Positions 1 through 50,141 of a stretch of 50,141 nucleotides of DNA are shown in pieces. The DNA comes from an uncultured Prevotellaceae bacterium. GTDB taxonomy: Bacteria > Bacteroidota > Bacteroidia > Bacteroidales > Muribaculaceae. Below the pieces are notes generated by a model. The model did not search any database. It had not been told where the DNA came from and saw only the letters and a list, made by a program, of their open reading frames with translations. The first letter of the stretch is position 1. Every line of letters starts with the position of its first letter. Where the stretch lies: the NCBI GenBank assembly GCA_900318065.1, contig ONIY01000011.1:1-50141 (forward strand), given 5' to 3'. The translations under genes and the position numbers were made by a program.

Positions 1-195
1 TCCTATCCACTCCTATCCATTCCTATCCACTCCTATCCACTCCTATCCACTCCTATCCACTCCTATCCACTCCTATCCACTCCTATCCATTCCTATCCAT
101 TCCTATCCATTCCTATCCATTCCTATCCATTCCTATCCATTCCTATCCATTCCTATCCATTCCTATCCATTTCTATCCATTCCTATCCATTCCTA
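1..195. repeat. Decamer tandem array (TCCTATCCAY)
   Basis: Nineteen consecutive copies of a 10-bp unit, TCCTATCCAC or TCCTATCCAT, fill positions 1-190, followed by a decayed partial copy. The C-ending variant is mostly in the first eight units and the T-ending variant in the rest; one unit starts TTC. The array touches the window edge, so its full length is unknown. It ends 14 bp before the start codon of the BASS transporter gene, so it occupies that gene's upstream region. The 10-bp period is not a multiple of three, and I see no reason to call it coding. Confidence 0.97.
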
Positions 196-208
196 ACTCT
201 TCAAAATA

Positions 209-1057
209 ATGAACGCTACAATATTTATAGTAATCCCCATTCTCACGCTCTTGATGTTTGAGCTGGGATTGAACCTTCGACTTAACGACTTCAAGCTCTT
301 TCGTGACCGCCCATTGCCTGTGCTGGCGGGCTTGATAGGGCAAATCATCATCCTTCCCGCTCTCGCGTGGCTCATAGGCTGGGCGTTGCATCTCGAGCCC
401 ATTTTCCTGATAGGCTTCGTGCTCATAGCCTGCTGCCCGGGTGGCAGTTCGTCGAATGTCTTCTCGATGCTCGCCCGTGGCGACGTGGCACTCTCGGTGT
501 CGCTCACGGCGTGCAGCAGCATTATCACCCTGTTCACCGTGCCACTAATCATGGAGTGGGTGACTGCCTGCGCTGGCAGCCAGGTTGACGTGCATCTGCC
601 TGTGGGCAAACTCTTCATGCAGAACATCGTGCTAATGTTTGTGCCCATTGTGGTGGGTATCGCTGTGCGCAAGAAGTGGGCGCGGGCTGCCGAGAAAATC
701 CATAAGGTGCTGTCGAAGATTGCCTTCCCGGCGCTCATCTTCCTCGCCACAGTGTTCTTTATCCAGAACCGCGAGGCGATAATCGACAGCTTTGGGCAGC
801 TCGGGCTCTCCATCACCGTCCTCATCCTGCTGGCAATGGCAAGTGGAGTGGGGCTGTCGTGGCTGATGCGCCTCACCGGCAAGGAGCGCCGCACCATCGT
901 CATCGAGATTGGTATGCAGAACGCAGCCCAAGCTATCGCCATCGCCAGCAGTCCGCTGGTGTTCAACAACGACACTATCGCTATTCCCGCCATCATCTAC
1001 GCACTGATGATGAACATCATTCTCATCATCTATGTGGCAGTGGTAAAGAACCGATAA
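209..1057 (+). CDS. Bile acid:sodium symporter (BASS) family transporter
   Basis: A 282-aa polytopic inner-membrane protein of the BASS/SBF superfamily (eukaryotic NTCP/ASBT, bacterial ASBT homologues, Acr3, PanS-like carriers). Two family hallmarks are visible: CPGGSSSN around residues 76-83 followed by ARGDVALS, and EIGMQNAAQA around residues 233-242. These correspond to the crossover regions that bind sodium and substrate. Hydrophobic segments cover almost the whole length. At 282 aa it is slightly short for the family (about 300-330). The ATG at 209 follows AAAATA directly after the decamer array, and no clear promoter is visible between them. The substrate cannot be deduced: bile acids, pantoate, keto acids and other organic anions are all possible. 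The next gene has its own promoter, so this one looks monocistronic. Confidence 0.88.
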   Translation: MNATIFIVIPILTLLMFELGLNLRLNDFKLFRDRPLPVLAGLIGQIIILPALAWLIGWALHLEPIFLIGFVLIACCPGGSSSNVFSMLARGDVALSVSLTACSSIITLFTVPLIMEWVTACAGSQVDVHLPVGKLFMQNIVLMFVPIVVGIAVRKKWARAAEKIHKVLSKIAFPALIFLATVFFIQNREAIIDSFGQLGLSITVLILLAMASGVGLSWLMRLTGKERRTIVIEIGMQNAAQAIAIASSPLVFNNDTIAIPAIIYALMMNIILIIYVAVVKNR

Positions 1058-1109
1058 TAATCTTATTATAAACAATGTAAATAGTGTTTTTTTTGACAGA
1101 AATAATTCT

Positions 1110-1117
1110 TACCTTTG
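1110..1117 (+). promoter_or_regulatory. Bacteroidota -7 box (TACCTTTG) for the 937-aa protein gene
   Basis: TACCTTTG followed by CAG matches the Bacteroidota -7 consensus TAnnTTTG and lies about 100 bp before the start codon at 1218. A T-rich stretch ending in TTTG lies upstream, but its spacing (about 14 bp) is short for a -33 element. The implied 5' UTR is long, about 90-95 nt. Confidence 0.6.
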
Positions 1118-1217
1118 CAGCGTGAAAGGAAAAGTGCTACCCGTTATGGTAGTGTTTTGGTTTTCACAAAGCGATTATCTCCTTAATACTTAATTTTTTA
1201 AACTAAACTCATTTTTT

Positions 1218-4031
1218 ATGAAAAAAGTTTTATCTCTCATGATGATGCTCATGCTCGCCATTGGAGCGTGGGCAGCTGAGGTCACCGACGTGCTAACAGG
1301 TGCTGCTACAGGCGTCACAGGCTCTAGTTACACCGACTGGTCAGGGGTGACTCTTACTTCTGATGCAGTTTATGCTGGTCAGAGCGCTGGAACTGAAGGT
1401 AGCATCCAGTTAAGGTCAAAAAACAACAATTCTGGTGTTATCACCACAGTTTCTGGTGGTAAGGTAAAGAGTGTGACTGTTGAATTTAGATCCAACACAT
1501 TGGACGGTCGTACTCTTAATTTCTATGGTAAGAATACAGCTTACAATGCTCCTACCGATTTGTATGATGGTTCACTCCAAGGTGAATTGCTTGGCACTTT
1601 TGTAAAAGGTGGAGAGACATCATCGGTTGCAGTAGAGGGTGACTATGAATACATAGGTTTCCGTTCGGCTGCCGATGCTATGTATATTGAAAGCATTACA
1701 ATCGTTTGGGAGACCGAGGGCACAGCTCCCGCCGTTGCCACTCCAGTAATCGCTGGCGAGACTCCATTCACCGAGAGCACTGAGGTAACTATTACCTGTG
1801 CTACCGATGGTGCAAGCATCTATTACACTACCGACGGTAGCGAGCCTACCAGCCAGTCGACTGCCTATACTGCAGCTTTCTCTATCACAGAAACTACTAC
1901 CGTTAAGGCTATCGCCTACGACGCTACTGGTGCTGCCTCAAGTGTTGCTACTAAGACCTTTGAGAAAGAGGAAGGTCCAGCTTCTTGTGCTACTGTAGCT
2001 GAGATCAATGCTCTTGAGGACAACACTGAGTTCACCTTCACAGGTCGCTTGGTGGTTAGCGGTCACGCTCATGCCACAAGTGGTTCTAACAACTGGCTCT
2101 ATGCCCAGGATGCGACTGGTGGTACATTGATGTTCAAGGCAACTCAGGATTACCAGAAGGGTGATGTTATCCCCGCAGGCTTCACTGGCACCAGGGCTAC
2201 CTTTGGTGGCGTTGCTCAAGTGCAGAGCCTTGCCAACATGCAGCCCGCTACTGAGACTGAAGAGCTCGTTGCCGAGGAATTGACTCCATCGCAAATTTCA
2301 AGCGAGAATGTTTACCGCTATGCCGTGATTAAGGGCGCTACTGTTAATGGCAACAATATCGTTGTTGGCGAGGAGAGTGTTGTAATCTACAACAACCGTT
2401 TCAACACCGAGATTCCTGCCGATGAGAACACCTATGACGTTTATGGCATCACATGCAGCTTCAACGGCACTCCACAATTCATGCCTCTCGAGTTTGTGGC
2501 TCAAGCTACCGAGGTGGCTACTCCCGTTATCGCTGGTGAGACTCCATTCACCGAGAGCACTGAGGTGACCATCACTTGCGAGACCGAGGGTGCTTCGATT
2601 TACTACACAATCGATGGTAGCGAGCCTACCAGCCAGTCGACAGCTTACACCGCTCCATTCTCTCTTACCGAGAGCGCTACCGTTAAGGCTATCGCCTACG
2701 ACGCTACTGGCGCTGCTTCGGCTGTTGCCACTAAGGAGTTTGAGAAGACTCTTGTCATCACTACAGCAGCCGAGTATAATGCTCTTCCCGAGAACACAAC
2801 ATTTGTATTCAATGGCAATTTGGTTGTAAGTGGTCAAAAGAATAAATATCTCTATGCTCAAGATGCAACTGGTGGCGCGCTTATATATGGCACGGCTCCT
2901 ACCTACTCTAAGGGTGACGTTATCCCCGCTGGCTTTACTGCTAAGAAGGTCAACTACAACGGAACCATTGAGATGAGCGAGATGACTGGTATGCAGGCCG
3001 CAACTGAAACTGCCGAACTCGTTGCTCAAGAACTTGCAATCAACCAGTTTGCTGACAACCAGAACATCTATGCTGTTGTTAAGGGCGCTACCATCAGCGG
3101 CAATACACTCACAATTGGTGATGAGACACTTGCTATTTACAATCGCTTTGGAATAACATTCCCAACCGACGACAAGACCTACGACGTTTATGGCGTGGCA
3201 ACTATCTATAACAATGCACCACAGCTGTTGCCTCTCGAGTTTGTTGAGGTTGTTGAGAAGACCGAAACTCCTACAATTGCTTGTCTTGAAGGCGAGACCG
3301 AATATACCTTCATCGTAAATGGCCTTGGAGAACTCAAACTTTATGCCAACGGCGTTGAAGTTGAGATTCCTTACATAGTTACCCGCACCAGTGAAGATCA
3401 GGTTATCACCTTAGTGGCTACTGCTCAAGAGGAAGGCAAGGAAATCAGTGATCCTAGAGAGTGGACTGTTACCGTGCCTAAACTGGCAGTTGTAGAAATC
3501 GAGGAGCTCTACGTAGTGGGTGATTTCAATGGCTGGAGCACAACCGAAGGCGTGGTTGAACTCGTGGAGAACGAGAGCAACGAGTTTGTTGGCACTGTTG
3601 AGTTTGAGGCCAATGGCGAGTTCAAGCTCATCACTCCTAATCCCGATGTTACAGCAACAACTGGTTGGATTTGGTTTGGTGGTCAGGACGACAATGGCGT
3701 TGACTACTTCGAGATCAACGAAGGCATGCTCGACCATGAAATCAGCCTGGTTAATGGAGCCAACTTCCGCGTGGTAGACGCTGGCGAGTACACCATCACC
3801 GTTAAGGAAGCAGCTGTTGTCCCTGGTGGCAAGGGTGTTCAAGAGCCTCTCGTGATGATTGTTACCAAGAATGCTCCTCAAGCAATTGAGACCATTGGTA
3901 GCGAGAATGTTAGCGCAGTTCGTTACTACAACCTGCAGGGTGTTGAGAGCGCAACTCCATTTGAGGGTGTGAACATCGTGGTTCGCATGATGAACGATGG
4001 CACCAAGAGCGTTAGCAAGATGGTGAAATAA
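1218..4031 (+). CDS. Modular secreted protein: two chitobiase-like/OB-like repeats, SusE/F-like domain, C-terminal sorting-type tail
   Basis: A 937-aa protein with a signal peptide (MKKVLSLMMM, hydrophobic core, cleavage likely after GAWA). A first beta-rich domain (about 20-170) is followed by a module that occurs twice. Each copy is a chitobiase/hexosaminidase C-terminal-type segment (ATPVIAGETPFTES, about 173-245 and 434-505; YYTTDGSEPT or YYTIDGSEPT) plus a beta domain resembling an OB-fold (WLYAQDATGG or KYLYAQDATGG; KGDVIPAGFT). Around 763 a SusE/SusF-like starch-binding-type domain begins (LYVVGDFNGWS). The last 40 or so residues (YYNLQGVES, GVNIVV, SVSKMVK) match the tail of the 1440-aa protein at 45171 and resemble C-terminal signals of T9SS cargo. 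I infer an outer-surface or secreted adhesin or glycan-binding role. No catalytic domain is visible, and the enzymatic function is unknown. A strong terminator follows. Confidence 0.75.
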   Translation: MKKVLSLMMMLMLAIGAWAAEVTDVLTGAATGVTGSSYTDWSGVTLTSDAVYAGQSAGTEGSIQLRSKNNNSGVITTVSGGKVKSVTVEFRSNTLDGRTLNFYGKNTAYNAPTDLYDGSLQGELLGTFVKGGETSSVAVEGDYEYIGFRSAADAMYIESITIVWETEGTAPAVATPVIAGETPFTESTEVTITCATDGASIYYTTDGSEPTSQSTAYTAAFSITETTTVKAIAYDATGAASSVATKTFEKEEGPASCATVAEINALEDNTEFTFTGRLVVSGHAHATSGSNNWLYAQDATGGTLMFKATQDYQKGDVIPAGFTGTRATFGGVAQVQSLANMQPATETEELVAEELTPSQISSENVYRYAVIKGATVNGNNIVVGEESVVIYNNRFNTEIPADENTYDVYGITCSFNGTPQFMPLEFVAQATEVATPVIAGETPFTESTEVTITCETEGASIYYTIDGSEPTSQSTAYTAPFSLTESATVKAIAYDATGAASAVATKEFEKTLVITTAAEYNALPENTTFVFNGNLVVSGQKNKYLYAQDATGGALIYGTAPTYSKGDVIPAGFTAKKVNYNGTIEMSEMTGMQAATETAELVAQELAINQFADNQNIYAVVKGATISGNTLTIGDETLAIYNRFGITFPTDDKTYDVYGVATIYNNAPQLLPLEFVEVVEKTETPTIACLEGETEYTFIVNGLGELKLYANGVEVEIPYIVTRTSEDQVITLVATAQEEGKEISDPREWTVTVPKLAVVEIEELYVVGDFNGWSTTEGVVELVENESNEFVGTVEFEANGEFKLITPNPDVTATTGWIWFGGQDDNGVDYFEINEGMLDHEISLVNGANFRVVDAGEYTITVKEAAVVPGGKGVQEPLVMIVTKNAPQAIETIGSENVSAVRYYNLQGVESATPFEGVNIVVRMMNDGTKSVSKMVK

Positions 4032-4059
4032 GTGAGATAACACTTTCTTTCAAATATTG

Positions 4060-4099
4060 AAAATGCTTGGCACACAACCATGTGCCAAGCATTTTTTTT
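4060..4099 (+). terminator. Intrinsic terminator after the 937-aa protein gene
   Basis: A perfect 15-bp stem (AAAATGCTTGGCACA pairing with TGTGCCAAGCATTTT), a 6-nt loop (CAACCA) and a run of eight T. It lies 28 bp after the stop codon. Confidence 0.95.
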
Positions 4100-4142
4100 G
4101 AAATGTAGGTGATTAAGATATTTTTAGATTGGTGTGCTCGAT

Positions 4143-4168
4143 TTTGGCACTATTGGGGTATATCTTTG
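4143..4168 (+). promoter_or_regulatory. Putative promoter of the 48-aa protein gene
   Basis: TATCTTTG at 4161-4168, followed by CAG, matches the Bacteroidota -7 box. A TTTG lies at 4143-4146, but the 14-bp gap is shorter than the usual 17-23 bp, so the -33 assignment is weak. The box lies 40 bp before the ATG at 4209, a normal leader length. This is the main reason for treating the small ORF as real. Confidence 0.6.
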
Positions 4169-4208
4169 CAGCGTGATTAAGTTATCAACCCACAAAATTA
4201 TAGATGTT

Positions 4209-4355
4209 ATGAACGATATCGACACTATCAATCCATGCGCTTTGAGCGACCAAGAGATTGTCACCGTTGGGCCAGCGCTCAACAAGTTGTTTAACCTTGC
4301 GGGCATTGCCTTCCTGCTCACATGCCTTGTGTATCTTGTAATGCATTGTTTGTAA
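4209..4355 (+). CDS. Small single-pass membrane protein (48 aa), unknown function
   Basis: Starting at the ATG at 4209, the product is 48 aa: a polar N-terminus (MNDIDTINPCALSDQEIVTV), a short amphipathic stretch (GPALNKLFNLAG) and a C-terminal hydrophobic helix (IAFLLTCLVYLVMHCL). A longer reading from 4134 is open but would begin upstream of the -7 box and so would not be on the transcript. It has its own promoter-like box and sits between a strong terminator and repeat-rich DNA. I do not recognise a family. It could be a regulatory small membrane protein or a toxin-like peptide; neither is shown. The call rests on promoter spacing and the clean polar-then-TM layout. Confidence 0.5.
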   Translation: MNDIDTINPCALSDQEIVTVGPALNKLFNLAGIAFLLTCLVYLVMHCL

Positions 4356-4699
4356 CGACGCACGACAACAATTAGAGGAATGTTTAGAGAGAGTGTGTGG
4401 CAAAAGATGGATTTTCCACGGCTGAGGCTGTCGCAAAACTCCGAGAATTCTCGTTCTGTAGGGACAAGGCGTGCCTTGTCCGCTTGAGGCGAACATTTGC
4501 TATTAAATACTTTCGCTATTATCGGAGGCTGTCGCATTAAAATAAAAACCACAAATTAAACAGATTAATTGGATTTTTTAATCGTCTGAAATACTGAATG
4601 ATAAAAAATACACAAAATCTGTTTAATCTGAAAAATCTGTGGTTTATTTAGTTTTGCACCCCCCCCTGTTGCAGTAAAACCGCTATTTTTGCAACGCTC
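4356..4699. other. Gene-free interval rich in palindromes
   Basis: No credible gene. It holds an 11-bp sequence, AGGCTGTCGCA, twice (about 4425 and 4526); a short palindrome, CGAGAATTCTCG, at 4442-4453; a 9-bp perfect stem, GGACAAGGC/GCCTTGTCC, at 4462-4481; and a larger imperfect inverted repeat listed separately. A related GGGATGAGGC/GCCTTGTCCC stem occurs at 25886-25907, so this is a dispersed element. Confidence 0.7.
4541..4647. repeat. Imperfect inverted repeat (AACCACA...TGTGGTT)
   Basis: The left arm at about 4541-4566 contains AACCACAAATTAAACAGATT. The right arm at about 4617-4647 reads, in reverse complement, AACCACAGAT followed by AGATTAAACAGATT, so it matches apart from roughly 9 extra nt in the right arm. 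The 50-bp interior is AT-rich and contains no gene. The arrangement could be a remnant of a miniature mobile element or a weak bidirectional termination structure. Confidence 0.75.
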
Positions 4700-4746
4700 T
4701 CAAAGAAAACAAGAGGTTGCTCTCATGCTCGAGAGCAGCCTCTTGT
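4700..4746 (-). terminator. Intrinsic terminator after the FMN-binding protein gene
   Basis: A 16-bp stem with one G-U position (ACAAGAGGTTGCTCTC at 4709-4724 pairing with GAGAGCAGCCTCTTGT at 4731-4746) and a 6-nt loop. Read on the minus strand, the stem is followed by TTTCTTTG. It lies 50 bp beyond the stop codon of the minus-strand gene at 4796. Confidence 0.85.
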
Positions 4747-4795
4747 GGTGTTGTGAATTACTTGTCCTTAACGTGTTACTACCATAAACCAAAGG

Positions 4796-5281
4796 CTATC
4801 TGGTCATGCGTTTCTTGCCCTTTGCCTGCTTTTTCTTGCCAGCAGTAGCTGTGCTTTTCTTGGAGGCAGCGCCTTTGCTGTCGCCCTTAGCCTGCTGCAG
4901 GCCCATCTTGATGTTCTTGATCAGAGCCTCGCTCGAATAGGTGGCGCCGGTGGCGGCGTCGGCATCGAGCTTCATGGCTTCGTCAACGGTCTTGCCAATG
5001 AACTGGCTAAACACCTTTTGCTTTGCCTTGTTGAAATAGGATGGTGTCTCCTGGTTGTCGAGGGCAGTGATGCTGGTGATCTTGCCATTGCTGATGCTTA
5101 TGCTCACTGGTGTGGGACCATTATATCCGGCTACTTTCTTGGCAATCTCGCCAGTCATGATCACTTGTGGGGTGCTTGTCTTCTGTGCCTTCTTTGTCTT
5201 GGCGGCAGCAGTACTTGGGCACATGCCTGCCACTGCGATGGCAAGTGCTATGCTCAGGGTGGTAAATGTTATCTTTCTCAT
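4796..5281 (-). CDS. Secreted FMN-binding domain protein
   Basis: A 161-aa protein with an N-terminal signal peptide (hydrophobic LSIALAIAVAGM, Ala-rich cleavage region near residue 27). The core, about 38-135, matches the FMN-binding domain of the NqrC/RnfG type: GYNGPTPVSISISNGKIT, then LDNQETP, and the flavinylation-type motif DAATGATYSS near residues 108-117. In NqrC/RnfG the Thr of [S/T]GAT-x-[S/T] carries covalently bound FMN. The C-terminus is a Lys/Ala-rich tail (KKSTATAGKKKQAKGKKRM). There are no transmembrane helices or Rnf/Nqr neighbours, so this is a stand-alone extracytoplasmic flavoprotein, perhaps part of an extracytoplasmic electron-transfer chain. Flavinylation would need an ApbE-like transferase, which is not in this window. 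It has its own promoter-like box and terminator. Confidence 0.82.
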   Translation of the reverse strand: MRKITFTTLSIALAIAVAGMCPSTAAAKTKKAQKTSTPQVIMTGEIAKKVAGYNGPTPVSISISNGKITSITALDNQETPSYFNKAKQKVFSQFIGKTVDEAMKLDADAATGATYSSEALIKNIKMGLQQAKGDSKGAASKKSTATAGKKKQAKGKKRMTR

Positions 5282-5316
5282 AATTCAGTAATGTGTTGTT
5301 TGTTGTTTTTAGACTG

Positions 5317-5324
5317 CAAACTTA
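5317..5324 (-). promoter_or_regulatory. -7 box for the FMN-binding protein gene
   Basis: On the minus strand TAAGTTTG followed by CAG matches TAnnTTTG and lies about 35 bp upstream of the start codon at 5281. No well-spaced -33 element is obvious. Confidence 0.6.
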
Positions 5325-5431
5325 GTGAAAAATTTAACGCGAAAGCTTCCCAAAAAGTCTATTTTAACATTTTTATCGTAATTATTGACCTAAAAAATGA
5401 GATTTTACTTTTTTTATCGGTTATATTGTCT

Positions 5432-5439
5432 TACCTTTG
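5432..5439 (+). promoter_or_regulatory. -7 box for the threonylcarbamoyl-AMP synthase gene
   Basis: TACCTTTG, 64 bp upstream of the ATG at 5504, is a good match to the Bacteroidota -7 consensus. The upstream -33 region is only a T-run. Confidence 0.6.
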
Positions 5440-5503
5440 TTAGTTATTTCAAAACACAAGGTGCTGCAACAGGCAGCGCAATGGAGAAATGAAGTTATAG
5501 CCT

Positions 5504-6070
5504 ATGATAATGGAAGACGATATAAAAGCGTGCATCGAGGTCCTCGAGCGGGGTGGGGTGATACTCTATCCCACCGACACCATTTGGGGCATTGGGTGCG
5601 ACGCCACTTGTGAAGAGGCAGTCAAGAGGGTCTACCAGCTCAAGCAGCGCGACGACAGCAAGGCGTTGATAGTGCTGCTCGACAGCATCGACCACATCGA
5701 CCATTATGTGGTCGATGTCCCTGAGATGGCTCTCGAACTACAGGATATTGCGGTCAAGCCATTGACGATTATCTATGAAGGAGCATTCAATGTTGCCCAC
5801 AACTTGCTGGGTGAGAACGACTCGCTGGGCATTCGTGTGCCTCACGAGGCATTCTCGCAGCGGCTGTGTGCGCAGTTTGGCAAGCCCATAGTGTCGACGT
5901 CGGCCAACGTGAGTGGCGCTCCCAGCGCACTGAACTTTGCCCAGATTAGCGATGAGATTAAAAGCGGTGTCGACTATGTGGTAAACTATCGCCAGGACGA
6001 CGAGAGCGTGCATGCCGCATCTAATATCATCCTGTTCAGGGGCGATGGCACGTTTAGAATTATCAGATAA
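5504..6070 (+). CDS. L-threonylcarbamoyladenylate synthase (TsaC/Sua5/YrdC family)
   Basis: A 188-aa YrdC-domain protein. The family makes threonylcarbamoyl-AMP from threonine, bicarbonate and ATP, the first step of the t6A37 modification of ANN-decoding tRNAs. Visible signatures are the N-terminal YPTDTIWGIGCDA near residues 22-34, the KQRDDSKAL substrate-binding region, and STSANVSGAPS near residues 130-140. The length fits the short TsaC type, with no Sua5 C-terminal domain. Two ATGs (5504 and 5510) are possible starts, and the difference is only two residues. The sugar transferase gene starts 49 bp downstream, so cotranscription is plausible. Confidence 0.92.
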   Translation: MIMEDDIKACIEVLERGGVILYPTDTIWGIGCDATCEEAVKRVYQLKQRDDSKALIVLLDSIDHIDHYVVDVPEMALELQDIAVKPLTIIYEGAFNVAHNLLGENDSLGIRVPHEAFSQRLCAQFGKPIVSTSANVSGAPSALNFAQISDEIKSGVDYVVNYRQDDESVHAASNIILFRGDGTFRIIR

Positions 6071-6119
6071 AGGATTGAGAGTTAATAGCTTTACAATTTA
6101 AAAGAAAGACGGCAAACTA

Positions 6120-7535
6120 ATGACAGGCGAGAGACTACAGCGATTGAAATATGTGATAGGCGACTATGTGTCGTCTAATGTCGCGTGGTTCCTTTTCAAC
6201 CTTGTGCGTTATCACCTGGGTTTTGTGAAGGGACACTTGTCGCTGGGGTCTTTCCTGCTGTCGCCCAATGTGATAGTGGGTCAGGTGCTGTTCCCGCTGT
6301 TGATGATGTTTGTCTATTACCTCTCGGGCTATTATAATGTTCCCTACCGCAAGTCGCGACTGCAGGAGGTGTTCATCACCCTGCTGAGTGCCGTGTGCAA
6401 CAGTTTCCTGATAATGCTTGTGGCACTCATCAACGACATGGTGGAGAGTCGCGCCGAGAACTATGAGGTGATATTCCTGCTCATGGGACTGCTCTTTGTG
6501 GTGGTCTATGTGGTGAGGCTCTTTATCACCAACGCCTGCACACGCCGCATCAGGAATGGCAGTCTGCAGTTCAATGCGTTGATAGTGGGCAGCGGAGCCT
6601 CGGGCTACGCGTTCTTCCAGCGCCTGCGCAATCACATCAACACCTTTGGCTACAACGTGGTGGGCTTTGTCGACCTCCCTGGCGAGAACCGCGTGAAGGA
6701 CATTGCGCTGCCAGTCTACGACATCGATACGATCTCCCAGGCATGCCGTGAACTCCAGGTGAGCGAACTCATAGTGGTTCCCACCAAGCAGAACCTGGAG
6801 CAGATGCTTGCCGTGATCGACCGCCTCTATGCCCTTAACGTGCCCATCAAGATGACGCCCGACAAGACCAATGTCTTCATGTCGCGCGCTCGCTTCAGCA
6901 ACCTCTATGGCGACCCGCTGGTCGACATTGGCGGCATCACCATGAGTGAGGGCGGAAAGAACATCAAGCGGGTGTTTGACGTGGTGGTCTCGGCAGTGGT
7001 GATGCTGCTGCTGTTGCCCGTCTACCTGATTGTGTCGCTCATGATAAAGCTCGACTCAAAGGGACCGGTGGTGTTCAGCCAGGAGCGCGTGGGTTATCAC
7101 AACAAGAAGTTCAAGATATATAAATTCAGGTCGATGGTGGTCGACGCCGAGAAGGACAATGTGCCGCAACTCTCGAGCGACGACGACCCGCGCATCACCC
7201 GTGTGGGGCATTGCCTGCGCAAGTACCGCATCGACGAACTGCCGCAGTTCTGGAACGTGCTCAAGGGCGACATGTCGCTCGTGGGGCCACGCCCTGAACG
7301 ACAGTACTACATCGACCAGATTGTGGCTCGCAAACCAGCCTACCTGCTTGTGCACCAGGTGCGTCCAGGCATCACCTCGATGGGACAGGTGAAGTTTGGC
7401 TATGCCAAGAATGTCGACGAGATGCTCGAGCGTCTCGACTACGACTTGCTCTATATCGAGAACATGTCGATGCTTAACGACTTCAAAATACTTGCTTACA
7501 CCATCAAAATTGTAATTACCGGTAAAGGTGTGTGA
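6120..7535 (+). CDS. Exopolysaccharide polyprenyl glycosylphosphotransferase (undecaprenyl-phosphate sugar transferase)
   Basis: A 471-aa inner-membrane protein of the WbaP/WcaJ type that starts a surface polysaccharide by moving a sugar-1-phosphate from a nucleotide sugar onto undecaprenyl phosphate. It has N-terminal transmembrane helices (about 10-135), a Rossmann-like CoA-binding-type domain ([17 protein letters not shown], about 155-250), then a membrane anchor starting at about 281 ([13 protein letters not shown]) and the catalytic bacterial sugar transferase domain. Conserved blocks are [45 protein letters not shown] and GPRPER. No glycosyltransferase cluster surrounds it, so it looks like a stand-alone initiator. 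The downstream ClC gene starts 1 nt after its stop (or overlaps it if GTG is used), so the two are translationally linked. Confidence 0.93.
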
Positions 7536-7536
7536 T

Positions 7537-9372
7537 ATGGGCAGTTATGGCAAGGTAAATAAGACAATCGACGAGCCACAGGCAACGCGGCTTGGCAAGA
7601 TGTTTGCCGGCTTGCGCCACTGGCGTGAGACTCACATCAAGGAGAAGACCTTTGTTGTGGTTCTTGCATTGGTAGTGGGCGCTGTCTCGGGCCTTGCGGC
7701 ATTGCTGCTAAAGTTCCTCATCGCCTTTATTGCTGGCCTTCTCACCAAGCATGTGCACATTGCTGGTGGCAACTATGAGTATCTGGTGTTCCCTGTGGCG
7801 GGTATCCTGCTGGCAGGGATGTATGTGCGATATGTCATTAAAGACGACATCTATCACGGTGTCACTCGTGTGCTCTACGCCATTGCACAGCGCAAGAGCA
7901 GGTTGAAGCCGCACAACATGTATGCCTCGCTCGTGGCGTCGTCGGTGACAATAGGCTTTGGTGGCTCGGTGGGTGCCGAGGGTCCTATAGTGTTTACCGG
8001 TGCGGCGATTGGGTCTAACCTGGGGCAATTCTTCAGACTGTCGCCACAGACGCTCATGCTCCTTGTGGGTTGTGGCGCGGCAGCCGGTATCGCCGGCATC
8101 TTCAAGGCCCCTATCGCGGGAGTGCTGTTCACTATCGAGGTGCTGCTCATCGACCTCAACTCGCGCTCGGTGGTGCCGCTGATTATCGCATCGGTGACAG
8201 GCGCCACAGTGGCCTATGCCTTCACGGGCTATAACGTGGAGTTTTTCTTCTCGCAGAGCGAGCCGTTCTTCACGTCTCGCATCCCGTTTGTGATAATGCT
8301 GGGCCTCTTCTGCGGCTTTGTGTCGTTCTACTTCAACAAGACCATTGAGATGATGGAAACGATGTTTGCCCGCATTGCCAATCCCTGGGTGCGCTTTGCC
8401 ATTGGTGCGGTTATCCTCAGCTTGCTCATCTTCTTTTTCCCTGCCCTCTATGGCGAGGGTTACGGCGCTATCAATAGTCTGCTCAACGGCGACGTGAAGC
8501 CGTTGTTCGACAACAGCTTGTTCTACGACCATCGGGGCAGCATGTGGTGGGCTGTGGCTCTTGTGGGATGCCTGTGCTTCACTAAGGTGTTTGCCACTAG
8601 CGCTACCAATGGCGGTGGCGGTGTGGGAGGAACGTTTGCTCCCTCGCTCTATGTGGGATGCATGGCAGGATTCTTCTTCGCCTTCCTGCTCAACTCGCTG
8701 GGAGTGATCGACCCGTCGATGCCTCTCTCACACAAGAATTTCGCCTTGCTGGGTATGGCAGGAGTGATGGCAGGAGTGATGCATGCGCCGCTCATGGCAA
8801 TCTTCCTCACTGCCGAGATGACTGGTGGCTACGAGCTGTTCCTGCCGCTGCTCATCGTGGCTGTGGTCTCTTACCTCACCTCGCGCATCTTGTTGCCCTA
8901 TGGCATCTATTCTCGCCGCCTTGCCAAGCGTGGCGAGTTGCTCACGCACCACAAGGACAAGTCGGTGCTCACGCTGCTCAAGATCGACAGCGTCATAGAG
9001 ACCGATTTCACCCCTGTGCATCCCAAGATGAGCCTCAAGGAGATGGTCGATGTGATAGCGCAGAGTTCGCGAAACCTATTCCCAGTGACCGATGATGATG
9101 GCCGCTTGATGGGCGTGGTGTTGCTCGACGACATTCGCAACATCATGTTCCGCCCCGACCTCTACCGCCGCATCTATGTGGAGCGTTTCATGTCGTCGCC
9201 ACCGGCACAAATCGAGGTGGGCACGCCCATGGAGAAGGTGATGAAGACTTTCGACGAGACCAAGGCATGGAACCTGCCTGTGGTGGAGAACGGGAAATAT
9301 GTGGGATTTGTCTCTAAATCAAAGATTTTCAACTCCTACCGCGAATTGCTCAAGCACTACAGCTACGATTAA
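7537..9372 (+). CDS. ClC-family chloride channel/antiporter with C-terminal CBS pair
   Basis: A 611-aa integral membrane protein. The ClC core (about 35-470) shows the selectivity motifs GFGGSVGAEGP (about 138-148, containing the gating Glu), GAAAGIAGIFKAPIAG and GGVGGTFAPSLYVG (about 359-372, the GxFxP element). Two cytoplasmic CBS domains follow (about 485-600; FTPVHPKMSLKEMV and the FVSKSKI end), which in this family often sense adenine nucleotides. I chose the ATG at 7537 over the in-frame GTG at 7528: it begins just after the TGA of the upstream gene and needs no unusual start. Whether it is a channel or a Cl-/H+ exchanger cannot be read safely from sequence. Confidence 0.93.
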   Translation: MGSYGKVNKTIDEPQATRLGKMFAGLRHWRETHIKEKTFVVVLALVVGAVSGLAALLLKFLIAFIAGLLTKHVHIAGGNYEYLVFPVAGILLAGMYVRYVIKDDIYHGVTRVLYAIAQRKSRLKPHNMYASLVASSVTIGFGGSVGAEGPIVFTGAAIGSNLGQFFRLSPQTLMLLVGCGAAAGIAGIFKAPIAGVLFTIEVLLIDLNSRSVVPLIIASVTGATVAYAFTGYNVEFFFSQSEPFFTSRIPFVIMLGLFCGFVSFYFNKTIEMMETMFARIANPWVRFAIGAVILSLLIFFFPALYGEGYGAINSLLNGDVKPLFDNSLFYDHRGSMWWAVALVGCLCFTKVFATSATNGGGGVGGTFAPSLYVGCMAGFFFAFLLNSLGVIDPSMPLSHKNFALLGMAGVMAGVMHAPLMAIFLTAEMTGGYELFLPLLIVAVVSYLTSRILLPYGIYSRRLAKRGELLTHHKDKSVLTLLKIDSVIETDFTPVHPKMSLKEMVDVIAQSSRNLFPVTDDDGRLMGVVLLDDIRNIMFRPDLYRRIYVERFMSSPPAQIEVGTPMEKVMKTFDETKAWNLPVVENGKYVGFVSKSKIFNSYRELLKHYSYD

Positions 9373-9397
9373 GCCAGTGTAGCGCATAATACATAAA

Positions 9398-9429
9398 CTA
9401 GATAATCTAGAAGTCTAGATATTCTAGAC
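9398..9429. repeat. CTAGA-type short repeats upstream of fmt
   Basis: Four CTAGA-containing units (CTAGATAAT, CTAGAAGT, CTAGATATT, CTAGA) fill most of the ClC-fmt gap. A similar tract occurs at about 43272-43311, so the motif is dispersed. Confidence 0.75.
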
Positions 9430-9448
9430 TCACTATAAAAGAAACTAC

Positions 9449-10561
9449 ATGACAAAAGAAGAACTCAGAATAGTATTTTTTGGAACTCCTGACTTTGCTG
9501 TCGAGAGCCTGCGGCGGCTGGTAGAGGGTGGATATGACATTGTGGGCGTGGTCACTATGCCCGACAAGATTGCCGGTCGCGGACATCGCCTCATTCAGTC
9601 GGCAGTAAAGCAGTATGCCGTGGAGCAGGGGCTTCACGTTATGCAGCCCGAGCGCCTCAAGGACGAGGCGTTTGTCGCCGAGTTGCGAAGCCTCAATGCG
9701 CAGTTGCACATCGTCATAGCCTTCCGCATGCTGCCCGAGGTGGTGTGGGCAATGCCACCGCTGGGCACCTTCAACCTCCACGCGTCGCTGCTGCCCAAGT
9801 ATCGTGGCGCGGCACCCATCAACTGGGCGGTGATGAATGGCGACAAGGTGACGGGAGTCACCACGTTCTTCCTCAAGCACGAGATTGACACGGGCGACGT
9901 GATTCAGCAGCAGTCCATCGAGATAGGCCGCACCGACAATGTTGAGGCAATTCATGACCGTCTCATGATGCTGGGTGCCGGCATGGTGATCGACACCGTC
10001 GATGCCATTATCGCTGGCACCGTCAAGCCCATTCCGCAAGAGCAGATGCTCACGGCAGGCGAGCAACCCACTCCTGCGCCCAAGATTTTCACCGAGACTT
10101 GCCGCATCGACTGGAACCGTCCCGCCGAGCAGCTTTATAACCACATTCGCGGTCTCTCGCCCTATCCCGCAGCATGGAGCGAGATTGCCGATGCTCAGGG
10201 AAATATCCACCATGTAAAAATCTTCGCCACCAGCGAGCCCATAGCATATGATGAGATGGTGGCGGAGGCAAACTCCCCCTCTAAGATAGAGGGGGCTGGG
10301 GGGAGTATGATCTCCAACAAAGCTGGGGGGAGTATGATCTCCCATGAGGCAGGTGAGAGTATGATTTCCCATGAGGCTGGTGAGAGTGTGAAGTGCACCA
10401 AACCAGCACCAGGCACCATCACCGCCAGTGGCAACCGCATGGTAGTGGCATGTGGCGATGGTGCTCTCGAAATCCTGTCGCTCCAGCTCTCGGGCAAGCG
10501 CCGCATGCCGGCAGCCGACTTCATGCGCGGCTTCAACCTCGAGGGATGCTGCTTCAAGTAA
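9449..10561 (+). CDS. fmt: Methionyl-tRNA formyltransferase with an in-frame repeat insertion
   Basis: Transfers a formyl group from 10-formyl-THF to initiator Met-tRNA. The N-terminal Rossmann domain starts LRIVFFGTPDFAV, and the catalytic block is FNLHASLLPKYRGAAPINWA near residue 107 (Asn-His and the SLLPKYRG loop), followed by HEIDTGDVI. The C-terminal OB-type domain is interrupted. After residue 271 (VAEA) there is a stretch of about 45 residues, NSPSKIEGA followed by GGSMISNKA, GGSMISHEA, GESMISHEA and GESV, before the domain resumes near KPAPGTITASGNRMVVACG. This makes the protein 370 aa against the usual 310-325. The reading frame is intact through the insertion, so the enzyme is probably still made. 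The stop is followed by a long non-coding region. Confidence 0.95.
   Translation: MTKEELRIVFFGTPDFAVESLRRLVEGGYDIVGVVTMPDKIAGRGHRLIQSAVKQYAVEQGLHVMQPERLKDEAFVAELRSLNAQLHIVIAFRMLPEVVWAMPPLGTFNLHASLLPKYRGAAPINWAVMNGDKVTGVTTFFLKHEIDTGDVIQQQSIEIGRTDNVEAIHDRLMMLGAGMVIDTVDAIIAGTVKPIPQEQMLTAGEQPTPAPKIFTETCRIDWNRPAEQLYNHIRGLSPYPAAWSEIADAQGNIHHVKIFATSEPIAYDEMVAEANSPSKIEGAGGSMISNKAGGSMISHEAGESMISHEAGESVKCTKPAPGTITASGNRMVVACGDGALEILSLQLSGKRRMPAADFMRGFNLEGCCFK
10275..10393. repeat. Hairpin plus 27-nt tandem repeats inserted in fmt
   Basis: A perfect 9-bp stem (CCCCCTCTA at 10275-10283, TAGAGGGGG at 10287-10295) is followed by three full 27-nt units (10298-10324, 10325-10351, 10352-10378) and a partial fourth. 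Each unit encodes nine residues, so frame is kept. The same stem with a different loop stands in non-coding DNA at 41727-41748, which marks this as a dispersed element that landed inside a gene. Confidence 0.93.
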
Positions 10562-11178
10562 GGCAAAATTGCCTGACTGGCAATCTGATAAAAGGATTAT
10601 TGTTAGAACTTGTTCTTTCTCTTTTTATTTTGTGAAGACATGATTCTAACCATTGGAGTCCGATAAAAGTCCGTTGGGGCTTGGATTTTTGAATGTGAAG
10701 CATACGATGGCTGGCCGTAGGCCAGGACGTCCCCAGCGGGGACGAAGTGAGTTAACCTCACGGCGCGTACCCCGGAGGGGTGCGTGGCGTGAGGGGTGAT
10801 CATATCCATCCACTTAACGGGCCCCGCAGGGGGCCAACACTTGCTGGCATTGATCCACATAAGAGTAATGGGCTTACATGATGGATGTTGTTGACCCTCT
10901 ACGAGGCTCGGAATAAGGGAAAACTCAGGACATCCCACGCCACGCACCCCTTTGGGGTACGCGCCGTGGGGTTACATCATTTCGCCCCCTTCGGGGACGC
11001 TTTGGCCTACGGCCAACTCGCAAAAGCCATGGTTGTGCCGTTTTCATTTTTTGTCGGGCACTAATAATAAACTATCAACCATAAGAATAAAGTTGCGCAG
11101 CGACTTTGAAAACTTGAATTTTGTTGGAAAAAATCAAAAAAAATTGGTTTTTATCGCTATTGTTGAAAAATTTATTGC
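10562..11178. other. 617-bp non-coding, structure-rich region between fmt and sppA
   Basis: No convincing gene. Short open frames here overlap the palindromes and read like translated repeats. The main content is the large inverted repeat described separately (about 10712-11015), followed by an AT-rich stretch leading to the sppA promoter. Confidence 0.8.
10712..11015. repeat. Large inverted repeat with nested hairpins (about 82-bp arms, 140-bp interior)
   Basis: The left arm (about 10712-10793) and the reverse complement of the right arm (about 10932-11015) run in parallel: TGGCCGTAGGCCA, then GTCCCCAGCGGGGAC in the left arm versus GTCCCCGAAGGGGGC in the right, then GTTAACCTCACGGCGCGTAC versus TGTAACCCCACGGCGCGTAC, then GGGGTGCGTGGCGTG in both. 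Each arm is itself a chain of small hairpins (GGCCGTAGGCC; TACCCCGGAGGGGTGCG). The interior has a further GC hairpin (GGGCCCCGCAGGGGGCC, about 10819). No transposase or other ORF is inside. It could be a miniature inverted-repeat element or a structured RNA or terminator cluster. Confidence 0.85.
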
Positions 11179-11186
11179 TATCTTTG
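11179..11186 (+). promoter_or_regulatory. -7 box for the sppA operon
   Basis: TATCTTTG, followed by TAG, matches the Bacteroidota -7 consensus and stands about 120 bp before the sppA start. TTG triplets lie at 11160-11164, slightly close for a -33 element. Confidence 0.65.
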
Positions 11187-11300
11187 TAGATTGCATAGGG
11201 CGGGTTGCGCCCCGTGCTTTGAAAAAACGAGATTGAAATATAATTATAAACACCACCTCGCAGTGGTTTTATGTTATTGAAAATAAAACGATTAAGCGAT

Positions 11301-13124
11301 ATGTTGAAAAAATTTTTCTTGGTAGTTTGTGGCTCATTTGTGGGCGTCTTTTTGGCGTTGTTGTTCTTCACACTAACGTCAATAATCATGAGTTTTGTAA
11401 TCTTTGGCTCCATGTCGAGTGCCATGGGTGGCAGTGCAAAAGTTGAGAAGAATTCAATCCTCTATGTCAACCTGGAGGGCTCGCTCAATGAACGCGACGC
11501 GGCAATGGGTGGTTCTATCATGTCCTTTATGCCTAACCAGCAGAAGTCGCAGAGCCTGAACACCCTTATCAAGGCCCTCAAGATTGCCAAGAACGACGAT
11601 AAGATAAAGGGTCTTTATCTTGACTGTCGCGGCATGGCAAGCGGCATGTCGTCGCTCTACGAGCTGCGCGAGGTTATCAAGGAGTTCAAGACCAGCAAGA
11701 AATTTGTCTATGCCTATGGCGACGAGGGTATCATGCAGAGCGACTACTACCTGGCATCGCTTGCCGACAGTATTTTCCTCAACCCCGAGGGAACAGTCGA
11801 CATTCACGGACTGGGCTCCATGACCCCCTACATGAAGAAACTGCTTGACAAGGCAGGCGTGGAGATGCAAGTGGTGAGAGTGGGAACTTTCAAGAGCGCT
11901 GTAGAGCCTTATATGCTCGAGGAGATGAGCCCTGCCAACCGCGAGCAGCAGGAGCACTACCTGGGCAGCCTGTGGAGCGTGATCTCGACCGACATGGCTA
12001 AGGCGCGCGGCATCGAAAAGGCTAAGTTTGATGCTTTAACCGACAGCCTGATGATAACAATGAGTGCCGACGAACTCATAAAGAGCAAACTCGTTGACCA
12101 CCTGTGCTATCGCACACAGATGGAAGACAAACTGCGCAAACTCACCGATGTTGACGAGAAAGACGACCTCAAGCTCGTCAGCCCTGGCGACCTGGTTGCC
12201 AGCAACGACGACCCATTTGGCACTGGCGGCGACGTGGTGGCTGTGCTCTATGCTACTGGCGAGATAAATAGTGGCACCGAAGATGGCGGCTCTATGCCCA
12301 TTCCCGGAATGGGAGGTGGCGAGGCTATCTATAGCGAGTCACTGGCTAAGCAAATCAGGGAGCTGCAACTTGACGAGGATGTCAAGGGACTGGTGCTCAG
12401 GGTGAACTCGCCTGGTGGAAGCGCATTTGGCAGCGAGGAGATATGGAAGGCTCTCGAGGATTTCAAGGCTAGTGGAAAGCCACTGGCAGTGTCGATGAGC
12501 GACTATGCCGCTTCGGGTGGCTATTATATCTCATCGGGTGCTCAGCGCATCTTTGCCGAGCCCACCACCATCACTGGCAGCATTGGCATCTTTGGCATGA
12601 TTCCTAATGCCAGCAATCTCATCAACAACACGCTGGGCGTGAAGATGGAAGAGGTTCACACCAACGAGAACGCAATCGTTGGTACACCATATAAGGCTCT
12701 CAACGAGCAGCAGATTGCTGCTTTGCAACGCATGGTGAACCGTGGCTACGAGACCTTCACTGGTCGCTGCGCACAAGGTCGCAAGATGTCGCAAGACTCC
12801 ATCAAGACCATTGGCGAGGGACGTGTGTGGGACGCTGTCACTGCCAAGCAGATAGGTCTGGTCGACGAGTTTGGAGGCCTTGAGGCTGCCGTTAAATGGG
12901 TGGCACAGCAGGCAAAACTCAAAGCCGATGGCTACAAAGTGGTAGATTATCCTAACGCCGAGATGTCGTTCTTCGACATGCTATCGATGATGCAGACAAT
13001 GAGAATTGAGAGCGACATGCGCACTCGCATGGGATTGTTCTACAACTACTACGAGCAGTTGCAGGCTGTCCTCAACCGTGACCGTGTGCTGTGCTTGATG
13101 GAACCCATAGAGATTGATTTTTAG
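11301..13124 (+). CDS. sppA: Signal peptide peptidase SppA, 67K type
   Basis: An inner-membrane serine protease with a Ser-Lys dyad that degrades cleaved signal peptides. It is the long double-domain type (607 aa from this start). One N-terminal TM anchor (KKFFLVVCGSFVGVFLALLF) is followed by the N-domain, which carries the catalytic Lys in GTFKSAVEPY (about Lys198), and a C-domain with the nucleophile Ser in SDYAASGGYY (about Ser405), followed by TTITGSIGIFG. An in-frame ATG at 11271 would add ten residues (MLLKIKRLSD). I prefer 11301 because the TM anchor then starts at the very N-terminus, but either start is possible. It heads a likely sppA-lpxK-PNP operon that ends at the terminator at 15207. 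Confidence 0.93.
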   Translation: MLKKFFLVVCGSFVGVFLALLFFTLTSIIMSFVIFGSMSSAMGGSAKVEKNSILYVNLEGSLNERDAAMGGSIMSFMPNQQKSQSLNTLIKALKIAKNDDKIKGLYLDCRGMASGMSSLYELREVIKEFKTSKKFVYAYGDEGIMQSDYYLASLADSIFLNPEGTVDIHGLGSMTPYMKKLLDKAGVEMQVVRVGTFKSAVEPYMLEEMSPANREQQEHYLGSLWSVISTDMAKARGIEKAKFDALTDSLMITMSADELIKSKLVDHLCYRTQMEDKLRKLTDVDEKDDLKLVSPGDLVASNDDPFGTGGDVVAVLYATGEINSGTEDGGSMPIPGMGGGEAIYSESLAKQIRELQLDEDVKGLVLRVNSPGGSAFGSEEIWKALEDFKASGKPLAVSMSDYAASGGYYISSGAQRIFAEPTTITGSIGIFGMIPNASNLINNTLGVKMEEVHTNENAIVGTPYKALNEQQIAALQRMVNRGYETFTGRCAQGRKMSQDSIKTIGEGRVWDAVTAKQIGLVDEFGGLEAAVKWVAQQAKLKADGYKVVDYPNAEMSFFDMLSMMQTMRIESDMRTRMGLFYNYYEQLQAVLNRDRVLCLMEPIEIDF

Positions 13125-13157
13125 AACTAAACTAAATACATCAACTGTACTATTCTG

Positions 13158-14279
13158 ATGGATTTAGACGATGTAACAAGAGTTGGCCGCAAGGTCCTTG
13201 AGGTGAGCGAGCGCATCCTGCTCACGCCACTGTCGTGGCTCTATGGAGCTGGGGTGTGGCTGCGGCAGCAAGGATTCAACACTGGCTTGCTCAAGCAGGA
13301 GGAGTTTGACGTGCCAGTAGTCACCATTGGCAACGTTACCGTGGGTGGCACAGGCAAGACGCCTCATGTGGAATATATAGTGTCGAGATTGTGCCGCAAG
13401 TATGACATCGCGGTCCTGAGCCGTGGCTACAAGCGCCACACTAAGGGATTTGTGATGGCCAACGATAACATGTCGCCAGTGGACCTGGGCGATGAGCCTT
13501 ATCAAATCTATCGCAAGTTCCGTGGCATTGTCACAGTGGCGGTGTGCGAGGACCGTCGCAAGGGTATCAAGAACTTGCTGCGCTTCAACCCCAACATCAA
13601 CCTCATCATCCTCGACGACGCCATGCAGCACCGCTATGTCAAGCCCAAGGTGAGCGTGGTGATGATTGACTTTAGCCGTCCACCTTATGAAGACAAGTTG
13701 CTGCCACTAGGCTCGCTGCGTGAGCCTGCCAACCGCATCCTCAAGTGCGACATGGTGGTGGTGACCAAATGTCCCGACGACGTCAAGCCCGTTGACCTGC
13801 GCATGATGAAGGAGCACCTTGACCTGTTCAAGTATCAGCAACTGTATTTCTCCAAGGTGCGCTATGGCGCTCCCGAGCCGGTGTTCCCCATTGGCAACCC
13901 CGACCTCACTTCGCTCAACTGGCTCGATGAGGACGACTTGATCCTGGGCATTGCCGGCATTGCCAATCCGCGCCCCTTTGCCAAGTATCTCAAGCAGTTT
14001 GGCACTCGTCTCAAGGTGATCCACTACGACGACCATCACACCTACAGCCGTGACGACTTCCGCTATATCTTCAGGCTGTTCAACGAGTTGAAGGGCAAGC
14101 GCAAGTACATTGTCACAACCGAGAAGGATGCTGTGCGCATTCTCAACAGTCCGTATTTCCCTCCCGATCGTCAAGACGACATCTATTTCATCCCCATTCA
14201 GGCCGACTTCCTCAACTATGAGGACCGCGACTTCATCTATGAGCTCCAAAAGAAGATTGAGGGCATCGACGATTTGTAG
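13158..14279 (+). CDS. lpxK: Tetraacyldisaccharide 4'-kinase (lipid A synthesis)
   Basis: Phosphorylates the 4' position of the lipid A disaccharide precursor at the cytoplasmic face of the inner membrane. The 373-aa protein shows an N-terminal hydrophobic/amphipathic stretch (LTPLSWLYGAGVWLRQQGF), the P-loop with its preceding strand (VTIGNVTVGGTGKTPHVEY, about 56-74), the LSRGYKR block and LDDAMQHRYV, which are typical of LpxK. It starts 33 bp after sppA. Its presence is consistent with LPS-type lipid A. Confidence 0.95.
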   Translation: MDLDDVTRVGRKVLEVSERILLTPLSWLYGAGVWLRQQGFNTGLLKQEEFDVPVVTIGNVTVGGTGKTPHVEYIVSRLCRKYDIAVLSRGYKRHTKGFVMANDNMSPVDLGDEPYQIYRKFRGIVTVAVCEDRRKGIKNLLRFNPNINLIILDDAMQHRYVKPKVSVVMIDFSRPPYEDKLLPLGSLREPANRILKCDMVVVTKCPDDVKPVDLRMMKEHLDLFKYQQLYFSKVRYGAPEPVFPIGNPDLTSLNWLDEDDLILGIAGIANPRPFAKYLKQFGTRLKVIHYDDHHTYSRDDFRYIFRLFNELKGKRKYIVTTEKDAVRILNSPYFPPDRQDDIYFIPIQADFLNYEDRDFIYELQKKIEGIDDL

Positions 14280-14341
14280 GGCAGCGCGTGAGGGAATGAA
14301 TTGAAGACAAACCTATTATTAACTCTAATATATATAAGATT

Positions 14342-15184
14342 ATGACTAAAGAAATTAACTGGCTGGAAAAGATTCAAGAAACCGCCGCTTTCCTCAAGGA
14401 GAAAGTGGGTGGCGAGATGCCTAAGGTGGCGATTGTGCTGGGCTCTGGTCTGGGCAATCTTGCCGACAAAATTGACATCAAGGCTGCTATACCATATAGT
14501 GAAATCCCCAATTTCCCCGTCAGCACTGTTGAGGGACACAAGGGACAGCTCATCTTTGGCATGCTGGGCAAGAAGTATGTCATGGCAATGCAAGGACGTT
14601 TCCACTACTATGAGGGTTACTCGATGAAGGAGGCCACGTTCCCTATTCGCGTGATGAAGGCACTGGGCGTTAAGGTGCTGTGCGTGAGCAATGCCGCTGG
14701 AGGCATGAATCCCGAGTTCCGTGTGGGCGACGTGATGCTTATTACCGACCACATCAACCTCTTCCCCGACCATCCCTTGCGCGGCAAGAACTACAACGAG
14801 CTTGGACCACGCTTCCCCGCTATGAACGAGGCCTATAGCCACCGCATTCTCGACCTGGCACGCAAGATTGCCAAGGAGAACAATATCAGGCTCATGGAGG
14901 GTGTCTATGTGGGCACTCAGGGACCAACGTTTGAGACTCCATCGGAGTACCGCTTCTTCTATCGCATTGGCGGTGACGCAGTGGGCATGAGCACTGTGCC
15001 TGAGGTGATTGTGGCTCGCCATGCCGGCATCGAGGTATTTGGACTGAGCGTTATCACCGACTTGGGCGGCGAGGGCATCTATGTGGATGTTTCGCACGAG
15101 GAGGTGCAGCAGGCTGCCACCAAGGCCGAGCCCATCATGACGCTGATGGTGCAAGAGGTCATCAACAACCTCGACGAGGTGTAA
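14342..15184 (+). CDS. punA: Purine nucleoside phosphorylase (trimeric, class II type)
   Basis: Reversibly phosphorolyses purine (deoxy)nucleosides to the base and (deoxy)ribose-1-phosphate. The 280-aa protein has the phosphate-binding GSGLGNLAD near residue 36, STVEGHKG, the hallmark [20 protein letters not shown] and [11 protein letters not shown], and the base-site region [12 protein letters not shown] followed by [18 protein letters not shown]. This is the low-molecular-mass PNP/MTAP family, not the hexameric DeoD type. It follows lpxK by 62 bp and ends in a strong terminator. Confidence 0.93.
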
Positions 15185-15206
15185 TCATTGATTAGAATTA
15201 TCTTAT

Positions 15207-15246
15207 AAAAATGTCCTCAAAGAAATGTTTTTGGGGACATTTTTTC
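15207..15246 (+). terminator. Intrinsic terminator after the sppA-lpxK-PNP operon
   Basis: A 15-bp stem with one mismatch (AAAAATGTCCTCAAA at 15207-15221 pairing with TTTGGGGACATTTTT at 15230-15244), an 8-nt loop and a T run. Confidence 0.9.
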
Positions 15247-15308
15247 AAGGCTTTATTTTGTAAATAACAGAAATTTTGCCCTGTGTGTAATAAAGTGTAA
15301 TTGATTTC

Positions 15309-15339
15309 TTGCAGCCACTAAAGGCAATTTCTACCTTTG
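15309..15339 (+). promoter_or_regulatory. Promoter of the TonB-domain/TPR-HTH pair
   Basis: TTG at 15309-15311, a 20-bp spacer, and TACCTTTG at 15332-15339 followed by CA. This is a good full Bacteroidota promoter, 54 bp before the start codon. Confidence 0.8.
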
Positions 15340-15392
15340 CAACGTCCGGACAGACTAACCGATTGTTGAACCATTCAAAAAAAGTAAAGAAG

Positions 15393-15797
15393 ATGAAGAA
15401 ATTTATTTTAATGTCGATGATGGCAGTATTATGCATCATGACAATGAGCGCACAGAAGACTGTTGTGTCACAAAAGAGCCAGAAAGTATATGACACAGTA
15501 GATCAAATGCCCGAGTTTGCCGGTGGCATGTCGGCATTGATTGATTACCTGAGTACAAACATTAAATACCCCCAAGATGCGATAAAGCAGAATCTGTCGG
15601 GAAGAGTCATGGTGATGTTTGTGGTTGAGACCGATGGCAGCATTTCAAACGTTAAAGTGGCTAAGAACGTGTTCCCTTCACTAGATGCCGAGGCAGTTAG
15701 GGTTGTAAAGGCAATGCCCAAGTGGATTCCTGGAAGACATAAAGGCAAGATTGTTAGAGTAAACTATACATTGCCTATAGTGTTCTCAATTAAGTAA
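15393..15797 (+). CDS. Secreted TonB C-terminal-domain protein
   Basis: From the ATG at 15393 the product is 134 aa. An upstream in-frame start at 15309 overlaps the promoter and is rejected. The N-terminus is a signal peptide (MKKFILMSMMAVLCIMTMSA, then Q). The mature part is a single TonB C-terminal domain: MPEFAGGMSALIDYLSTNIK, YPQDAIKQNLSGRVMV, ETDGSISNV and AMPKWIPGRHKGK are the typical blocks. There is no TM anchor or Pro-rich spacer, so it is not a classical TonB energy transducer but one of the short periplasmic forms common in Bacteroidota. Its TAA overlaps the ATG of the TPR-HTH lipoprotein by one base (TAATG), implying coupled translation and a shared function. Confidence 0.85.
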   Translation: MKKFILMSMMAVLCIMTMSAQKTVVSQKSQKVYDTVDQMPEFAGGMSALIDYLSTNIKYPQDAIKQNLSGRVMVMFVVETDGSISNVKVAKNVFPSLDAEAVRVVKAMPKWIPGRHKGKIVRVNYTLPIVFSIK

Positions 15798-17362
15798 TGA
15801 AGCACATTCCGTATTTCATACTTCTTCTCATAATTGTGGGCTGCTCCCATGAGCAGTCCCACAATGAACTATTAAAAAGGGCCGAAAATATTGTGTCCAC
15901 TCAGCCCGACTCGGTAGTGGGAATGCTGGCACCACACTGGAATGACACTACAATGACCGAGGCCGACCGAGCTCTCTACGGACTTGTTTACACCGAGGCT
16001 ATTCATCGCAGCGGACTCCATATGGAATCAGACTCGCTGATAAAGGCTAGCAGGGTGTATTACGAGAATCATGGTGACGATGAGCGCCTGGCAAGAGCTC
16101 TGCTTCACAATGGCATTATCCTGTACAAGCAACAGCAGACCCGCGAAGCCATTCTCATGATGAAAAGGGCTGAACACCTGGCTGTCGACTTGCATGTGCC
16201 CGATTTTGAGTGGTATCTCTGCTCGGTGCTTGGTGATGTGAATGACAATGTGGGCGACTACACAATGACCTTGCTATACTATAATCAAGCTCTCAAGGCG
16301 GCGCAACAAGTCGATAACAAGCAGTGGATAGTACAGACCCTCAACAACATTGCCATGACTCACGACATGCTGGGCGAGCGTGACAGCCTCAAGTATTATG
16401 TGGAGCAAGCTAAATCACTTGCCGACAGCACTGATGGCGATGTGAGAGCCACTTATCTCGTCAATCTTGCAAGTCTCATGATGGGAGCCGGCAATAATGC
16501 CGAAGCCAAACGCTACTTGACCGAATCGATGCAGATTTCACCAACCGACCGTGGTGCTAAACTGCTTGCCGACATCTATGTGCAAGAGGGCGACACGGCA
16601 TCGGCTGCACAGCAATGGTATAGTCTTACAACTTCTCTCTCTCCCGATGTCGCCATCCATTCCTTTCAGCAGTTGATAATCTATCTTTACAGGCGAGGCG
16701 AGATGAAGGGAGTGACCGACTTAAGCTTACGACTCAACGAGTTGTATCATAACCTCTATGAACACGATGATACAGCTGGTGTCATTGATCTGCAGACGCA
16801 ATATGACGAGCAAATCAAGGAACGCAAGCATTACAGGAATTTGATTGCATTGCTTGCGTCCATCATTTTCCTAATGATTGCGTTGGCGGTAATAATATGG
16901 TATAGTCGCCATCGCATCGACAAACTCAATTCTCGTTTTGCCGAAACCCAGCAACAATTTAACTTGACTCGCTCTGAACTTACCCACATGCGGCGGCAGA
17001 AGGAGCGTGAACAGCGGGAGAACTCCCTCCAAATGAAGGAAACTGTGTCGCGATTGCATGCATCGGCTAGCACGGGTAAGTCCGCCGGCGATGAGGATGC
17101 TAACGCGCTGGCTCAACTATCTTATGCATTGAACCCCAAGTTGCAAACACTGTTGTCGACTCTTAACTCAAAAGAGCAGATGGTGTGTCTGCTCACAATT
17201 CACAATTTCTTGCCCACCGAGATTGCAACTCTTACCATATCGACGCCTCAGGCCATAACCAACACTCGTGTGCGTTTGCTTAAAAAACTCTTTGGTGAGA
17301 CTGGTGGCGCCAAGGATTTTGATAATGCAATCAAGCAAAGAATAAATTTTACAAAGAAATGA
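15797..17362 (+). CDS. TPR lipoprotein with TM, coiled coil and C-terminal HTH (one-component-like regulator)
   Basis: A 521-aa protein with a lipoprotein-type signal (MKHIPYFILLLIIVGC, lipobox Cys at residue 16). TPR-like helical repeats cover about 20-330. A transmembrane helix follows (LIALLASIIFLMIALAVIIW, about 348-367), then a charged coiled-coil segment (FAETQQQFNLTRSE, MRRQKEREQREN) and a C-terminal helix-turn-helix-like region (LNSKEQMVCLLTIHNFLPTE, IATLTISTPQAITNTRVRLL). The topology places the TPRs in the periplasm and the HTH in the cytoplasm, as in Bacteroidota TPR-TM-LuxR-like regulators. The DNA target is unknown. Coupling to the periplasmic TonB-domain protein suggests that protein may feed a signal to the sensor (inference). 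A combined lipobox and internal TM is unusual but seen in this group. Confidence 0.8.
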   Translation: MKHIPYFILLLIIVGCSHEQSHNELLKRAENIVSTQPDSVVGMLAPHWNDTTMTEADRALYGLVYTEAIHRSGLHMESDSLIKASRVYYENHGDDERLARALLHNGIILYKQQQTREAILMMKRAEHLAVDLHVPDFEWYLCSVLGDVNDNVGDYTMTLLYYNQALKAAQQVDNKQWIVQTLNNIAMTHDMLGERDSLKYYVEQAKSLADSTDGDVRATYLVNLASLMMGAGNNAEAKRYLTESMQISPTDRGAKLLADIYVQEGDTASAAQQWYSLTTSLSPDVAIHSFQQLIIYLYRRGEMKGVTDLSLRLNELYHNLYEHDDTAGVIDLQTQYDEQIKERKHYRNLIALLASIIFLMIALAVIIWYSRHRIDKLNSRFAETQQQFNLTRSELTHMRRQKEREQRENSLQMKETVSRLHASASTGKSAGDEDANALAQLSYALNPKLQTLLSTLNSKEQMVCLLTIHNFLPTEIATLTISTPQAITNTRVRLLKKLFGETGGAKDFDNAIKQRINFTKK

Positions 17363-17365
17363 GAC

Positions 17366-17396
17366 TTGTGGGGATGAATTTTTTTATCTACCTTTG
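17366..17396 (+). promoter_or_regulatory. Promoter of thiL
   Basis: TTG at 17366-17368, a 20-bp spacer, and TACCTTTG at 17389-17396; the ATG is 23 bp downstream. It is a full match to the Bacteroidota pattern. No TPP riboswitch is visible in the short leader. Confidence 0.8.
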
Positions 17397-17418
17397 TAGT
17401 GTATAAAATTATAATGCA

Positions 17419-18444
17419 ATGAGTGAGACAGAGATATCCAGTTTGGGTGAGTTTGGTCTTATTGACCATTTGACACGTGATTTCAAGGTTAAGAATGCGT
17501 CTACGCTGCGTGGGGTGGGCGATGACTGTGCGGTGCTTGACTATGATGGCAAGAAGACCCTTGTCACTACCGACTTGCTGCTCGAAGGCATCCACTTCGA
17601 CCTTACCTACACGCCTCTCAAGCACTTGGGCTACAAGGCGGTAGCGGTTAACTTGAGCGATGTGTATGCCATGAACGGCACTCCACGGCAAGTCACCGTG
17701 TCGCTGGGCATCTCTAAGCGTTTCACCGTTGAGCACATCAATGAGCTCTATGCCGGCATCTACACCGCATGCGAGAAATATGGCGTCGACCTCGTGGGGG
17801 GCGACACCTCGGCATCGGTGACGGGGCTGCTCATCAGCATCACCTGCATTGGCGAGGCCGCTGGGGATGAGATAGTCTATCGCAACGGAGCGCGCGACAC
17901 CGACCTGGTGTGCGTCAGTGGCGACCTGGGCGCTGCCTATATGGGACTGCAACTGCTTGAGCGAGAACGTGTGGCAAGTGCGGGACAGAAGGACTTCCAG
18001 CCCGACTTTGCCGGGCGTGAGTATCTGCTTGAGCGGCAACTCAAGCCCGAACCTCGTGCCGACGTCATCGCCGAGATGCGCCAACTGGGCATCCGTCCCA
18101 CTGCCATGATGGACGTGAGCGACGGCCTCTCGAGCGAGTTGCTCCACATCTGCAAGCAGAGCAATGTGGGCTGCCGCATCTATGAGGACCGCATTCCCAT
18201 CGACTACCAGACTGCCGTGATGGCCGAGGAATTGAACATGAATCTTGTCACTGCCGCGATGAATGGCGGCGAGGACTATGAGCTGCTCTTCACCGTTCCT
18301 CTCACCCAGCACGAGAAAGTTGAGCAGATGAAGACAGCACGTCTCATTGGACGCATCACAAAACCCGAACTCGGAGCCTTCATGGTAACCCGCGACGACA
18401 ACGAGCTACAAATCCGCGCCCAAGGCTGGAATGCATTTGATTAG
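17419..18444 (+). CDS. thiL: Thiamine-phosphate kinase
   Basis: Phosphorylates thiamine monophosphate to thiamine diphosphate using ATP; cytoplasmic. The 341-aa protein belongs to the PurM/ThiL fold: the N-terminal GVGDDCAVLDYDGKKT, the metal-binding TTDLLLEGIHF, YKAVAVNLSDVYAMNGTP (about 75-92), VGGDTSAS, MMDVSDGLSSEL and the C-terminal NGGEDYELLF are all present. The length is normal for the family. It has its own promoter. Its stop lies only 9 bp from the stop of the convergent HU-LysM gene, with no terminator between them. Confidence 0.95.
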   Translation: MSETEISSLGEFGLIDHLTRDFKVKNASTLRGVGDDCAVLDYDGKKTLVTTDLLLEGIHFDLTYTPLKHLGYKAVAVNLSDVYAMNGTPRQVTVSLGISKRFTVEHINELYAGIYTACEKYGVDLVGGDTSASVTGLLISITCIGEAAGDEIVYRNGARDTDLVCVSGDLGAAYMGLQLLERERVASAGQKDFQPDFAGREYLLERQLKPEPRADVIAEMRQLGIRPTAMMDVSDGLSSELLHICKQSNVGCRIYEDRIPIDYQTAVMAEELNMNLVTAAMNGGEDYELLFTVPLTQHEKVEQMKTARLIGRITKPELGAFMVTRDDNELQIRAQGWNAFD

Positions 18445-18453
18445 GGTAAAGAG

Positions 18454-19515
18454 TTAACGGTGGCGCTTGTGGTCTCGGTTACTCTTGTGATGCCTGTGGT
18501 GGCGCTTGTGTTTAGTGTCTTTCTCTAGCGTGTCGGCTTCTTCCTCTGTGTTTTTAATAATAGGTGTTTTCGTGGCTTGTTCTATAGAATCCTTCTTGTC
18601 ACGATACTGCTTGTAGAGTTTCCCTGTCTCGTCATGGGCTCGGCGCAGGCTCGACTTGCTGTCGCTGTTGATGGCATACTTGCTGGCGGGAGGAATAGTG
18701 AGCACCGAACCGTTGGGAATGTGGTGATAGTCGGGGTATTTCTTGGCGTTTTCCAGGTAAATGTAAATCCAGAAGTCTTGGTCGCCGTAGTGTTTTTTAG
18801 CCATGTCGCGCAGGCGGTGGTCTCGGCTAAGTGTGTCGGTGACAAATGCTGGCGCTGGCGTGGTGTTCTTTACGGAGTCGGCGACCATAGCCACCTTGTC
18901 ATCGTCTTTGCGAGAATGCAATCCCGAGACTGTTGCCGCCACTATTGTTATCAAAGCAATTGACGCGGCAATGCCAATCCATAGCTTCTTGCGGCTATTG
19001 GGCTTTTGCTCCAATGTTACTGGTGGGGTAGTGGACTCTTCAGGCTCTTGCATCGCTTGACTTGCTGGCGCGACATCCTCAACGGTCTGTGGCTCAGCCT
19101 CGATGGCGGGTTCAGTAGGCTCTTCGGCCACTGGTTTGCTCGCAGGCTCTTGCTCAATAGGCTCTTGCTCTGCTTGAGACAGCGGCTCGTCGCTTGGCTC
19201 CATGCTCGCGTCAATCTCGGCGAGTTGCTCACTGGTTATCGAGTCGCTGAGTTCCACTGGCTGGAACTGCGCGAATGGCGCATTCACCGCCTCGGCAAGG
19301 TCTTTGTCGGGGGTGAAGAGAATGTCCTTACCTGCTTCTTCCTTCTTGATTTTAAAAGTTCCTAAACCTTTAATTTTCACTGTCTCTCCGCTGTTAAGTG
19401 CTTGAGAGATAGTGTCGAATAGCTCCTGCAGGAACAGTTCGCTCATGCGGCTTGTGGTGTTGGCCTTCGTAGCCACCAGCTCAACCAGTTGTGGAAATGC
19501 TATCTTCTCTTTCAT
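18454..19515 (-). CDS. HU-type DNA-binding domain fused to TM helix and LysM-like domain
   Basis: A 353-aa protein with unusual architecture. Residues 1-90 are an HU/IHF-type domain (KIAFPQLVELVATKANTTSR, GETVKIKGLGTFKIKKEEAG). Residues 95-172 are an acidic Glu/Pro/Gln-rich linker. A hydrophobic helix (LWIGIAASIALITIVAATVS, about 178-197) follows, and then a LysM-like region: DTLSRDHRLRDMAKKHYGDQ, FWIYIYLENAKKYPDYHHIP and GSVLTIP (about 227-275). The tail is very basic and His/Lys/Arg-rich (KHKRHHRHHKSNRDHKRHR). If the helix spans the membrane, the HU domain is cytoplasmic and the LysM periplasmic, so the protein could link nucleoid and cell wall; this is inference. Its ATG overlaps the TGA of the upstream HU gene (ATGA), so the pair is translationally coupled. 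Confidence 0.85.
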   Translation of the reverse strand: MKEKIAFPQLVELVATKANTTSRMSELFLQELFDTISQALNSGETVKIKGLGTFKIKKEEAGKDILFTPDKDLAEAVNAPFAQFQPVELSDSITSEQLAEIDASMEPSDEPLSQAEQEPIEQEPASKPVAEEPTEPAIEAEPQTVEDVAPASQAMQEPEESTTPPVTLEQKPNSRKKLWIGIAASIALITIVAATVSGLHSRKDDDKVAMVADSVKNTTPAPAFVTDTLSRDHRLRDMAKKHYGDQDFWIYIYLENAKKYPDYHHIPNGSVLTIPPASKYAINSDSKSSLRRAHDETGKLYKQYRDKKDSIEQATKTPIIKNTEEEADTLEKDTKHKRHHRHHKSNRDHKRHR

Positions 19516-19793
19516 GACTGGTTGAGTTGTTTCTTAAGGATATTGCTGGTGGCAAAATGCACCTCCACGCGCGGTGGCATGAGGGTGCGCTTGCCAGTCT
19601 CACTGTCCACTTCAATGGACTCGCGGTGGTTAACGGCTTCCAGAGTTCCAAAACGGGGCACACTAATGCTGTCGAGCTCCGAGCAACGTTCCTTCACTAC
19701 GTTGCTCAGAGCCTCAATCAGTTTATTAATATCGGTCTTGTTGCGACCGAGTGATTTAGATAACTTGTCGACTAAATCCTTGTGCTGCATCAT
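19512..19793 (-). CDS. HU-family DNA-binding protein
   Basis: A 93-aa single-domain protein of the HU/IHF superfamily: the N-terminal helical part (DLVDKLSKSLGRNKTDINKL) and the beta-arm part (SVPRFGTLEAVNHRESIEVD, KRTLMPPRVEVHF) are both recognisable. The arm resembles Bacteroidota HU-like proteins more than canonical HU (no GFGTF signature; SVPRFGTLE instead). Two consecutive ATGs give MM at the N-terminus. It is the first gene of a two-gene operon with the HU-TM-LysM protein, overlapping it by 4 nt. The two may form a heterodimer through their HU folds (inference). Confidence 0.9.
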   Translation of the reverse strand: MMQHKDLVDKLSKSLGRNKTDINKLIEALSNVVKERCSELDSISVPRFGTLEAVNHRESIEVDSETGKRTLMPPRVEVHFATSNILKKQLNQS

Positions 19794-19818
19794 CCCAGAA
19801 CCTGCTTAACACTTAAAA

Positions 19819-19905
19819 CGTTCCGCGTTCCACGTTCCACGTTCCACGTTCCACGTTCCACTTATCACTTAACACTTAACACTTAACACTTAACACTTAT
19901 TACTT
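19819..19905. repeat. Heptamer repeats GTTCCAC and CACTTAA
   Basis: At least five GTTCCAC-type units (19819-19861) are followed by about six CACTTAA-type units. Both have a 7-bp period. They fill the space between the HU operon and the 3' end of glnS. The same two motifs recur, in either orientation, at about 26640, 34915-35030, 43230 and 49611-49904. Confidence 0.9.
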
Positions 19906-19910
19906 ACCCC

Positions 19911-21626
19911 TTACTTCTTCTGTGCCTTAGCCCAGCTGTCTTTCAGGGTGATAGTGCGGTTGAATACCAGGTGGTCGGCAGTGCTGTCGGGGTCTACGCA
20001 GAAGTAGCCTATGCGCTGGAACTGGAACTTGTCCTCGGGCTTGGCAATCTGTGCCAGGTAAGGCTCAATCTTGGCATGTGGAAGCACCTTGAGCGAGTCG
20101 GGGTTGAGCAGTTCGCGGAAGTCCTTCTCGGCCTCGGCCGATGGGTTCTCTACGGCGAAGAGACGGTCATAGAGTCTCACCTCGGCATCCTTGCAATGAC
20201 GTGCCGAAACCCAGTGCAGCGTGCCTTTCACCTTGCGCATGCTGCCAGGAGTACCGCTCAGAGTGTCGGGGTCGTAGGTGCAGTGAATCTCGGTGATGTT
20301 GCCGTCGGCATCTTTCACCACCTCGTTACACATTATTATATATCCACCTTTCAGGCGCACTTCCTTGCCAGGAGTCATGCGGAAGAACTTCTTGGGAGGA
20401 TTCTCCATAAAGTCGTCGCGCTCAATGTAGATCTCGCGGCAGAAGGGCATCTCGTGAGTGCCGGCATTCTCCTGCTCGGGATTGTTGTCCATGGCGAGCA
20501 TCTCCACCTTGTCCTCGGGATAGTTGGTAATGACAACCTTCACGGGGTTGAGCACGGCGCACACGCGGTTGGCATTCTTGTTAAGGTCCTCACGAATGTT
20601 GTGCTCGAGCAGGTCGATATCGTTAAGTGCCTCATATTTTGTGTAGCCAATGTCGTCGAGGAAGTTCTTGATCGACTGTGGGGTGTAGCCACGACGGCGC
20701 AAGCCGCAAATGGTGGGCATGCGGGGGTCGTCCCAGCCTGCTACGAGGCCTTCTTTCACCAGCTGGAGGAGCTTGCGCTTGCTCATTACGGTGTAGGTGA
20801 GGTTCAGGCGGTTGAACTCAATCTGGCGAGGGCAGTACTGGTCTACCGTGTCGCCTGCCAGCAGGTGGGCAAAGTAGTCGTAGAGTGGACGGTGAGGCAC
20901 AAACTCCAGGGTGCAAATCGAGTGAGTCACTCCCTCGAAGTAGTCGCTCTGGCCATGCGCGAAGTCATACATGGGATATACTTTCCACTTGGTGCCGGTG
21001 CGCCAGTGTGGAGTCTTGATGATGCGGTACATGATGGGGTCGCGAAAGTGCATGTTGCTCGACGCCATGTCAATCTTGGCGCGCAGCACGCGAGCACCCT
21101 CGTCAAACTCGCCGGCGTTCATGCGCTCAAAGAGGTCGAGGTTCTCCTCTACCGAGCGGTTGCGGTAGGGGCTCTCGGTACCTGCCTGGGTGGGAGTGCC
21201 CTTTTGCTGAGCTATCTGCTCGCTGGTTTGGTCATCGACGTAGGCGAGTCCTTTCTTGATGAGTTCAATAGCAAAGTCATAGAGTTTCTCGAAATAGTCG
21301 CTTGCATAGTACAGACGGTCGCCCCAGTCATAGCCCAGCCAGTGGATGTCGCGCTTGATCGACTCCACATACTCGGTGTCTTCCTTCTGGGGGTTGGTGT
21401 CGTCGAAGCGCAGGTTGCAGGTGCCACCAAACATCTCGGCCACTCCAAAGTCCATGCAGATGGCCTTGGCATGTCCTATGTGGAGATAGCCATTGGGCTC
21501 TGGTGGAAATCGGGTGTTAAGGCGTCCGCCGTTTTTACCTGCTGCCAAGTCGTCGGCAACTATTTGCTGTACAAAGTTGAGGACCTTCTTCTCCTCAACG
21601 GGTCTTATTTCGTTGTTCTCTGCCAT
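19911..21626 (-). CDS. glnS: Glutamine--tRNA ligase
   Basis: Class I aminoacyl-tRNA synthetase charging tRNA-Gln. The 571-aa protein has the HIGH signature in [20 protein letters not shown] (about 43-62), [10 protein letters not shown], the KMSKS-equivalent VMSKRKLL, and the C-terminal anticodon-binding beta-barrels ([20 protein letters not shown]). The length fits bacterial GlnRS (about 550-580). It shares an intergenic region with the divergent argS, and each gene has its own promoter. Its presence means Gln-tRNA can be made directly here. Confidence 0.97.
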
Positions 21627-21700
21627 AATAGTATTGAGATATATATGTTATTCAATGATTTAGAGATTGCTTCATCCTCTTGTTTCATTCTTTTAAACTG

Positions 21701-21731
21701 CAAAGTTAATACAATCTTATTAAATCTCAAA
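21701..21731 (-). promoter_or_regulatory. Promoter of glnS
   Basis: On the minus strand TTTG (21728-21731), a 19-bp spacer, and TAACTTTG (21701-21708) followed by CAG. This is an almost ideal Bacteroidota promoter, 75 bp before the start codon. Confidence 0.85.
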
Positions 21732-21753
21732 ATTACGAAATAATAAAAAATAG

Positions 21754-21784
21754 TTGTTCTTCTTGTTTGATTATTGTAACTTTG
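21754..21784 (+). promoter_or_regulatory. Promoter of argS
   Basis: TTG at 21754-21756, a 20-bp spacer, and TAACTTTG at 21777-21784 followed by CAG. It is back to back with the glnS promoter, so one small region drives two tRNA synthetases in opposite directions. Confidence 0.85.
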
Positions 21785-21827
21785 CAGTTTGGAAATATAT
21801 AACCACATAAATATATCTTTATAAAAC

Positions 21828-23609
21828 ATGTCGATTGAAAGTATACTATCACAAGCAACCGCACAGGCGGTAAACGATTTATATGGCACCGTGGTTGACC
21901 CACAAAGCATTGTGCCACAGGCTACTCGCAAGGAGTTTGAGGGAAACCTCACCATCGTGGTGTTCCCCTTCTTGAGGGCTTCGCACAAGGCGCCCGATGC
22001 CACTGCGCAAGAGATAGGCGACTATCTTGCTGCCCATTGCGATGCCGTTGAGAAGTTCAACGTTATCAAGGGCTTCCTAAACATCACTGTCAAGCCTTCG
22101 TTCTGGGCACAGCTGCTCGACGGCATCTGCCGCGACGAGAACTACGGCTTCAAGCAGGTGACTCCCGAAAGCCAGCTCGTGATGATAGAGTACAGCTCGC
22201 CCAACACCAACAAGCCTCTCCACCTGGGCCATGTGCGCAATAACCTGCTGGGATTCAGCCTGGCACAGATTATGAAAGCCTGTGGCAACAAGGTGGTGAA
22301 GACCAATATCGTCAACGACCGTGGCATCCACATCTGCAAGTCGATGCTCGCGTGGCTCAAGTGGGGCAATGGCGCCACTCCCGAGAGCACTGGCAAGAAG
22401 GGCGACCACCTGATTGGCGACTTCTATGTGCTCTTCGACAAGCACTACAAGGCCGAGATTAAGGAGATTGCTGCCGCTCAGGGCATTAGCGAAGAGGAGG
22501 CCGAGAAGCAGTCGACTCTCATGCAAGAGGCTCGCGAGATGCTCAAGAAGTGGGAGGACAACGACCCCGAGGTGCGCGCGCTGTGGGAGAAGATGAACAG
22601 CTGGGTTTATGCTGGTTTCGACGAGACCTACAAGCGCATGGGCGTGGACTTCGACAAGATTTACTACGAGAGCCAGACCTATCTCGAAGGAAAAGAAAAG
22701 GTGGAGGAAGGCCTCGCCAAGGGCGTGTTCTACCGCAAGGACGACAACAGCGTGTGGGCCGACCTCACTCCCGATGGCCTGGACCACAAGCTGCTGCTGC
22801 GTAGCGACGGCACCAGCGTCTACATGACTCAAGACATTGGCACCGCTAAGCTGCGCTACCAAGACTATCCCATCGACAAGATGATATATGTGGTGGGCAA
22901 TGAGCAGAACTATCACTTCCAGGTGCTCTCGCTCTTGCTCGACAAGCTGGGATTCAAGTGGGGCAAGGACCTGATCCACTTCTCCTATGGCATGGTAGAG
23001 CTGCCTCACGGCAAGATGAAGTCGCGCGAGGGAACGGTGGTCGATGCCGACGACCTGATGGACAAGATGGTCGACGACGCCATGGCAATGACAAGCGACC
23101 GCCTCGAGGGAATGACCATCGACGAGAAGCGTGAGGTGGCACGCATCATTGGCATGGGTGCGCTCAAGTACTTCATCCTCAAGGTTGACCCACGCAAGAA
23201 CATGCTCTTCAATCCTGCCGAGAGTATCGACTTCAACGGCAACACCGGGCCTTTCATCCAGTACACCTATGCCCGCATCCGCTCGCTCCAGCGCAAGGCA
23301 GGCGACAACATGCCGGCTCTGGACGTGAATAGCGTTACTCCTAATGACAAGGAAATTGCTATTATTCAGCGCATTGCCGACTTTGCCAGCGTGGTAGAGG
23401 AAGCAGGACGTACCTATAGCCCTGCCTTGATTGCCAACTACACCTATGAGCTGGCTAAGGAATTCAACCAGTTCTACCACGACTACAGTATCCTCAAGGA
23501 GGAAGACGAGAACCTCAAGGTGTTCCGCCTCGAGCTCTCGCGCACTGTGGCTGGCGTCATCAAGCGCGCCTTCTCACTGCTGGGCATCGAAGTGCCTGAA
23601 CGCATGTAG
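21828..23609 (+). CDS. argS: Arginine--tRNA ligase
   Basis: Class I synthetase charging tRNA-Arg. The 593-aa protein starts with the ArgRS-specific N-terminal tRNA-binding (Add-1) domain. The HIGH-type signature is EYSSPNTNKPLHLGHVRNNL (about 121-140), followed by GNKVVKTNIVNDRGIHICKS. The KMSKS-like element is GKMKSREGTVVD (about 396-407). The C-terminal DALR anticodon domain ends ELSRTVAGVIKRAFSLLGIE. The length is normal. Confidence 0.97.
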   Translation: MSIESILSQATAQAVNDLYGTVVDPQSIVPQATRKEFEGNLTIVVFPFLRASHKAPDATAQEIGDYLAAHCDAVEKFNVIKGFLNITVKPSFWAQLLDGICRDENYGFKQVTPESQLVMIEYSSPNTNKPLHLGHVRNNLLGFSLAQIMKACGNKVVKTNIVNDRGIHICKSMLAWLKWGNGATPESTGKKGDHLIGDFYVLFDKHYKAEIKEIAAAQGISEEEAEKQSTLMQEAREMLKKWEDNDPEVRALWEKMNSWVYAGFDETYKRMGVDFDKIYYESQTYLEGKEKVEEGLAKGVFYRKDDNSVWADLTPDGLDHKLLLRSDGTSVYMTQDIGTAKLRYQDYPIDKMIYVVGNEQNYHFQVLSLLLDKLGFKWGKDLIHFSYGMVELPHGKMKSREGTVVDADDLMDKMVDDAMAMTSDRLEGMTIDEKREVARIIGMGALKYFILKVDPRKNMLFNPAESIDFNGNTGPFIQYTYARIRSLQRKAGDNMPALDVNSVTPNDKEIAIIQRIADFASVVEEAGRTYSPALIANYTYELAKEFNQFYHDYSILKEEDENLKVFRLELSRTVAGVIKRAFSLLGIEVPERM

Positions 23610-23611
23610 TA

Positions 23612-23706
23612 ATCAGTTATCAGTATTCAGTAATCAGTAGTCAGTAGTCAGTAATCAGTAGTCAGTAATCAGTTTTCAGTTATCAGTTATCAGTAGTCAG
23701 TTTTCA
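23612..23706. repeat. Heptamer repeat CAGTAAT/CAGTAGT/CAGTTAT
   Basis: About thirteen near-perfect 7-bp units of CAG-T-N-N-T type follow argS directly. The same family recurs at about 25919-25942 and at 43345-43405. Confidence 0.9.
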
Positions 23707-23778
23707 GAAACGGGAGAAAAGCTTTTTGGCACACTTTTTGCTGCATTACTATCGAAACGAACTAAAATTATATAATAC

Positions 23779-24516
23779 ATGAACAATTACAACAATCTTC
23801 CACCGCTGCCACAGCCTAGCGCAACACAGGCAGCACCACAACAGAGCGAATGGACGCTCAGCACCTACATGACGCAAGTGATGCGCAAGGTGTATGTGAA
23901 AATGTTCCTTGGCCTGCTGGTCACTGCTATCACCTCATTCCTGGTGCTGAGCAGCGAGACCGTGATGACAACCTTGTTCCAGAGCCGTGCACTGCTCATT
24001 GGGCTGTGTGTTGCCGAGCTGGCAATGGTCTTCATCCTCTCCATGGCGATCAACAAACTGAGTTCGCCAGTTGCGACACTGCTGTTCTATGTCTATGCAG
24101 TGCTTAATGGTGTGACTCTGACACCCATTTTCTTGATTTACACCAGTTCGTCGATTGTCTTGACGTTCTTCGTCACAGCAGGCGTGTTCCTGGCAATGTC
24201 GATCTATGGCTACACTACCAAGAGCGACCTCACTAAGTTTGGCACCTTCATGGTGATGGCATTGATAGGACTCATCGTGTGCACTATCATCAACATCTTC
24301 TGGGCCAACAGCGTGATGGAGTGGATTATCAGCTTTGCCGGTGTGGCAATATTCATTGGTCTCACTGCTTGGGACACTCAGAAAATCAAGCAGATGGCAA
24401 TGGAGACCGACGAGGCCAACGTGGGCAAACTCGCCACCCTGGGTGCTCTCTCGCTCTATCTCGACTTCATCAACCTCTTCCTCTACCTGCTGCGTTTGCT
24501 GGGCGGAAGGGACTAA
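23779..24516 (+). CDS. Bax inhibitor-1/YccA family membrane protein
   Basis: A 245-aa polytopic protein with about seven hydrophobic segments, belonging to the BI-1/YccA/YbhL family. Supporting blocks are the N-terminal cytoplasmic QSEWTLSTYMTQVMRKVYVK, then LFYVYAVLNGVTLTPIFLIY, and the C-terminal GLTAWDTQKIKQMA followed by ALSLYLDFINLFLYLLRLLG. Bacterial members are pH-sensitive calcium-leak channels (BsYetJ) or FtsH-associated quality-control modulators (YccA). Which applies here is unknown. A terminator follows, so it is probably monocistronic. Confidence 0.92.
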   Translation: MNNYNNLPPLPQPSATQAAPQQSEWTLSTYMTQVMRKVYVKMFLGLLVTAITSFLVLSSETVMTTLFQSRALLIGLCVAELAMVFILSMAINKLSSPVATLLFYVYAVLNGVTLTPIFLIYTSSSIVLTFFVTAGVFLAMSIYGYTTKSDLTKFGTFMVMALIGLIVCTIINIFWANSVMEWIISFAGVAIFIGLTAWDTQKIKQMAMETDEANVGKLATLGALSLYLDFINLFLYLLRLLGGRD

Positions 24517-24549
24517 AGTGATTGCCCCCAAGTAACATCAACATCACAG

Positions 24550-24590
24550 GTCGCCGCGGCAGTTCAATGCCACGGCGACTTGTTATTTTT
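24550..24590 (+). terminator. Intrinsic terminator after the BI-1 family gene
   Basis: A 12-bp GC-rich stem with one mismatch (GTCGCCGCGGCA pairing with TGCCACGGCGAC), a 6-nt loop, and a T-rich tail (TTGTTATTTTT). Confidence 0.9.
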
Positions 24591-24663
24591 AGAATTCTAT
24601 ACAATAAAAACGACTAATTGGAGTTTTATTAATTAGACGATAATAATTTCTTATTTTTAGATT

Positions 24664-25854
24664 ATGAAGAAAACAATAAGAATAGTCGCTGCCATGGCTT
24701 TGCTCACCACAAGTTTTGCCGCCGTGGCCGATGACGACATTAAGAACGATGAGTTTAACCCCATCACTACTGGTGTCACCGCTCTGAACATCACCCCCGA
24801 TGCCCGTGGTGCCTCGATGGGTGACCTGGGTGCCGCTACCGACCCCGATGTGAACTCGCAATTCTGGAATCCCTCGAAATATGCTTTTGCCTACAGCAAG
24901 GCAGGAGTGTCGATCTCCTATACGCCCTGGTTGCGCAAGCTCGTTAACGATATCTTCCTTGCCAACCTCTCGGGTTACTGGAAGATAGGTAGCAACGACA
25001 ACCAGGCGGTGAGTGCCTCGATGCGTTATTTCTCACTGGGTGAGATCAACAGCACCGACGATGGAGGTAATGCCATGTCGAGCATCAACCCCTTTGAAAT
25101 GTCGTTTGATGTGGGCTACTCGCGCAAGTTGAGCGAGAAGTTCTCGATGGGTGTGGCGCTGCGTTACATCTATAGCGACCTGGGATACTCAAGCTATAGC
25201 GGCACCGACCAGTCGACTGGCGCCTCGGCGTTCTCGGCCGACATCTCGGGCTACTACACCACCTATCCCATGATAGGCCGCAACGAGTGCCAGTGGTCGC
25301 TGGGTTTCAATATTTCCAACATTGGTTCTAAGGTGAGCTACAACGGTGGCGACGACCCCGCTTTCTTGCCTGCCAACCTGAGGCTGGGTACGGCATTCAC
25401 CTTCCCCCTTGCCGACTATCACAACCTCACTATCACTGCCGATGCCAACAAACTGCTCGTGCCTGCACGTCCGCGACTGGCCAACTATGAGAACCAGGAA
25501 GCCTATGAGCAGGCTCTGCAGGACTGGAAAGACATGTCGTCGATTACTGGTATCTTCAAGTCGTTTAGCGACGCACCAGGTGGTGCCAAGGAGGAGTTGC
25601 GTGAGATCACATTCTCGATTGGTGCCGAGTATTGCTACAACCAGCAGTTCTTCTTGCGTGGTGGTTTCTTCAACGAGAACAAGTACAAGGGTAACCGCAA
25701 GTACTTTGGCCTGGGTGCTGGTTTCGCGCTCAACGTCATCAAGCTCGACGCTGCCTACATGATTGCCACCGCACAGAACAGTCCACTCGACCAGACACTC
25801 AGGTTCACCCTGTCGTTCGACATGGACGGCATCCGCAACCTCTTTGGAAAGTAA
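24664..25854 (+). CDS. porV: Type IX secretion system outer-membrane protein PorV (LptO)
   Basis: A 396-aa outer-membrane beta-barrel protein with a signal peptide (cleavage around AAVA-DD). The N-terminal block, ITTGVTALNITPDARGASMG followed by DLGAATDPDVNSQFWNPSKY, is characteristic of PorV. The barrel strands end with an aromatic-type terminus (LRFTLSFDMDGIRNLFGK). In T9SS, PorV receives cargo from the SprA translocon and shuttles it to the PorU/PorZ attachment complex. porU, which often lies next to porV, is not in this window. Its presence supports reading the shared C-terminal tails of the proteins at 1218 and 45171 as T9SS sorting domains. Confidence 0.9.
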   Translation: MKKTIRIVAAMALLTTSFAAVADDDIKNDEFNPITTGVTALNITPDARGASMGDLGAATDPDVNSQFWNPSKYAFAYSKAGVSISYTPWLRKLVNDIFLANLSGYWKIGSNDNQAVSASMRYFSLGEINSTDDGGNAMSSINPFEMSFDVGYSRKLSEKFSMGVALRYIYSDLGYSSYSGTDQSTGASAFSADISGYYTTYPMIGRNECQWSLGFNISNIGSKVSYNGGDDPAFLPANLRLGTAFTFPLADYHNLTITADANKLLVPARPRLANYENQEAYEQALQDWKDMSSITGIFKSFSDAPGGAKEELREITFSIGAEYCYNQQFFLRGGFFNENKYKGNRKYFGLGAGFALNVIKLDAAYMIATAQNSPLDQTLRFTLSFDMDGIRNLFGK

Positions 25855-25885
25855 TAAAACAATATTCGCACATATAAGATTGCTA

Positions 25886-26107
25886 GGGATGAGGCATGCC
25901 TTGTCCCTTTTAAATAAAGTAATCAGTAGTCAGTAACCAGTTTTAGTTTTGGGAGATTGTAGTGCATAATAATCTCATCTCTGTCTTCCATAAACCACAA
26001 ACTATAAACTATAAACCAAGTTCTCAGTTTTCAGTTTATGGGAGATTGTAGTGCATAATAATCTCACCAATGTCTTCCATAAACTATAAACCATAAACAA
26101 TAAACTA
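25886..26107. repeat. Composite repeats between porV and ispF
   Basis: A stem GGGATGAGGC/GCCTTGTCCC (25886-25907), CAGTAGT/CAGTAAC heptamers, and two direct copies of a block of about 46 bp (GGGAGATTGTAGTGCATAAT, then AATCTCA and TGTCTTCCATAAAC) starting at about 25951 and 26039. CTATAAA/CCATAAA heptamers follow each copy. Nothing here looks coding. Confidence 0.9.
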
Positions 26108-26118
26108 AAAAAAGAATC

Positions 26119-26595
26119 ATGCGCATTGGATATGGATTTGACGTTCATCGCCTGGTAGAAGGCAGGGAGTTATGGATTGGCGGGGTGAAGATTGACCACG
26201 ACAAGGGGTTGCTGGGGCACAGCGATGCCGACGTGGCCATTCATGCGCTGTGCGATGCCCTGCTGGGTGCCGCAGCACTGCGTGACATTGGTTACCATTT
26301 CCCCGACAGCGACCCGCAGTACAAGGGCATTGACAGCCGCAGGCTGCTGCGCGAGGTCATCAGGTTGATTAACGAGAAAGGATATGTACTGGGCAACTGC
26401 GACATCACCATCTGTGCCGAGGCACCCAAGATGAACCCACACATCCCTGCCATGCAGGCCCAACTTGCCGAGTGCATGAACTGCGACCCATCACAGGTCT
26501 CAGTCAAGGCGACAACCACCGAGCGCCTGGGCTACACCGGCCGAGGCGAAGGTATCGCCGCCCACGCCGTAGCGCTTATAATGCTTAATGCATAA
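26119..26595 (+). CDS. ispF: 2-C-methyl-D-erythritol 2,4-cyclodiphosphate synthase
   Basis: Fifth enzyme of the MEP isoprenoid pathway; cyclises CDP-ME 2-phosphate and releases CMP. The 158-aa protein has the zinc-site and signature blocks [20 protein letters not shown] (about 3-22), [20 protein letters not shown] (about 34-53), [11 protein letters not shown], and the C-terminal [20 protein letters not shown]. The length is standard. dxr of the same pathway is at 40474. The gene ends directly in repeat DNA. Confidence 0.97.
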
Positions 26596-26762
26596 TGCTC
26601 AATGCATAATTCACAATTCACAATGCACAATCTTGCTCGTTCCACCTTCCACGTTTCACGCGCGAAGCGCCGCTCCCCGCTCCCCGCGCCGCAGGCGCAC
26701 ACTTAACCCTTAAAACTTAACCCTTAAAACTTAACCCTTAAAACTTAACCCTTAACACTTAT
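26585..26762. repeat. Heptamer repeats between ispF and glpB
   Basis: A run of 7-bp units (GCATAAT, GCTCAAT, TCACAAT, GCACAAT) is followed by degenerate GTTCCAC units, GC-rich CGCGCGAAGCGCC and CGCGCCGCAGGCGC elements, and a 14-bp unit CTTAACCCTTAAAA (two times seven) repeated about four times up to the glpB stop codon. Confidence 0.92.
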
Positions 26763-26763
26763 C

Positions 26764-28005
26764 TTAGATTTGTCTTGCCACTTGCAGGGCTGTCATTACA
26801 GCCACGCCAGTGTCGTCGGCGAGTTTCAGCGAGTTGTGTCCGCTAAGTATCGACCCTATGGCATATAGGTTCTCGAGCGGGCGGCCGTCTTTGATGGCGT
26901 GGAACTCGTTGTCGGTTTTCACGCCAAACTCCATATAGGGTTGCGCGTCGAAGAGACGCTCGCGGCTCCAGTTCCCACTGCCCTCGATATAGTCGATGTC
27001 GAGGTCGAAGATGGGCTCCCTGACGCCTGAGCTGTTAGAGGTGAGGCCTCCATTCATAAACGAACCTGTTGCCAGCACAAAGTGGTCGGCTAGGATGTCC
27101 TGGTCGGGGAAGTTCTTGGCTTCGACACTCACCACGCGGTTGCCCGCAATTTTTCCATTCTTCACCATACTGCCCAGCAGGAATGTGCCACCGTTCTGGA
27201 CGAAGAGTTTGCGCAGATTAGACAGCAGCCTGGTTCCTGCGATGCTTGGGGGTAGGGTAGAGACCAGTTTCACTGGCGCCTTGATGTGCTGCCTTATCTT
27301 TTGTGCTGTGTCGTCACCATCGAGGCCAAAGACCGCTGGCAGCACCACCACTTGCGCATCGCCCATGCTGGAGCGCACCTTGCGTGCCAGCTCGTTGAGC
27401 ACACCGTCGTTCTGCATGAGCTTGGCTACGGCAGTCGACCGCATCACGCTTGGGCTCTTGGTGAGCTTGTCTACCGTGCCCAGTTTTATCTCACACAGGT
27501 TGCTCTCGGCACCTGCCTGCTTGAATGCTTCGTTGACAAAGCTGGCAGGGAAGTCGAGAAATCCATTGATGTTGACAACGGCGATTCTGTCCCAGGGCAG
27601 CGAGGCGGGATTGTCGGCGGTGACATAGTCGTCGAGAGTGAGCCAGGTGGGGCGCCACAGTCCCAGTGGTGTCATGCGATAATGGTTCTTGTGGCTGGTG
27701 TCGCCATAGAAGTTGAGATTGGCACCCGAGAAAATCACTGGCGCCATTGCCACGTTGTGCATCACATTGGCGGCACCCATCTTGCTGTAGGGGTGCGATG
27801 GCTTGAGCGTTTCGATGGCCTCAAGCGGATTTTCTACCACATTGCCGTCGTAGTCATAGCCCAGCAAGTCGATCGACCCCGAGTTCAGGCTCAGTTTGCT
27901 CTGTCCTTTTACCATCAGAGCCACGTTCTTGCCTGTTGTGGCAAGGGCTATTCCACACATGATGGCACTCAGTCCGCCACCTATCACTATCACGTCATAT
28001 TTCAT
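26764..28005 (-). CDS. glpB: Anaerobic glycerol-3-phosphate dehydrogenase subunit B
   Basis: A 413-aa FAD-binding protein. The N-terminal dinucleotide fold is YDVIVIGGGLSAIMCGIALA, followed by KSKL-type sequence (KGQSKLSLNSGSIDLLGYDY), both typical of GlpB; the C-terminus has NLYAIGSILSGHNSL. In E. coli GlpB bridges the catalytic GlpA dimer to the FeS anchor GlpC, passing electrons to menaquinone under anaerobic conditions. It follows glpA by 13 bp on the same strand, so they form one operon. No glpC follows: the next gene beyond the repeat tract is ispF on the other strand. Confidence 0.92.
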   Translation of the reverse strand: MKYDVIVIGGGLSAIMCGIALATTGKNVALMVKGQSKLSLNSGSIDLLGYDYDGNVVENPLEAIETLKPSHPYSKMGAANVMHNVAMAPVIFSGANLNFYGDTSHKNHYRMTPLGLWRPTWLTLDDYVTADNPASLPWDRIAVVNINGFLDFPASFVNEAFKQAGAESNLCEIKLGTVDKLTKSPSVMRSTAVAKLMQNDGVLNELARKVRSSMGDAQVVVLPAVFGLDGDDTAQKIRQHIKAPVKLVSTLPPSIAGTRLLSNLRKLFVQNGGTFLLGSMVKNGKIAGNRVVSVEAKNFPDQDILADHFVLATGSFMNGGLTSNSSGVREPIFDLDIDYIEGSGNWSRERLFDAQPYMEFGVKTDNEFHAIKDGRPLENLYAIGSILSGHNSLKLADDTGVAVMTALQVARQI

Positions 28006-28018
28006 AGTCTCGGGGTTG

Positions 28019-29650
28019 TTACAGTGAAGAAATCTTGTGGTTTATCGAAAGCCCACACAGGCCCTCATAGATTGTTGTCGTGAGCTGTGCCTCGCTCAGG
28101 GTGGAGCCCCATGCCACTGGGCGCATGCCCTTCCAGCGCTCGTTCATGAACAGTGCCAGGTCGGTGCGCGCATCCTGGGCACTGGCTCCCGCGCTGCACA
28201 TGAGCGATGCTGCCCTGCAGGCACACAGCTTGCCCTGGCACGAGCCCATTCCCATGCGCGTGCGGCGGCGCAGGTTGGTGAGGTTCTTCACGTCGAGGTT
28301 GTTGATGGCATATTTCATCTCGCCCACGCTCACGTGCTCGCACTCGCACAGCATGGCTTTGTCCTCAACTCTCACATCGCTAATCTCTTGGGTCATAGAT
28401 CCGTGGCGCTCATGCGCCGCCTTCATGGCTACGGCATGATGGTGGCGGTGTCGCTTGTGGGAGCGGTCATCCTCGCTGCCAGGCAGCGGAATGATGGCAG
28501 TGGTGCAGGCACCCACCTTGTTGAGTTTCTTGCACACCAGGTCGGTGGCAATCTCTGCCATGAGTCGGTAGGTAATCATCTTGCCACCAGTGATGGTAAT
28601 GAAACCATCCATGCCATCGCGCTCCTTGTGGTCGAGGCACACGATGCCGCGGCTTATGCTGCGCCCCGACGGGTCGTTGTCGCTTGCCACGAGCGGACGC
28701 ACTCCGGCATAGGCCCTGAGGATTCGCGTGCGGGCAAGGGCAGGCACAAGTTTCACTCCCTCCTTGAGCAGTGTCTCCACCTCGGCAGGGGTGACGTGCA
28801 TGTTGTCAATCTCGGTGATGGGGACTCGGTCGCTGGTGGTGCCCAGCATGCTCACTATCTTGTCGGGGACAAGGATGTCGCCGTTGGCAGGCTTGCGGCA
28901 GCGGTTAAGCACCATGTTGTTGACGCGATGCCCAAAAATCACGAGCGACCCCTTGGCGGGGAACATGTTGATGACCACTCCCGCCTTCTTGGCAACCAGA
29001 GTGCCCCAGATGCCTGCTGCGTTAACGGTAACGGGTGCATAGGCAGTGCTGGTCTCGCCAGTGAGGTTGTTGCGCAGCTTCACGCCTATCACTCGGGCGT
29101 TCTCCACGATGAGGTCGACGACCTCGTGATAGGTGAGTGTCTCGGCGCCATGACGGCGTGCGTCGAGCAAGTTGTAGGCAGTGAGCGAGAAGGGGTCGAT
29201 AGAGGCATCGGGAACCTTCACTGCTCCTATTATCATTGGGTTTATTGCTGGCTCGATGATGCGTGCCCACTCGGGGTCGATAATCTCGGCTTCAATGCCG
29301 GCCCTGTTGCAGGCGTCGACAAATGTCGCTTGATAGTCGAGGTCGTCTTCGGGGAGGGTGACGAAGAGGCCTTCGGTCTCCTCCACGCAGTGGCGTGCTA
29401 TCTGTCGCAGGATCATGTTCTCGGCAATGCACTCCGAGGCACTCTCCCGGTCGGTGACGGCATATCGGGCGCCACTGTGCAGCAGCCCGTGGTTGCGTCC
29501 CGAGGCACCATTGGTGAAGTCATATCGCTCCACCAGCAGCACCTTCAGGCCCCGCAGCGCACAGTCGCGTGCCGTGCCGGCACCAGTGATGCCACCACCT
29601 ATTATTATAACGTCATATTCAGGACTTGAGGCTTTGTTGCTGTTAGGCAT
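28019..29650 (-). CDS. glpA: Glycerol-3-phosphate dehydrogenase (GlpA-type, with BFD-like [2Fe-2S] domain)
   Basis: A 543-aa FAD-dependent enzyme that oxidises sn-glycerol-3-phosphate to DHAP. The N-terminus has YDVIIIGGGITGAGTARDCA and LVERYDFTNGASGRNHGLLH. The C-terminal domain has the Cys-rich BFD/Fer2-type pattern CECEHVSVGEM followed by MGMGSCQGKLCACRA, which distinguishes GlpA from aerobic GlpD. The ATG at 29650 is used; eight further residues upstream would need a TTG start. The protein contains a His-rich insertion (SHKRHRHHHAVAMKAAHERH) between the two domains. First gene of the glpAB operon. Confidence 0.93.
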   Translation of the reverse strand: MPNSNKASSPEYDVIIIGGGITGAGTARDCALRGLKVLLVERYDFTNGASGRNHGLLHSGARYAVTDRESASECIAENMILRQIARHCVEETEGLFVTLPEDDLDYQATFVDACNRAGIEAEIIDPEWARIIEPAINPMIIGAVKVPDASIDPFSLTAYNLLDARRHGAETLTYHEVVDLIVENARVIGVKLRNNLTGETSTAYAPVTVNAAGIWGTLVAKKAGVVINMFPAKGSLVIFGHRVNNMVLNRCRKPANGDILVPDKIVSMLGTTSDRVPITEIDNMHVTPAEVETLLKEGVKLVPALARTRILRAYAGVRPLVASDNDPSGRSISRGIVCLDHKERDGMDGFITITGGKMITYRLMAEIATDLVCKKLNKVGACTTAIIPLPGSEDDRSHKRHRHHHAVAMKAAHERHGSMTQEISDVRVEDKAMLCECEHVSVGEMKYAINNLDVKNLTNLRRRTRMGMGSCQGKLCACRAASLMCSAGASAQDARTDLALFMNERWKGMRPVAWGSTLSEAQLTTTIYEGLCGLSINHKISSL

Positions 29651-29691
29651 TATATAATTGTTGTTAGTTTGCAATTTTGTTGATTAAATCA

Positions 29692-29699
29692 CAAAGATA
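29692..29699 (-). promoter_or_regulatory. -7 box of the glpAB operon
   Basis: TATCTTTG on the minus strand, about 40 bp before the glpA start. The upstream part is AT-rich without a clear -33 element, which might mean activator dependence (inference). Confidence 0.6.
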
Positions 29700-29797
29700 C
29701 ATAAAAAAACTACTATTTTCTTCTTTTTAATACTTTTTATTAGCACTTTAAAAAAAATCACATTTTAGGGATACTGTCACAAAAATGTGTCGATTTA

Positions 29798-29829
29798 TTT
29801 GCTGCTTTCAAATAAATAAGGTATTTTTG
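29798..29829 (+). promoter_or_regulatory. Promoter of the UDP-glucose dehydrogenase-like gene
   Basis: TTTG at 29798-29801, a 20-bp spacer, and TATTTTTG at 29822-29829, 29 bp before the ATG at 29859. Confidence 0.75.
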
Positions 29830-29858
29830 TGTCGAACTTTAATATTTGTTTCAAAATT

Positions 29859-31181
29859 ATGAATATACTTATTGTTGGAACAGGATACGCAGGGCTGGTT
29901 ACTGGTGCCTGCTTTGCCGATTTGGGTGTTAACGTGACATGCGTCGACAGCGACGCGCGCAAGATAAACTTGTTGCTCTATGGCGGCCTGCCAGTCTATG
30001 AGCAGGGCTTGGAAGACATGGTGAAGCGCTCGGTGGCAGCGCAACGCCTCAACTTCACCAGCAATTTCTCTAATGTCTTCAACAACGTGGACTATGTGTT
30101 CTGCGCCGTCGACACGCCACCGGCACAGGATGGCGGTACCGACCTCACGCAGGTGATCGACACCGCCACGCGCTTTGCACAGAACATCAACAACTATGCT
30201 GTCTTTATCATCAAGTCGACGGTTCCACTGGGCACGTCTAAGAAAATCAAGGAGCTCATCAAGGGCATTCTCGACGAGCGCAAGGTGGACTTCGACTTCG
30301 ACGTGGTTTCTAACCCCGACTTCTTGACCGAGGGTAATGCCATCAAGAACTTCATGAAGCCCGACCGCATCATCCTGGGTGTGGACAACGAGCGCTCGCG
30401 CAAGGCGATGGACACGCTTTACCATCCCATCAAGTTCAAGTATTTCCCCATGATTTACACCGACTCGACTACTGCCGAGATGATAAAGTATGCCGCCACC
30501 TCGATGCTTGCCACCAGGGTGAGCTTCATGAACGAGATTGCCAACCTGTGTGAGATAGTGGGTGCCGACATCAACACCGTGCGTCACGGCGTGGGCACCG
30601 ACAGCCGCATTGGCTCGAAGTACATCTATCCCGGCTGCGGATATGGCGGCACGTTGTTCCCCAAGGACATCAACGACTTGATCAACATAGGCGAGAAGAA
30701 TGGCTACTCGATGGAGGTGCTCAAGGCTGTCGACAAGGTGAACCAGAACCAGAAGAAGCGGCTCTTTGAGAAATTCAGCGACTACTACGGCGGCGACATC
30801 AAGGGCAAGACGGTGGCGCTGTGGGGTCTCTCGTTCAAGCCCAACACCGACGACATACGCGAGTCGCCAGCAATCACCACCATCGACATGCTCCTGCAGG
30901 CAGGATGCCATGTGCGCGTCTACGACCCAGTGGCAATGAATGCCATCAAGTTCCGCTGGAACGACATCTACTGCGCTCTCGACATCTACGATGCCGTCAA
31001 CAAGGCCGACGCCGTGATGCTCGTCACCGAGTGGCGACAGTTCCGCGTGCCCTCTTGGGACAAGGTGAAAGAAGCCATGAACACCCCTCTGGTAATCGAC
31101 GGCCGCAACATCTACGACGCCCAAGACCTCGAGAACATGGGATTTACCTACTATTGCATAGGAAAAGAAGGAAATAAGTAA
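29859..31181 (+). CDS. UDP-glucose/GDP-mannose dehydrogenase family protein lacking the usual catalytic Cys
   Basis: A 440-aa protein that fits UDP-glucose 6-dehydrogenase over its full length: the N-terminal NAD fold MNILIVGTGYAGLVTGACFA, DTPPAQDGGTDLTQV, KSTVPLGTSKKI, NPDFLTEGNAI and PDRIILG, the central helix (STTAEMIKYAATSMLATRVS, FMNEIANLCE), and the C-terminal LWGLSFKPNTDDIRESPA. An ORF start 30 nt upstream overlaps the promoter and is rejected. The active-site motif is GCGYGGTLFPKD (codons near 30637-30670), where the family usually has GG-S/T-C-FPKD; the nucleophilic Cys is replaced by Leu. The other expected residues around it (Lys and Asp of FPKD, GxGYGG) are kept. It may be inactive, catalyse only the alcohol-to-aldehyde step, or use another residue. 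Confidence 0.88.
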   Translation: MNILIVGTGYAGLVTGACFADLGVNVTCVDSDARKINLLLYGGLPVYEQGLEDMVKRSVAAQRLNFTSNFSNVFNNVDYVFCAVDTPPAQDGGTDLTQVIDTATRFAQNINNYAVFIIKSTVPLGTSKKIKELIKGILDERKVDFDFDVVSNPDFLTEGNAIKNFMKPDRIILGVDNERSRKAMDTLYHPIKFKYFPMIYTDSTTAEMIKYAATSMLATRVSFMNEIANLCEIVGADINTVRHGVGTDSRIGSKYIYPGCGYGGTLFPKDINDLINIGEKNGYSMEVLKAVDKVNQNQKKRLFEKFSDYYGGDIKGKTVALWGLSFKPNTDDIRESPAITTIDMLLQAGCHVRVYDPVAMNAIKFRWNDIYCALDIYDAVNKADAVMLVTEWRQFRVPSWDKVKEAMNTPLVIDGRNIYDAQDLENMGFTYYCIGKEGNK

Positions 31182-31190
31182 GTTTAACAC

Positions 31191-32279
31191 TTAACTTCTG
31201 CTGTTTGCAACAAACTCTTCCCAGCGGCGGATTAGTCCTGCCATGTCGTCGGGGAGGTCGCTGTCGAAATCCATCTGCTGGCCTGTGGTGGGGTGGACGA
31301 AGCCCAGCGTCTTGGCGTGGAGCGCCTGGCGTGGGCACTGCTTGAAGCAGTTGTGGATGAACTGGGCATAGCTCGACGAGGTGTTGCCGCGCAGTATCTT
31401 GTCGCCGCCGTAGCGCTCGTCGTTGAACAGCGGATGCCCTATGTGACGCATGTGAACGCGAATCTGGTGGGTGCGGCCCGTCTCGAGTTGGCACTGCACC
31501 ACCGCCACATGATTCAGGTTCTCGATGGTGTGATAGTGGGTCACGGCATGCTTGCCCTGGTCGCCCTCGGGGAATACCGCCATCTGCAAGCGGTCGCGCA
31601 GGCTGCGCCCTATGTTGCCCTCGATGGTGCCGTCCATCTGTTTCATGGCTCCCCACACCACCGCTATGTATTGCCGCTTCGTGGTCTTGTTGAAGAACTG
31701 CAGTCCCAGCGATGTCTTGGCGTTAGGAGTCTTGGCAACGACGAGGAGACCGCTGGTGTCTTTGTCGATGCGGTGCACCAGTCCCATGCGTGGGTCGGTA
31801 ACGTCGTAGTTTGGGTTGTCCTTGAAATGCCAGGCGAGGGCATTGACCAGTGTGCCGTCGTAGTTGCCATGACCAGGATGCACGCACATTCCTGCGGGCT
31901 TGTTCACCACCAGCAGGTCGTCGTCCTCATAGACGATGTTCAACGGGATGTCCTGTGCGATAATCTCATTCTCGTAGCGCGGACGGTCCATCACCACCGA
32001 GATCTCATCGCCAGGATGCACGCGGTAGTTGCTCTTGACGGCGCGGCCGTTCACGCGGATGCATTGCGCCTCGGCGGCGTTCTGGATTCGGTTGCGCGAC
32101 GTTCCCTTGATGCGCTCCACCAGGTACTTGTCGATGCGCAGCAGCACATGTCCTGGCTCCACCACATAGTGGTAGTGCTCCCAGTAGTCGCGCCCGTTCT
32201 CGGTGAAGTCGGGGTCGCTGAAGTCGCTCTGTATCTCGAGTCGCTCGTCGTCGAGTATGTTCTCGTCAAGTGTTGCCAT
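31191..32279 (-). CDS. RluD-type RNA pseudouridine synthase with S4 domain
   Basis: A 362-aa protein isomerising uridine to pseudouridine in RNA; the RluD subfamily acts on 23S rRNA helix 69. An N-terminal S4 domain (LLRIDKYLVERIKGTSRNRI, QCIRVNGRAVKSNYRVHPGD, about 48-95) is followed by the RluA-type catalytic domain with VNKPAGMCVHPGHG, the catalytic Asp in MGLVHRIDKDTSGLLVVAKT (about 164-183), and the C-terminal LETGRTHQIRVHMRHIGHPL. The ATG at 32279 is preferred; a longer reading needs TTG. An acidic N-terminal extension (DENILDDERLEIQSDFSDPD) precedes S4. It lies downstream of the PASTA gene but a terminator-like hairpin separates them. Its stop is 9 bp from that of the convergent dehydrogenase gene. 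Confidence 0.93.
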   Translation of the reverse strand: MATLDENILDDERLEIQSDFSDPDFTENGRDYWEHYHYVVEPGHVLLRIDKYLVERIKGTSRNRIQNAAEAQCIRVNGRAVKSNYRVHPGDEISVVMDRPRYENEIIAQDIPLNIVYEDDDLLVVNKPAGMCVHPGHGNYDGTLVNALAWHFKDNPNYDVTDPRMGLVHRIDKDTSGLLVVAKTPNAKTSLGLQFFNKTTKRQYIAVVWGAMKQMDGTIEGNIGRSLRDRLQMAVFPEGDQGKHAVTHYHTIENLNHVAVVQCQLETGRTHQIRVHMRHIGHPLFNDERYGGDKILRGNTSSSYAQFIHNCFKQCPRQALHAKTLGFVHPTTGQQMDFDSDLPDDMAGLIRRWEEFVANSRS

Positions 32280-32293
32280 CAAGAGTGTCAATT

Positions 32294-32333
32294 CTAAAAA
32301 AGTGGGAGCACAGACTCAAAACCTCGCTCCCAC
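32294..32333 (-). terminator. Terminator or attenuator between the PASTA gene and the pseudouridine synthase gene
   Basis: On the minus strand an 8-bp perfect stem, GTGGGAGC/GCTCCCAC, is followed by TTTTTTAG. It lies 24 bp after the PASTA stop and only 15 bp before the pseudouridine synthase start, which leaves no obvious room for a separate promoter. It may therefore terminate only partially. Confidence 0.75.
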
Positions 32334-32356
32334 CTGTATATTGCTTGTGTGTGTTT

Positions 32357-33007
32357 TTATTCTTCGTTAGGATGCAGTTTTGCTTCGGCTTCGGCCTTGG
32401 CGCGTTGCTGCTGTTGCAGTGAGTCTTGGAGATTGTCGGGCAGCACGTCAAATGGCATCTCAGGCACCAGTCCGTCGCCCACCTCAATGCTGATTTGGTC
32501 CTTGATCGATACCTTGCTGCCAGGAGTCACAGGATGGCCGTTCACTTTCACTGCCAGCACAAGACCCTCGTCGGCGCTGGGCACTGTGTCGACGTTCACA
32601 TATTTGAATCCCATTGACGTGAGCCTGTTCACGGCATCTCTACAAGAAATCTCGCTCAGGATGGGTAGGTTCACCATCTTGGGGTTGAAGGCGTTGATAG
32701 TGAGGTAGATCACGCGTGTCTTCTTTGCCATGGCATTGCCCTTGGGCTCCTGCTCAAGCACCATTCCGGGCTTGATGCTCTCGTTGAACAGCGAGTCGCT
32801 GATCTCCCAGTCAAATCCCGCAGCCTCTATCTTGCGAATGGCATTCTCCAGCGACATGTTTCTCACGCTAGGCACCTTAGCCTCCTGGCCATGGAGCGTG
32901 AACACGTCGATGAGCAAGTATAGAGCATACCAGGCGGCTACAAATACTATTAAAGCGCCCAGCACATTAACGAGAATGGGATGTTTCTCTCCGAAATTTC
33001 CAAACAT
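32357..33007 (-). CDS. Membrane-anchored PASTA-domain protein
   Basis: From the ATG at 33007, 216 aa. The longer open frame runs through the promoter and is rejected. A short cytoplasmic N-terminus (MFGNFGEKHP) and one TM helix (ILVNVLGALIVFVAAWYALY) precede three PASTA-like repeats in the periplasm (AKVPSVRNMSLENAIRKIEA; MVNLPILSEISCRDAVNRLT; a third ending KDQISIEVGDG), then a Gln/Ala/Glu-rich tail. PASTA domains bind muropeptides or lipid II in Gram-positive kinases and PBPs; there is no kinase or transpeptidase domain here. Together with the pseudouridine synthase downstream it forms a gene pair that I recall as recurrent in Bacteroidota (not verified). A clear promoter precedes it. Confidence 0.88.
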   Translation of the reverse strand: MFGNFGEKHPILVNVLGALIVFVAAWYALYLLIDVFTLHGQEAKVPSVRNMSLENAIRKIEAAGFDWEISDSLFNESIKPGMVLEQEPKGNAMAKKTRVIYLTINAFNPKMVNLPILSEISCRDAVNRLTSMGFKYVNVDTVPSADEGLVLAVKVNGHPVTPGSKVSIKDQISIEVGDGLVPEMPFDVLPDNLQDSLQQQQRAKAEAEAKLHPNEE

Positions 33008-33047
33008 ATTATCGTTACTAAAAATGTTAGTTTTCCATTTAAACGCA

Positions 33048-33079
33048 CAAAGGTAGCAATTTGCACCTAAATGCCCAAA
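33048..33079 (-). promoter_or_regulatory. Promoter of the PASTA gene
   Basis: On the minus strand TTTG (33076-33079), a 20-bp spacer, and TACCTTTG (33048-33055), 41 bp before the ATG. Confidence 0.8.
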
Positions 33080-33150
33080 TAAAACACGTTTTTTTTGACT
33101 ATACTGCCGAAAAACATATAGCCAGGCCCCAAGAACTGACAACTTTTTAC

Positions 33151-33158
33151 TAACTTTG
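33151..33158 (+). promoter_or_regulatory. -7 box of the AspT/YidE transporter gene
   Basis: TAACTTTG followed by CAG, 71 bp before the ATG at 33230 and divergent from the PASTA promoter. No convincing -33 element is seen. Confidence 0.65.
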
Positions 33159-33229
33159 CAGCCTGAAATGATAAAACCTGCGCTTACTACTAAAAATGGT
33201 TGCGCACAAAGATAATTCTTATTTACACA

Positions 33230-34906
33230 ATGAACTGGTTTACAGATCTTTTTGCAGGCACAGGCGTGGCGCATTCAATATTCATCTACGCCATAGTGAT
33301 AGCCATTGGAGTGATTTTGGGCAAGGTTAAGATAAAAGGCATCTCGCTGGGCGCGACCTTTGTGCTCTTCGTGGGCATTCTTGCCGGTCACTTGGGCTTG
33401 TCGATCGACATGAACACCTTGAAGTTCATCCAGGAGTTTGGACTCATCCTGTTCATCTTCTCGATAGGTCTTCAGGTGGGACCGTCGTTCTTCTCGTCGT
33501 TCAAGCATGGCGGCCTGCTGCTTAACGGCCTTGCCATTTCAGTCATTGTGCTAAACATCGCTGTTGCACTGGGCATCTACTATGGCGTGGGCGACACCAG
33601 CATCACCGACATGGTGGGAATTCTCTCGGGTGCTGTTACTAACACTCCCGGCCTGGGTGCCGCTCAGCAGACGCTTATAGAGACCCAGGGCGATGCCGCT
33701 ATACCTTTGAATGAGTCGATGTCGATGGGCTATGCTGCCGCCTATCCCCTTGGCGTGGTGGGCATTCTCCTGTCGCTCATTGTGCTCAAGGCGATTTTCA
33801 AGATTGGCGTCGACAAGGAGTCGAAGGAGATTGAAGACGAGAACACCAATTCGCAACTTCAGCCTCACCTTGTAACCTATAAAGTGACCAACAAACTCAT
33901 CATAGGCAAGACCATTCATCACCTGCACCAGATTATAGACCACAACTTTATCATCTCCCGCATCCGCAAGAACGATGGCCATGTCCACATTCCTGTGAGC
34001 GAGACAATTGTTGAGGAAGGCGACCTGCTGCTCGTGGTGATGAGCCAGCAAGACGAGGAGATGTTTGACGCTGTGCTTGGACCTCATGAGGTGATGGACT
34101 GGAAGGCCGACCCCGACCCCGTGACAGCGCGCAAAATTGTTGTTACCAAGAGCGAGCTGTCGGGACGCAAACTCGGTTCGCTGCGCTTGCGCATGGGTTA
34201 TAAGGTGAATGTCACCCGCGTGCACCGTGCCGGACTCGACCTGCTCGCCAGCCCCAACCTCTCGTTGCAAGTGGGCGACCGCCTCACTGTGGTGGGCAAC
34301 ATCAACGATATCAACCGCCTTGCCGACCGCATGGGCAACTCGATGAAGACCCTTGACCATCCCAACATCTTCACGATGTTCATTGGCATTGTGATGGGTA
34401 TTGTGCTGGGAAGCATTCCACTGATGCTGCCAGGCATGAGCGTGCCCATGAAGCTGGGTCTTGCCGGCGGACCACTTATTGTGGCGATATTGCTGGGACG
34501 ATATGGCTATAAGCTCAAACTCATCACCTACACCAGCAGTAGCAGCAACCTCTTGCTGCGGGAGCTGGGCATTTGCCTCTTCCTTGCCAGTGTGGGCATT
34601 GCCGCCGGTGGCAACTTTGCCGAGACGGTGTTTAACGCACAGGGCGCACGATGGGTGCTCTATGGCTTCCTCATCACTTTCATCCCCTTGCTCATCGTTA
34701 CTCTGGTGGCTCGTGGCAAGTTTAAGTTGAACTACTGCACTATCATGGGTATGGTGGCTGGTGCTACTACCGACCCTCCCGCTCTTGCCTATGCCAACAA
34801 AACGGCAGGCAACGATGCCCCCTCGGTGGCCTATAGCACTGTGTATCCACTCACGATGTTCCTGCGAGTGATAACGGCACAGCTCATTATCCTTGCCCTG
34901 GCATAG
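33230..34906 (+). CDS. AspT/YidE/YbjL-type transporter with two RCK_C domains
   Basis: A 558-aa inner-membrane protein. The N-terminal half has five or six TM helices (AspT/YidE/YbjL duplication domain, about 5-175; FIQEFGLILFIFSIGLQVGP and LSGAVTNTPGLGAAQQTLIE are family blocks). A cytoplasmic segment with two TrkA-C (RCK_C) domains follows (about 215-375; ETIVEEGDLLLVV and LSLQVGDRLTVVG), then a second TM half with the matching blocks LLRELGICLFLASVGIAAGG and GMVAGATTDPPALAYANKTA. The inverted symmetry and the RCK pair are typical of this family, whose characterised member AspT exchanges aspartate for alanine. The substrate here is unknown. I chose the start at 33230 because the longer frame begins at a non-ATG codon. 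Confidence 0.9.
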   Translation: MNWFTDLFAGTGVAHSIFIYAIVIAIGVILGKVKIKGISLGATFVLFVGILAGHLGLSIDMNTLKFIQEFGLILFIFSIGLQVGPSFFSSFKHGGLLLNGLAISVIVLNIAVALGIYYGVGDTSITDMVGILSGAVTNTPGLGAAQQTLIETQGDAAIPLNESMSMGYAAAYPLGVVGILLSLIVLKAIFKIGVDKESKEIEDENTNSQLQPHLVTYKVTNKLIIGKTIHHLHQIIDHNFIISRIRKNDGHVHIPVSETIVEEGDLLLVVMSQQDEEMFDAVLGPHEVMDWKADPDPVTARKIVVTKSELSGRKLGSLRLRMGYKVNVTRVHRAGLDLLASPNLSLQVGDRLTVVGNINDINRLADRMGNSMKTLDHPNIFTMFIGIVMGIVLGSIPLMLPGMSVPMKLGLAGGPLIVAILLGRYGYKLKLITYTSSSSNLLLRELGICLFLASVGIAAGGNFAETVFNAQGARWVLYGFLITFIPLLIVTLVARGKFKLNYCTIMGMVAGATTDPPALAYANKTAGNDAPSVAYSTVYPLTMFLRVITAQLIILALA

Positions 34907-34913
34907 GGAGGGA

Positions 34914-35030
34914 TAAGTGTTAAGTGTTAAGTTGCGCCTGCGGCGCGGGGAACGTGGAACGAAGTAAGTGTTAAGTGTTGAGTGTTAAGTGTTAAGTGTT
35001 GAGTGTTGAGTGTTAAGTTTTAAGGACTAG
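34914..35030. repeat. Heptamer repeats (TTAAGTG, GTGGAAC) with a GC-rich element
   Basis: TTAAGTG/TTGAGTG units in 7-bp register flank GCGCCTGCGGCGCGGGGAAC and a GTGGAAC unit. They fill the gap between the transporter and marC. Confidence 0.9.
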
Positions 35031-35084
35031 GTAAGAGGTTAGAACTGGCAGTTGTCAACTGTTGCCTTGATTGCTATAAAGAAT

Positions 35085-35654
35085 ATGAATTTCACACAGA
35101 TATTAAGTTCGGCGCTGGTGTTGCTCAGTATCATTGATATAGTGGGCTCGGTTCCCATTATCATGGACTTGCGCGCTAAGGGGCGTGAGGTGAATGCCTG
35201 GAAAGCAACACTCTACTCGGCCATTGTGATGGTGGGATTCTACTATGGTGGCTACTGGATTCTTGAGATTTTCAACTGCAATATCCAGTCGTTTGCCGCC
35301 GCTGGTGGTTTCCTGATGTTTCTGATGGCACTGGAGATGATTCTCGACGTGGAGATTTTCAAGAACAACGCTCCCAGTGGTGGCGCTACTATTGTGCCTA
35401 TGGTGTTCCCCTTGATTGCTGGTGCTGGAGTGCTCACGACGTTGATTTCGCTCAAGGCGATGTATGACGATGTGAACATCCTCATTGGGCTCGCCATCAA
35501 CATGGTGTGGGTGTTTGTCGTTATAAAATCAACCGATAAGATACAGAAGTTGCTGGGCGAGGGAGGCATCTTCTTCCTGCGCAAGTTCTTTGGCATCATC
35601 TTGCTTGCCATGTCGGTGAAAATGATGAGCGAGAACCTCTCTAAACTGTTTTAG
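35085..35654 (+). CDS. MarC-family (UPF0056) integral membrane protein
   Basis: From the ATG at 35085 the product is 189 aa; a longer reading needs a TTG start. It is a six-helix membrane protein of the MarC/NAAT family: SALVLLSIIDIVGSVPIIMD at the N-terminus, then FLMFLMALEMILDVEIFKNN, MVFPLIAGAGVLTTLISLKA (the conserved P-x-x-x-G-G/A-G-x-x-T block) and FFGIILLAMSVKMMSENL. Some archaeal relatives carry neutral amino acids; the bacterial role is unproven, and the old link to multiple antibiotic resistance was withdrawn for E. coli MarC. No promoter was recognised in the repeat-rich upstream region. Confidence 0.9.
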   Translation: MNFTQILSSALVLLSIIDIVGSVPIIMDLRAKGREVNAWKATLYSAIVMVGFYYGGYWILEIFNCNIQSFAAAGGFLMFLMALEMILDVEIFKNNAPSGGATIVPMVFPLIAGAGVLTTLISLKAMYDDVNILIGLAINMVWVFVVIKSTDKIQKLLGEGGIFFLRKFFGIILLAMSVKMMSENLSKLF

Positions 35655-35710
35655 CCAGCGAGAAACCACATCCTAATTTATACTTGGGTTTTGGCATGAT
35701 TGCCATGGCA

Positions 35711-35790
35711 ATTTTGCCAAAACTCATGTTTTTTGCCTACTTTTGGCAAAAAGTGGTATAGGATTTTGCCAAAACTCATGTTTTTTGCCT
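35711..35790. repeat. Two identical 28-bp direct repeats
   Basis: ATTTTGCCAAAACTCATGTT followed by TTTTGCCT occurs at 35711-35738 and again, identically, at 35763-35790. The spacer between contains TTTTGGCAAAAAG, which can pair with the TTTTGCCAAAA of either copy. It lies just upstream of the FAD oxidoreductase gene, so it could form alternative hairpins in its leader. Confidence 0.95.
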
Positions 35791-35821
35791 AAATCGTAAT
35801 TCTACTTATTAGTAATATACT

Positions 35822-37420
35822 ATGATAAAAGAAATACAACTGCGAGTGGATCCTCGCACTGCCCATTTTATCGATGCTGTTGAGGAGGTGGTGGCCAAGC
35901 AGGAGGGCATCATGCGACGCCGCCTGCGTGGAGTGCGCATCATCAAGCGCTCTATCGACGCGCGCAAGCAGCGGGTGATGGTCAACCTCAAGGTGCGTGC
36001 CTATATCGACGAGCCCATGAAGGACGACTATCTCGTGCCACCCATCAAGTATAAGCGTGTGAAAGGCGACCGTCAAGCCATTGTGGTGGGAGCAGGGCCT
36101 GGAGGACTCTTTGCCGCGTTGCGGCTCATCGAACTGGGTGTGAAGCCCATTGTGCTTGAGCGTGGCAAGAACGTGAAAGACCGCCGACTCGATGTGGCGG
36201 CAATCTCCCGCCAGGGAAAGGTGGACCCCGACAGCAACTATTGCTTTGGCGAGGGTGGAGCAGGTGCCTATAGCGATGGCAAACTCTACACCCGCAGCAA
36301 GAAGCGTGGCTCGGTAGACCGCATCCTGGGCATCTTTCACCAGCATGGCGCGAGCGAGAACATCCTCATCGACGCTCATCCCCACATAGGCAGCGACAAG
36401 TTGCCTGGCATCATTGAGAACATGCGCAACACCATCCTTGACTGTGGTGGCGAGGTGCATTTCATGACCCGCGTCAATGGGTTGAAGATCAACGAGAGCC
36501 ATGAGGTGGTGGGCGTTAAGTGCGTCACTGGCGAGGAGTTTGACGGACCAGTGATTCTTGCCACAGGCCACTCGGCACGCGACGTGTACCAAATGCTCTT
36601 CGATGCCGGCATCTCAATGGAGGAGAAGGGTATTGCCGTGGGAGTGCGCCTGGAGCATCCGCAGCACATCATCGACCAGATACAGTATCACAAGAGTGGC
36701 GGCCGTGGCGACTACCTGCCCGCCGCCGAGTATAGCTTCGTCACACAGATTGATGACCGGGGGGTATACTCCTTCTGCATGTGCCCCGGTGGCATTGTGG
36801 TGCCTGCCGCTAGTGAGCCAGGGCAGCTGGTGGTGAACGGCATGTCGCCAAGCACGCGCGGCTCCTACTGGGCCAACAGCGGCATGGTTGTGGAGGTGCG
36901 CCCCGACGATGTGCCCAAGCGGTTCCACCAGCACGGTATCCTGCGCGTGATGCGCTTCCAGGAGGCGCTTGAGCAGCGCTGCTACCAGATGGCGGGCAAC
37001 AGCCAGTGTGCCGGAGCGCAGCGCATGCTCGACTTTGTGCAGGGCAAGCCCTCGAAATTGATTCCACCGTCTTCGTTTGCCGCTGGCCTGCAGCCCTCGC
37101 GACTCGACCAGTGGCTGCCACAGTTCATCAGCCACAGACTGACTAAGGCGTTCAAACTCTTTGGCCGTCAGGCAAAAGGCTTCTTGACCAACGATGCTAT
37201 CCTGATAGGTGTGGAGACACGCACCTCGTCGCCGCTACGCATCACCCGCGACAGCGAGCTGCTGCACCACATCGACGTGAAAGGCCTCTATCCATGTGGC
37301 GAGGGAGCTGGCTATGCAGGCGGCATCGTCTCGAGTGCCATCGACGGCGAGCGCTGCGCCGAAGCTTTGGTTAATGCACAATTCACAATGCATAATTATT
37401 TTATATGGGAATTACCATAA
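35822..37420 (+). CDS. FAD-dependent oxidoreductase (COG2509-like) with a repeat-derived C-terminus
   Basis: A 532-aa flavoprotein. An N-terminal domain (about 1-80; IKEIQLRVDPRTAHF) precedes the Rossmann FAD site AIVVGAGPGGLFAALRLIEL (about 84-103) and a block, DSNYCFGEGGAGAYSDGKLY, typical of the uncharacterised FAD-dependent dehydrogenases of COG2509. The C-terminal FAD block is YPCGEGAGYAGGIVSSAIDG. The reaction is unknown. The last fifteen residues (NAQFTMHNYFIWELP) are encoded mostly by intergenic-type heptamers (TGCACAA, TTCACAA, TGCATAA); the natural end was probably just before them. The extension makes the gene overlap psuK by 16 nt. It may be cotranscribed with psuK and psuG; a role in pseudouridine use is not implied by the family. 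Confidence 0.85.
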   Translation: MIKEIQLRVDPRTAHFIDAVEEVVAKQEGIMRRRLRGVRIIKRSIDARKQRVMVNLKVRAYIDEPMKDDYLVPPIKYKRVKGDRQAIVVGAGPGGLFAALRLIELGVKPIVLERGKNVKDRRLDVAAISRQGKVDPDSNYCFGEGGAGAYSDGKLYTRSKKRGSVDRILGIFHQHGASENILIDAHPHIGSDKLPGIIENMRNTILDCGGEVHFMTRVNGLKINESHEVVGVKCVTGEEFDGPVILATGHSARDVYQMLFDAGISMEEKGIAVGVRLEHPQHIIDQIQYHKSGGRGDYLPAAEYSFVTQIDDRGVYSFCMCPGGIVVPAASEPGQLVVNGMSPSTRGSYWANSGMVVEVRPDDVPKRFHQHGILRVMRFQEALEQRCYQMAGNSQCAGAQRMLDFVQGKPSKLIPPSSFAAGLQPSRLDQWLPQFISHRLTKAFKLFGRQAKGFLTNDAILIGVETRTSSPLRITRDSELLHHIDVKGLYPCGEGAGYAGGIVSSAIDGERCAEALVNAQFTMHNYFIWELP

Positions 37421-38289
37421 TAGGCGCTGCCAATGTTGACATAACTGCCACACCACTTGGGCGTTATGTGCCGTGCGACTCCAATCCCAGCCGTGTTGAG
37501 ATAAGCTATGGTGGGGTAGGGCGCAACATAGCCCACAACCTGTGCCTGATGGGCGAGCAGGTGAGGCTGTTCACCGTGTTTGGCGACGATTCCATCGCCC
37601 TCTCGCTGCGCGACGACTGTCGCCGTGTGGGAATGGCTGTCGACCCCATCCTCGAGGTGGCGGGTGCCAGGAGCAACTACTTCATCTGCGTGAACGACCA
37701 CAACGGCGAGATGCAGGCAGGGGCTGCCGACATGGAGCTGATGCAGCATCTCACCCCCGAGATGGTGGCTGCCCACATCGAGAGCATCAATGCCAGCGAT
37801 GCTGTGGTTGCCGACTGCAATCCCAGTGAGCAGGTGCTTGCCTACCTTGCACATCATTGCACTGCGCCACTTTATGTTGATGCCACATCGGCTGCCAAGG
37901 CATTGAAAATAAGGTCGTTGCTTGACGTTAATCGCCAAGCACCTCTAATTGTCAAGGTAAACCATGCCGAGGCGGTGGCATTGAGCGGCATCAAGGGCGA
38001 TGTGGAGGCTATGGCTAGCTGGTTTATAGAGCATGGCGTGACCCGTATCTTCATCACGATGGGTGCGCGGGGCGTGTATTGCAGCGACGGCGAGCACAGT
38101 TGTGCCTTGCCGTCGCAGGCGGTTACTGTGGTCAACGCCACAGGTGCTGGCGATGCCTTCATGGCAGCGGTGGTTCATGCCGAGCATCATGGCGCCACAT
38201 TGCAAGAGGCGTGTGCCCTGGGCATCAAAGCCGCTGCACTGGCATTGCAGTCAATGACTGCGACCCTCCATGCCTGGGACGAAAAATAG
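37405..38289 (+). CDS. psuK: PfkB-family kinase, probable pseudouridine kinase
   Basis: A 294-aa ribokinase-fold protein. The N-terminal ITIIGAANVDITATPLG, the substrate-lid SYGGVGRNIAHNLCLMG and the PfkB signature 2, VNATGAGDAFMAAVVHAE (about 241-258, with the catalytic Asp in GAGD), are clear. The family alone covers many sugars, but the gene directly downstream is psuG, so the likely reaction is ATP-dependent phosphorylation of pseudouridine to pseudouridine 5'-phosphate. The ATG at 37405 lies within the 3' end of the oxidoreductase gene. Confidence 0.88.
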   Translation: MGITIIGAANVDITATPLGRYVPCDSNPSRVEISYGGVGRNIAHNLCLMGEQVRLFTVFGDDSIALSLRDDCRRVGMAVDPILEVAGARSNYFICVNDHNGEMQAGAADMELMQHLTPEMVAAHIESINASDAVVADCNPSEQVLAYLAHHCTAPLYVDATSAAKALKIRSLLDVNRQAPLIVKVNHAEAVALSGIKGDVEAMASWFIEHGVTRIFITMGARGVYCSDGEHSCALPSQAVTVVNATGAGDAFMAAVVHAEHHGATLQEACALGIKAAALALQSMTATLHAWDEK

Positions 38290-38311
38290 AACTAAAATAA
38301 TCGACAACAAT

Positions 38312-39217
38312 ATGAACAAATATCTATCTATTTCACAAGAAGTTAAAGAAGCGCTTGAGGCAGGAAAACCTGTTGTGGCGCTCGAGTCGACAATCATCTC
38401 ACACGGAATGCCCTATCCGCAGAATGTGGAGACGGCGTTGAAGGTGGAGCAGACCATTCGCGACAATGGAGCCGTGCCGGCGACTATAGCCATCATTGGC
38501 GGACGTCTCAAAGCTGGCTGCACGCCCCAGGAGATTGAGTATCTGGGCAAGAAAGGGCAGGCGGTGACCAAGGCGTCGCGACGCGACTTGCCGGTGCTCA
38601 TCGCTCGTGGAGAGGATGGCGCCACCACGGTGACAACCACTATGATAATCGCTGCGATGGCGGGCATTAAGGTGTTTGCCACTGGCGGCATTGGTGGCGT
38701 GCATCGCGGTGCCGAGACCACGATGGACATCAGCGCCGACCTCGAGGAACTGGCTCAAACGCCCGTCATGGTGATTTGCGCTGGCGCGAAGTCGATTCTC
38801 GACCTGGGGTTGACGCTTGAATATCTTGAGACCAAGGGCGTGCCAGTGATAGGCTATCAGACCGAGGAGCTGCCCGCGTTCTACACTCGCCGCAGCGGCT
38901 TCAAGGTGGACTACCGCATCGACACCCCCGAGGAACTCGCTGCCGCCTTCAGTGCCAAACTCGAGATGGGCCTCGCTGGCGGAATGCTAGTCACCAATCC
39001 CATCCCCGAGGAGTATTCGCTCGACCCCGACTATATCAACGCGGCAATCGACAAGGCTGTGAAGAAGAGTGTGGAACTGGGCATCAAGGGCAAGGCAACA
39101 ACGCCCTTCCTGCTTGCCGAGATCAAGGACATCACTAGTGGCAACAGCCTCGATGCCAACATCCAGCTCGTGCTCAACAACGCGCGTCTCGCAGCCCGCA
39201 CAGCAGCGTTTCTTTGA
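38312..39217 (+). CDS. psuG: Pseudouridine-5'-phosphate glycosidase
   Basis: A 301-aa enzyme that cleaves the C-C glycosidic bond of pseudouridine 5'-phosphate to uracil and ribose 5-phosphate. Characteristic blocks are VVALESTIISHGMPYPQNVE near residue 20, RRDLPVLIARGEDGATTVTT, FATGGIGGVHRGAETTMDIS, VICAGAKSILDLGLTLEYLE and NPIPEEYSLD. The ATG at 38312 is chosen; a longer reading starts inside psuK. Together with psuK, 22 bp upstream, it makes a complete two-step pseudouridine catabolic unit, useful for salvaging RNA-derived nucleoside. Confidence 0.96.
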   Translation: MNKYLSISQEVKEALEAGKPVVALESTIISHGMPYPQNVETALKVEQTIRDNGAVPATIAIIGGRLKAGCTPQEIEYLGKKGQAVTKASRRDLPVLIARGEDGATTVTTTMIIAAMAGIKVFATGGIGGVHRGAETTMDISADLEELAQTPVMVICAGAKSILDLGLTLEYLETKGVPVIGYQTEELPAFYTRRSGFKVDYRIDTPEELAAAFSAKLEMGLAGGMLVTNPIPEEYSLDPDYINAAIDKAVKKSVELGIKGKATTPFLLAEIKDITSGNSLDANIQLVLNNARLAARTAAFL

Positions 39218-39279
39218 CACATTTTTGTGAGAAATAGCAAAAAAATGGCTTTCATAGCTCATAAATAAGATAAAATGTG

Positions 39280-39287
39280 TATTTTTG
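39280..39287 (+). promoter_or_regulatory. -7 box of the dockerin-SUMF1 gene
   Basis: TATTTTTG, about 50 bp before the ATG at 39339. The upstream region lacks a clear -33 element. Confidence 0.55.
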
Positions 39288-39338
39288 TAAGTTTTTAAGC
39301 CAAATCAAAATAACACAAACAATAACAACACTTAAACA

Positions 39339-40280
39339 ATGAACACAAAGAAATTTTTACTTGCATTGGGAGCTGTCATGCTGCTCTCACAGCCAGTGTG
39401 GGCTAGCCGCTGGGACGTGAACAACGATGGTGATGTCACTTCGGCCGACGTCACAGCAATCTATGACCGTCTTCTTGCCGGTGACACCTCTCTGCCCGAG
39501 ATTAACTATGACGTGAATCGTGACGGCAGCATCACCTCGGCCGACATTACCGAGCTCTACGAGGTGCTGCTCAACGGAATGCCTTCAACCACAACCCAAT
39601 ATGAGGTGAATGGTGTGACATTCGTCATGGTGGAGGTTGATGGTGGCACATTCACCATGGGCGCTATTGACGGTGACCCCGATGCCAACGACAACGAGCT
39701 GCCCACCCACCAGGTTACACTGAGCTCGTTTGCCATTGGCCAAACCGAGGTTACTCAGGAGCTGTGGCAAGCAGTGATGAGCAACAACCCAAGCAACAAT
39801 GTCAATGGCACCAATCTGCCAGTAGAGGAAGTGACCTGGAACGATTGCCAGGAGTTTATTGCTAAGCTCAACGAGATCACAGGCAAGAACTTCCGCCTGC
39901 CCAGCGAGGCCGAGTGGGAGTTTGCCGCTCGTGGTGGCAACAATGGCGAGGACTATCTCTATGCCGGCAGCAATGTTCTTGCCGACGTGGCATGGTATTC
40001 CGAGAATAGCGACGGCTCTACCCACAGCGTGGGCACCAAGGCACCTAATGCACTGGGAATCTACGACATGAGTGGTAACGTGTGGGAGTGGTGCTACGAC
40101 TGGCTGGGAACCTACAGCGCCGAGGCACAGACCAATCCCGAGGGTGCTGCAACAGGCACCGAGCGAGTGCTCCGTGGCGGCAGCTGGTATGGAAAGGCTA
40201 AGAAGTGCCGCATTCCACAGCGACACAAAGGCGCCCCCGACTTCAAAGACGACGACATGGGCCTGCGCCTGGCGATGTAA
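39339..40280 (+). CDS. Secreted dockerin-SUMF1 (FGE-sulfatase-like) fusion protein
   Basis: A 313-aa protein with a signal peptide (MNTKKFLLALGAVMLLSQPV, cleavage near VWA-S). Residues 24-85 form a dockerin type I pair of F-hand calcium motifs, DVNNDGDVTSADVTAIYDRL and DVNRDGSITSADITELYEVL. Residues 92-313 are a SUMF1/FGE-sulfatase fold: VDGGTFTMGAIDG, IGQTEVTQELWQAVM, NFRLPSEAEWEFAARGG, GIYDMSGNVWEWCYDW and RVLRGGSWYGKAKK. In true formylglycine-generating enzymes two Cys lie soon after RGGS; here only one (KKC) is present, so sulfatase maturation is unlikely and the domain is probably a binding or structural module. The dockerin suggests docking to a cohesin partner, none of which is recognised in this window. 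A terminator follows. Confidence 0.88.
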   Translation: MNTKKFLLALGAVMLLSQPVWASRWDVNNDGDVTSADVTAIYDRLLAGDTSLPEINYDVNRDGSITSADITELYEVLLNGMPSTTTQYEVNGVTFVMVEVDGGTFTMGAIDGDPDANDNELPTHQVTLSSFAIGQTEVTQELWQAVMSNNPSNNVNGTNLPVEEVTWNDCQEFIAKLNEITGKNFRLPSEAEWEFAARGGNNGEDYLYAGSNVLADVAWYSENSDGSTHSVGTKAPNALGIYDMSGNVWEWCYDWLGTYSAEAQTNPEGAATGTERVLRGGSWYGKAKKCRIPQRHKGAPDFKDDDMGLRLAM

Positions 40281-40294
40281 GAATGCGTTAATGC

Positions 40295-40372
40295 ATAGTC
40301 CGACCCAGTCCGACCTGGTCCGACTTGGTCCGACCCTGTCTAGACAGAGTCTGACCAAGTCGGACTATTTTC
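40295..40372 (+). terminator. Terminator built from GTCCGAC decamer repeats
   Basis: An outer 10-bp stem, ATAGTCCGAC (40295-40304) with GTCGGACTAT (40359-40368), is followed by TTTTC. Inside are three more GTCCGAC units of about 10 bp each and an inner TTGGTC/GACCAA stem capped by CTGTCTAGACAG. The tandem repeat and the long hairpin are the same DNA. Confidence 0.85.
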
Positions 40373-40443
40373 ATTGCCGTCCCCAAAAATTGTTTGAAAT
40401 CGTTAAAATTCTCTATTCTTTTCCTTTTGCAGTAGAAAATGCT

Positions 40444-40451
40444 TAACTTTG
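40444..40451 (+). promoter_or_regulatory. -7 box of dxr
   Basis: TAACTTTG, 22 bp before the GTG start of dxr, within a good Bacteroidota context (CTTTTGC about 14 bp upstream). Confidence 0.65.
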
Positions 40452-40473
40452 TAGGTTTTTAAAGCTTATTCTG

Positions 40474-41634
40474 GTGGAACAAAGAAGGAAATTAGCCGTT
40501 TTGGGTAGCACTGGCTCGATAGGACGCCAGACGCTTGACATCGCTGCCGAGTATCCTCAACTCTTTGAGGTGGACTTGCTGGTGGCTAACCGCAGTGCCG
40601 ACTTGCTCATTGAGCAGGCGCTGCGCTTCAAGCCTCGCAACGTGGTGATTGCCAGCAGCGAGCACTACGACAAGGTGGCTCAGGCACTCGAGGGAACAGG
40701 CATTGCCGTGCACACGGGCGACAGTGTGGTCTCGGAGCTGGTGGCACAGCCGCAGGTCGACACCGTGGTGACAGCCATGGTGGGCTACAGTGGGCTGGCG
40801 TCGACCATCGCGGCCATCAAGGCGAGCAAGAAGATTGCCCTTGCCAACAAAGAGACACTTGTAGTGGCTGGCGAGCTCATCAACGAGATGCTCAAGAGCT
40901 CCCGCTCGGTGCTCTATCCCGTCGACAGTGAGCATGGCGCATTCTACCAGTGCCTCGTGGGTGAGGACATGGCCAATGTGTCGAAACTCATCCTCACGGC
41001 ATCGGGAGGACCGTTCCGCACTATGCCACGTGAAAGGCTGGCCACAGTTACTAAGGATGACGCCTTGCGTCATCCCAACTGGGCGATGGGCGCCAAAATC
41101 ACCATCGACAGCGCCACGATGATGAACAAGGGCTTTGAGATGATTGAGGCGAAGTGGCTCTACGGCATCTCGCAGGAGCGCATCGAGATTGTGGTGCATC
41201 CGCAGTCGATAGTGCACTCGATGGTGGAGTTTGTCGACGGCTCGGTGAAGGCGCAGCTGGGGTTGCCCGACATGCACTTGCCCATTCGCTACGCCCTGGG
41301 CTTGCCCGGACGACTGGCTACCAATGAGCCGCGCATGACAGTTGCCGATTATGCCTCGCTCACCTTTGAGAAGCCCGACTTCGAGAAGTTCCCGCTGCTG
41401 GGCACCGCCTATGAGGCTGCGCGTCGCGGCGGCAACGTGCCGTGTGTGATGAACGCTGCCAACGAGATTGCCGTGGCGGCATTCCTCGACGGCAAGATAG
41501 GCTTTAACGACATATACCGCACTATCGAGAAAACCATGGCATGGGCGCCGTTTATCGCCGTTCCGTCCTATGACGACTACGTCGCCACCAACGCCGAGTC
41601 GCGCCACTATGCCCAGGGCTTGATTAATGCATAA
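40474..41634 (+). CDS. dxr: 1-deoxy-D-xylulose-5-phosphate reductoisomerase
   Basis: Second step of the MEP isoprenoid pathway; converts DXP to MEP with NADPH and a divalent metal, and is the fosmidomycin target. The 386-aa protein starts at GTG (VEQRRKLAVLGSTGSIGRQT); no ATG is available nearby and the -7 box is 22 bp upstream, so GTG is accepted. Further signatures are LANKETLVVAGEL, PVDSEHGAFYQCL, LTASGGPFRTMPRE, the metal/substrate block ITIDSATMMNKGFEMIEAKW and VHPQSIVHSMVEF. The stop codon lies in the first unit of a heptamer repeat (the last codons, ATTAATGCATAA, are repeat-like). rseP follows in the same direction. Confidence 0.96.
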   Translation: MEQRRKLAVLGSTGSIGRQTLDIAAEYPQLFEVDLLVANRSADLLIEQALRFKPRNVVIASSEHYDKVAQALEGTGIAVHTGDSVVSELVAQPQVDTVVTAMVGYSGLASTIAAIKASKKIALANKETLVVAGELINEMLKSSRSVLYPVDSEHGAFYQCLVGEDMANVSKLILTASGGPFRTMPRERLATVTKDDALRHPNWAMGAKITIDSATMMNKGFEMIEAKWLYGISQERIEIVVHPQSIVHSMVEFVDGSVKAQLGLPDMHLPIRYALGLPGRLATNEPRMTVADYASLTFEKPDFEKFPLLGTAYEAARRGGNVPCVMNAANEIAVAAFLDGKIGFNDIYRTIEKTMAWAPFIAVPSYDDYVATNAESRHYAQGLINA

Positions 41635-41748
41635 TGCACAATTCATAATGCACAATCTATAAACAACGATTCAAGTTTCTTAAGTAATAATGAGATCCCC
41701 AACAGCTAACAATCAGGCGACAAACTCCCCCTCTATTCTTAGAGGGGG
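41623..41748. repeat. Heptamer repeats plus CCCCCTCTA hairpin between dxr and rseP
   Basis: TGCATAA/TGCACAA/TTCATAA units overlap the 3' end of dxr. Further on, CCCCCTCTA (41727-41735) and TAGAGGGGG (41740-41748) form a perfect 9-bp stem with loop TTCT, the same stem as in the fmt insertion at 10275-10295. Confidence 0.92.
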
Positions 41749-41804
41749 AACTGACTTCCGAAACTTGAGAGAACATCTAGAAACACACGAAGAATAACTA
41801 AAAC

Positions 41805-43181
41805 ATGACTGCAACTTTTTGGATTAAAGCGTTACAACTTATAGCCTCGCTGGGACTGCTGGTGTTTATTCACGAGCTGGGACATTTCATGTGGGCAAGG
41901 ATTTTTGGTGTTAGAGTAGAGAAGTTCTACCTCTTCTTTGATGTGGGGTTGAAGAAGCTGGGCATCAACTGGGACGGTAGTCTGCTCAAATTCAAGCCCA
42001 AGAAGAGCGACACCGAGTATGGCGTAGGATGGGTGCCGCTGGGCGGTTACTGCAAGATTTCGGGAATGATCGACGAGTCGATGGACCTGGAGCAGATGAA
42101 GCAGCCCGAGCAGCCCTGGGAGTTCCGCACCAAGCCGGCATGGCAGCGGCTGTTGATCATGATAGGCGGTGTGCTCAATAATTTCCTGCTTGCCATCATC
42201 ATCTATGCCGGCATGGTCTACTACTGGGGCGAGCAATATATCCCTTATCGCAACTCCGACATGGGAATGGCGTTCAGCACGAGTGCCGAGAAGATAGGCT
42301 TTCGCGACGGCGACATCCCCTTGAGTGCCGACGGCAAGCAACTCCACTACATGAACGCCGACGAGGTGCAGGCAATGGTCACCGCCAAGCAGGTGAAGGT
42401 GCTGCGCAACGGCACCGACACGGTGACTATCAACGTTCCTAACAAGTTCATCTTCGATGCCGAGAAGGACGCCAAGGGCGGCGAGCCTTTCATTGACTAC
42501 CGCATCCCCGTGATTGTGGAGAGCACGATGCCCGCCGATGGCGCTGCCAAGGCAGGACTGGTGAAGGGCGACCGCATCGTCAAGATCGACACCATCGACA
42601 ACCCCGACTACCATGAGTTCACCCAGCAGCTGGCGCTCTACAAGGGTAAGGCTGTGGCGATGTGCTACGACCGTGGCGGCAAGATCGACAGCGCCATGGT
42701 AGAGGTGAGCAGTGCCGGCAAGATTGGCATTGGGCTGCGCCCCATCACCCAGATCTATAAGGTGGAGGCTAAGCAGTACAGCCTGCTGGGCTCGATACCT
42801 CGTGGCATTGAGATGGGATGCACACAGATGGTGAACTACGTGAGCCAGTTCAAGTACATCTTCTCTAAGGAGGGAGCGCAGAGTCTGGGAGGTTTTGGCG
42901 CCATAGGCAGCATCTTCCCCGACACTTGGGACTGGTCGCGATTCTGGGAGCTCACGGCATTCCTCTCGATTATCCTGGCGTTTATGAACATCCTGCCCAT
43001 TCCCGCCCTCGACGGTGGCCACGTGCTGTTCTTGCTCTATGAGATCATCTTCCGACGCAAGCCAGGCGACAAGTTCCTTGAGCGTGCGCAGATGGTGGGC
43101 ATGACGCTGCTCATCGCCCTCCTGCTCTGGGCCAACGGCAACGACATCTACCGCTGGATAATAAAGCCATTCATCAATTAA
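41805..43181 (+). CDS. rseP: RIP zinc metalloprotease RseP (site-2 protease)
   Basis: A 458-aa intramembrane protease of the M50 family, which cleaves anti-sigma factors and remnant signal peptides. The first TM carries the zinc-binding HELGH (residues 23-27, within LVFIHELGHFMWARIFGVRV). A central region with one or two PDZ-like domains follows (about 150-300; GAAKAGLVKGDRIVKIDTID), and the C-terminal TM has the third ligand block LPIPALDGGHVLF (about 397-409), then FLERAQMVGMTLL. It lies downstream of dxr, an arrangement common in bacteria. No partner sigma/anti-sigma pair is in the window. Confidence 0.95.
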   Translation: MTATFWIKALQLIASLGLLVFIHELGHFMWARIFGVRVEKFYLFFDVGLKKLGINWDGSLLKFKPKKSDTEYGVGWVPLGGYCKISGMIDESMDLEQMKQPEQPWEFRTKPAWQRLLIMIGGVLNNFLLAIIIYAGMVYYWGEQYIPYRNSDMGMAFSTSAEKIGFRDGDIPLSADGKQLHYMNADEVQAMVTAKQVKVLRNGTDTVTINVPNKFIFDAEKDAKGGEPFIDYRIPVIVESTMPADGAAKAGLVKGDRIVKIDTIDNPDYHEFTQQLALYKGKAVAMCYDRGGKIDSAMVEVSSAGKIGIGLRPITQIYKVEAKQYSLLGSIPRGIEMGCTQMVNYVSQFKYIFSKEGAQSLGGFGAIGSIFPDTWDWSRFWELTAFLSIILAFMNILPIPALDGGHVLFLLYEIIFRRKPGDKFLERAQMVGMTLLIALLLWANGNDIYRWIIKPFIN

Positions 43182-43405
43182 GTGTTGCGCCTGCGGCGCG
43201 GGGATCGAGGATCGGCGCTTCGCGCGTGGAACGTGGAACGTGGAACGGCGCTTCGCTCAGCTAGCAGCGCTAGGATTTCTAGAACTTCTAGATTTTCTAG
43301 ACCTCTAGAAAAAAACTGCTCAACTACTCAACTACTCAACTGCTCTACTGATTACTGACTACTGATAACTGAAAACTGACTACTGACTACTGAAAACTGA
43401 CTACT
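43182..43405. repeat. Mixed short repeats between rseP and the methyltransferase gene
   Basis: In order: GCGCCTGCGGCGC and GGCGCTTCGC elements around GTGGAAC heptamers (about 43185-43259), TCTAGA units at irregular 7-9-bp spacing (43272-43311), CAACTACT octamers (about 43320-43345) and a CTGATAACTGAAA-type heptamer run (about 43345-43405). It is a concentration of nearly all repeat families seen elsewhere in the window. Confidence 0.9.
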
Positions 43406-43415
43406 CTAAACAGCT

Positions 43416-44585
43416 ATGCAATACAAAAAGATAACATTACGTCGTGGCAAGGAGGAGTCGCTCAAGCGGTTCCACCCCTGGGTGTTCTCGGGGGCTATTG
43501 CCAGTGCCGACGACACGATTGAGGAAGGCGACCTGGTGTCGGTCTTCGGTAGCGACGGCACCCACATTGGCAACGGACATTTCCAGGTGGGAAGCATCAT
43601 GGTGCGCATCCTGGCATGGGGCGACACCGCCATCGACGAGGCGTTCTACCGCGACCGTCTGGAGCAGGCTTGGCGTGTGCGCCGCGCCTTGAACCTCATG
43701 CGCGATGACAACAACTCGTTCCGCCTCGTCCATGGCGAGGGCGACTTCCTGCCGGGACTAGTGGTCGACGTCTATGGCAACACGGCAGTGGTGCAGGCCC
43801 ACTCGCCTGGTATGCACTTCGCTCGCAAGACGATAGCACAGGCGCTCGTTGACCTGCCCGGCGCCAGTATTAATAATGTGTATTACAAGAGCGAGACCAC
43901 GCTGCCCTACAAGGCGCATCTCGACCCCGAGAACCAGTACCTGATAGGCGAGTTTGACACCGACGTGGCAGTGGAGAACGGCCTCAAGTTCCACGTGGAC
44001 TGGCTGCGGGGGCAGAAGACGGGCTTCTTCGTCGACCAGCGCGAGAACCGCGCCCTGCTCGAGCGCTACTGCCAGGGCCGCCGCGTGCTCAACATGTTCT
44101 GCTACACTGGCGGATTCTCGTTCTATGCCATGCGTGGTGGGGCACAGCTGGTGCACTCGGTCGACAGCTCGGGCAAGGCAGTGATGCTCACCGAGCGCAA
44201 CGTGGAGCTCAACTACCCCGGCGACGAGCGCCACAAGGCGTTTGCCGAGGATGCCTTCGACTACCTCGACCGCATGGAGCCCGACGCCTACGACCTCATC
44301 ATCCTCGACCCGCCAGCCTTTGCCAAGCACAAGAGTGCGCTCAAGAACGCCCTCGTGGGCTACCGCCGCCTCAACGCCAAGGCTCTGTCTAAAATCCAGA
44401 GTGGGGGAGTGCTGTTCACCTTCTCGTGTTCACAGGCGGTCTCGAAGGAGCAGTTCCGGGTGGCAGTCTTCACCGCAGCAGCGCAGAGCCGACGCAAGGT
44501 GCGCATCCTGCACCAGCTCACCCAACCCGCCGACCATCCCATCAACATCTACCACCTTAAAGGCCTAGTCCTCTACGTGGAGTAA
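43416..44585 (+). CDS. Class I rRNA (cytosine-5)-methyltransferase, RlmI-like
   Basis: A 389-aa SAM-dependent methyltransferase. An N-terminal PUA domain (ITLRRGKEESLKRFHPWVFS, DLVSVFGSDGTHIGNGHF, about 5-75) is followed by a central connector and the Rossmann methyltransferase domain. Visible blocks are GQKTGFFVDQRENRALL (about 201-217), the SAM motif VLNMFCYTGGFSFYAMRGGA (about 226-245), the catalytic-loop LIILDPPAFAKHK (about 292-304) and LFTFSCSQAVSKEQF, where the Cys is the expected nucleophile. E. coli RlmI modifies C1962 of 23S rRNA; the exact site here is inferred. It starts 11 bp after a repeat tract and has no recognised promoter. Confidence 0.9.
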   Translation: MQYKKITLRRGKEESLKRFHPWVFSGAIASADDTIEEGDLVSVFGSDGTHIGNGHFQVGSIMVRILAWGDTAIDEAFYRDRLEQAWRVRRALNLMRDDNNSFRLVHGEGDFLPGLVVDVYGNTAVVQAHSPGMHFARKTIAQALVDLPGASINNVYYKSETTLPYKAHLDPENQYLIGEFDTDVAVENGLKFHVDWLRGQKTGFFVDQRENRALLERYCQGRRVLNMFCYTGGFSFYAMRGGAQLVHSVDSSGKAVMLTERNVELNYPGDERHKAFAEDAFDYLDRMEPDAYDLIILDPPAFAKHKSALKNALVGYRRLNAKALSKIQSGGVLFTFSCSQAVSKEQFRVAVFTAAAQSRRKVRILHQLTQPADHPINIYHLKGLVLYVE

Positions 44586-45170
44586 TTGATTACCAGCTGC
44601 TTGTTAGATAATAGGAAATTATTCCGAGGTTCTTCAACACCGATAGGAGCAGCTTTTCGATAGAAAAAATCCCTATAAATGTAGTGCATGCTACTGTAGC
44701 ATGTGATGCTATTATACCTTGTCGTAAAACTTGCCTACCTACTTGGGTCTTAATGTATGTTAAATCATGGTTTAGCTGGTTATTTTTGCCACGAATTGGT
44801 CATTTTTTTTCTTGCAAAATGATTGCTGTTTCAATAATTTGTTATATTTTTGCAAAGAAAATGGCCGTTGAGTGTTTTTGACTTGAGACAAACGATGGTT
44901 TGCTAAAACTTAAATTGTTGACTTGGCGTTTTGTGAAACAATCTGTAAGTCAATCAAATAGACCCTAGAAATCGTAATCATCAGCTCAAGACAAGACAAA
45001 CACGATTGATGCACTATTAAAGTGTAAAGTTAATGTGTATAATTATGCGGTATGCGATTGCGGTGCAAAATGTCTTTAACGTCCTCACTGCTTGCATTAA
45101 GGCGCATTTATGTGTAAAAAATACTGAGAATATATTTTTTATTAAAATCTTTATCTAAAATTTTTTTATT
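44586..45170. other. 585-bp intergenic region before the large secreted protein gene
   Basis: No convincing gene; a 65-codon open frame at 44684-44881 has no family resemblance. Visible elements are a perfect 8-bp hairpin, CATGCTAC-T-GTAGCATG, at 44687-44703 and a promoter-like TATTTTTG at about 44846-44853. The region is AT-rich and, unlike most gaps here, lacks heptamer repeats. The distance to the start at 45171 leaves room for a long leader or a small RNA, neither of which can be shown. Confidence 0.6.
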
Positions 45171-48100
45171 ATGACACGTATTTTGAGATTACTATTAATC
45201 GCCGCTATCGCCTTGCCCTATTGGCAGCCCATAGCGGCACAAGAAGTGGTGCCTATGGGCGACAAGCCCATTAAACGTAATCTTGCTGTTGACAAACAAC
45301 TCAAGATTTCAAAACTAATTGATAAGACAAAGGTCGTGGAGCAAAAGAGTAGCATAAGTGATGTAAAGTCTCTTAGTCTACCACATGCTAGCTCTTATCG
45401 CGCACCAAAGTCTGGGTCTCCAAAAGCAGGCAAACAAATTTATGACTACTACGGCAAGTATGTTTTAGAAACTAATTTGACGACCAATGTTAATTTGCCT
45501 GTAAACACATCATATTTAACAGATAATAGAGATGAGGGTCAGATGATATATCGTACTTCGGCATTAGGTTTAGAGTCGGGCGTTCAAATTATATCAATTA
45601 CATTCTTTTCTGACGCTAATATCCCTGATCTTGGTAATAATAACGTCACTTTGAGTATAGGTGAAACAAATGATAATAACCATCAAAATGGCAATTACAC
45701 AACTATAACATCTTACCGTGCATTGACGAGTGAGGTTTATTCAGGGTCACTTACAAAGAGTGACAAAAAAATGACTTTTACTTTTTCAGAACCTTACACA
45801 TATAGTGGAAAAAATTTGATTGTAGATTTAGTTGTTAATAGTGGAGATGTGACACAAAGCATTTCTTGGTTAGGTGTACAACCAAATAATAATAATTATA
45901 CTAATGGTAGTGGTTGCTATGCTCGAACTGGTTATAACTATAGAACTAATTTCTTGCCTACAATGTATGTTGAGTACCGTAAACCTCATGAGGGCACTGT
46001 TTCGGCACGCACAATTGAAGTGCTGAAGCCCGAGCAAATTGCTGCCAAATCTTATACTTGGCCAATTAAACAAGTAGGTAATGTTGCGGCAAACTCAAAT
46101 ACATCAAATCTCAATGAGCCTGCAACCGATCCTGACCAAATGATTGCTATGATGCGATGGGTTTATATGGATCCAACAATACCAGGCAACCTGAAGCGTG
46201 GATTCGCTACCGATGGTTCTGATACTGGTGAAACAAACCAGGCTGTTTATTATCAAGGAGTGGGAGGTTTAAAGTTTGTCCCAAGCCAGAACAATTACAT
46301 AGTTGACAGCAAAGACTCTTATGATTATGATGACATTTATGGATGGGGAATTCCGGGCAATGCTGTAGATGTCCAGAACTTGACTCTTGGGTCTTCAGAA
46401 TATACATATACTGATTGGTCATTTCCATTTCTCCATACAGCAAGAAGGGATTCAATCATGTACTATACTTATCTTGACCTAAATGAGTATAAACCCGAGA
46501 AAGAGGGCTTAACACTGTTATTGGTTGAAATGAAAGAGGACTATGCTGATGGGTCTAATTGGACTATTCACAATTCAAATGATTATGCAACTGAATATGA
46601 CCGTTTGCGTGCATATTTTCAGAATACAATTAAGTCCGTACGCGTGATTAGTGAAGCAAAAAGAACTGGAACTGGTCTAGAAACAGGAACATTATTCAAG
46701 ATTGACTGCGACAAGATGAACAAGTTCTTCTTACTTGCAAAGGGCCAATTACATCTTGACCATAACTCTTTGGGTAACAGCGACACGAAACGTTTTAAAA
46801 ATGATTTTAGTGTACCTCCTTTCTATTATGTATATACTACTTATGATAACCACACAGAAGAATTAACTGAGAATTTTAATGGTTTCTCTGATTACAACAC
46901 TGGAGAGTTGTTCTGGCACATGTTTGAGCAGTTCAGTCCAACCATGTATAATGCAAGTGCTGGCGCTAATGACCTTTATCAAGACATGATTAACATGGAG
47001 AGTTTCCCTGTTATACATGATTGTCTTGGTATTACTCGCATGAATCACCAATTCTTGATGTATGGTTCGGATAGTAAAGATGCCGATTGCCAGGATGTTC
47101 GTGACATGATGTTTTTTGTTCCTGATTATCGAATGCTTTATCATGACGGACGTGGTTCTTCTACTCAAGAATACCTGAACTATCATCCTGATTTGCAGCC
47201 TTCAGTTGGTATGTATGTTATTCGTCAGAATGAGATTACCGCAACTACTGAAGCCGATGATTACTATATGCTTAACTTGAACTGGGTAACTAATCTTGAT
47301 AATTTCTTGCCAGGTGAATATCAAGAGTTTGAGTTGCTTCAATTGGTTGTTGATGAGAATGGCAACGAGAGCTATATTCCTGTTTATTATATGAACGCTC
47401 AAGGTCAATACACACAGGCTGATGGCGTTACTCTTTCTGACACGCCAGTACCCATCAAATTACATCTCGGACCTGGTGCTGAGAAGAATTACCCTTACGT
47501 TTATGTAAAACGTTTGAGTCGTGGTCAGCAAGTAACCTACGCTATCCGCGGTCGTGATAAAGATCCAGTTACTGGGGAGTCTTTCCTGAGTTTGCAAACT
47601 TCAAACCGTCAGAGTTTCATAGTACCTGGTACCGACCCAACTGAGCTCGTGATGTTGAATAATGCTACATACTACAGCCGATATAATCCACAGACTGAGA
47701 AAAACTGCTATAGTAACAAGATTATGGTTGGCAACTATATTGGCGGTTTGACTAATGACTTCATACAAGGCGGAAATGCCGATCCTACTATCTTTAAATT
47801 CTATCGCATGTTGAGTGAAGATGACGAAAATCCAACTCTTATTGGAACTGCAAAGATTGTTGGAAACATGACAGCAACAGGAGGCAAACTTCAAATTACT
47901 ATGAGCGAAGAGTCTGGTGTTCAGAGTCCATCATCAGAATATCCTTATGGTTCTGAAACAGGAATGAACAAACGTGCAGGTTATCATGCAAACAAGACCG
48001 ATCAATTTAACTTTACTTACTACAAGAATTCAAATGGCGAATATATCACAGATGCAAATGGTAATAAATATGTAGACTTTGGTAAAGATTTCTATGTATA

Positions 48101-49493
48101 TGACAACTTTGTCGAAGATCTTCATAAAGATAACCTTCCAAATCGTTTCTTCTATAAGGTAGAGTTTAACACTGCCAAGGTTATTAGAGATAAAGACAAC
48201 AATAATCTTGGAAGAACTGCACATGGCAACTCTTTTAGTGTTCCTGTTTACAGAACTGCTACTGATATTAATGGTTCATTTACATTTGACCAAGTTAAGG
48301 GAGATACTAGCGGTGACCTTGAACTTCCTGAGGCAATAAACTTTGACGTTAATTTACGAAGGGGCAGTAAGACGGAACTTTATCGTTATGCTGCTTATCG
48401 TTGGATGAATACTCCTGCCAATCAACGCTTCATCCTTAGTGTCGTTGATGGTGATGATGAGACCGACGAGATGCCACAAGGTACGGCTGGTAACCAAGAT
48501 GAATACTTTACTGTTTCAATGAACAATGTAAATGAGCCAGAGTATTATGAAACTCATGATGTTCAGGTTGCAGCAACAGGTTATACCAAGGCCACATTTA
48601 TTGATAATCTTCCAATTAAGAAAACTGAGAATCCTGCAGCTGTATATGACTATGCTCCAGTGATTGAATGGTACGCATCGGGTTTTGACGCAACTCGCAA
48701 CGATTATAACACTTATGGTGGTCCATTGCAGAGCGCAGCTATTGGCAAGATGAAAGTTAGTGTTGCTCAGGCAGACGAAGAGCATCCTGTGATGAGTGAG
48801 TATAGCTGGACCGACGCTAATGGTGACAAATATGCTTACTACAACTTCTGCCTCAAGTTCGACCAGAAGTCATTGCCCGATGACACTTACGAAATCTACA
48901 AGATTCGTGCTTGGCGTGAAGTGCCTACCTCTATGCAGGGCGAGGAGTACAGTGACCTCTTTGGCCGCATGGGCGCCAAAGTAAACTTCGAGGAGATTAC
49001 TTATCCCGACTGCGATGCAAGCGACCAGTTTGTATATCAGCTCGGTAGCGGTGCAAAGTCATTTGTGGTACATGATGCCAATAATCAGGAGCAAACCTAT
49101 GCTGGCTACACCGGCACATTTGGTGCTCGCAAGCTTCGCACAGAGGGCAATGATGAGCAGGGTGTAATTGAAGAACTTAGCATGAACTTCGTTGTTCGCA
49201 TGTACTTCACCAAGAAGAGCAATCTGCAAACCACTCAGAACGGTGCTCCACGCTTGCGTGCCGAGGGCGACCAGAATGATGCTAAGTATTTCATTGTTGA
49301 GCAGACAATACCTCACACTGTTAAGGCAAATCAAGTCGTTACTGGTATCCAAAATCTCACCGCCCGTCAGGTAGTGAGTGAGAAGTACTACAATCCAGCT
49401 GGTATAGAGAGCAGCACTCCATTCCAGGGAGTGAACATCGTTGTGACCCGTTACAGCGATGGCTCGACTACTACCACTAAGATTCTAAGATAA
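45171..49493 (+). CDS. Large secreted protein (1440 aa) with C-terminal sorting-type tail, unknown function
   Basis: Signal peptide MTRILRLLLIAAIALPYWQP with cleavage near IAA-Q. An N-terminal region (about 85-270) is Asn/Thr/Ser-rich and looks like a beta-sandwich (SGVQIISITFFSDANIPD; GKNLIVDLVVNSGD). The central part is long, Tyr/Asp/Asn-rich and has no domain I recognise. The last 45 or so residues (QVVSEKYYNPAGIESSTPFQ, GVNIVVTRYSDGS, TKILR) closely match the tail of the protein at 1218, suggesting a shared T9SS-type sorting signal. Base composition changes inside the gene: the body is AT-rich with A/T-ending codons, whereas from about 48790 onward the codons return to the GC-richer style of the surrounding genes. 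No catalytic motif was recognised. The gene is followed by a terminator. Adhesin, matrix or effector are all possible. Confidence 0.72.
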   Translation: MTRILRLLLIAAIALPYWQPIAAQEVVPMGDKPIKRNLAVDKQLKISKLIDKTKVVEQKSSISDVKSLSLPHASSYRAPKSGSPKAGKQIYDYYGKYVLETNLTTNVNLPVNTSYLTDNRDEGQMIYRTSALGLESGVQIISITFFSDANIPDLGNNNVTLSIGETNDNNHQNGNYTTITSYRALTSEVYSGSLTKSDKKMTFTFSEPYTYSGKNLIVDLVVNSGDVTQSISWLGVQPNNNNYTNGSGCYARTGYNYRTNFLPTMYVEYRKPHEGTVSARTIEVLKPEQIAAKSYTWPIKQVGNVAANSNTSNLNEPATDPDQMIAMMRWVYMDPTIPGNLKRGFATDGSDTGETNQAVYYQGVGGLKFVPSQNNYIVDSKDSYDYDDIYGWGIPGNAVDVQNLTLGSSEYTYTDWSFPFLHTARRDSIMYYTYLDLNEYKPEKEGLTLLLVEMKEDYADGSNWTIHNSNDYATEYDRLRAYFQNTIKSVRVISEAKRTGTGLETGTLFKIDCDKMNKFFLLAKGQLHLDHNSLGNSDTKRFKNDFSVPPFYYVYTTYDNHTEELTENFNGFSDYNTGELFWHMFEQFSPTMYNASAGANDLYQDMINMESFPVIHDCLGITRMNHQFLMYGSDSKDADCQDVRDMMFFVPDYRMLYHDGRGSSTQEYLNYHPDLQPSVGMYVIRQNEITATTEADDYYMLNLNWVTNLDNFLPGEYQEFELLQLVVDENGNESYIPVYYMNAQGQYTQADGVTLSDTPVPIKLHLGPGAEKNYPYVYVKRLSRGQQVTYAIRGRDKDPVTGESFLSLQTSNRQSFIVPGTDPTELVMLNNATYYSRYNPQTEKNCYSNKIMVGNYIGGLTNDFIQGGNADPTIFKFYRMLSEDDENPTLIGTAKIVGNMTATGGKLQITMSEESGVQSPSSEYPYGSETGMNKRAGYHANKTDQFNFTYYKNSNGEYITDANGNKYVDFGKDFYVYDNFVEDLHKDNLPNRFFYKVEFNTAKVIRDKDNNNLGRTAHGNSFSVPVYRTATDINGSFTFDQVKGDTSGDLELPEAINFDVNLRRGSKTELYRYAAYRWMNTPANQRFILSVVDGDDETDEMPQGTAGNQDEYFTVSMNNVNEPEYYETHDVQVAATGYTKATFIDNLPIKKTENPAAVYDYAPVIEWYASGFDATRNDYNTYGGPLQSAAIGKMKVSVAQADEEHPVMSEYSWTDANGDKYAYYNFCLKFDQKSLPDDTYEIYKIRAWREVPTSMQGEEYSDLFGRMGAKVNFEEITYPDCDASDQFVYQLGSGAKSFVVHDANNQEQTYAGYTGTFGARKLRTEGNDEQGVIEELSMNFVVRMYFTKKSNLQTTQNGAPRLRAEGDQNDAKYFIVEQTIPHTVKANQVVTGIQNLTARQVVSEKYYNPAGIESSTPFQGVNIVVTRYSDGSTTTTKILR

Positions 49494-49524
49494 GAAATTT
49501 TAGATAAGGTTTTTTATTGAACGA

Positions 49525-49558
49525 GGAGAGCGGCAAAAATGTGCCGCTCTCCTTTTTT
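49525..49558 (+). terminator. Intrinsic terminator after the 1440-aa protein gene
   Basis: A perfect 11-bp stem, GGAGAGCGGCA/TGCCGCTCTCC, with a 6-nt loop (AAAATG) and six T. Confidence 0.95.
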
Positions 49559-49610
49559 CTAGGGGGGGCTAGTGATTTCCTCTCCACTCTGCACTTTGTG
49601 CTAAATGAGG

Positions 49611-49936
49611 ACGTGGAATGTGGAACAGCGGTGAGGGCACGATACTCTCGCAAAGTTGCACCATTCGGTGTCGAGATGGTGGAATGTGGAACGTGGAATG
49701 TGGAACAGCGGTGAGGGCACGATACTCTCGCAAAGTTGCACCTGCCGGTGTCGCAAAGCCGCGCAAGCGCGGAGAAATATTATTCTCGTGGTCTTTTAAA
49801 TTCCTGCGTAAGCAGGCTTTGTGACCACGGAGTGGCAGCTTTTTGAGATTACCCAGCGTGTGCGCAATTTCCCTGTGAGTGGAAATGGCGTGGAACGTGG
49901 AACGGCAGTGAGGGCACGATACTCTCGCAAGCTCGG
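49611..49936. repeat. 52-bp repeat, two exact copies and one diverged copy
   Basis: A 52-bp block beginning ACGTGGAATGTGGAACAGCG and ending AAAGTTGCACC is identical at 49611-49662 and 49691-49742. A third, shorter and diverged copy is at about 49890-49936 (GTGGAACGTGGAACGGCAGT, then GAGGGCACGATACTCTCGCA). Each copy starts with GTGGAAC/GTGGAAT heptamers, the motif of the tract at 19819. Between copies two and three are small hairpins, CCGCGCAAGCGCGG and CCTGCGTAAGCAGG, the latter inside a longer CTCGTGGTC/GACCACGGAG stem. Confidence 0.93.
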
Positions 49937-49964
49937 AGATTTTATAATTTATTACTGCTTGGGT

Positions 49965-50055
49965 CAGCCTCCGGCTGAGTGGATAGGTGGTGTTCACCAC
50001 CCCCAGTGCCGTTGTCTACATTCGCTTCCGCTCATTCCGACAGCGGTACTGGGGG
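49965..50055. repeat. Cluster of three palindromes near the window end
   Basis: CAGCC-TCC-GGCTG (49965-49977), GGTGGTG-TT-CACCACC (49986-50001) and a 17-bp stem with two mismatches, CCCCCAGTGCCGTTGTC (50000-50016) with GACAGCGGTACTGGGGG (50039-50055), the last with a 22-nt loop. No gene overlaps with any support. The remaining 86 bp to the window end are AT-rich with nothing recognised. Confidence 0.88.
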
Positions 50056-50141
50056 CATTCTATGTTCAAATGCAAGAAAAAAGTCACTTTTTTTCTACTT
50101 TTTTTGAATTTCACCATAATAGGTGTCATTTTTAACCATCG

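Follow-up and report, generated by a model that had tools for sequence, protein, structure and literature searches.

The gene for methionyl-tRNA formyltransferase (fmt) in the Bacteroidales genome examined here carries, in frame, a 40-nt DNA element that is dispersed over the genome, has entered other protein genes in the same manner, occupies sites that are empty in related genomes, is conserved at the level of its DNA, and flanks genes of the DUF559 (PF04480) family in inverted orientation. The fmt insert is probably a solo end of an insertion sequence-like element of the form hairpin–DUF559–hairpin, the ends of which spread as REP/MITE-like repeats.

The window, that is, the whole stretch of DNA that was analysed, comprises 50,141 nucleotides, and its relevant features are collected in the table. 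In a profile search the product of fmt reaches 266 bits with TIGR00460, the Fmt equivalog, for which the cut-off is 201.5, placing it within that family; Formyl_trans_N and Formyl_trans_C are both matched, the C-domain match (residues 212-363) spanning the insert, and no further Fmt match at E<=1e-30 is present in the source assembly (93.85% complete). The preliminary description had reported a hairpin and 27-nt repeats in frame inside this gene, which our results confirm with an intact reading frame, and the contrary arrangement that it had named, a pseudogene with a second intact fmt elsewhere, is not what we find. The alignment to related Fmt proteins that it had proposed reveals an excess of approximately 49 residues, located between positions 265 and 321, a stretch over which the 24 relatives vary in both sequence and length. 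On solved Fmt chains this stretch falls between two matched parts (e.g. residues 243 and 256 of 1fmt), and alignment of the sequence to these chains is consistent with the claim that the insert lies in a surface loop. Comparison with the sister species indicates purifying selection on fmt before the insert (dN 0.059, dS 1.19), while the portion after it evolves faster (dN 0.194). Just downstream of fmt stands an 80-nt inverted repeat (10712-10791 / 10936-11015) that is 84% complementary and rich in GC palindromes.

Features of the window that bear on the fmt insert, with positions counted from its first nucleotide.
Feature	Position	Strand	Basis
fmt, methionyl-tRNA formyltransferase, 370 aa, intact host gene	9449..10561	+	profile matches
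40-nt dispersed element AACTCCCCCTCTAAGATAGAGGGGGCTGGGGGGAGTATGA, in-frame reading NSPSKIEGAGGSM	10271..10310	+	boundaries from 52 copies in the source genome
Hairpin core CCCCCTCTA-AGA-TAGAGGGGG	10275..10295	+	hairpin search; single-strand DNA fold
Four 27-nt units, tandem duplications of element tail + 12 nt	10295..10402	+	repeat search; absent in the sister species
~99-bp element with TCAAGTTTC / GAAACTTGA ends, holding the hairpin at 41727-41748, no AGTATGA tail	41670..41768	+	sequence reading

The dispersed element has the form ARCT-CCCCCTCTAAGATAGAGGGGG-nn-GGGGGGAGTATGA, and the hairpin core within fmt folds as single-stranded DNA at -9 kcal/mol (z -2.5). Two copies of the hairpin, at 10275-10295 and 41727-41748, are found in the window and none in 100 shuffles of it, while the source genome (2,985,043 bases in 97 contigs) contains 94 exact hairpins and 50 copies with the tail, the reversed-pattern control giving 0; among 66 distinct hairpins inspected, 58 have a tail. 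With the pattern slightly relaxed, 52 copies are conserved from the A[AG]CT that precedes the hairpin to the AGTATGA of the tail; outside these limits the sequence is near random, and the two nucleotides that separate hairpin from G-run are variable. Copies also occur as inverted pairs of approximately 117 bp (e.g. 13543+ / 13624- on contig C25), and the coexistence of such gene-less pairs with inverted ends around one gene is the arrangement that defines an insertion sequence and its MITEs. That the repeat normally lies outside genes, as first supposed, is supported by its occurrence mostly outside long reading frames. The second hairpin copy of the preliminary description is likewise present, although it sits in a different and larger element with TCAAGTTTC/GAAACTTGA ends and without the tail; more untailed copies with these ends occur elsewhere in the genome. 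The description of hairpin and 27-nt unit as separate repeats did not hold, as the two belong to one element: nnGGGGGGAGTATGA is at once the first part of the unit and the tail of the element.

The tandem repeat itself (10294-10391, period 27, 3.6 copies, 84% matches) overlaps the tail of the 40-nt element, its first unit starting at 10295, and the G-run is kept in units 1 and 2 and lost in units 3 and 4. The 27-nt repeats are tandem duplications beginning in the tail of the element itself. Tandem amplification is seen elsewhere too, with a 63-nt unit present four times in a hemerythrin-domain gene of the same genome. An RNA-family reading was rejected, as Rfam gave only a Clostridiales-1 match at 24.2 bits (cut-off 48) on G-rich repeats; ten DUF559 loci searched against Rfam gave only two sub-threshold plant miRNA matches, at one locus. 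The window also holds 7-nt tandem-repeat arrays of several families with inverted copies across it (19818-19913, 23608-23701, 26578-26761, 34965-35024, 43225-43405), and begins (1-195) with a tandem array of the 10-nt unit TCCTATCCAT in 19.5 copies.

The history of the fmt insertion can be followed in related genomes. A search of 61 genomes gave an Fmt match in 54, and among the 30 loci inspected the insert is present in two, those of the source genome and of its sister species (91% identity), and absent from 28. The sister species carries one element at the same fmt site and no tandem unit, and the site is empty in three genomes (G010, G011 and G030) whose Fmt is 86-92% identical. As both sister genomes are occupied and only one has tandem units, these sequences are most simply read as an insertion that preceded the split of the two species, with the 27-nt amplification following later in the source lineage. 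The order of events first proposed, in which a repeat entered fmt without breaking the frame and later multiplied in steps divisible by three, is thus upheld.

The search of related genomes for coding contexts that had been suggested shows that many genes have received such in-frame insertions. The 159 distinct copies at loci of the genus yielded 29 open reading frames, each 160 residues or longer, that run through the element in its sense frame, and 20 non-Fmt frames were scanned for families (sense-frame ones only), three of which gave no family match. The element stands in the open sense frame of 16 named gene families, where it is read SPSK[IL]EGxxGSM: an Fe-S protein, MiaB, PdxB, MurF, a glycosyltransferase, AroC, QueA, AroA, a hemerythrin-domain protein, RibD, a ParC/GyrA-like subunit, RecX, an AAA protein, DUF4421, Lnb and Fmt. 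In seven of these (Fmt, QueA, MiaB, MurF, AroC, PdxB and AroA) the family profile is matched on both sides of the element, and all seven insertions are in the sense frame, for which the chance is (1/3)^7, or ~5e-4. One sense and two antisense frames of the element are open. When at least 50 open codons were required on each side, without the selection for 160 residues, 33 sense cases were counted vs 9 antisense. Eighteen long antisense-frame open reading frames were also listed; three of the 10 scanned could be named (RecG-type, MBOAT and a carboxypeptidase-regulatory domain), and in each of these the element precedes the domain, lying no further than residue 17 of the open frame. At the queA site two of 17 genomes are occupied and 15 are empty; the insert there measures 72 nt and not 40, consisting of the element and ~30 nt more, and comparison of occupied and empty sequences at this one site revealed no clear target-site duplication; both observations count against the insertion sequence-like reading.

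Orthologous insertions allow the element to be compared as DNA, and three were used with 12 element codons each: fmt (source genome G000/sister species G001), queA (G001/G081) and a parC-like gene (G111/G011). An aroA pair (G001/G092) was left out of the count, its elements not aligning to each other. Synonymous differences within the element amount to 0.5 of 9.0 sites in fmt, 0 of 8.7 in queA and 0 of 8.7 in the parC-like gene, a total of ~0.5 observed vs ~12.6 expected, where the rest of each gene has a pS of 0.59, 0.49 and 0.35, respectively. Within the element, the free dinucleotide is the sole difference between the two queA copies. For the 12 flanking codons to each side of the element, pS is 0.42 in queA and 0.03 in the parC-like gene, and this low value among neighbouring codons makes the latter case the weaker one. 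The preliminary description would have been contradicted by an insert kept as protein with random synonymous changes; the opposite is seen, the DNA being kept with almost no synonymous change. Homogenisation through the element's own activity would explain this conservation, as would constraint on the hairpin.

The association with DUF559 begins in the source genome, where the single PF04480 match (C53:15758-16081; 90.7 bits vs a cut-off of 20.6) has element copies at 15552 and 15618 on the plus strand and at 16111 and 16309 on the minus strand, with their tails directed inward. Four of the 50 tailed copies thus lie within ~260 bp of this gene, two per side and inverted, against an expectation of 0.016 in 900 bp (P(>=2) 1.2e-4). 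Among 101 genomes of the genus there are 30 DUF559 matches in 27 genomes, of which 26 could be clearly located and four partial ones were dropped; at 22 of the 26 an inverted repeat in the flanks exceeds a score of 26, which was the highest among 30 control fmt loci (kinship uncorrected), and the other four score 19-25. For a wider sample, species genomes were scanned with a 19-sequence alignment and the best 80 loci kept, 72 of them with enough flank. A flank score of at least 30 was reached at 45 of these 72 loci vs 3 of the 142 windows taken there as controls (Fisher 1e-23, kinship uncorrected); against the association, the remaining 27 score below 30. As named in their records, the taxa include Bacteroidota, Acidobacteria, Nitrospirae, Chloroflexi, Patescibacteria and a cyanobacterium, and a few may belong to the genus itself. 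The common form at these flanks is CCCCTCCTT..AAGGAGGGG, a spacer, and GGGG[T/A]GG, and each of ten genomes selected because their flanking repeats were strong contains 4-75 dispersed hairpins, the reversed control giving 0 or 1. The D, E, D and G columns of the D...ExDG residues are invariant in alignments of 19 and of 34 sequences, in keeping with membership of the DUF559 family, for which one solved relative (3hrl) was found. A further candidate locus (L229) was discarded, the match being part of a larger helicase-like reading frame. A phage homing endonuclease was likewise rejected, as tblastn with the DUF559 protein of the source genome matched 25 plasmid records, every one below 60% identity, and none from phages. 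We found no description of DUF559 with flanking hairpins in the open-licence literature searched.

Two tail types occur in the genus, AGTATGA in 16 of 101 genomes and GCGTTGA in another 16, with no overlap (P only 0.049, and without phylogeny). Ends of the GCGTTGA type, or near to it, adjoin the DUF559 genes of six genomes (G070, G021, G120, G032, G071 and G024), and the four DUF559 proteins of this type that were placed in a tree form one supported clade (97/97). In some copies of this type, that of locus L330 among them, the free spacer holds a second small stem (GCCC...GGGC). The flanks of 13 DUF559 loci were compared, and as three pairs have common flanks the 13 represent 10 neighbourhoods. 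The whole DUF559 gene is also found in frame within host reading frames, namely those of a CapF-like epimerase, a DegT aminotransferase and aroA, the host domain matches of the first two being split in two stretches; furthermore, DUF559 is joined to ribD and to DUF2520 proteins. Loci L206, L211, L215, L218 and L212 hold a complete DUF559 domain inside, or fused to, CapF-like, DegT, AroA, RibD and DUF2520 proteins. Against mobilisation by DUF559, 18 of the 32 genomes with AGTATGA- or GCGTTGA-type elements have no DUF559 match (many of the assemblies are incomplete bins), 13 of the 69 genomes with neither tail type have DUF559 (Fisher p 0.009 in comparison with the 32, kinship uncorrected), and one genome (G068) has a single AGTATGA-type copy although the repeats beside its DUF559 gene belong to other types. 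This mismatch between repeats and DUF559 could stem from loss, from incomplete bins or from a different mobiliser.

Three other explanations have to be weighed. It is hardly credible that Fmt simply gained an adaptive stretch of protein in the ordinary way and retains it for the peptide: the presence of the insert in two species with the frame maintained would suit such an account, but the same 40-nt DNA stands in dozens of unrelated places, the insert is missing at 28 of the 30 Fmt loci inspected, and the near absence of synonymous change within the element, set against a pS of 0.59 for the remainder of fmt and 0.49 for that of queA, already contradicts it. We consider it distinctly improbable that the repeat spreads by gene conversion or template switching without a dedicated enzyme, the hairpin being retained for a signalling role in RNA or DNA, for instance as a terminator or a binding site. 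DNA-level conservation inside genes would also be expected from conversion or from hairpin function; however, the sharp boundaries of the element amid unrelated flanks, its inverted pairing round DUF559, and the presence of DUF559 in 10 neighbourhoods among 13 loci all argue against this account.

A transposase of the Y1/RAYT type (IS200/IS605-like), encoded elsewhere and mobilising the hairpins, would leave DUF559 as mere cargo between two ends. The source genome does have six Y1_Tnp genes, REP repeats are known to accompany RAYTs (excerpt of PMC3733652), and many repeat-bearing genomes lack a DUF559 match, but we nevertheless regard this explanation as unlikely, given that the hairpin lies within ~1.5 kb (less at contig ends) of none of the six Y1 loci, and that the flanking of DUF559 recurs in many phyla with other hairpin sequences. 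Y1 transposases were accordingly rejected as neighbours of the repeat.

Under the reading that we favour, an insertion sequence-like element built round DUF559, the full element would consist of two inverted 40-nt ends with their tails directed inward to one small gene for a DUF559 (Vsr-like PD-(D/E)XK) endonuclease, each end comprising a 9-bp hairpin, a free 2-nt spacer and GGGGGGAGTATGA; the end-to-end pairs of ~117 bp and the solo ends would be its non-autonomous derivatives. We infer that the DUF559 protein catalyses the movement of the repeats, and likewise the manner in which it does so: the protein would recognise the single-stranded or extruded hairpin with its tail and cut at the hairpin-tail or at the target, and repair would then copy the element end into the new site. 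Within essential genes, only copies that leave the frame open would survive. The sense frame of the element encodes a hydrophilic peptide, SPSKIEGxGGSM, and such hydrophilic read-through would allow the insertion in the variable Fmt loop to be tolerated; the tail half of the fmt element later underwent tandem duplication.

Several known systems invite comparison. Rickettsia palindromic elements, with 44 in-frame integrations in one species, resemble the fmt element in being palindromic repeats found in frame in unrelated protein genes, but they are ~150 bp in length rather than 40 nt (excerpt of PMC10969869), and unlike them the fmt element goes with a DUF559 gene, uses one sense frame in the genes tested and has a Bacteroidales host. 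The REP/RAYT system (REPtron) and REPINs share with it a dispersed 20-40-nt hairpin with a short tag, found also in inverted pairs, and a repeat that flanks one enzyme gene present once or a few times (excerpt of PMC3733652). The enzyme there is a Y1 HUH transposase, whereas here the flanked enzyme is a DUF559 Vsr-like nuclease; a Y1 (HUH) gene flanked by the repeat was found at 0 of 6 Y1_Tnp loci, and the tag at the foot of the hairpin is AGTATGA or GCGTTGA and neither GTAG nor CGTC. MITEs of insertion sequences likewise have two inverted, gene-less ends derived from an element with a gene, but here no known transposase family lies between the ends, solo ends are common, and no target-site duplication was found at the queA site, the only one compared. 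A Caulobacter DUF559 protein has been studied as VsrA and discussed as a mismatch-repair endonuclease; the excerpt of that account (PMC12907096) makes no mention of flanking repeats. By analogy, the best reading is of a system that may work as RAYT–REP does, but with another class of enzyme.

Whether the DUF559 proteins of many phyla are in general the enzymes of undescribed, very small transposons, with inverted hairpin-tag ends, a Vsr-fold nuclease and no HUH, DDE, serine or tyrosine recombinase, the solo ends of which give rise to REP-like repeats across genomes and recurrently insert in frame into essential genes, appears to us an evenly balanced question. On this view even an entire nuclease gene can lie in frame within the gene of a host protein, in the manner of an intein without splicing. 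If this reading is right, it would provide a function for a widespread family of unknown function, and the binding and cutting of the cognate hairpin by DUF559 would offer a direct test. It would also give an origin for the G/C-rich hairpin repeats that are common in Bacteroidota and in other phyla, and the housekeeping enzymes with in-frame insertions would form a natural series in which selfish DNA may be seen turning into protein sequence.
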